DNA of 32,999 nt, taken from positions 1 to 32,999 of the forward strand of contig WFZC01000376.1 of NCBI GenBank assembly GCA_015489765.1, in the 5' to 3' direction. The DNA is from Desulfobulbaceae bacterium (GTDB taxonomy: Bacteria > Desulfobacterota > Desulfobulbia > Desulfobulbales > Desulfobulbaceae). This document shows, one piece after another, positions 1 through 32,999 of this stretch; positions within the stretch are counted from its first letter, which is position 1, and each line of letters opens with the position of its first letter. Both the position numbers and the translations under genes were made by a program. The notes under the pieces were generated by a model that was not told the DNA's origin, did no database searches, and was given only the letters and a program-made list of their open reading frames with translations.

Positions 1-317
1 ACAAACCGTCCCAGCCCCATCAGATAGGCAAGAAGAATGAAATCACCCTGAAAATGGACAAGGGCGGGCAAGGGACCCAACGGTACAAGCAGGGCACACA
101 GCATAAGGGCCGCCAGATTACAGATCGGGGCCAACTGCACCAGTCCGGCGGACACGTCACTGTAGACCACACCTTTTTTCAGCAGCCGAACCAGGTCGAA
201 ATAGGGCTGCAACATCGGCGCTCCCCGGCGGCCGGCCAGTAAGGCCTTGCTCCGGTTAATCACGCTGAGTAAAAGTGGGGAGAGCAGCAGAGAAAGGATG
301 ACAGCCGCAAAACTCAT
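1..317 (-). CDS. hyfC: HyfC/HycD-like membrane subunit (NuoH family), 5' part only
   Basis: This is the N-terminal 105 residues of a membrane subunit of a Hyf/Hyc/complex I-like enzyme; the rest lies beyond the window edge. It begins MSFAAVILSLLLSPLLLSV, a hydrophobic first helix, followed by a short loop containing GRRGAPMLQPYFDLVRLLKK. That loop is the conserved cytoplasmic quinone- or hydrogenase-facing segment of the NuoH/HyfC/HycD family. A second hydrophobic stretch follows. The start ATG overlaps the hyfB stop codon as ATGA, so the two genes are translationally coupled. Gene order hyfB then hyfC matches group 4 hydrogenases and related formate- or ferredoxin-linked complexes. The catalytic subunits are outside the window, so the electron donor cannot be told. 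Confidence 0.85.
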   Translation of the reverse strand, partial: MSFAAVILSLLLSPLLLSVINRSKALLAGRRGAPMLQPYFDLVRLLKKGVVYSDVSAGLVQLAPICNLAALMLCALLVPLGPLPALVHFQGDFILLAYLMGLGRF

Positions 318-2305
318 AACCATCCTCCTGCCAGGGCCGCCAACAACACAAACAGGGTGGCGATAATATAGAGAATATACAGCTGTACCCGGCCATGCTG
401 CATCCAGCGCAATATACCAAGAAATCCGGCAATAGCGCCCAAAAGAGGCGTGAAACAGAAACGGGTCAAGGGATCGGGGGTATCCGTTTGTAAACCGACG
501 CCGGTGACCACGAGTTCTCCGACCACCCCACCTTTAACCCTAGTCTTGAGAATAGCATCAAAAAACAGGGTGATGGGCCTTGCAAACGAGGAAGCCGTAT
601 ACTGCATGCGGACGTTTGGATATTGATAGCCACAGCCCCAGGTTGCTTCCCGCCCTGTCGGGCGGTTTTTCAATACAAGATACCGAAGCAGACCAAAACC
701 AAGTCCGAAAAGAATCAGACCTGCCCCGACAAGGGAAATAATCTCGAGCTGATGGGCCGCATCGCCAAAAGGTGCAAGGGGAACGAAAGCGGGTAGAAAC
801 ACAGCAACCGCTTGCCGGACAAGATGGAGAAACAGGGGGGCCGTCAGTCCTATACCGATGCAGAGAACGGCTAGCAGTCCCATGGGCAGATACATGGAGG
901 CCCCGGTTTCAAGGGCATTTTCAGCATGTGAGGAACGGGGACTGCCCAAAAAAATAATCCCATAGGCCTTAACGAAACAGGCAGCGGCAAGGCCGCCGAT
1001 AAGGGCCAGCCCTGCCAGGGTCAGCAGCAAGGGCCAACTACCAGGAGCAGGCAGAATTGCCTGGCCATGAACGGTCCCGAAATAGATGAGAAATTCACTG
1101 ATAAAACCATTAAGCGGCGGCAAACCGCAGATGGCAGCCGCTCCAATGAGAAAACAGAAGGCGGTTTTCGGCATCCGTCTTTTCAGGCCACCAAGTTCAT
1201 CAATTTCAAGGGTTGCGCATTGCTGCTGAATTGAACCGGCACCGAGAAAAAGCATGCCTTTAAACAAAGAATGATTCCAGACATGGAGCAGGCCGCCGGC
1301 AAGGCCGAAAACGGCAACAACGGGATGGCCCAGGCTGATACCAATCATCCCTATCCCCAGACCCAGCAGGATGATACCGATATTTTCCACACTGTGATAG
1401 GCCAGCAGCCGCTTGAGATCATGCTGGGCCAGGGCAAAAAGAACGCCGAGAATACCGGAAACAACACCGGTCACAACCAATATCATGCCCCAACTGTAGA
1501 CCGGTCCGCCCAGCAGGAGCACTGCCCGCAGGATCCCATAAATACCCATTTTAATCATAACCCCGGACATATAGGCGGAGACATGACTGGGCGCAGCAGG
1601 ATGGGCCTCGGGCAGCCAGACATGAACCGGCACTATTCCCGCTTTCACACCAAAACCTAAAAAGGCCAACCCAAAGAGCAGATGGCGGAAAGAGGGCGAC
1701 AGGGACAGGGGATGGAAGGTGGAAAAGTCCAGGCTATGGCCGCTTGTTCCCAGAAAGAGAAAAAAGAGCAGCAACAGAACTCCCCCCAGATGTCCGGCCA
1801 CCAGGTAGACCCAGGATGCGGAGCGGGCCTTTGTATCCCGATCATGAAACAGAACGAGAAAAAACGGGGCCAGTGACATCACCTCCCAGGCCAGCATAAA
1901 GAGAAAACCATTTCGCGCCGTCAGGACCAGGACCATGCCGACCGCCAGCAAGTTATAAAAAAACCAGTGTATACCGTGGCGATAGCCGCCTCCGGAATAA
2001 TGGCGCATATAGGGAATGCCATACAGACCAAACAGCGGCCCGAGAATCACAACAGGAAGGAGAAAAAAAGCGGACAGGGGATCCAGCATCAGTTGAAAAT
2101 TCCCCCCGGCCATGGCCCAGGGCAGATGCAGGACAAAAGGGGTTCCCGTGCCAAGAACAAAGTATACAGGCCTGCAGGCAGCCGCCAGGCCGCCGAGCAA
2201 TCCGGCCACGGCCCAGAGAGCGGAACGAATCCTACTGCGACCGTCAATAAGGGCAACCAGACCGCCAATAAATGGCAACAGAATGAGTAATATCAGCGGT
2301 GACAT
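314..2305 (-). CDS. hyfB: HyfB-like proton-translocating membrane subunit (NuoL/MrpA family)
   Basis: This 663-residue polytopic protein belongs to the proton-antiporter-like family shared by complex I (NuoL/M/N), Mrp antiporters and group 4 hydrogenases. It is likely a proton or sodium pump module in a membrane-bound complex. Hydrophobic helices run from the N-terminus (MSPLILLILLPFIGG) to the C-terminus (LYILYIIATLFVLLAALAGG). The diagnostic segment HPAAPSHVSAYMSGVMIKMG, at about residues 235-254, carries the conserved His and the MSGVMIKMG signature typical of HyfB rather than NuoL. A second conserved block around residue 300 reads LKRLLAYHSVENIG. The ATG start is preceded by GGAG at a good distance. 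The next gene, hyfC-like, overlaps its stop. Whether the complex is a hydrogenase, formate hydrogenlyase or other oxidoreductase is not visible here. Confidence 0.9.
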   Translation of the reverse strand: MSPLILLILLPFIGGLVALIDGRSRIRSALWAVAGLLGGLAAACRPVYFVLGTGTPFVLHLPWAMAGGNFQLMLDPLSAFFLLPVVILGPLFGLYGIPYMRHYSGGGYRHGIHWFFYNLLAVGMVLVLTARNGFLFMLAWEVMSLAPFFLVLFHDRDTKARSASWVYLVAGHLGGVLLLLFFLFLGTSGHSLDFSTFHPLSLSPSFRHLLFGLAFLGFGVKAGIVPVHVWLPEAHPAAPSHVSAYMSGVMIKMGIYGILRAVLLLGGPVYSWGMILVVTGVVSGILGVLFALAQHDLKRLLAYHSVENIGIILLGLGIGMIGISLGHPVVAVFGLAGGLLHVWNHSLFKGMLFLGAGSIQQQCATLEIDELGGLKRRMPKTAFCFLIGAAAICGLPPLNGFISEFLIYFGTVHGQAILPAPGSWPLLLTLAGLALIGGLAAACFVKAYGIIFLGSPRSSHAENALETGASMYLPMGLLAVLCIGIGLTAPLFLHLVRQAVAVFLPAFVPLAPFGDAAHQLEIISLVGAGLILFGLGFGLLRYLVLKNRPTGREATWGCGYQYPNVRMQYTASSFARPITLFFDAILKTRVKGGVVGELVVTGVGLQTDTPDPLTRFCFTPLLGAIAGFLGILRWMQHGRVQLYILYIIATLFVLLAALAGGWL

Positions 2306-2533
2306 CCGTACTCCAATCAGAACGGTAAGGTAGTATTGAGAGGCTGACGAAGCGGAAAATTGGTTTTTCGACTACCCCTCGATAACCGGTATGATTGTTC
2401 TCCAGCGGGATCAAATCTTAGCTTCTGGAAAAATTGTTGCAAACCATATCAATGGTCCCAGGGAGAAAGTTGCTTCACACCGGCTGCCAAAGACTGTTCA
2501 TTGACCTGACAGGGAACAAAGAAACGAGTTCTG

Positions 2534-2562
2534 GATGTAAATCCGTCGAGATTTTTTGTCAA
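2534..2562 (-). promoter_or_regulatory. Candidate sigma70 promoter for the hyf operon
   Basis: On the minus strand a perfect -35 box TTGACA is followed after 17 bases by TACATC, a weak -10 box. It lies about 230 bases upstream of hyfB and points towards it. The -35 match and spacing are good but the -10 is poor, so this is tentative. Confidence 0.3.
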
Positions 2563-2905
2563 GTTTTATCCCGCCATGAAAACCTTCAAAACCTGACTTT
2601 TTATGGCACCCGCCCTGTTCCATCATCTGCAAGAATCGCTGAAAGCAAACTCTCCTTGCCTGCCCCGAAAAACAGGCTCAGTCTTTCTCTGCCAATTGAT
2701 TACGGAAAATAATTTTCTAAAAATGTCCGGTTTTGAAAACAGATTATCAGGAAAAATGAAGCCCCCCGAACCATGTATCAGGCAAAAAATGAATGGCCAA
2801 TGTTCTGGAATCTACGCTTGTTTTGCCTTGCCCTCCTTCTTCGTTCATTTGCAAAACCTATTGATTATTCAATAATTTTTATAAAAATAACCAGAAAAAT
2901 TTCCC

Positions 2906-2934
2906 TTGACTCAGACTGTGAAGAGCTGTATCTG
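2906..2934 (+). promoter_or_regulatory. Candidate sigma70 promoter for the TSUP gene
   Basis: TTGACT, a 17-base spacer and TATCTG form a good sigma70-like promoter on the plus strand. It lies in the AT-rich half of the intergenic region and would give a 5' leader of about 225 bases before the TSUP start codon at 3167. The spacing is ideal and each box has one or two mismatches. Confidence 0.5.
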
Positions 2935-3067
2935 ACCACTCTTATGTGTATTTGTTTATAAAAATCGGCCCAACAATTTTGACCCCTGACCATGCATTAA
3001 GGGCAATGGAACCGAACAGTGACTACTTATAACTGATTAAAAAATAAAATAAAAAAATAATGCTGCC

Positions 3068-3078
3068 AAGGAGGTGAT
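3068..3078 (+). promoter_or_regulatory. Orphan perfect Shine-Dalgarno sequence in the TSUP leader
   Basis: AAGGAGGTGAT is an uninterrupted 11-base complement of the usual 16S rRNA 3' end. No ATG, GTG or TTG follows at normal spacing; the first gene start with a normal site of its own (GGAGA before ATG) is 89 bases further on, at 3167. It may be a ribosome standby site, a remnant of a lost small gene, or chance. A 13-codon frame starting at ATG 3129 ends at 3168-3170 and overlaps the TSUP ATG, but it has no well-spaced ribosome binding site. Confidence 0.35.
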
Positions 3079-3166
3079 AGGGACAAGACTGCAAGGAAAC
3101 ATATTTCAGGAGTACAACCTGTTACGAAATGAACGTTTTTTTAACGACAACAACTGGAGAAGAAGA

Positions 3167-4840
3167 ATGAAACGCATTTCTCTATTTCTTGGTGTCATCC
3201 TGGCAAGCATAGCACTTGCCGGATCCGGGGCACTGGCAATGGAAGCAAAACTGGCCTCCAAAGTGGTCAAAGCGGGCACGCCGATCACTATCGAGGGAAG
3301 CATAGAAAAAGGCCAGGATATTTACATCGTGGTCTGTAACGACAAGATGTTTAAGCCGGCGGACTCTCCCGGGTCCAAGGAAAGGGCAAAACTGACCAAA
3401 AAATTCGGCGACACTGCCATTCCGCCGCTTTATTATGTGATTACCAACAAGCCTGATACCCTGGCAACGGTCACCAATGCCGATAAGGGACAGACCACCG
3501 GACCCTTTGCCTTTCCTCCGTTCAAGTATAAGGTAAAGGTCAACAAACTCAAAAAATGGAACGAGCTGGACGACTCGATCAAGCCCATGCTGGCTCCGGT
3601 CACCACGGCTGATCAGTGGAAGTTTCTCACCTTTACCCATGAGAAAAAATTCGGGATCAATACCATTTCCAAGGAAAAAGCGATTGGCGGCGGTAATGCC
3701 CGTATGGTTCTAGCCGATCAGGGCAGCCAGAACGAGGCATGGAACAAAGGGGTCAGCCTGAAGCTGGACAAGGAAAGTGGAAAATTTTCCATGACCATGA
3801 CCCCCTATAAAAATATTGCACCCGATACCATGATGGCCGTTTATGTAAACGGTAAAAAGGCTGACACCTTCAAAGTTGAAAAATCAGGTTTTTTCTTTAA
3901 AACCGGAAATGTGTACATGAATCCGCTGGTTGTTTTCGGCGGTGCCTTTGTTATCGGTGTCCTCTTTGTCATCATGGGCGCTGCCGGCGGCCTTTTCACT
4001 GCCGCCTACCAGATTACCGTTATCGGCACCAAGGGTCCTGTCGGTATCAACGCCGGTAACACCATTAAGCCGACCAACCTGTTCCTGACCCTCTGTTCAC
4101 CGCTGACCGGTCTTTTTACCTATATGAAGGAAAAACGGTTTGCCACTCCGGTAGCCATTCCCTTTGTCATAGGTATCCTTACCGGCGCATTCTTCATTGG
4201 TCCCCCTCTGTCGGCAAAATACCTGAATCTAGCTGCCTTTAAATTCTATCTTGGCATCATCTGCCTGGTGATCGGCATCAAACTCTTCATGGAGTCACTG
4301 CCATCTTCCATTGAAAAGAAAAAAGCCATGAAGGCCATTGTTGACAAATTCAACAAGGCCATTAAAGAGGCCAAGGAAACCGGAAAGGCCATGGAAATGG
4401 GCTCCATTGAATTTGAAAAATTCAATTTTATTAAATTCGACATGAAATTCTGGGGCGAGACCTTTGTCGCCAAACCATTGATGATGCTGATCGGCGGCCT
4501 GGTCATGGGTATCATTGCCTCGTCCTTTGGTGTCGGCGGTGGCTTTATGTTCATGCCGTTTATGACTACCATGGTAGGCTATCCCATGTATCTTGCCGTG
4601 CCGATTGCCCTGTCCGGTGCCTTTGGCACGTCGGTTGGCGGTATTGCCAAATATATCCTGGGAGGTTACCAGCCTGACTGGATCATGGCCGCCCTGATTG
4701 CCGCCGGCGCCATGTGCGGCGGTGTCATCGGACCGAAAATCCAGAAAAAACTCCCTGAAATCTTCCTGAAAAGGATGCTGGCCGGCGCCCTCATCCTTAT
4801 CTGTCTGAAGTACACAGGACTGCTCTGGTTCATGCGTTAA
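3167..4840 (+). CDS. TSUP (TauE/SafE) family transporter with large N-terminal periplasmic domain
   Basis: This is a likely exporter of sulfite or another small sulfur-containing or organic anion. The chosen ATG gives 557 residues, a clean signal peptide (MKRISLFLGVILASIALAGS, cleaved near ALA-ME) and GGAGA just upstream; an upstream in-frame GTG would put a charged stretch before the signal. Residues about 25-245 form a soluble, Lys-rich periplasmic domain of unknown fold. The membrane part follows, with helices from about residue 250 onwards. The TSUP-type repeat GGLVMGIIASSFGVGGGFMF appears in the second half, and a hydrophilic cytoplasmic loop (SIEKKKAMKAIVDKFNKAIK) separates the two halves. 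Classic TSUP proteins are about 250-300 residues, so the periplasmic domain doubles the size. In sulfate reducers and disproportionators such proteins are thought to move sulfite or related anions; the substrate here is inferred. It is a single-gene unit with its own promoter and terminator. Confidence 0.85.
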   Translation: MKRISLFLGVILASIALAGSGALAMEAKLASKVVKAGTPITIEGSIEKGQDIYIVVCNDKMFKPADSPGSKERAKLTKKFGDTAIPPLYYVITNKPDTLATVTNADKGQTTGPFAFPPFKYKVKVNKLKKWNELDDSIKPMLAPVTTADQWKFLTFTHEKKFGINTISKEKAIGGGNARMVLADQGSQNEAWNKGVSLKLDKESGKFSMTMTPYKNIAPDTMMAVYVNGKKADTFKVEKSGFFFKTGNVYMNPLVVFGGAFVIGVLFVIMGAAGGLFTAAYQITVIGTKGPVGINAGNTIKPTNLFLTLCSPLTGLFTYMKEKRFATPVAIPFVIGILTGAFFIGPPLSAKYLNLAAFKFYLGIICLVIGIKLFMESLPSSIEKKKAMKAIVDKFNKAIKEAKETGKAMEMGSIEFEKFNFIKFDMKFWGETFVAKPLMMLIGGLVMGIIASSFGVGGGFMFMPFMTTMVGYPMYLAVPIALSGAFGTSVGGIAKYILGGYQPDWIMAALIAAGAMCGGVIGPKIQKKLPEIFLKRMLAGALILICLKYTGLLWFMR

Positions 4841-4861
4841 CCGCAGATACCGGACAAAAAC

Positions 4862-4905
4862 AAAAAAGGGGATGTGATGAAAATATTCATCATATCCCCT
4901 TTTTA
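4862..4905. terminator. Bidirectional rho-independent terminator
   Basis: An A-run, GGGGATGTGATGAA, a short loop, TTCATCATATCCCC and a T-run form a stem of more than 12 pairs with one internal mismatch. Flanked by A and T tracts, it works in both directions. It ends the TSUP gene on the plus strand and the polysaccharide operon (last gene stop at 4948) on the minus strand. Confidence 0.9.
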
Positions 4906-4947
4906 ATTTCCCCGTAAATGACGGGGTGCGTCCATGTTCTTTACTTT

Positions 4948-5811
4948 CTATGGTGTCTCTTCATACGCATAATACTCGTAGGAACCAAAGAGTTTTTCAT
5001 CCAGGATATTGGTTTCAAAGGCATTGAAAACAACCCCTACAATCCGCTCACGTCCTATCAACTCCACCAGTTTATGAAGATTTTCCCGCCGACTCCCACC
5101 CCAACGAACAACAAGGATAACACCATCCACCTGTCGGGCAAGCACAGCGGTTTCAGAGGCGGCCTGCATCGGCGGGCTGTCCAGTAAAATAATACGGTCG
5201 TCATAGCGATTTTCAAGCTCCTCGACAAGCTGACTCATTCTCTCGGAACCGAGCAGTTCCGCGGGATTGACAGGAGGTGGTCCTGCCGGAAGCAGGGAGA
5301 GCGTTTCCACCCCCGCAGACATGATCATGGGGCTCAGGTCATCACCATCACGTAAATAATTGGCAAGACCCTGGTTAAGCGGCAGACCAAAGAGTCGATG
5401 CAGGGCAGGCTTGCGCAAATCACAGTCAACCATCAAACAATAATGATCAATGCCCTGGGCCAGGACAACGCCAAGATTGGCACAGACAAAAGTTTTTCCT
5501 TCACCAGGAACAGCGCTGGTTATAAGCAAGCTTCTCGGTACAACGCCGGAATCGGGATGAAGAATTCTTGATCGAAGGGTCCGAAAGCTTTCCGCTGCCG
5601 GCCCGGTCACCATGGTGGCCTGACTCAGCCGTTCATCCCAGGAGCCCGATGATGTCCTCCTAACGGCCTTCACAACCGGGGCTCCCGTTGAAGAAGATCC
5701 AGACTGCTTGTTCCGGTTAGCAGGAGCTCCATCATCGCTTGCGGCCTTTTTTGTCGTGGCAGCAGCTTCCAGAGAATCAACCTTGTCCATCGCCTTTGTA
5801 AATTTACCCAC
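4948..5811 (-). CDS. Bacterial tyrosine autokinase (BY-kinase), XrtA/EpsG-like, free-standing
   Basis: This is a cytoplasmic tyrosine kinase that controls polysaccharide polymerisation by cycling autophosphorylation while contacting the chain-length protein. The 287 residues start with a low-complexity Ala/Ser/Lys-rich tail (1-55). A P-loop of the MinD/Mrp type follows: Walker A SAVPGEGKT at 99-107, Walker A' VDCDLRKP at 128-135, and Walker B ILLDSPP at about 205-215. The C-terminus GSYEYYAYEETP carries four tyrosines (278, 280, 281, 283), the usual autophosphorylation cluster. The SAxPGEGKT form is typical of kinases associated with XrtA polysaccharide loci. The activating membrane domain is a separate protein, the chain-length protein two genes upstream. 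It is the last gene of a three-gene operon, two bases after the ATPase gene. Confidence 0.9.
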   Translation of the reverse strand: MGKFTKAMDKVDSLEAAATTKKAASDDGAPANRNKQSGSSSTGAPVVKAVRRTSSGSWDERLSQATMVTGPAAESFRTLRSRILHPDSGVVPRSLLITSAVPGEGKTFVCANLGVVLAQGIDHYCLMVDCDLRKPALHRLFGLPLNQGLANYLRDGDDLSPMIMSAGVETLSLLPAGPPPVNPAELLGSERMSQLVEELENRYDDRIILLDSPPMQAASETAVLARQVDGVILVVRWGGSRRENLHKLVELIGRERIVGVVFNAFETNILDEKLFGSYEYYAYEETP

Positions 5812-5813
5812 AA

Positions 5814-6815
5814 TTATCCTCCAATATGGCCAAGCAATTTATGCAGGGGGAGCAACCACTCCCCGGGGAGAATGGCCCCGAGAGGCGAAAAGGAACGGGT
5901 CGCGGGAATAATTTCAAGGGCGAGCAACACCAGGAGAACAATGATGCCGATAATTCCGGCCAGGTATATTTTTCTGTTCGATTTTTGTGAATTTTCAACA
6001 AGTTGTTCACAACCTGGCAACTGTAACTCTTTCACGCATTCACGTATCACATTGCCATCAATCACAGGTTGGTCATCGGCAAATCCGGTCAACAGGGCAT
6101 GGTCGCAGATAATATTGATAAGCCTTGGTGTGCCCCGGCTGGCAGTATGAATAAGCGTCAAGGCATCCTCGGTAAAAATATCGAGATGCTTGGCTCCGGC
6201 CATGCGCAACCTGAAGATGATATACTGAACAGTGATGTCACGGGTAAACCGTTCCAGATGGAAGCGAATTCCAATCCGTTGCTGCAACGGCAACAGCCGT
6301 TCATCCTTGAGATGGGCATCAAGCTCGGGCTGGCCGACAAGAAAAATTGAAAAGACATCTCCACCGGTGGGGTCCTGGTTGGAAAGAAGCCGTATCTCTT
6401 CCATCTGGGCCACGGGAATAACATGGGCCTCGTCAATGATAAAGAGAACACGTTCTTTTTTTCGTCCACACTCCTTGAAGAATTTTGCCAGCTCCAGTAG
6501 GAACAAGGCCTTGTTTCCCTCCCAGGGAAGATCGTAGGCATGGGCCAGATAGGAAAAAAACTCATCCCGGCTCAGTTTGGGATTATTGAGCAGGCAGACA
6601 TGCACATTGTCTCCAAGGGAGCGGACAAGGGCCTGGAGCAAGGTGGTCTTTCCGGTACCGACCTCTCCGGTCAGGACCAGAAATCCTTTCTTGGCCACTA
6701 CCCCATATTCCAGGACCGCCAGTCCTTCTTTATGGGTCCAGCTCATGAACACCCGTTCCGGGTCCGGGCTCAGGTCAAATGGCGCCCGGTTAAATCCGTA
6801 AAATCGTTTATACAT
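5814..6815 (-). CDS. ExeA/GspA-like AAA ATPase of polysaccharide (XrtA-type) loci
   Basis: This is a membrane-anchored AAA+ ATPase of the ExeA/GspA group; in exopolysaccharide loci the same family sits beside the chain-length protein and tyrosine kinase, with an unresolved role. The N-terminal MYKRFYGFNRAPFDLSPDPE is the family hallmark. Walker A GEVGTGKT is at 50-57, Walker B VLFIIDEAH at 123-131, and the arginine-containing sensor segment GTPRLINIICDHALL lies near residue 230. A single membrane segment at about residues 286-308 (LAGIIGIIVLLVLLALEII) puts the ATPase in the cytoplasm and a tail of about 25 residues outside. There is no peptidoglycan-binding domain, unlike full-length GspA. 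It lies between the chain-length gene and the kinase gene. Confidence 0.85.
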   Translation of the reverse strand: MYKRFYGFNRAPFDLSPDPERVFMSWTHKEGLAVLEYGVVAKKGFLVLTGEVGTGKTTLLQALVRSLGDNVHVCLLNNPKLSRDEFFSYLAHAYDLPWEGNKALFLLELAKFFKECGRKKERVLFIIDEAHVIPVAQMEEIRLLSNQDPTGGDVFSIFLVGQPELDAHLKDERLLPLQQRIGIRFHLERFTRDITVQYIIFRLRMAGAKHLDIFTEDALTLIHTASRGTPRLINIICDHALLTGFADDQPVIDGNVIRECVKELQLPGCEQLVENSQKSNRKIYLAGIIGIIVLLVLLALEIIPATRSFSPLGAILPGEWLLPLHKLLGHIGG

Positions 6816-6863
6816 TCTTACTCAACTCTCTGTTGGTACAACGAAAAAGGACATCACGTCCCA

Positions 6864-8441
6864 TTACAGTATAATCTTACCGTGAACATAGAGATACACC
6901 ATGATCCCGACCAGCAGAAACGTGTAGAGAAAAAAAAGCCCTGCGGACAACACTGCCCTGAATCGTTTTTTCCTCGCCTCTTCAGGCAGTTCGATGTAGG
7001 GGACAGCACAGATCACCCTAACCCCGAGTTGGGACTCGATTTCACCGACATCTTTAAACGAGGTATCCACAAAATCAAGGAGCAGGGTCAGGCCGACACC
7101 AAGGCCACCGCCCGCGGCCAGGGCAAGAAGCAGCATCTTCTTGAAATCAGGCTTAAAGGGTTTATCGGGAAAGCGGGCTGGATCGACTATCTTAAATTTA
7201 CTGCCCTTTTGTTTACGCTCCAGATGTTCCACGGAAGCCGCCTGCAAATTTTGCGACACCAGATAATCATAATTGCGACGCAGTTCATTATAATCCCTGG
7301 TCAAGGCGTTCCATTGCGCCTCACGTACCGGTGTCTTTTCAATCCACTGTTCATACTTCTTTATATCGGCTAACACCTTTTTCTGGTCATTCTTCAACTT
7401 CTTGATATTCAAATCAATGCCCCTGATCTGAAACTTCAACTGCTGGATTTCCGGATCAAGGGGAACATGGGAAACCGTATCTTTTGTTGTCGTGCCCGTG
7501 TCGGGATGGGCACGCAGGTCGGCCTCAAGTTTGGCGATCATCTGCCGGGTACGCCGAACCTCAGGATGTTTATCCGTATATTTTGCAAGTAATGAGGCAA
7601 GATATTGTTTGAGACGCTGCAAGCGCTCATATTTACTCATCGGCTGATCTGCAGGCCTGCTGCCTGATCCTGCCGATGGATTACCTGTGGCCAGGGCGTT
7701 GCCCAGCCTTTTGCGCAGGGATATCTGTTCCTGGGCCATCACCCGGGTGCGCTCCAGGTCCTGGATGGAATCCTGAATCCCCTGGTACTGTTCATGAAGC
7801 GCTGTCAACCGGGCCAGGTTGTCAGCCCGCTGCTCCGGCATCTCGTTATAATGTTGTAATTTAAAATCGCGCATGGCCTGTTCTTTTTTATCAAGTACAG
7901 CCTTGGCCATGTTCAGTTCCCCCTGGGTGTACTTGGACGTTTCCGTGGCCCGTTCCTCCCTGTACTTCAGGTTTTCTTCAATGAATTTTGCCGCAAGGGC
8001 ATTGGTCACCTTGAGCACCTTGTCCTGCTGCTTTCCCTGGAAGGTAACGGTAAATGTATCCCCACGCGAAGACGGGGTTACTGAGATGTTTTTCCGCATC
8101 AGCTCTATCACATCCTCGATAGGCAATTTTTTCCTTGCCTCGGGATAGAGATCAAACTGTTTGATAAATTCCTCAAGGTTGTTTCGGCTCATTACCAGAT
8201 CGCTGAGGGTGCTGACAGTTTCCCGTAACCGTTGTCCTTCCCGCTCTGGTGCCATACGGCCCGGGTTGATCTGCTGCTTTTCATAGCTGAGCAGGGCCGT
8301 GCAGTGATACAATTTCGGCATCTTCAGATATATGCCAAGACCAATGGTCAGGGCAGCCAGAACACAGGCCGAGATCAGCCGCCAGCGCTGGGCCAGAAGA
8401 TCAATATATTTTTTTACCTGTTGACGCTGCTGATTTTCCAT
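6864..8441 (-). CDS. Polysaccharide chain-length / co-polymerase protein (Wzz-GNVR family)
   Basis: This inner-membrane protein sets polymer length and partners the tyrosine kinase. Its 525 residues show an N-terminal membrane helix (about 17-36, LISACVLAALTIGLGIYLKM) and a Wzz domain. A long periplasmic coiled coil follows (about 150-400), rich in Glu, Lys, Gln and Leu. A GNVR-like segment comes next (VREAQWNALTRDYNELRRNY), and two C-terminal hydrophobic segments (about 435-460 and 495-520). The YDYLVSQNLQAA motif after the coiled coil is typical of the XrtA-associated branch. It is the first gene of the operon, followed by the ATPase and the kinase. No glycosyltransferase, flippase or exosortase is present here, so the rest of the pathway must be elsewhere. 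The ribosome binding site before the ATG is weak. Confidence 0.85.
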   Translation of the reverse strand: MENQQRQQVKKYIDLLAQRWRLISACVLAALTIGLGIYLKMPKLYHCTALLSYEKQQINPGRMAPEREGQRLRETVSTLSDLVMSRNNLEEFIKQFDLYPEARKKLPIEDVIELMRKNISVTPSSRGDTFTVTFQGKQQDKVLKVTNALAAKFIEENLKYREERATETSKYTQGELNMAKAVLDKKEQAMRDFKLQHYNEMPEQRADNLARLTALHEQYQGIQDSIQDLERTRVMAQEQISLRKRLGNALATGNPSAGSGSRPADQPMSKYERLQRLKQYLASLLAKYTDKHPEVRRTRQMIAKLEADLRAHPDTGTTTKDTVSHVPLDPEIQQLKFQIRGIDLNIKKLKNDQKKVLADIKKYEQWIEKTPVREAQWNALTRDYNELRRNYDYLVSQNLQAASVEHLERKQKGSKFKIVDPARFPDKPFKPDFKKMLLLALAAGGGLGVGLTLLLDFVDTSFKDVGEIESQLGVRVICAVPYIELPEEARKKRFRAVLSAGLFFLYTFLLVGIMVYLYVHGKIIL

Positions 8442-8522
8442 GATCTATAAGTATACTTTTGTAGAGAATCCTTATCTATCAATGTTTCCTGCCGGCATGG
8501 AAAACAACCCAAGGAACAGCCG

Positions 8523-9194
8523 TTGAAAACATGTGTAATTGGTGACATCCATGGCTGCCTTGAATCGTTGACCAGTCTGCTCGATATGGTGGTCGACAAG
8601 GCGGACACCGTGGTTTTTCTGGGAGATTATATTGATCGAGGCCCAAAGTCACAACAGGTGATCACCACCCTGCTTCAGCTTAAAAAAACAACCGGCCTAC
8701 ACCTGGTTTTTTTGAAAGGCAATCACGAATTCATGTTCCATAATTATCTCACCGGAGCTGATCGTTCAATATTTCTTCGGGTCGGCGGCCTGCAAACACT
8801 GCACAGTTATTCCATTTCCCCGGATCAGGGTGGCAATCTACTCCATTGCCTGCCGTCCGATCACAGATATTTTTTTGAATCTCTGGTCCTCACCCATGAA
8901 GACCGACACGGTATTTATGTCCATGCCGGCTTGCAACCGGGTGTACATCTGAGCAAACAGACCCCGGACTGGTGCCTCTGGGTCAGGGATCGGTTTATCC
9001 GTTCTTCTTTTGACTTTGGCAAACCAGTAATTTTCGGGCACACTGTCTTTCCAGAACCCCTGATGGAAAGCAACAAAATCGGCATAGACACCGGGGCGGT
9101 GTACGGCGGCAGGCTGACAGCCCTCTTGCTTCCGGACATGGAATTTATCCAGGTCAAGGGTGAAAAACATCATCCTTTTCCCTATTCTCTGTAA
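8523..9194 (+). CDS. PPP-family metallophosphoesterase (protein phosphatase / ApaH-like)
   Basis: This is a two-metal phosphoesterase that removes phosphate from proteins or cleaves dinucleotides; the family contains PrpA/PrpE phosphatases and ApaH. The 223 residues show the complete PPP signature: GDIHG (7-11), GDYIDRG (about 36-42), GNHEF (about 66-70), a later conserved His in HEDRHGIYVHAGL, and FGHTVF. The start is a TTG codon, chosen because AAGGA lies eight bases upstream and GDIHG must be close to the N-terminus. It diverges from the polysaccharide operon with only 81 bases between. A role in dephosphorylating the neighbouring tyrosine kinase is possible by location only; PPP enzymes generally act on Ser/Thr. 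Confidence 0.8.
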   Translation: MKTCVIGDIHGCLESLTSLLDMVVDKADTVVFLGDYIDRGPKSQQVITTLLQLKKTTGLHLVFLKGNHEFMFHNYLTGADRSIFLRVGGLQTLHSYSISPDQGGNLLHCLPSDHRYFFESLVLTHEDRHGIYVHAGLQPGVHLSKQTPDWCLWVRDRFIRSSFDFGKPVIFGHTVFPEPLMESNKIGIDTGAVYGGRLTALLLPDMEFIQVKGEKHHPFPYSL

Positions 9195-9239
9195 CATCAG
9201 AGTATAACATCAAAAGATAAAACACAAATAATCATTTAG

Positions 9240-9431
9240 TAAACCAGCATGGCTGGACCATGATATATCATCCCAGCTACAATGAATGCTGACAATAAAT
9301 AGTCCGAAAGAACACAGCTGCGCGGGCTATTTTCGGATAAACCAGCATGGCTGGGCCATATTTTACCGTTCTAGCCACAACAAATGATGAAAATAGTCCA
9401 AAAGAACACAGCTCTGCGGCTATTTTCGGAT
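9240..9431. repeat. Two-copy tandem intergenic repeat, about 95 bp each, with internal hairpin
   Basis: The 400-base gap between the phosphatase gene and epmA holds no convincing gene. It does hold two head-to-tail copies (9241-9338 and 9339-9431). Both begin AAACCAGCATGGCTGG and end CTATTTTCGGAT. In each copy ATAGTCC(G/A)AAAG pairs imperfectly with CTATTTTCGGAT to form a stem around a GAACACAGCT-containing loop. A shorter related motif, GCTCTGCGcCATTTTCGGATAA, lies on the minus strand before oleA at 29910-29935, so this looks like a dispersed repeat. The rest of the gap (9432-9595) shows nothing recognisable. Confidence 0.7.
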
Positions 9432-9595
9432 AAACGCCTGTCCGGAAATGGGGATTTTCGCTCAAGCTCACGGAATACGATAAAAATAATCCCACGCATA
9501 TAGGTGATATTCCAAGCATCATTTTTCAGCATGACAAGGTAAGCGAGCATTCGAAACTCCGGGAAACCGGACAAAAAGACCATGATGGTCAGGCA

Positions 9596-10516
9596 TCAGA
9601 AAAGTTCGTCCGTGGAAAAGGTCAATACATCGTCCAGACAAAAAGCCCCTGAAAACAGCATGAACAGCCGGTCAACGCCAAGGGCGATACCCGCTGTATC
9701 ATTCAGTCGGGCAAGATCACGCAAAAAAGTTTCCGGCATCGCCGCTGCCCGGCCATGCTTCCTCATTGTTGCTATTTCTTCGGAGAAGCGTAGCCGCTGC
9801 TGGTCTGCATCCACCAGTTCCGAAAACCCGTTAGCCAGCTCTATTCCGCAACAGTAGAGCTCAAAACGCTCGGCCAGGTGCGGGGCATCCGGTTTGGGAC
9901 GGGCCAGAGACCCTAACTGTGCCGGATAATCATACAGAAACAAGGGCCGGTCCCAGCCAAGGTGCGGCTCGATCTCCGTCACCAGGATTTCATCAAAGCG
10001 GTCCTCGGCAAGGGCGGCAGACGCTGTTGTGTCGGTATAGGACGCAAATGCCTCATCCACGGTCAGGCGCTGCCACGGTGGAGTCAGCCGCACCTCCCTG
10101 TTATCCCGCAGGATATTTCTTCCATCTGTGATGCCGGCAAGCGTAGAACAGGCAAAGGCGAGTTCCACCACGAGCTGTTCGCATTCCCGCATTAAATCCA
10201 GATAATCCCAGCCAACATGATACCATTCCAGCATGGTGAATTCAGGCGCATGCAGACGGCCCTGCTCCTGCCGGCGAAAACAGTGACATATCTGAAAAAT
10301 ACGGGTTGCGCCGCCGGCAAGAAGACGCTTCATGCACAGCTCGGGCGATGTCTGCAGCCACCAGTTTCCGCTGGCACAGGGAAGAATTTCCGATTCAGGG
10401 ATAAGAACCGGCAGGCGAATGGGAGTATCGACCTCTAAATAGTCCCGTTGCCGGAAAAACAAACGCAGTGACTGAATAAAGTCACTGCGCTGTTTGAGTC
10501 CCGTGGGTGAGAGCAT
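9596..10516 (-). CDS. epmA: EF-P--(R)-beta-lysine ligase-type enzyme EpmA (GenX/PoxA)
   Basis: This is a paralogue of class II lysyl-tRNA synthetase that attaches (R)-beta-lysine to a lysine of elongation factor P instead of to tRNA. The 306 residues contain only the catalytic domain, without the N-terminal anticodon-binding OB fold, as expected for EpmA (about 325 in E. coli). The N-terminus has the class II motif 1 region (RDYLEVDTPIRLPVLIPE). Motif 2 reads FRRQEQGRLHAPEFTMLEWY and motif 3 is GIALGVDRLFML near the C-terminus. The TSPELCMKRLLAGG segment is diagnostic of the family. It lies directly downstream of efp in the same orientation, 58 bases apart, which supports the assignment. The beta-lysine-making aminomutase EpmB is not in this window. 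Confidence 0.93.
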   Translation of the reverse strand: MLSPTGLKQRSDFIQSLRLFFRQRDYLEVDTPIRLPVLIPESEILPCASGNWWLQTSPELCMKRLLAGGATRIFQICHCFRRQEQGRLHAPEFTMLEWYHVGWDYLDLMRECEQLVVELAFACSTLAGITDGRNILRDNREVRLTPPWQRLTVDEAFASYTDTTASAALAEDRFDEILVTEIEPHLGWDRPLFLYDYPAQLGSLARPKPDAPHLAERFELYCCGIELANGFSELVDADQQRLRFSEEIATMRKHGRAAAMPETFLRDLARLNDTAGIALGVDRLFMLFSGAFCLDDVLTFSTDELF

Positions 10517-10574
10517 GCCGGAAGGCCCAAGCGTGCTGTTTGATCAATCAGGGAGAATACGCATGCCTTACGCG

Positions 10575-11138
10575 TTACTCCTTGACCCTGGTCATATAGT
10601 CACCGGTCCTGGTATCTATCTGGATTTTATCCCCTTCTTCCACAAAAGGGGGAACCTGCAACCGGTATCCCGTTTCCACGGTTACCGGTTTGGTGTCGGT
10701 TCCGGAGGTATCTCCCTTGACCCAAGGATCGGCACGGGTGACGGTCAGGTTGACAAAAATTGGCAGGCTGATATCAATGGGTTTGTCCCCGAAAAACAGG
10801 ACCTGAACCTCCATATTGTCAACAAGAAAATTGATATTATCTCCAAGCTGCTCCCTGGTTATGAATATCTGTTCATAGGAGGAGGTGTCCATAAAATGAA
10901 ATTCATCACCCTGGGAATAGAGATACTGCATGGTGCGCTCCTCAAGGTCGGGCTTTTCAAACTTGTCATTGGATCGATAGGTCTGGGTAAACTGATTGCC
11001 CGTTATCATATTACGCATTTTTGTTCGATACAGGGCCTGGCCCTTGCCCGGTTTGGAGAATTCAAACTCGGTAATTATATAGGGTTCGCCATCGATTTGA
11101 ACTTTGAGCCCTTTGCGAAGATCTGATGCTGAATACAT
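10575..11138 (-). CDS. efp: Translation elongation factor P
   Basis: EF-P binds stalled ribosomes between the P and E sites and promotes peptide bonds at polyproline stretches. The 187-residue protein has the usual three beta-barrel domains. The modified-lysine loop reads SKPGKGQAL, with Lys32 equivalent to Lys34 of E. coli, the target of EpmA encoded next door. The C-terminal signature lies in the block VETGYRLQVPPFVEEGDKIQ. The ATG is preceded by AAGGTG at six bases. A good candidate promoter lies about 70 bases upstream. Transcription probably continues into epmA. Confidence 0.97.
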   Translation of the reverse strand: MYSASDLRKGLKVQIDGEPYIITEFEFSKPGKGQALYRTKMRNMITGNQFTQTYRSNDKFEKPDLEERTMQYLYSQGDEFHFMDTSSYEQIFITREQLGDNINFLVDNMEVQVLFFGDKPIDISLPIFVNLTVTRADPWVKGDTSGTDTKPVTVETGYRLQVPPFVEEGDKIQIDTRTGDYMTRVKE

Positions 11139-11205
11139 GCATTCACCTTAAAATACTGTTAATAAAATTCATTGCCCTCTTCAATCCAATGAAAATAAGT
11201 AAAAA

Positions 11206-11234
11206 ATAGTACGCAATCTCTATCCATTTTGCAA
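11206..11234 (-). promoter_or_regulatory. Candidate sigma70 promoter for efp-epmA
   Basis: On the minus strand TTGCAA, a 17-base spacer and TACTAT (four of six consensus bases in each box) are followed by a T-rich stretch. The start site would be about 60 bases before the efp ATG. Spacing is ideal. Confidence 0.5.
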
Positions 11235-11281
11235 CAGCTTCCGCAAGGCCGGCGGATTTTTCATATAGCTCCTCTCTTTGC

Positions 11282-11310
11282 TTGTTTTCCGAAGACAACT
11301 CTTTTACAAT
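11282..11310 (+). promoter_or_regulatory. Candidate sigma70 promoter for the yfcE-HIT-mutS unit
   Basis: A strong -10 box TACAAT at 11305-11310 is preceded at 17 bases by TTGTTT, a half-matching -35. It lies 34 bases before the first start codon at 11345, giving a very short leader. Confidence 0.4.
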
Positions 11311-11344
11311 ATGACGGCAATAATCATTAGCCGGACATCATTTT

Positions 11345-11842
11345 ATGACCATTACAGCAGGGATACTTTCCGATACCCACAGAACAGAGCCGGATGCGCG
11401 ATTTCGCCGCCTGATCGAGCGTTGTTTCTCAGGTTGCGCGGTTATTATCCACGCCGGCGATCTCACCGATATCAGCATCCTCGATGTCTTTGCAGACAAA
11501 ACAGTCCATGCCGTCCGCGGCAATATGTGCAGAGGCAGGGCGCAACAGATTCTGCCCCGGGCAACAACCTTTTCCCTTGGCGGTTTCACCATCGGCCTCA
11601 CCCATGGCGCCGGACTCGGCCATGATATTGAAGCAGCGCTCTGGGACCTTTTTCCGGATGTGGACTGTGTTATTTACGGTCATACCCACCGACCGGTCTG
11701 TCATCGGCAGGCCGGACGCCTGGTCATCAATCCCGGCAGCTTTCAGGCAACAGGCCGCTGGGGCGCCCCCGGTACCTATGCCATTCTCGAGGTGAGAGAC
11801 ACCTTGACCGGGGCCATTGCCGAGGTTCCGGGCCGGCCATGA
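11345..11842 (+). CDS. YfcE/MJ0936-type metallophosphodiesterase
   Basis: This small calcineurin-like phosphodiesterase probably hydrolyses cyclic nucleotides or other phosphodiesters, with unknown physiological substrate. All metal-binding motifs are present in its 165 residues: SDTH near the N-terminus, HAGDLTD, GNM in place of the more common GNCD, LTHGAG, and GHTHRP. The ending VINPGSFQ is typical of the family. There is no clear ribosome binding site, consistent with a short leader from the candidate promoter just upstream. The stop codon overlaps the HIT gene start (ATGA), and that gene overlaps mutS in the same way, so the three are one coupled unit. Confidence 0.85.
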   Translation: MTITAGILSDTHRTEPDARFRRLIERCFSGCAVIIHAGDLTDISILDVFADKTVHAVRGNMCRGRAQQILPRATTFSLGGFTIGLTHGAGLGHDIEAALWDLFPDVDCVIYGHTHRPVCHRQAGRLVINPGSFQATGRWGAPGTYAILEVRDTLTGAIAEVPGRP

Positions 11843-12348
11843 AAACCCTGTGGACACCATGGCGGATGGAGCACGTCCTGGGCTCGGCCGGGCAGCCGGA
11901 GGGCTGTCTATTTGAACCAAAAGGCAATGCGGCCCAGGATCCGGCTATCCTGCTTCTGTACCGCTCCCGCCTGCTGGTGGTCCTGCTCAACCGTTTTCCC
12001 TATGCAAACGGTCACCTCCTGGTGGCGCCGGCACGACACGTTGCCGACCTCGACAATCTCAGGGAGGATGAACGGAGCGCCCTGATGGACATGCTTGCCG
12101 ACTGCACGGCAATCCTGCGCAACCATCTCCGTCCAGACGGATTCAACATCGGCCTTAATATAGGCCGGGTTGCAGGCGCCGGCATTGCCGATCATCTCCA
12201 TTTTCACATTGTTCCCCGCTGGCAGGATGACCATAACTTCATGACGGTCTGCGCCGAGATCCGAGCAATTCCCCAGCATATCCAGCACACCTTTGATCTC
12301 CTTGCCCCGGATTTCCGCCGTCTTCTCAAGACAGGGGAGGCCCCATGA
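11839..12348 (+). CDS. HIT-family nucleotide hydrolase / Ap4A phosphorylase-like protein
   Basis: A member of the histidine triad family, which cleaves nucleotide phosphoanhydrides such as Ap4A or nucleoside phosphoramidates. The 169 residues begin with LWTPWRMEHVLG, typical of the Ap4A phosphorylase-like HIT branch in bacteria. The middle carries LNRFPYANGHLLVAPARHV, and the catalytic triad is HLHFHIVPRW at about residues 119-128. The N-terminal Cys of the zinc-binding form is present (GCLF), but a complete zinc site is not obvious. Translation is coupled to the genes on both sides through ATGA overlaps. The sequence does not settle the substrate. Confidence 0.88.
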   Translation: MKTLWTPWRMEHVLGSAGQPEGCLFEPKGNAAQDPAILLLYRSRLLVVLLNRFPYANGHLLVAPARHVADLDNLREDERSALMDMLADCTAILRNHLRPDGFNIGLNIGRVAGAGIADHLHFHIVPRWQDDHNFMTVCAEIRAIPQHIQHTFDLLAPDFRRLLKTGEAP

Positions 12349-15011
12349 GCAAACCGCTGAAAATGACCCCCATGCTCCGCCAGTACATGGAGATCAAGGA
12401 ACAGTACCAGGACGCCATCCTCTTCTACCGGATGGGCGATTTTTACGAGATGTTCCTCGATGATGCCATAACCGCCTCCAAGGTGCTCGGCATAACGCTC
12501 ACCACCCGCTCAGCCAAGGATGCGGCCAACAAGATTCCCATGTGTGGAGTACCCTTTCATGCCGTCTCCGGCTATCTCGGCAAGATGATCAAGGCCGGCT
12601 ACCGGGTTGCCATCTGCGAGCAGGTGGAAGACCCCAAAGAGGCCAAGGGCATCGTTCGCCGCGAAGTGGTGCGAGTCGTTACCCCGGGTGTCACCACCGA
12701 CGAACAGATTCTGGATGAAAAGAGCAACACCTTTGTCGCCGCCCTCTGCGTTGACAGCCACAGAAAGAAAACGACTGTTATCGGCCTGGCCTTTCTCGAT
12801 ATTTCCACCGGCAACTTTCTCGTCAACCAGGTGGAGTGCGGGGATGGACTGTTTGACCCGGCCCTTGACGATCTCACCCGCATGCAGCCGGCCGAACTGC
12901 TCATTGCCGAAAATGACCGGGACATAATCGCACCACTGCTTGAGGATCTGCGCAGCCTGCTCGGCGATATCTGTCTCACCATCCGCGGCGACATGCATTT
13001 TGAGCGGGATGCCGCCATCACCACCCTGACCGAGCACTTCGGCACCACCAACCTGGCCGGTTTTGGCTGCCAGCAGCTGCCGGCCGGGACAAGGGCCGGG
13101 GGAGCGCTGTTATCCTATATTCAGGAAACCCAGAAAACAGACATCTCCCATATACGAAAAATAAGCCCCCTGGCCCAAAGCGGATACCTGGTTATCGATG
13201 ACGCATCCCGGCGCAATCTTGAACTGACCGAGACCATCATCGGCGGCAAGAGGAGCGGCTCACTGCTCTCGGTCCTTGACCTGACCTGTACCCCGATGGG
13301 CGCCCGCTTTCTCCATAGCCAAATCCTCTTTCCCCTGCAGGACGAAGACAAAATCCATCAACGGCTGGGAAGCCTTGAGCAGCTGCTGGCCGATGGTCCC
13401 ATGCTGGATACCATACGCCGACACTTGGGGGACATCTATGATATTGAACGTCTGTGCAGCCGCCTGGCCCTTGGCCAGGGCAATGCCCGGGACATGAACA
13501 GTCTGGGTATCTCGCTGGCCCGGCTGCCGCACATAAAAGAGCTGCTGCTGACAGCGCCGCCCGGCCTGTTGCAGTCAATCGGCGCGGAGCTTGATACCCT
13601 GGAGGATCTCTGCCAACTGATTCAACGGGCCATTCGTGAAGATGCGCCTGTTTCCCTGCGTGAGGGCGGCCTAATCAAAAAAGGCTTTCATGAAGAACTT
13701 GATGAACTGCTGGAACTGCTCCATGACGGCAAACAACTCATCCTGGGCCTTGAGGCCAAGGAGCGAAAACGCAGCGGTATTGCAAAACTGAAAGTCGGAT
13801 ACAACAAGGTCTTTGGCTACTTTTTCGAGGTCAGCCGCGCCCAGGCGGTGGAGCTTCCTGAAGATTATATCCGCAAACAGACCCTGGTCAATGCGGAACG
13901 TTTTATCACCCCGGAGCTCAAGGAACTAGAAAACCGGATCGCCACGGCCCAGGAGCGGCGGCTTGAGCTGGAATATTCCCTGTTTCTTGATATTCGCAGC
14001 CGTATTGCCTCCAATTCCGAACGACTACTGCAGGCCGCGGCAGCAATAGCACAAATTGATTTTCTCGCCTCCCTGGCCCTGGCCGCAAAAAGGTATCACT
14101 ACGTCAAACCATCAATCAACAGCAATCAGGCCATTACCATCGAGGAAGGCAGGCACCCGGTTATTGAACGATCGCTGCCCACGGGAAGTTTTGTCCCCAA
14201 TGACGTTCATCTGGACCAGGAAGAAAATGAACTCCTGATCATCACCGGCCCGAACATGGCCGGCAAATCAACGGTACTCAGGCAGACGGCGCTTATCGTC
14301 CTCATGGCCCACATCGGCAGTTTCGTTCCCGCCGACAGGGCCGACATCTGTCTTGTGGACAGGATATTCACCCGGGTCGGCGCCATGGATGACCTGCGGC
14401 GCGGCCAATCAACATTTATGGTGGAGATGAACGAAACCGCCAATATCCTCAACAATGCCTCCGAAAACAGTCTGGTCATTCTCGATGAGATCGGTCGGGG
14501 CACCTCGACATACGACGGTCTCTCCATAGCCTGGGCCGTTGCCGAGGCACTGGTCGAAAAAAACGATTGCGGCATCAAAACCCTTTTTGCCACCCATTAC
14601 CATGAGTTGACCGAACTGGCCGTAACCCACAAACGCATTCAAAACTATTCCATTGCCGTTCGGGAATGGCAGGATTCCATTCTTTTCCTCCATAAACTGG
14701 TCAAAGGCGCCACCAACCGTAGTTACGGCATCCAGGTGGCCGCTCTTGCCGGGGTGCCGCAACCTGTCGTCAAAAGGGCCAAAAAAATCCTGCACTCCAT
14801 TGAAAAGGGGGCTCTCAACAGAAAAAAAAGTTCCACTTGCGATAACACCCGCAACCAACATCCGCAGCAGCTTTCACTGTTTCAGACGGAGGAGAGCAGG
14901 CTGAGAAAGCTGCTTGCAAATGTTGACCCGGACAACACAACCCCGCAACAGGCATTGGAGCTCCTGTATGAGGCACGGCAACTGCTGGGTGATGATAAAC
15001 TGGCAGGTTAA
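12345..15011 (+). CDS. mutS: DNA mismatch repair protein MutS
   Basis: MutS recognises mispaired and looped bases and starts methyl- or nick-directed repair with MutL. The 888 residues are full length. The N-terminal mismatch-binding domain carries the Phe-X-Glu motif in GDFYEMF (Phe33, Glu35). Connector, lever and clamp domains follow. The ABC-type ATPase has Walker A GPNMAGKST at about 634-642 and Walker B LVILDEIGRGTST at about 710-722, with the conserved FATHYHEL after it. Near the C-terminus QLSLF is a canonical beta-clamp binding motif. The start is preceded by GGGGAGG and overlaps the HIT stop. This is MutS1, not the recombination-linked MutS2. Confidence 0.98.
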   Translation: MSKPLKMTPMLRQYMEIKEQYQDAILFYRMGDFYEMFLDDAITASKVLGITLTTRSAKDAANKIPMCGVPFHAVSGYLGKMIKAGYRVAICEQVEDPKEAKGIVRREVVRVVTPGVTTDEQILDEKSNTFVAALCVDSHRKKTTVIGLAFLDISTGNFLVNQVECGDGLFDPALDDLTRMQPAELLIAENDRDIIAPLLEDLRSLLGDICLTIRGDMHFERDAAITTLTEHFGTTNLAGFGCQQLPAGTRAGGALLSYIQETQKTDISHIRKISPLAQSGYLVIDDASRRNLELTETIIGGKRSGSLLSVLDLTCTPMGARFLHSQILFPLQDEDKIHQRLGSLEQLLADGPMLDTIRRHLGDIYDIERLCSRLALGQGNARDMNSLGISLARLPHIKELLLTAPPGLLQSIGAELDTLEDLCQLIQRAIREDAPVSLREGGLIKKGFHEELDELLELLHDGKQLILGLEAKERKRSGIAKLKVGYNKVFGYFFEVSRAQAVELPEDYIRKQTLVNAERFITPELKELENRIATAQERRLELEYSLFLDIRSRIASNSERLLQAAAAIAQIDFLASLALAAKRYHYVKPSINSNQAITIEEGRHPVIERSLPTGSFVPNDVHLDQEENELLIITGPNMAGKSTVLRQTALIVLMAHIGSFVPADRADICLVDRIFTRVGAMDDLRRGQSTFMVEMNETANILNNASENSLVILDEIGRGTSTYDGLSIAWAVAEALVEKNDCGIKTLFATHYHELTELAVTHKRIQNYSIAVREWQDSILFLHKLVKGATNRSYGIQVAALAGVPQPVVKRAKKILHSIEKGALNRKKSSTCDNTRNQHPQQLSLFQTEESRLRKLLANVDPDNTTPQQALELLYEARQLLGDDKLAG

Positions 15012-15076
15012 GGACGAAAAAACACCCAAGGGGACAAAAAATATTTATTTTACCTCCACACCGGGATACGCTATAC

Positions 15077-15224
15077 TTAAAGGTGCCTTCAAAAATTAGA
15101 TTTTTTGTTCGAGGTCAAGGAACAGGAAAATTAAAAAGCGCAGTATATTGACATATATGAACATTTTTCATTTTTCTGTGACGCAGAGATCGGGCGAAAA
15201 GGCAATTTTTCAAGGTAGCCTTAA
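15077..15224. repeat. Intergenic element with terminal inverted repeats (MITE-like)
   Basis: The 397-base gap between mutS and the amidase holds a 148-base segment. Its ends are imperfect inverted repeats: TTAAAGGTGCCTTCAAAAATT at 15077-15097 matches the reverse complement of 15204-15224 at 17 of 21 positions. Both ends start and finish with TTAA. The interior is AT-rich, with the landmarks GTTCGAGGTCAAGGAACAGG and CTGTGACGCAGAG, and no gene. It may be a mobile miniature element or a folded RNA/terminator region; no target duplication is obvious beyond the TTAA ends. The remaining gap (15225-15322) shows nothing recognisable. Confidence 0.55.
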
Positions 15225-15322
15225 AATAAAAGAATCACCTCTCTTATTAAACCTTCTTGATACCCGCATATTGATTGCAACTGATACTGCTCATTGATGC
15301 CAGGGTGAATCCGGAGGAAAAA

Positions 15323-15412
15323 ATGTCACCTGTTCGTTCCCAACCATATTTTTTTGTGCCAAGACCTTACATGCCCTGTTTTATCCTTTTCCACTCGGCA
15401 TCCGTCTGTTGA
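15323..15412 (+). CDS. 29-codon leader reading frame overlapping the amidase start
   Basis: An ATG with an excellent ribosome binding site (CCGGAGGAAAAA) opens a 29-codon frame, MSPVRSQPYFFVPRPYMPCF and nine more residues. Its stop TGA at 15410-15412 overlaps the TTG at 15409 that can start the amidase. The amidase frame has no ribosome binding site of its own. Either the leader couples translation into the amidase, or a single-base deletion separates the true N-terminus from the rest. No function is claimed for the peptide. Confidence 0.4.
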   Translation: MSPVRSQPYFFVPRPYMPCFILFHSASVC

Positions 15413-17319
15413 AAATCTGCGACATCATGCGGTTTCGGCATCCCGTCTCCTTGCCTGCGTTTTTTTTCACCGGCACCCACAGCCCAATCCTCTACCTTGC
15501 TGTTTTCATCTTCCTGACATGCTGTCTTCTTCCATCTTTTCCCGCAACCGTTCTCGGGGCACGGCCAACGCCCCAGGCAACCGTTTCCCATGAAAACAAA
15601 CAACAGTATGTCCTGGCCAAGGATTACCTGCACAAATTGCAGCAAAATCCTGAACAAGGGAAAGATCGGCTGAACTGGCTTGCAGGGGTGCGAAACTTTC
15701 GCCGTCTTTATCTGCTGAGTGCCCGAGGGCCCTTTGCCCCCGCATGTCTCTACATGATGGCCGGCATGTACCAGGAGATGTACCACCGTTTTCATCTGCC
15801 CATTGACCTGGATGAATCGATCAATACCTACCTGCGGCTTGCCTCGGAATTTAAAGGCAACAGGCTTGCAGATGACGCTCTCTTTGCGGCTGCCCGACTT
15901 TACCAGAGGGGAAAAAACAACCCGAAACAGGCAGCTGAGCTGTATAAAAGAATTCTCAACCACTATCCCCATGGTGACCAGCATAAAATGGCGCAAAAGC
16001 AACTGAGCGACCTGGAACAGAAGGACGCAATTTCAGAACATGGTCGCCAACCTGTTTTAGCGGCCACGCCGGTCGCTGAAATTATGCCGGTCAGGCACTG
16101 GTCATCGGCTGATTATACCCGAATCGTCATCCCGGCCTCCAGACCTATAGCCTATTCGACCAATCTGCTGGAAAAAGACGGTGACCTGCCAAGGCGTCTC
16201 TATATTGATCTAAAAAACAGCACTATTGCCCCCCAATTTCAGGCCCCTGTACCCATCGAGGACGGACTGCTCAAACGGGTCCGAAGCGTCCGGCTCAACA
16301 GTACCACGGTCCGGGTGGTTCTTGATATTGAGTCGATATCCGATTACAAAATATTCAGCCTCAAAGATCCCTTTAAGATCGTTATCGACGTCCACGGAAT
16401 CAAAAGAGGGAAAGCAAAGGTCGCAGACGCAAAACCGCCGGCACCTGTTCGCGATCACCCCAAAACAAAGCCAAAGGTCGGGGCAACAGTATCACTGCCG
16501 CCATCTGTTATCGTTCTTGAAGATTTCAGCAAGAAAAGGCCCCGTCATCGCTCCCGACGGGGAAGGCATCCCGTTGCCAGGGCCCATAAAAGCCCACAAT
16601 CCTGCCTTTCACTTGCCCAGCAGCTTGGGCTTGGGGTACGAAAGATCATTATTGATCCTGGTCATGGCGGTAAGGATCCCGGGGCAATGGCCTTTGGATT
16701 AAAGGAAAAGGATATTGTCCTGAAGGTTGCCAAAAAGCTGAAAAAGGTACTGAGGAAAAAATATGGTTACCAGGTATCACTGACCAGAAAAACAGATATC
16801 TTCATTCCCCTGGAAGAGCGGACGGCCCTTGCCAATACCTCCGGAGCTGACCTGTTTGTCTCCATCCACGTCAATGCCCATCCTGACAAAACAACGCAGG
16901 GAATAGAAACCTTTTACCTGAATCTGGCGACCAATAACGAGGCAATGCGGGTGGCGGCACTGGAAAATGCGACCTCAACCCATAATATCAGCGAAATGCA
17001 GAATATCCTCACCGATCTCATGCAAAATTCCAAAATTATGGAATCATCACGACTGGCCAGGTTCGTTCAGAACAATATAATTTCCGGACTTAGAAGGGAC
17101 AATTACCCGGTAAAAGATCATGGTGTCAAAAAGGCGCCATTTTATGTCCTGATCGGCGCCCAAATGCCTGCTGTCCTGGTGGAAACATCCTTTATAACCA
17201 ATCCGATGGAAGCCAAACGCCTCAAAAAGGATTCCTTTCTCAATGAGATTGCCAGCCAGATTGGAGCTGGTATATCATCCTATGTAAACCAGCACATGGC
17301 AGCGGCCCAATACCGGTGA
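15409..17319 (+). CDS. N-acetylmuramoyl-L-alanine amidase, TPR-AMIN-Amidase_3 (AmiC-like)
   Basis: This periplasmic zinc amidase cuts the bond between peptidoglycan glycan and stem peptide, usually for daughter-cell separation. A hydrophobic export segment lies at about residues 25-50 (ILYLAVFIFLTCC). A helical TPR-like region follows (about 55-205, with DDALFAAARLYQRGKNNPKQ). An AMIN domain is at about 225-330 (YTRIVIPASRPIAY, RLYIDLKNS). A basic Pro-rich linker leads to the Amidase_3 domain from about 415. Zinc and catalytic residues are visible in IIIDPGHGGKDPG, GLKEKD, VSIHVNA and VLVETSFITN. At 636 residues it is longer than E. coli AmiC (417) because of the TPR region. The start is uncertain: TTG 15409 or ATG 15427, neither with a good ribosome site; see the leader frame. 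Confidence 0.92.
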   Translation: MKICDIMRFRHPVSLPAFFFTGTHSPILYLAVFIFLTCCLLPSFPATVLGARPTPQATVSHENKQQYVLAKDYLHKLQQNPEQGKDRLNWLAGVRNFRRLYLLSARGPFAPACLYMMAGMYQEMYHRFHLPIDLDESINTYLRLASEFKGNRLADDALFAAARLYQRGKNNPKQAAELYKRILNHYPHGDQHKMAQKQLSDLEQKDAISEHGRQPVLAATPVAEIMPVRHWSSADYTRIVIPASRPIAYSTNLLEKDGDLPRRLYIDLKNSTIAPQFQAPVPIEDGLLKRVRSVRLNSTTVRVVLDIESISDYKIFSLKDPFKIVIDVHGIKRGKAKVADAKPPAPVRDHPKTKPKVGATVSLPPSVIVLEDFSKKRPRHRSRRGRHPVARAHKSPQSCLSLAQQLGLGVRKIIIDPGHGGKDPGAMAFGLKEKDIVLKVAKKLKKVLRKKYGYQVSLTRKTDIFIPLEERTALANTSGADLFVSIHVNAHPDKTTQGIETFYLNLATNNEAMRVAALENATSTHNISEMQNILTDLMQNSKIMESSRLARFVQNNIISGLRRDNYPVKDHGVKKAPFYVLIGAQMPAVLVETSFITNPMEAKRLKKDSFLNEIASQIGAGISSYVNQHMAAAQYR

Positions 17320-17407
17320 AGGCCAGCGGTGATTTTCCAGAAACCTCCCCCCTCCTCTGGAACCAAAACTTGTCCGCCAATCATAAGAGTCGCCTGTTTC
17401 CGCCGAC

Positions 17408-18829
17408 CTACCAGTCAACCATGTAGCAGGTAAGGTCCCGACCTTCCAGCATATCTATTCCCTGCATATACCGATGCATCGACTCGGCGGCAACCTTGCC
17501 CTGGTAGACGGCCTTGGCTACTGTCTGCGGCCCGAGAACATCGTCGCCACCGGCAAAAATCCATTCAACACTTGTTGATTGCAGGGTTTTCGGATCAACG
17601 CGGTAGGTTCCCCAGGACTCGGATGCGAGCTCAATGCCTTTATCGGCATTATGGCGTACCTTCTGACTGATGGCAGGAATAATGGCATCGGCCTCTATAA
17701 TAAAATTTGATCCCTCTTTAGCAACCGGCCGGCGGCGACCGGATGCATCGGGTTCGCCAAGCTCCATGCGTACACACTCGATAGCAGTGAGCTTCCCGTT
17801 TTCCTGAAGTATCCGTACCGGCGCAGCCAGCATTTCAATGCGCACGCCCTCTTCTTCAAGGTGATGGATTTCCATTTTGGAAGCTGGCATCTCTTCTTTT
17901 GTCCGCCGATACAGAAGAAAAACGTCCTTGGAACCCCGGCGCAAGGCTACCCTGGCAACATCTATAGCCACATTGCCACCACCGACAACAACAACACGGT
18001 TACCAATATCAAGGTCCTCGCCACTTAGGACACGACGAAGATAATCAACCCCGTGCAACACCCCTTTGGTGCCATCTTCACCTTCAATGCCGAGTTTTCT
18101 GCTTTCATGGGCGCCCACGCCGAGAAAAACCGAAGCAAAGCCCTCCTGCCTGAGCTGTTCAAGGGTCTTGTCCTCGCCAATGGTGGTGCCATAAACAATC
18201 TCAACCCCACAATGTTTCAGGGCGTATAATTCGGCGCCGATAATATCACGGGGCAATCGGTAATGGGGGATTCCCACAGACAACATACCGCCGAAAATAG
18301 GCAGGGATTCAAAAATAGTACACTGGTATCCCTGGTGGGAAAGAATGTGGGCAACAGTCATTCCGGCAGGACCCGATCCGACAATCGCCACCTTTTTTCC
18401 ATTTGCCTGGGCGCATTCCCTGTACATGTTTCTGCCATTTGCCACCATCCAGTCGGTGAGATATCGCTCAAGCATGCCAATGGCTACAGATTCTCCCTTT
18501 TTTCCACGAACACAGCTGCCTTCACATTGAAACTCATGAGGGCAGACACGGGAGCAGACAGAAGGCATGGTGCTGGTTTCACGGACCTTCCAATAGGCCT
18601 CCTCAAATTTCCGCTCCCGAAGCAGGGCTATAAATGCTGGAATATCATTATGGATTGGACAACCGACGATGCAAGCCGGTTTTTTACATTGGAGGCAACG
18701 ATTGGCCTCAAGTATGGCTGTTTCTTCATCAAAACCAAAGGTTACTTCCTTAAAGTTATGAATCCGTTCTTCAGGAGATAATTCCTTGGGATGCTGACGG
18801 GGGATTGCCAACCGTTCTTTTGGTTTCAT
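17408..18829 (-). CDS. GltD-like NADPH-dependent FAD/FeS oxidoreductase (glutamate synthase small subunit family)
   Basis: This enzyme passes electrons between NAD(P)H, FAD and two 4Fe-4S clusters; family members serve as glutamate synthase small subunit or as NfnB of electron-bifurcating transhydrogenase. The 473 residues have an N-terminal ferredoxin-like domain with Cys pattern CLQCKKPACIVGCP and CSRVCPHEFQCEGSC. The FAD site VAIVGSGPAGM is near residue 150 and the NADPH site VVVVGGGNVAIDVA near 285. The conserved AGGDDVLGPQTVAKAV, binding FAD, is near 430. Length fits the homotetrameric GltA/GltD form. The gene is alone, with neither a glutamate synthase large subunit nor NfnA beside it, so the partner cannot be named. 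The start has a strong GGAGG site. A terminator for the upstream atp operon separates it from atpC. Confidence 0.88.
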   Translation of the reverse strand: MKPKERLAIPRQHPKELSPEERIHNFKEVTFGFDEETAILEANRCLQCKKPACIVGCPIHNDIPAFIALLRERKFEEAYWKVRETSTMPSVCSRVCPHEFQCEGSCVRGKKGESVAIGMLERYLTDWMVANGRNMYRECAQANGKKVAIVGSGPAGMTVAHILSHQGYQCTIFESLPIFGGMLSVGIPHYRLPRDIIGAELYALKHCGVEIVYGTTIGEDKTLEQLRQEGFASVFLGVGAHESRKLGIEGEDGTKGVLHGVDYLRRVLSGEDLDIGNRVVVVGGGNVAIDVARVALRRGSKDVFLLYRRTKEEMPASKMEIHHLEEEGVRIEMLAAPVRILQENGKLTAIECVRMELGEPDASGRRRPVAKEGSNFIIEADAIIPAISQKVRHNADKGIELASESWGTYRVDPKTLQSTSVEWIFAGGDDVLGPQTVAKAVYQGKVAAESMHRYMQGIDMLEGRDLTCYMVDW

Positions 18830-18890
18830 AATACCTCCAATTGGAAAAAGGGGAAGGATTGGCTGCCCTGTGAATACCAGGAGGCCAATG

Positions 18891-18921
18891 AAAAAAAAGG
18901 CCGTCCCGAAAGGGACGGCCT
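18891..18921 (-). terminator. Rho-independent terminator of the atp operon
   Basis: On the minus strand AGGCCGTCCC, a four-base TTTC loop and GGGACGGCCT form a perfect ten-pair GC-rich stem followed by a run of T. It lies 22 bases after the atpC stop and before gltD-like, separating the two transcription units. Confidence 0.95.
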
Positions 18922-18943
18922 GGATTAACTGAAACTGCGTAAT

Positions 18944-19360
18944 TTATTGTTTGGCGAGTTCAGCGGTACGCAGACGGGCGAGAGCTCTTTTCAGAGCAGC
19001 TTCAGCCCGGGCACGATTTATTTTCTCGCTTTGTGATTGGGCCTGGGCAAGTCGTTTTTCGGCCCTTTCCCGTGCACGAAGTGCGCGATCGACATCGATC
19101 TCATGACCAAATTCGGCGCTTTCGACAAGAAATGTAATTTTATTATTGGATACTTCCGAAAATCCGCCGCTGACCATCAGGTACTTTGTGTTTTTATCTT
19201 TTTTAAAACTTAAAGTACCGGTTTTTATCGTACTCAAAAAAGGAGCATGATTTGCCAGGACGCCAAACTCACCACCGACACCAGGTGCAGTAACGAGATC
19301 AACATCGTCACTGACTACCGGCCCCGTGGGGGTAACGACTTCAAGATGAATTTGTGCCAT
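18944..19360 (-). CDS. atpC: ATP synthase F1 subunit epsilon
   Basis: Epsilon is the rotary-shaft subunit that couples and can inhibit F1. The 138 residues have the N-terminal beta-sandwich with the hallmark [37 protein letters not shown] region. A C-terminal helical hairpin follows ([17 protein letters not shown]). It is the last gene of the atp operon, 34 bases after atpD, and is followed by a strong terminator. Confidence 0.97.
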
Positions 19361-19394
19361 CTGTTTATCCTCGGTTCAGCTTACGCCTTGAACA

Positions 19395-20831
<1,437 letters not shown>

Positions 20832-20861
20832 CTATCAATTTAAATACCCAAGGTAGTCTCG

Positions 20862-21743
20862 TTAGCCTTTCAGCGCCTCAGCACCACCGACAATATCCAT
20901 CAACTCGCCGGTAATGGCTGCCTGACGAGCTTTATTATACAGCTGAGTCAACTCAGCAATCATATCCTTGCAGGCGTTGGTGGCATTATCCATAGCTGTC
21001 ATACGGGCAGCATGTTCACTGGCACCAACTTCGAGCATCGCATGATATATCTGAACATTGAGAAACAGGGGTAACAGAACCTCCATTATTTCCCCTGGTT
21101 CAGGTTCGTAGATATATGCTCCACTGACTGCGCTTTTCTGCTCCTCTGCCTCTTCACCCTTTTCAACAGGCTTGATCGGCAGAAGCTGTTCTACTTCGGG
21201 TTTTTGGACTGCTACCGAATGAAATTTTCCATAAATCAGATCAACCTGATCACTTTCACCCTTGATAAAGGCTTCGCTTATCCCTTGGGAAATTTCACGG
21301 GCGTTAAACATCTGAAAGTTGCCCATAATATCCTTGTAGGAGGTGCGAATCTTCCCGGTTCTCCGTAAACCCTGGAAGGCCTTGTTGCCAACCGTTACAA
21401 TGGAGACCTTCTTACCTTCATCCTCATACTGTTTAATCAGTTTATGTACGGTACTGATGATGTGCGCATTAAAACTACCGCACAGGCCGCGATCGGAAGT
21501 AACGGCGACGATTTCGACGCTTTTAACCTCCCTTACCTCCATCAGAGGAAGATCGGCTCCTTCCATACCACTGGAAAGATCCCCCATGGCTTCCGCAAAC
21601 TTGGCCGAATAGGGGCGGAAGGATTCCATCTTCTCCTGGGCGCCCCGTAACTTTGCCGAGGCGACCATATTCATCGCCTGGGTTATCTGCGAGGTCTTGG
21701 AGACACCGTCTATTTTATCTTTAACATCCTTTAATCCTGGCAT
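20862..21743 (-). CDS. atpG: ATP synthase F1 subunit gamma
   Basis: Gamma forms the central rotating shaft. The N-terminal helix MPGLKDVKDKIDGVSKTSQI and the following KITQAMNMVA-like segment fit the coiled-coil shaft. The C-terminal helix ends RMTAMDNATNACKDMIAELTQ, with the conserved MTAMDNAT motif, followed by YNKARQAAITGELMDIVGGA. At 293 residues it is normal length. It sits between atpA and atpD, 24 bases after atpA. Confidence 0.98.
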   Translation of the reverse strand: MPGLKDVKDKIDGVSKTSQITQAMNMVASAKLRGAQEKMESFRPYSAKFAEAMGDLSSGMEGADLPLMEVREVKSVEIVAVTSDRGLCGSFNAHIISTVHKLIKQYEDEGKKVSIVTVGNKAFQGLRRTGKIRTSYKDIMGNFQMFNAREISQGISEAFIKGESDQVDLIYGKFHSVAVQKPEVEQLLPIKPVEKGEEAEEQKSAVSGAYIYEPEPGEIMEVLLPLFLNVQIYHAMLEVGASEHAARMTAMDNATNACKDMIAELTQLYNKARQAAITGELMDIVGGAEALKG

Positions 21744-21767
21744 GGGATTGATACCTCAGTGCTAAGC

Positions 21768-23291
21768 TTAATTCAAACCCTTGGTGGCCTTAAACGTCTC
21801 GTTAAACGCGGTTATCGTTTTCCGCATTTTTTCTTCAAGACTGGAGGAAATCTCTTGCTTTTCCCTTAACTCGGAGAAGATAGACGGTTCATTGCTTTCA
21901 ATATATGTATACAGTTCCTGCTCATAATCAGCCAGGGTATCGACCGGGAACTCATCAAGAAATCCCTTGGTGCCGGCAAAAATAATGGAAACCTGCTTTT
22001 CCATTGGCAGTGGCTGATACTGAGGCTGTTTGAGAATCTCAACAAGCCGCTCACCACGGGTCAGCTGAGCCTGGGTGGCAGCATCAAGATCGGAACCAAA
22101 ACCGGCAAAGGCGGCCAGCTCGCGATACTGGGCCAAGTCGAGACGCAAGGTACCTGCAACCTGTTTCATTGCCTTCACCTGGGCGGCGCCACCAACGCGA
22201 GATACGGAAATACCAACGTTGATTGCAGGCCGGACACCGGCAAAGAACAGACTCGGTTCAAGGAAGACCTGACCGTCGGTAATGGAGATAACGTTTGTCG
22301 GAATAAAGGCGGAAACGTCACCGGCCTGGGTCTCGATAATCGGCAGGGCGGTCAGCGAACCAGCGCCCAGATCATCACTTACCTTGGCGGCACGCTCAAG
22401 AAGACGAGAGTGGTTGAAGAAAATATCGCCAGGATAGGCCTCACGTCCGGGGGGACGCCTGAGCAGCAGCGAAAGCTCACGATAGGAAACAGCCTGCTTG
22501 GAAAGATCGTCATAGACGATCAGAGCGTGCTGACCGTTATCACGGAAGTATTCACCCATGGCACAACCAACCATTGCAGATACATACTGCATCGGGGCCG
22601 GGTCAGAGGCACAGGCGGCAACCACTGTGGTATATTCCATGGCGCCATGCTTACGCAAGGCTTCAACAACCAGGGCAACCGTTGACTTCTTCTGACCCGT
22701 CGCAACATAAATACAGTGTACGTCGGTATCCTTTTGAGCGATAATGGCATCGACACAGAGAGCTGTCTTGCCGATCTGACGGTCACCAATAATCAACTCA
22801 CGCTGACCGCGTCCGACCGGAGTCATACCGTCAACAGCCTTATAGCCGGTATAACAGGGTTCGTGAACTGACTTACGGGCGATAACACCAGGTGCCAAGA
22901 CCTCCATTTTGCGGGTTTCAGCACCCTCGATCGGTCCCTTGCCGTCAATAGGTTGACCGATACCGTCAACAACCCGACCTTCCAGAGCCGGACCAACGGG
23001 AACCTCGGCAATACGACCGGTTCTCTTGACCACATCGCCTTCTTTGATATAACGCACATCACCCATTACGGCGACACCAACGTTATCCTGCTCAAGGTTC
23101 AGAGCCAGCCCCATAATTCCACCAGGAAACTCGAGAAGCTCCATGGCCTGACAATTCTCAACGCCATAGACACGGGCAATACCGTCACCAACGGAGAGAA
23201 CCGTTCCTGTTTCCTTCAGGTCTACATCACTTTCGTAGCCAGCTATTTGGTCCTTTATAATCTGACTGATTTCTTCGGCTTTAATCTGCAT
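21768..23291 (-). CDS. atpA: ATP synthase F1 subunit alpha
   Basis: This is the regulatory nucleotide-binding subunit of the F1 hexamer. The 507 residues carry Walker A GDRQIGKT at about 169-176 and the conserved [20 protein letters not shown]. The alpha signature [14 protein letters not shown] contains the Arg that completes the beta catalytic site. The N-terminus has [20 protein letters not shown], typical of subunit alpha. It begins four bases after the atpH stop. Confidence 0.99.
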
Positions 23292-23295
23292 TTGA

Positions 23296-23838
23296 CTATT
23301 CTCTCCCCTTGATAGATTCTTTTAATCCATTAAGTTGTGTTTTTATACTCCCATCAAGCACCAGGTCACCTACTTTGGCAATTACCCCACCAATAATGGA
23401 GGGATCGACACTGGTCTCAAGTATAACCTTATTCCCCGTGATCTTCTCCAGGGCCTGCTGGATCTTTCCCTTCAGGGTATCGTCAAGCTCAATGGCAGAA
23501 ACCACTGAACCGTGACTGATATTCTGTTCCTGGTCAACCATGATCCGCATTTCTGCCGCAATATCAGGCAAAATGTCCGCTCTCTTTTTCTCAACAAGCA
23601 GAGCAAGAAACCTGGCCATGATTGCATCAGCCTTTGCCAACTCTCCGATTTTAGCCATCACCTTCAGCCTGGCTTCTACCGGATACAGGGGATTAACCAA
23701 CGCATTCTCTACGGTTTCATCCTTATAGAGCTCGGCAATGGCGCTCAATACCTCGCTGTACTGTTCATTTTTCCCATCCTCTTTACCGAGGGAGAAAAGA
23801 GCCTTGGCATATCGTCGTGCTAAGATTGTCTGTCTCAC
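23296..23838 (-). CDS. atpH: ATP synthase F1 subunit delta
   Basis: Delta links the peripheral stalk to the top of F1. The 180 residues begin with the usual [18 protein letters not shown]. The C-terminal part has [20 protein letters not shown], the conserved delta/OSCP motif. Its start overlaps the atpF stop by four bases. Confidence 0.97.
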
Positions 23839-24653
23839 TGTACCGCACCTACTCTTTCAAGATACTGTTCAGTAATCGTTACCTGATCCGCAGGGGTCAG
23901 GTTTTTAACGATCAACTCTTCAGCCATAGCGGCTGCCTGCTCGGCAACCTCATCGCGCAACTTCCGCTTCGCATCAACCAATTCAGCCTGCACAGCAGCC
24001 TCAGCCTGACGCTTGATATCTTCTGCCGCCTGCTCAGCTTCTTCAAGGATACGAACCTTTTCCGTTTCAGCAAGGGCAACAGCCTTTTCAACAATTGTCT
24101 CCATCTCTTTTTCCATGCCGGCAAGACGGGCTTCAAACTCCTTGTACTGACGCTCGGCTTCATCACGCTTTGCCTGCAGCTCTTCCAGCTCGGCCTTTAT
24201 CTGCTGACGACGGCCCGCCAGCCCGGAGCTGATCGGCTTGGCCAGGAACTTGACCAGAATGACAACCAGAGCCAGGAAGTTCGCAGTCCGCCAAAAAAGG
24301 TCCTTGAGCTTGGCAGGCGTGATCATCGGATGATGCTCACCTTCCCCATGCTCTCCGGCCGCTTCTCCATGCCCCTCACCGCCAGCAAGTCCCTCTTCTA
24401 TCCTCTCGGCCCCTGCCTCCACCTCGGCGCTGTGTTCACTGGCAAGTTTTTCCTCGTGAACAGCGACAGCAGTTTCACCATGCCTGGCTTCAGCTGCTGC
24501 CATATTTGCCTCATGGGCGGCCTCTATGCCGTGCAGTGCCTGATCATCAGCACCAGCGGCCGCCCCATGGCCAGCACCAAAGGCCATAGGCGCCGCACAC
24601 AGGGCCGCGACCATCAGTCCCGGCAAAATAATTTTTACGATTCGAGCTCTCAT
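23835..24653 (-). CDS. atpF: ATP synthase Fo subunit b with signal peptide and His-rich N-terminal extension
   Basis: This peripheral-stalk subunit holds the stator against rotation. Only residues about 115-272 resemble ordinary subunit b: a membrane helix at about 122-139 (FLALVVILVKFLAKP) followed by a long charged coiled coil. Before it lies a signal-peptide-like segment (1-26, cleavage near AFGA). Residues 27-109 are rich in Ala, Glu, Gly and His, with ten histidines, ending GEHGEGEHHPM. The N-terminus of subunit b faces the periplasm, so the extension should be periplasmic. The total of 272 residues compares with about 156 in E. coli. Signal-bearing b subunits are known in some Desulfobacterota; the acidic His-rich linker is unusual. 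It overlaps both neighbouring genes by ATGA. Confidence 0.9.
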   Translation of the reverse strand: MRARIVKIILPGLMVAALCAAPMAFGAGHGAAAGADDQALHGIEAAHEANMAAAEARHGETAVAVHEEKLASEHSAEVEAGAERIEEGLAGGEGHGEAAGEHGEGEHHPMITPAKLKDLFWRTANFLALVVILVKFLAKPISSGLAGRRQQIKAELEELQAKRDEAERQYKEFEARLAGMEKEMETIVEKAVALAETEKVRILEEAEQAAEDIKRQAEAAVQAELVDAKRKLRDEVAEQAAAMAEELIVKNLTPADQVTITEQYLERVGAVQ

Positions 24654-25081
24654 GCTTCCAGACTCCTTCCAAGTATCTTTCCAGCCATTTCCTGGGCAAA
24701 CCCAGCCACATTATCCCCAAGCTCTTTTCTGACCTTCTCGATCTGGGAACGCAACTCCGCAAGCTGTTTTTCTTTTTCACTTTCCGCCTCCTTACGAATG
24801 GCGGCCAGCTTTTCAGCACCTGCAGCCTGCGCCTCACTTCGAGCACCATCAAGAGCTTTTTTTGCCTGCATACTCGCTTCATGCATCTTCTTATCGACTT
24901 CCGCCTGACGATGACGGGCATTTTCTTCAAACTGTTCAACATCATGTGCAAGCGAATCCAGCTTCTGCCGCCGCTTTTCCAGGATACCAAGCACCGGCTT
25001 GTAAAGAATAGCATTGAGAATAACCATCATTACAATCATATTAACAATATGAATAAACAATGTGATGTCTAAGGTGATCAT
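24650..25081 (-). CDS. ATP synthase Fo subunit b' (second b-type subunit)
   Basis: This second peripheral-stalk subunit forms a heterodimer with subunit b. The 143 residues begin with a membrane helix (TLFIHIVNMIVMMVILNAIL) and the typical YKPVLGILEKRR turn. A highly charged coiled coil follows to the end. It is the first gene of the operon, with its stop overlapping the atpF start. The b'/b pair is usual in photosynthetic bacteria and in several Desulfobacterota. The ring and a subunits (atpE, atpB) are not adjacent and must be encoded elsewhere. Confidence 0.93.
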   Translation of the reverse strand: MITLDITLFIHIVNMIVMMVILNAILYKPVLGILEKRRQKLDSLAHDVEQFEENARHRQAEVDKKMHEASMQAKKALDGARSEAQAAGAEKLAAIRKEAESEKEKQLAELRSQIEKVRKELGDNVAGFAQEMAGKILGRSLEA

Positions 25082-25159
25082 AGCAACTACTCCTGATGAC
25101 TCTGAAAAAAGGTATTTTCCCCAATGGAAAGTGAATGGTGGTTCAGCTCACGTGTGGGA

Positions 25160-25188
25160 TAACTACTTAAAAAAGGACATACTGTCAA
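25160..25188 (-). promoter_or_regulatory. Candidate promoter of the atp operon
   Basis: On the minus strand a perfect TTGACA is followed after 17 bases by TAGTTA, a weak -10. It lies about 80 bases upstream of the b' start codon, in the 247-base gap after oleD. It is the best candidate seen there but the -10 is poor. Confidence 0.35.
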
Positions 25189-25328
25189 ATCTTTTTTCAG
25201 GAAAACAACGAATAAAAACAACATCACCTGCCAGCGCCATCCCGCTATTCCTGCGGGAATACCGCATTTTTCATCCGGTTCAAAAATATTGATACGAACA
25301 ACAAGAAAATTCAAAGAACATCCCGCCC

Positions 25329-26324
25329 TCACCAGGACTCTCGTAGCCAGCGCACAAGTCTTCTCATCCCCTCGCCTGTGGAAACATCCGGTACATAACC
25401 CAATATCCTGGAGGCCGCATCATGGGAAAACCAGTGTGACCTTGCAAGCTGCAGGGCGACAAACCTTGTCATGGGTGGCTCATCTTTTCTTTTCAGAGCT
25501 GAATAAATCAGCTCCAATACTCCGCCAACGGCAAAGGCCACCGCCAAGGGGATCCTTTTCCGTACACGGTCGATATCAAGCTCGGCAAACAGGCCATTGA
25601 TCCAGTGCCAGAGAAAAACAGGCTCCGACTGGCCGATAAAAAAGGCACGTCCACCGGCATCCCCCCTGGAGAGCAGGTTATCAGCCGCCAGCAGATGCGC
25701 CTGGACCACATTATCTATATAACTTATATCAACACGGTTACTGCCCCTGCCGACTATCTTCAGCCTGCCAGCCCGGCCCCGTTCAAGCAGCCGGGGAACA
25801 AGATGGGGATCTCCCGGTCCCCAGACAAGATGGGGCCTGATGGCCGTTGTCCGCAACCCTCCTGCATCGGCATCAAGGACCATACGCTCGGCCACGATCT
25901 TGCTGGTCACATAATGGCACAGCGGTTTCCGGGCATAGGGTGTTTTTTCATCAACGCCCTCAAGATTGCCGGCACCGGAGACCACGGACGGGGTTGAGGT
26001 ATAAACCAGGGCAGGCACCCCGTTTTTCCGGCATGCCTGTATGCAGGCCGCCGTTCCCTGGATGTTTGTTTTTTCGTACTCCTGCCAGGGACCCCAGATT
26101 CCCGCCTTGGCCGCCACGTGAAAGACAAGATCAGCCCCCTGCAGGGCCTGATCCATAAAACTTTGGTCGGAGATGTCACCCTGGAGACAGGACACTCCCT
26201 GCGCCTCAAGCTCGGGATACCTCGAGCGGCCGATGACCGTTACCCGGTCACCGGCCGCCAGCAGCCGCCGGACAATCGCCGAACCGATAAAGCCGCCGCC
26301 GCCGGTGACCACAACCCTTTTCAT
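25329..26324 (-). CDS. oleD: OleD: 2-alkyl-3-oxoalkanoate reductase (extended SDR)
   Basis: OleD reduces the beta-keto acid made by OleA to a 2-alkyl-3-hydroxy acid with NADPH, the second step of head-to-head olefin synthesis. The 331 residues form an NAD-dependent epimerase/3-beta-HSD-type protein. It has the dinucleotide motif GGGGFIGS at 8-15, the active-site region VYTSTPSVV with Ser110/Ser113, and catalytic Tyr138 and Lys142 in HYVTSK. A hydrophobic patch near residue 255 (IPLAVAFAVGGVLELIYSAL) suggests membrane or complex association. It is the last gene of the operon, 24 bases after oleC with GGAGG before the ATG. The other Ole genes beside it make this assignment strong compared with a generic sterol dehydrogenase-like SDR. 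Confidence 0.9.
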   Translation of the reverse strand: MKRVVVTGGGGFIGSAIVRRLLAAGDRVTVIGRSRYPELEAQGVSCLQGDISDQSFMDQALQGADLVFHVAAKAGIWGPWQEYEKTNIQGTAACIQACRKNGVPALVYTSTPSVVSGAGNLEGVDEKTPYARKPLCHYVTSKIVAERMVLDADAGGLRTTAIRPHLVWGPGDPHLVPRLLERGRAGRLKIVGRGSNRVDISYIDNVVQAHLLAADNLLSRGDAGGRAFFIGQSEPVFLWHWINGLFAELDIDRVRKRIPLAVAFAVGGVLELIYSALKRKDEPPMTRFVALQLARSHWFSHDAASRILGYVPDVSTGEGMRRLVRWLRESW

Positions 26325-26348
26325 GGTACCTCCACGTACATATTATCT

Positions 26349-27983
26349 TCACAATCCATCTTCACAGCCCCTGGCGCCGAGCCGTTTTTCAGCCCACCGG
26401 GCAAGTTTTTCCCTGAAGATTTTGGCATTATGGCGAATATCCACCGGAAAGCCGGGATGAACAAGAAAGGTGGAAATTCCTTTTGTCAATGGATATTCTC
26501 CGGCAAGTCTTTTCAACTCCGCCAGCAGCTTATCCTCCCCGACACCCTCCTTTTTCTCCACCAGGACAACGGGGACCTGGTTGCCCGGTCGGCCGATTCC
26601 GACCAGGGCTGATCTGAGAACATGCGGATGGGTATTGAAAATCCCTTCACAACAGATCGAATACATGGGCCCGTCGGCAGCATGGACAACATGCGCCTTG
26701 CGGCCGCAGAACCAGAGACGCCCCGACGGGTCAAAGTAGCCCATGTCTCCCATCCGGTGCCGGAAAGAATCACCGTCGGCTATCTTGGCCATCTCCGTTT
26801 CAGCCGGATTATGGTCATAGGCCCTGGTTACCACCGGCCCCTTGACCACTATCTCGCCGATCTCTCCGCAACCGAGTTTTCGCACCTGTTGCCAGTCGGC
26901 TATCGACCCCGCAACCGGCCTGATGACAGCTATTGTAATACCAGGCAGAGGCCGGCCCACGCAGACCCCTTTGCCTTCAGCCGTCAACTCCCAGCACTCG
27001 CGCAATATCTCGCGCCCCTCTATTGACGCTATGGGCAGGCTTTCCGTGGCCCCGTAGGGGGTATGGATCTCACCATCAGGTGGAATAATTTTCGCAACCC
27101 GCTCCACCAGTTCGCCGGAAACCGGGGCCCCGGCCATCAGAATTTTTTGCACCGGCAGGATAATTCCCTCGTCCAGGCAGTAGCGACTGACCACATTCCA
27201 GATCGCAGGACTGCCGAATGAATAGGTCACCCTTTCATCGAGCAGGGTACGGATAAACTTTTTCGGATCGACCCGGGCCGGCCGGCTCGGATCCATGTCA
27301 GGAATAACAGCGCGGGCACCAAGGGCGGTGGAAAAAAGGGCAAACAACGGAAAGGCCGGTTGGTCCACCTCCCCCGGCCCGATGCCGTAATAGTCCTGAA
27401 TTAAGCGTAACTGGGCATGAAAGATGCCATGGGTGTACTGGACGCCCTTGGGCGGCCCGGTGGAACCGGTGGTAAAAATAATGGCGGCCAGGTCATCGGC
27501 GGCTGCCACAAAATCCGAATTGTCCGGCACGGGTTTCATGGATGACAGAGATTTTCCCATTACGCCGAAACCATGGCCAACGCAAATCCGCATGCGTACG
27601 GTGGCAAAGGGCCCGGGAAACAGACGGCTGAACAGCACGGCCCTGGGAATACCAATAAGGATATCCGGTCTGACCGACTGGATACAGCGCAAAAGATTCC
27701 GGTACCCCATGCCAGGATCAATGAGAATGACCACGGCCCCGATGGAAAAGAGGGCAAAGGTAAGGCCGATAAACTCCATGGAAGGCCGGACCATCAACAT
27801 GACCCGGTCTCCCGGCCCGACACCGCCCCCCCGCAGGCGGGCGGCAAAATCCCGGCGGCACCGGTCGAGCCCGGCAAAGGAGAGACGCTGATAACGCCCG
27901 CGTATTTTATGGACAAGGGCTGTTTCCCCTCCTCTTTCAAGGGCAGCCCTTTGCAGCACAGCGGCTATATTCCGATTATCCAT
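26349..27983 (-). CDS. oleC: OleC: olefin beta-lactone synthetase (AMP-binding family)
   Basis: OleC uses ATP to convert the 2-alkyl-3-hydroxy acid into a cis-beta-lactone. The 544-residue protein is an acyl-CoA synthetase homologue. It has the AMP-binding loop IIFTTGSTGPPKGV at about 165-178 and the adenine-site motif YGATES at about 315. A third motif, MGDMGYFDPSGRLWFCGRKA, lies near 430, and the C-terminal lysine-bearing block reads DIRHNAKIFREKLARWAEKR. The ATG at 27983 is chosen over an upstream TTG because GGAAG lies at good spacing. This start overlaps the oleB stop by eight bases. OleC homologues cluster apart from ordinary ligases; gene order oleB-oleC-oleD supports the call. Confidence 0.92.
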   Translation of the reverse strand: MDNRNIAAVLQRAALERGGETALVHKIRGRYQRLSFAGLDRCRRDFAARLRGGGVGPGDRVMLMVRPSMEFIGLTFALFSIGAVVILIDPGMGYRNLLRCIQSVRPDILIGIPRAVLFSRLFPGPFATVRMRICVGHGFGVMGKSLSSMKPVPDNSDFVAAADDLAAIIFTTGSTGPPKGVQYTHGIFHAQLRLIQDYYGIGPGEVDQPAFPLFALFSTALGARAVIPDMDPSRPARVDPKKFIRTLLDERVTYSFGSPAIWNVVSRYCLDEGIILPVQKILMAGAPVSGELVERVAKIIPPDGEIHTPYGATESLPIASIEGREILRECWELTAEGKGVCVGRPLPGITIAVIRPVAGSIADWQQVRKLGCGEIGEIVVKGPVVTRAYDHNPAETEMAKIADGDSFRHRMGDMGYFDPSGRLWFCGRKAHVVHAADGPMYSICCEGIFNTHPHVLRSALVGIGRPGNQVPVVLVEKKEGVGEDKLLAELKRLAGEYPLTKGISTFLVHPGFPVDIRHNAKIFREKLARWAEKRLGARGCEDGL

Positions 27984-28845
27984 GGCAGGCTTCCACAAAA
28001 GGCGTTATCCGCCCGAGAGCTTCGGGCAGCACATCCTCGAGCACATAATGGCCGGCCTGTTGATACCAGCAGGCCTCTGCCCGTGGAAAACGACGGCGCC
28101 ACTCCTCATAAAAGGGACGGTTAAAGCAGAAATCCTGTCCACCCCAGATAATCAGCATGGGCTTTTCCCGCAGACCGGCAAGAGAGGAGGCCACGCCCTG
28201 CAGGGTATGCCATGAGGGATGGCGGCTGTGCATGGGGATATCGCGGATAAACCGGTCGATGGCCACCCGGTTGCGCCAACTGTCATAGGGGGCGAGAAAT
28301 CCCTCCTTCACCCCGGGATCCATGCGCTTGGCAACGGCCATGAAGGTGGCGGCCCGGGCAAACCCGTTCAGGCCGCGCACCAGCAGGGAACCGATAAGGG
28401 GCTGGCGGCAGACATTTATCCGCAGGGGAATCCGGGTGGAGGGAAAGGCCGCACTGTTGAGGACCACCAGGCCGGCAATTCGATCCGGATGCATACCGGC
28501 CCACCCCATGCCAATGGCCCCGCCCCAGTCATGGACAACCAGCACGCAAAGCTTTATCCGCAGATGATCGAGGAGCAGGCCGAGGTTTTCGATATGCTTT
28601 TTCAATCGGTAGGGATAGCGCCCCGGCTTGTCGGACAGGCCACAGCCCATGTGGTCCGGGGCGATGACCCGATAGCTGTCCCTCAACCCGGTGATCAGGT
28701 TTCGGTACAGGTAGGACCAGGATGGATTGCCGTGCACCATGACCACAGCCGGGCCGTTGCCCTCATCCACATAAGATAGAACATGGTCACCGATGGGGAA
28801 CCGTTGCGACGCAAACGGATACTGATAAAGTTGCTCCTTCACCAC
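27976..28845 (-). CDS. oleB: OleB: beta-lactone decarboxylase (haloalkane-dehalogenase fold)
   Basis: OleB removes CO2 from the beta-lactone to give the final cis-olefin. The 289 residues have the alpha/beta-hydrolase fold of the haloalkane dehalogenase group. The oxyanion region is HGNPSWSYLYRN (39-49), the nucleophile is Asp106 in VVHDWGGAIG, and an acid residue is plausible at Asp238 (GGQDFCF). The base is His266 in QQAGHYVLED. Asp instead of Ser as nucleophile is what separates OleB and the dehalogenases from common lipases. It starts with GTG overlapping the oleA stop, so the pair is coupled. Alone it could be read as a dehalogenase; the neighbours decide for OleB. Confidence 0.92.
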   Translation of the reverse strand: MVKEQLYQYPFASQRFPIGDHVLSYVDEGNGPAVVMVHGNPSWSYLYRNLITGLRDSYRVIAPDHMGCGLSDKPGRYPYRLKKHIENLGLLLDHLRIKLCVLVVHDWGGAIGMGWAGMHPDRIAGLVVLNSAAFPSTRIPLRINVCRQPLIGSLLVRGLNGFARAATFMAVAKRMDPGVKEGFLAPYDSWRNRVAIDRFIRDIPMHSRHPSWHTLQGVASSLAGLREKPMLIIWGGQDFCFNRPFYEEWRRRFPRAEACWYQQAGHYVLEDVLPEALGRITPFVEACHG

Positions 28846-29873
28846 TCAATCCCGAGCATCAGGGAATTTATTCCCGAGCCGATCCCGAGGATGGCGGCGC
28901 GGTTGCCCGGCAATAACCGCCCCTCGGCCAGGCCCATGGCCATGGTTATGGGGGCGGAGACCGATCCGACATTGCCGAGATGCGGCAGGGTCTCGAAATT
29001 TTTCCCCTCGTCCAGCTGCAGCCGTTCAAACAACAACCGGGCATGGGCCCGCCCCACCTGGTGGCAGAAAAAACAATCTATGGAACCGCCATCCCATCCG
29101 AGTTCATGACCAAAATCCTGCCAGCAGCGATGGGCCGTCTCGATACCCTTTTCAAGCAGCAATTCCGAATCGGTGGACATCAAGGTGCCCTGTTCCGCAT
29201 TCTGGCCGCCCTGGCAGAGATCATTATGATCGGTATGGGCCCGGCAGCTGCCGCCGACAAGTTTATGTCTGGAATCGAAAATCCGGCTGTCACTCATCAC
29301 CAGGGCCACGGCTCCGGAGCCAATGGTCAGGGAGGCAAAGAGCGGCTTTACCATTTTTCTGGTCAAGGTCGTATCGGCAAGCATGTGATTGATGGTTGAT
29401 TCCAGCAGATCCTCGGCAGTCTCGCCGGCCACGACCAGCCCGCTTTTCACCTGCCCCAGTTCAATCATATTGGCCAGGGTAATCATGCCGTTGAGAAAAC
29501 CGAGACAGGCATTGGAGATATCAAAAATCTGGCAGCTTTCGGGCAGGCCCAGGCCCCGATGGACAAAAGCGGCGGTTGCCGGTTCCATCATGTCCCGGCT
29601 GACCGAAGTAAACAGCAGGCAACCGATGTCTGCGGCCGGGATACCCGACTGGGCCAGCGCTTTTTTCCCCGCCCGAACAGCGCCTTCACTGGGCCGGGTA
29701 CCGGGATGCCACAACCGGCGGCTCCTGATTCCGGTCATCATCTCCAACCGGCCCGTGGGGAGTTTCAGCCTCTCATACAGGGGGGCGAGCCGCTCTTCAA
29801 GGACGGCCGAGGTCAACTCGACCGGTGGCAGCTCATAGCCGAAACCGTGCAGACAAACATGGGAGTATCGCAT
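28839..29873 (-). CDS. oleA: OleA: acyl-CoA/ACP head-to-head condensing enzyme (thiolase family)
   Basis: OleA joins two fatty acyl chains by non-decarboxylative Claisen condensation to a beta-keto acid, the first committed step to long-chain olefins. From the ATG at 29873 the protein has 344 residues, close to the 338 of Xanthomonas OleA. The catalytic set is present with matching spacing: Glu97, Cys123 (SNACLGF), His271 (FFCHQVGRAH) and Asn301 (HLGNVGS). The 26-residue Glu-Cys and 30-residue His-Asn distances match those known for Xanthomonas OleA (Glu117/Cys143, His285/Asn315). The Glu separates OleA from FabH. A longer frame from a GTG at 29954 would start inside a hairpin and adds an odd N-terminus. 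The ATG lacks a clear ribosome binding site. Confidence 0.93.
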   Translation of the reverse strand: MRYSHVCLHGFGYELPPVELTSAVLEERLAPLYERLKLPTGRLEMMTGIRSRRLWHPGTRPSEGAVRAGKKALAQSGIPAADIGCLLFTSVSRDMMEPATAAFVHRGLGLPESCQIFDISNACLGFLNGMITLANMIELGQVKSGLVVAGETAEDLLESTINHMLADTTLTRKMVKPLFASLTIGSGAVALVMSDSRIFDSRHKLVGGSCRAHTDHNDLCQGGQNAEQGTLMSTDSELLLEKGIETAHRCWQDFGHELGWDGGSIDCFFCHQVGRAHARLLFERLQLDEGKNFETLPHLGNVGSVSAPITMAMGLAEGRLLPGNRAAILGIGSGINSLMLGIEW

Positions 29874-29910
29874 AAAAACAGGGTGGCCTGTGGTCCAATC
29901 AAATAAATAA

Positions 29911-29974
29911 TTATCCGAAAATGGCGCAGAGCGCCGAATAATGTGTAGCACCACGCATATTGCGTGGTGCTACA
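29911..29974. repeat. Two adjacent hairpins upstream of oleA (REP-like or regulatory)
   Basis: TGTAGCACCACGCA and TGCGTGGTGCTACA (29944-29957 and 29961-29974) form a perfect 14-pair stem with a TAT loop. Next to it GGCGC-AGA-GCGCC (29923-29935) forms a second stem, flanked by ATTTTCGGATAATTATT on the minus strand. They lie in the 165-base gap between the DUF1232 gene and oleA, inside the operon. They could weaken or stop transcription, stabilise mRNA ends, or be a dispersed palindromic repeat. The motif GCTCTGCG..ATTTTCGGATAA is shared with the tandem repeat at 9240-9431. Confidence 0.75.
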
Positions 29975-30038
29975 GAAACAAAACAGGCCCGCGGATGTTT
30001 TAATTTCAAGCCTGCTGATTTCATGGTCTTTTGTGCTG

Positions 30039-30275
30039 TCAATCCCCTGAAGACAGGTGAAACCTGTCGGCCCAGGAAATGAGCAGGGCAGCCAGGGCGA
30101 TATCATCGAGAACTCCGATGACCGGTACCCACTCGGGGATCAAATCATAGGGAGAGAGAATATACAAAAGGCCGGAGCCAAGGATCAGTTTGACATAAAG
30201 CGGGGTTTCCCTGGCCATGAAAACCGCCATGGCATGCCTTGCCATCCGCATGATCTGAGAGAACGGATTGTCCAC
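30039..30275 (-). CDS. DUF1232 (YkvA-like) small membrane protein
   Basis: A short protein of unknown function with the DUF1232 hallmark: LYVKLILGSGLLYILSPYDLIPEWVPVIGVLDDIALAALLI holds a membrane hairpin with the invariant SPYDLIPE and DD. A GTG at 30275, with GGGG seven bases before it, gives 78 residues and a start just after the FabI-like stop. A TTG at 30314 would give 91 residues but overlaps the FabI-like gene by 35 bases. It belongs to the olefin/fatty-acid operon by position only. Confidence 0.75.
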   Translation of the reverse strand: MDNPFSQIMRMARHAMAVFMARETPLYVKLILGSGLLYILSPYDLIPEWVPVIGVLDDIALAALLISWADRFHLSSGD

Positions 30276-30279
30276 TTCC

Positions 30280-31080
30280 CTACCCCACAACTCCGGTAAC
30301 AATGTCCCGGTCAAAATAGTTCATTCCCATGCCGGCATCCACCACCACGCATTGGCCGGTGATACCGGAAGAACGGGGGGAAAGCAGAAAGGCGGCCACA
30401 TTGGCGACCTCACCGGTCTTCAGGGCCTTTTTCCGTAAAATCGCCTTTTCCGCATAGAGATACGAATCCACATACCCGGGAATACCGGCCGAGGCCGAGG
30501 TCTTGAGCAGACTGGGGCAAACAGCATTAAAACGAACTTCGGAAAAGGCGGAAAAACTCTTGGCCAGGAAACAGAGTGAAGATTCAAGTGCTGCCTTGAT
30601 CGGCGCCATGTAACCGTAATTTTCCGCCGCCATTCTGGTCGTGGAGATGGAGATGGTGACCACGGAACCATCCTTTGCCAACAACTCCTTGAAATGGTTG
30701 GCAATGGCTATCAGGGAGAAACAGGATATATCCACGGCCTGGAGAAAATCCCTTTTCAGGGTCTGGTGAAACGGTTTCATGCCGTCGGAATAATTGGCAT
30801 AGGCGATGGAATGAACCAGTCCGGCCACCGGCTGCTCAACAGAAGCGGCTATTTCATCCCTGACCCGGACGATATTAGCCTCATCCTCGACATCACAGAC
30901 AAAGACCGGACTCTTTGGAAAAAGTCTGCCCGCTGTCCGCGCCCGTTCCCTTGAGCGGACCACATGAATCACCTCGGCCCCGGCTTCGACAAGGACCCGG
31001 CCAATGGCACAGGCCACCGACTTCTTGTTGGCAAGGCCGAAAACGACTATTTTTTTTCCTTTCAGCGCCAGAAAATCCAT
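30280..31080 (-). CDS. FabI-like enoyl-ACP reductase (SDR)
   Basis: It probably reduces trans-2-enoyl-ACP or another enoyl thioester, the last step of a fatty acid elongation round. The 266 residues begin [21 protein letters not shown], the FabI-type cofactor loop that replaces the usual SDR GxxxGxG. They include LVHSIAYAN at about 88-96. The catalytic Tyr155 and Lys162 have the FabI spacing Y-X6-K in [14 protein letters not shown]. The C-terminal half has [14 protein letters not shown]. Residues around the substrate pocket ([20 protein letters not shown]) differ from E. coli FabI, so a housekeeping role is not certain. It is separated from the FabZ-like gene only by an inserted repeat element and is followed directly by the DUF1232 gene. 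Confidence 0.85.
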
Positions 31081-31285
31081 ATCAGTCTTGATGAACTCGT
31101 AAAAAGTCCAGACAATGCTTGAAGATGGCTAAGTAAAAACACAGATATACAGGTAAGCGGAGCGAAGCGGAGACTCCGAGGAGTAGTGTTCGGTGGCGGG
31201 TCTTGACTATACATGTAGTATGCCAACGAGTCGCCACAGGACACACGACGCAGTAGATCGAAGTTTTTACGACGCCATCAGTCTT
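31081..31285. mobile_element. MITE-like insertion with 9-bp target duplication between fabZ-like and fabI-like genes
   Basis: A 187-base non-coding segment (31090-31276) is flanked on both sides by ATCAGTCTT (31081-31089 and 31277-31285). Its ends are imperfect inverted repeats: TGATGAACTCGTAAAAAGTCC at 31089-31109 matches the reverse complement of 31260-31280 at 16 of 21 positions. Removing the segment and one direct repeat restores a tight operon junction where the fabZ-like TGA is followed by one base and then the fabI-like ATG. The interior holds no gene; it has GCGGAGCGAAGCGGAG and an inverted GTGGCG...CGCCAC stem. The family name is not known to me. Confidence 0.8.
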
Positions 31286-31721
31286 TTTTCACCATGCAGG
31301 AAAAATCAACCTGGACCGCCACCCTGGCGCCGACCCGGACAGCACCCCGGAGGAACCAGGCCGGGCCGACCTTTTCCCTGATTTTCGCCTCGATGGCGAT
31401 GGTTGTTCCCGGCCTGACCTCCCGTTTGAACTTTGCTCCCTGGATCCTGGCCAGCACCGGCACCCCGGCGGCCGGACCGGACCCTTCCGAACTCCTGCCG
31501 ATAAGAACAGCTCCGGCCTGGAATACCGCCTCGCAGAGCAGGACCCCCGGCATGAGAGGATACCCCGGATAATGGCCGCGGAATATATCCAGGTCGGGAT
31601 CAAGATACTTTTCAGCCCTGATCTCCCGGTCGCTCAGTTCTACAACCCGGTCCAGCCAGAGAAACGGCGGCCGGTGCGGGATTGTCTCTTCAATAAAGTC
31701 CGACTCCGTCACATCCATCAC
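31278..31721 (-). CDS. FabZ-like 3-hydroxyacyl-ACP dehydratase
   Basis: It dehydrates 3-hydroxyacyl thioesters to enoyl thioesters. The 147-residue hotdog-fold protein shows IPHRPPFLWLDRV near the start and FRGHYPGYPLMPGVLLCEAV at 48-65. The catalytic His50 and Glu64 have the 14-residue spacing of E. coli FabZ. It differs in the C-terminal half from housekeeping FabZ, which usually has GDQL-type motifs. Its start overlaps the FabG-like stop as ATGA. It lies just before the inserted repeat element, which falls exactly at its stop codon and leaves the protein intact. Confidence 0.9.
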   Translation of the reverse strand: MMDVTESDFIEETIPHRPPFLWLDRVVELSDREIRAEKYLDPDLDIFRGHYPGYPLMPGVLLCEAVFQAGAVLIGRSSEGSGPAAGVPVLARIQGAKFKREVRPGTTIAIEAKIREKVGPAWFLRGAVRVGARVAVQVDFSCMVKKD

Positions 31722-32461
31722 AAGCCACCGGTGACCTCGAGAACACTGCCGTTGATATAGGCCGCGTCTTCGCCTGCCAGAAAAAGGACGGCAGCGGCCA
31801 CCTCTTCAGGGGTGCCGAAACGGCGGGCCGGAACCATCTTTTTATATTCCCTGATTTGAGACTCGGTCAGTCCCTGGAGGAAGTCGGTGTCGATAAAACC
31901 GGGCGAAACACAGTTGACGGTTATCTTTCGTTTGGCAACCTCCTTGGACAGGGCCTTCATCATACCGACCTGGCCGGCCTTGGAGGCGGCATAGTTGGCC
32001 TGGCCGGCAAAGCCGAGATGACCCATGGGCGAGGTGATAAAGATAATGCGGCCATATTTCCGCTTCATCATCAGCTGGACACCGAACTTGGCCATGGTGT
32101 AACATCCGGTCAGGTTGACATCTATGACCCGCTGCCAGTCCTGCCGCTTCATCATGGCCAGGGCGCCGTCCCGGCGGATACCGGCACCGGCAACCAGAAT
32201 ATCCAGGGTTTCAAACTCCTCCTCCACCCGGAGATACAGCTCCTCGACCGCACCATAATCGCTCACATCCACCCGGTGCAGCTGCAGCCGCTGCCCGTAT
32301 TGCGCGCAGGAACCGGCAAAGGCGGAAGCCGCTGCGTCATTGCCTCCGTAGACCCCGATAACCGTTGCTCCGGATTTCAGCAGGGCCAGGGTAACGGCCC
32401 TGCCTATACCACGGGTTGCGCCGGTAACAATGGCCCTGCGACCGGTAAAATCAGTCAACAT
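31718..32461 (-). CDS. FabG-like 3-oxoacyl-ACP reductase (SDR)
   Basis: It reduces 3-oxoacyl thioesters with NADPH. The 247 residues have the Rossmann motif TGATRGIG at 13-20 and Asn116. The catalytic triad is Ser144, Tyr157 and Lys161 in FITSPMGHLGFAGQANYAAS followed by KAG. The FabG-type block SPGFIDTDFLQGL follows, and the C-terminus is NGSVLEVTGGL. The ATG directly follows the amphi-Trp gene stop with no gap, and its own stop overlaps the FabZ-like start, so translation is coupled through three genes. Confidence 0.92.
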   Translation of the reverse strand: MLTDFTGRRAIVTGATRGIGRAVTLALLKSGATVIGVYGGNDAAASAFAGSCAQYGQRLQLHRVDVSDYGAVEELYLRVEEEFETLDILVAGAGIRRDGALAMMKRQDWQRVIDVNLTGCYTMAKFGVQLMMKRKYGRIIFITSPMGHLGFAGQANYAASKAGQVGMMKALSKEVAKRKITVNCVSPGFIDTDFLQGLTESQIREYKKMVPARRFGTPEEVAAAVLFLAGEDAAYINGSVLEVTGGL

Positions 32462-32737
32462 CTATCCCAGAGAAAAGGTTCCCTTGTCCTTACCGCCGCC
32501 GACAAGCCATTCGATTTCCAGTTCCAGTTTTTTCCTGGTTTTCCTGCGGCCCACCTCTTTCTCGGCCTTGATCTCCACCTCGACCCGGCCTGGAATCTTG
32601 AGCCCTACTTTTTTTTCGCCCTGCTTGAGAATCACCTTGCCGTCGTCGACTTTATCCGCAACCTGACGCAACAGATCCGCGGCAGCGCTGCGACTCATTT
32701 TTTCCTCGGTCTTGAACAAAACCGTTTCCCGGCCCAT
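32462..32737 (-). CDS. Amphi-Trp domain protein
   Basis: A 91-residue soluble protein of the amphi-Trp domain family, function unknown. It starts with MGRETVLFKTEEKMSRSAAA, has a helical segment with the pattern LLRQVADKVDDGKVIL, and ends in alternating charged beta strands with the conserved Trp in LELEIEWLVGG. GAGGAGG lies before the ATG. It lies between the desaturase-like gene and the FabG-like gene, 20 bases after the former, and so appears to belong to the same acyl-chain pathway. The mode of action cannot be read from the sequence. Confidence 0.85.
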   Translation of the reverse strand: MGRETVLFKTEEKMSRSAAADLLRQVADKVDDGKVILKQGEKKVGLKIPGRVEVEIKAEKEVGRRKTRKKLELEIEWLVGGGKDKGTFSLG

Positions 32738-32757
32738 GCCGACAACCTCCTCTTCTG

Positions 32758-32999
32758 TTACTGTTGTTGATCTGCAAGATAGGCATCCACATCATTGGAG
32801 ACGATTATACCATAGTTAATCGCACCCAGCCAGCCACTCATGATAATGCCCACCGAGCCGACATGAAAAAGTCCGGCAACCTCCTTAAATATGGACCGGG
32901 AGATATCAAGGCCTTCAAACTTGGTGCCGAACGAGGTTCCCCTGGTATGGAGGGTATAACGGTTAAAGGTCTTTGGCGTCGCCGACTCTATGGTATCTA
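32758..32999 (-). CDS. Carotenoid/retinol-desaturase-like FAD oxidoreductase, C-terminal part
   Basis: Only the last 80 residues are in the window. They read [20 protein letters not shown], then a segment with [15 protein letters not shown], then [20 protein letters not shown] and a short tail ending YLADQQQ. This arrangement, with a family-like TPxTFxRYT and a C-terminal FAD-contacting loop before the last helix, is typical of phytoene desaturase/retinol reductase-type amine-oxidase-fold enzymes. Such enzymes saturate or desaturate polyene chains. The gene starts beyond the right edge and is the first visible member of the ole/fab operon. The exact reaction is unknown. Confidence 0.65.

Follow-up and report, generated by a model that had tools for sequence, protein, structure and literature searches.

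The atpF gene in a 32,999-nucleotide stretch of DNA from a Desulfobulbaceae bacterium (the window, meaning the whole stretch that was analysed) very probably encodes an ATP synthase subunit b in which a signal peptide and an exported, histidine-rich tail precede the b helix. The protein is a lineage-specific variant of a known subunit. An earlier note, made from the window alone, had described an extension of this kind, and we compared it with close relatives and with loci from across the Desulfobacterota. The coordinates of the features are given in Table 1.

Table 1. Features of atpF, its product and the adjoining genes in the window
Feature	Position	Strand	Basis or remark
atpF (subunit b)	24653..23835	minus	ATG start, 272 aa
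Shine-Dalgarno GGAAGGAG	24663..24670	(-)	9 nt before atpF start; read directly from the sequence
ATGA overlap of atpF' stop and atpF start	24650..24653	(-)	sequence reading
Sec-type signal peptide, about residues 1-26	24576..24653	(-)	own heuristics and AlphaFold helix 2-23
Periplasmic tail, acidic and rich in His, Ala, Gly and Glu (residues 27-115, with 10 His)	24309..24575	(-)	composition and relatives
Tail residues 40-79, low-confidence predicted helix	24417..24536	(-)	AlphaFold block, pLDDT about 61-72
Subunit b transmembrane helix, about residues 119-138	24240..24299	(-)	PF00430 from 119; limits by reading
Ordinary b stalk, residues 139-272	23838..24239	(-)	profile and structure matches
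atpF' (subunit b'), without signal and without extension	24650..25081	(-)	PF00430 match
atpH (delta/OSCP), next gene of the operon	23296..23838	(-)	PF00213 match

The atpF gene, its start codon and its family

The gene lies within the atp operon, in which delta (PF00213) and b' (PF00430) were identified by profile and the alpha, gamma and beta genes by reading of the open reading frames (ORFs). Translation of atpF' and atpF is likely to be coupled through the ATGA overlap. The profile results showed that PF00430 covers only residues 119-248 of AtpF (66.5 bits, above the cut-off of 28), whereas TIGR01144, the ATP_synt_b equivalog, scored 51.6 bits, under its cut-off of 65.5. AtpF is a true but divergent b subunit, filed as such by Pfam and operon and not by TIGR01144. 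The beginning of the PF00430 match at residue 119 agrees with the earlier statement that the extension precedes the normal stalk helix. Assignment to the alternate or N-type ATPase b subunits was rejected (TIGR03321, 59.8 bits against a cut-off of 224.7).

Like subunit b of bacterial F-type ATP synthases (PF00430; E. coli and Bacillus PS3), AtpF has one membrane helix and a long stalk helix, and its gene stands beside those for b', delta and alpha. The solved b chains among the PDB matches (E up to 1) are 152-184 aa long or belong to a 446-aa fusion, and their alignments to AtpF start at residue 120 or later; no solved structure among these matches covers the His-rich tail. NF006612 (PRK09174), which we take to be the model of alphaproteobacterial b', aligned from residue 71 of AtpF (from 64 in the relative L104) and thus included part of the tail, at 16.7 bits, far below its cut-off of 183. 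Alphaproteobacterial b' subunits begin like a signal peptide and carry a short His/Glu/Ala segment; NF006612 would place such a segment on b', whereas the tail in the window is on b. Chloroplast subunit b (CF0-I) carries, when first synthesised, a short N-terminal extension, which is then removed, and we know of no His-rich tail in it.

The AtpF core was found in 54 of 57 genomes, that of the window included. The best 80 of 162 loci from genome contigs, together with the window, gave 81 rows (hereafter the best-80-of-162 set), 78 of which had readable N-termini; L109, L113 and L114 are cut by contig ends and lie outside the counts on 78. In this set, 69 of the 78 readable rows had ATGA at the chosen atpF start. 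The Shine-Dalgarno sequence, the ATGA overlap and the conserved signal make the long start well supported on sequence grounds. The earlier note had itself raised the possibility of an internal start near residue 110. Such an annotation error, in which translation would begin at Met110 and the upstream part would not be made, is highly improbable. By reading, residue 110 is indeed encoded by an ATG, which belongs to a PMIT motif and is preceded by a GGAAGG-like stretch. However, PM[ILF]T occurred in only 17 of the 81 rows of the best-80-of-162 set, and 31 of the 81 had no ATG, GTG or TTG in the 25 codons before the core, so that initiation at Met110 cannot be the general case. The conserved signal and the translation signals at the long start also argue against it.

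No second copy of the tail was found in the genome at E 10. Five second b copies were fetched from relatives (L056-L060); they start MLIDWFTV, are N-type by reading, and none has an extension. None of six plasmid-borne relative records aligned before residue 109, and the plasmid relative that was fetched, from Pseudorhodobacter turbinis, has a b that starts MSIDWITV and is also N-type by reading.

Antisense to atpF and atpF' runs a 363-aa open frame (window 23817-24908, plus strand), which is most likely a shadow of the coding strand. An OleD/OleC/OleB/OleA-like long-chain olefin gene set (25329-29954, minus strand) immediately precedes the ATP synthase operon, in the same orientation. Its OleA-like gene exceeded the NF006720 cut-off (444 against 285 bits) and its OleC-like gene that of NF006754 (636 against 478 bits), and the specific OleC and OleD models were matched only below their cut-offs. 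Beside the Ole-like genes, FabI-like and FabG-like short-chain reductases were recognised by ORF reading (30280-31080 and 31718-32461, minus strand). The c subunit has Met at the position where Na+-coupled c subunits presumably carry Gln as the Na+ ligand; because of this Met, the coupling ion of the ATP synthase is likelier to be H+ than Na+.

Signal peptide, topology and the b' partner

Residues 1-26, which the earlier note had read as a signal peptide, consist of a positive n-region, a hydrophobic core and an SPase I-like end, and our own heuristics found the Sec/SPase I features (n-region, h-region and AxA-like site). In the best-80-of-162 set, a start followed by a hydrophobic N-terminus was present in 78 of the 81 rows, the n-region was positive in 68 of 78, and an SPase I-like motif was found in 70 of 78, compared with a mean of 48 and a maximum of 59 in 500 shuffles. 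The conserved hydrophobic N-terminus, the charge and the motif enrichment bear out the reading as a signal peptide. A lipoprotein reading was rejected, as a lipobox was found in none of the 78 readable rows of the same set.

In these 78 rows, the tail was negative in 77 and neutral in one, and the charge after the membrane helix was positive in all 78. Because the n-region is positive, the tail negative and the charge after the helix positive, the topology would be N-out/C-in, and comparison across the best-80-of-162 set supports a predicted periplasmic position of the tail, in keeping with the earlier claim that the extension lies outside the membrane. Known b subunits have an N-out topology. 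The same topology of b subunits is described in the part of PMC6377231 that was available.

The signal might also stay uncleaved, in which case b would have two membrane helices and the His would be carried on a periplasmic loop between them. We regard this as unlikely, since the SPase I motif is enriched over shuffles. The AlphaFold model does keep helix 2-23, although this is expected in either case; 8 of the 78 rows of the best-80-of-162 set lack the SPase I motif used, and in the window the choice of the -3/-1 residues is ambiguous by reading (AFG or FGA). With the signal cleaved, as we prefer to read it, signal peptidase I would remove it and leave the tail free in the periplasm.

Among the 80 loci (best 80 of 162), we located the neighbouring b' gene in 77. 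Its first Met aligned with the Met of the window b' in all 77, and none of the 77 had a His-rich segment before this Met, although in 11 of them the upstream frame was open for at least 20 codons, where a longer start is formally conceivable. The window b' and these 77 loci agree with the earlier note that b' has no similar extension. Because b' lacks the tail, each enzyme would carry one.

Distribution of the signal and the tail across the phylum

An AtpF match was found in 225 of 247 genomes spread over the phylum. We read 87 loci from the phylum search, 27 newly returned and 60 chosen, as a rule one from each family, though some families were sampled repeatedly, and 84 of the 87 had a signal-like start. 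The earlier note had counted the signal as part of the oddity; it is instead the norm in the sampled phylum, being present in 77 of the 80 loci L150-L229 (L175, L190 and L207 lack a signal-like start and were not counted in the phylum figures for the tail). In these 77 loci, the linker after residue 26 had a median of 18 residues, with at least one His in 62 and at least four His in 19. AtpF proteins of other Desulfobacterota families thus have a similar Sec-type signal, and the core of AtpF is 45-62% identical to those of other families of the order, but they usually have a short Gly/His linker or almost none, unlike the long His-rich tail.

The stop-to-stop frame, which is an upper bound, was at least 235 aa in 36 of 36 genomes of the window's own family, and 195-200 aa in 16 of 22 genomes of another family of the same order (f5). 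Nine of the ten f5 loci read had N-parts of 36-43 residues with 0-1 His, and the tenth (L240) gave no N-part. In this family (L053, L148, L232-L239 and L241), the signal is followed by few residues, for example AGDGAIPKEK. Five further own-family loci had N-parts of 78-99 residues with 2-11 His. The comparison of AtpF across the Desulfobacterota, of the kind the earlier note had suggested, thus shows the signal as a habit of the whole phylum, mostly with a short linker, and confines the long His-rich tail to particular clades.

The long tail marks a clade of Desulfobulbales, which includes cable bacteria and cultivable Desulfobulbus, and recurs in a second group. Desulfobulbus elongatus and D. 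rhabdoformis are two cultured species that have it. The second group lies within L150-L166, and several of its tails end in HHGLTHSQ-like motifs; L156, L159, L160 and L163 have short tails and stand outside it. We scored a tail as long and His-rich when it had at least 28 residues after position 26 and at least three His, a cut-off of our own. This state was found in 97 rows, with at least 13 changes on a 178-row core tree, a count that takes in borderline rows and uncertain starts such as that of L177. The tree leaves out L149, L155, own-family L002-L032, L143-L146 (repeats) and 20 further loci, and the starts of L155, L177 and L209 are probably wrong. L209 (G220:C1:2100213-2101459) has b' and b in one open frame, with the b signal-like segment directly after the b' end, and is either a b'-b fusion or a case of an unrecognised internal start.

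A joint clade of the long tails of the window's clade and those of the second group was disfavoured (p-AU 0.03) on a 66-row subset that was chosen after the tree had been seen. A p-AU of 0.0007 was obtained when the short-tailed L167 and L182, which lie inside the second group, were counted as outsiders, and this value was discarded because such counting makes rejection too easy. The comparison gives moderate support to separate origins of the long tails in the two groups. The trait is labile, whether by gain or by loss.

Composition of the tail and its possible role

All ten His of AtpF fall between residue 27 and the membrane helix (residues 29, 41, 47, 58, 66, 74, 95, 102, 107 and 108), exactly the number that the earlier note had given for an acidic segment after residue 26. 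Residues 27-115 also contain 17 Glu, 2 Asp, 2 Lys and 2 Arg, giving a net charge of -15 without His, together with two Met and no Cys. The ten His observed in residues 18-115, a segment set by our script's cleavage guess (residue 17), which is too early, compare with 2.0 ± 1.4 after shuffling of bases (maximum 8 in 2000 shuffles) and 3.1 ± 1.5 after shuffling within codon positions (maximum 9 in 2000). The average His content of 22 other genes of the window was 2.3%. One 89-aa stretch of ORF 8523-9194, whose product is metallophosphoesterase-like by reading, also has ten His; because an unrelated gene of the window reaches this number, comparison with relatives is the stronger test.

The tail has 89 residues in the window and typically 40-90 in relatives. 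In the best-80-of-162 set, the N-part exceeded 60 residues in 73 of the 78 readable rows. It was 60 residues or shorter in L103, L116, L128, L130 and L139; the start of L116 is uncertain, as for this locus and for others including L075, L081, L098, L100 and L101 the script placed the start at an internal ATG, and the true one could be farther upstream. L103 (Desulfobulbus sp. CSMAG_1289, 1090-1671; 77% core identity) has 11 residues and no His after the signal, and L130 (Desulfofustis glycolicus) has 11 residues and one His. These two are natural near-absences of the tail, usable as natural controls. Because the tail is nearly absent in L103 and L130, and has only two His among its 54 residues in L097, it is dispensable.

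We tentatively propose that AtpF has an exported N-terminus that holds a tethered, pH-titratable and possibly metal-binding polyampholyte beside the periplasmic inlet of subunit a. The single tail of each enzyme would sit at the proton inlet, close to the loop that subunit a exposes to the periplasm, where its Glu/His polymer would titrate near neutral pH. It would act as a tethered local buffer of protons and cations at the inlet, with incidental metal binding, and would tune the enzyme without being essential. In some lineages, it would probably have grown from a short SGGEGGHGG-type linker. The tail of Desulfobulbus alkaliphilus (L090) has only three His, and this one species weakly fits a role in near-neutral titration. 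Against a buffer function, most sampled phylum lineages manage with short linkers, of the median length given above for the 77 loci. The loop of subunit a is variable among species and hence unlikely to belong to the core proton pathway (PS3; PMC6377231, in the part available). It is improbable that the tail goes further and works as a proton antenna, in which one of the two stalk subunits would bear a disordered Glu/His brush that captures protons and feeds more of them to the inlet of subunit a when the proton-motive force is low. Such an antenna would have arisen more than once in anaerobes living close to the thermodynamic limit.

Two other readings are strong and close rivals of the buffer. 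One is that the tail is a drifting spacer, in which slippage-prone low-complexity DNA (GHG, AAE and HAA units) expanded once the N-terminus was periplasmic, with no function beyond solubility and with His common because Gly/His/Ala codons seeded the repeats. This is possible, if doubtful. The wide variation of the mature linker (15-104 residues by the script's cleavage guess), the tandem-like units in L125 and L121 and the near-absence of the tail in L103 and L130 favour it, as does the drift of the sequence: in 33 pairs with cores 73-97% identical, aligned tail identity averaged 70%. However, the His fraction is held. It was 10.7% ± 2.9% after residue 26 (range 3.7-17.3%) and never zero in 73 of the 73 rows with N-parts above 60 residues, drawn from the best 80 of 162 loci and the window, compared with 0.1% in the core. 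The acidic charge in 77 of 78 rows of the same set and the same composition in the second group also speak against mere drift.

Retention was measured in 33 disjoint pairs, and each residue was in its turn hidden from the alignment scoring (blinded), so as to gain no credit from it. Retention was 0.65 for His, 0.62 for Ala, 0.61 for Gly, 0.55 for Glu and 0.51 for Asp. His was thus kept more than the nine other main residues pooled (+0.12, 95% 0.05-0.19), which counts against the spacer, and hardly more than Ala and Gly. In an ordinary alignment with nothing blinded, His led by 0.15 (0.09-0.20), and with only His blinded the advantage was gone (difference -0.04, 95% -0.13 to 0.05). Because the advantage vanished when His alone was blinded, we call the effect modest. 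These comparisons suggest that composition is kept while the tail sequence drifts, with His best retained by a modest degree.

The other rival is a metal trap, in which the tail would bind Ni, Zn, Cu or Fe in the periplasm for storage or for shielding of the inlet; we consider it somewhat unlikely. The ten His stand in HGE, EHH and HEE spacings, and the nickel exporter RcnA of cable bacteria, which belong to the same family, contains a His-rich loop that has expanded, although that loop is predicted to be cytoplasmic (PMC11247825, in the part available). The RcnA loop is, beside NF006612, the closest analogue of the AtpF tail; the loop and the tail share a lineage-specific His-rich expansion in one family and differ in that the former belongs to a nickel exporter and is predicted on the cytoplasmic side, whereas the AtpF tail would be periplasmic. 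Against the trap, a fixed metal-site spacing was not seen by eye across relatives, the window tail has no Cys and two Met, and no metal-handling gene was recognised adjoining atpF by reading of the window ORFs.

The AlphaFold model of AtpF, built with 60 sequences, showed the signal helix and a confident membrane-stalk helix from residue 113. Within the tail, pLDDT was below 50 at residues 28-37 and 88-109, and the helix at 40-79 was doubtful. The model of Desulfogranum mediterraneum L088 gave low-confidence coil (pLDDT below 50 at 31-63 and 66-84) and no helix in the tail. The tail is thus predicted to be largely disordered. The idea that the His line one face of the predicted helix and bind metal there was rejected, as they did not cluster in this way (P = 0.35). 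The weaker clade test left the odds of these readings unchanged because they rest mainly on composition and topology.

No description of the His-rich AtpF tail and no experiment on it was found in searches of an open-access library, and the cable-bacteria papers, in the parts available, contain nothing on it. ATP synthase subunits are usually regarded as conserved cores, and here a large, exported, titratable tail stands on one stalk subunit. Should the tail affect how protons are supplied or how sensitive the enzyme is to metals, it would regulate the enzyme from the periplasm in a way for which we found no open-access account. If it does nothing, it would clearly illustrate how a signal peptide allows low-complexity sequence to grow.
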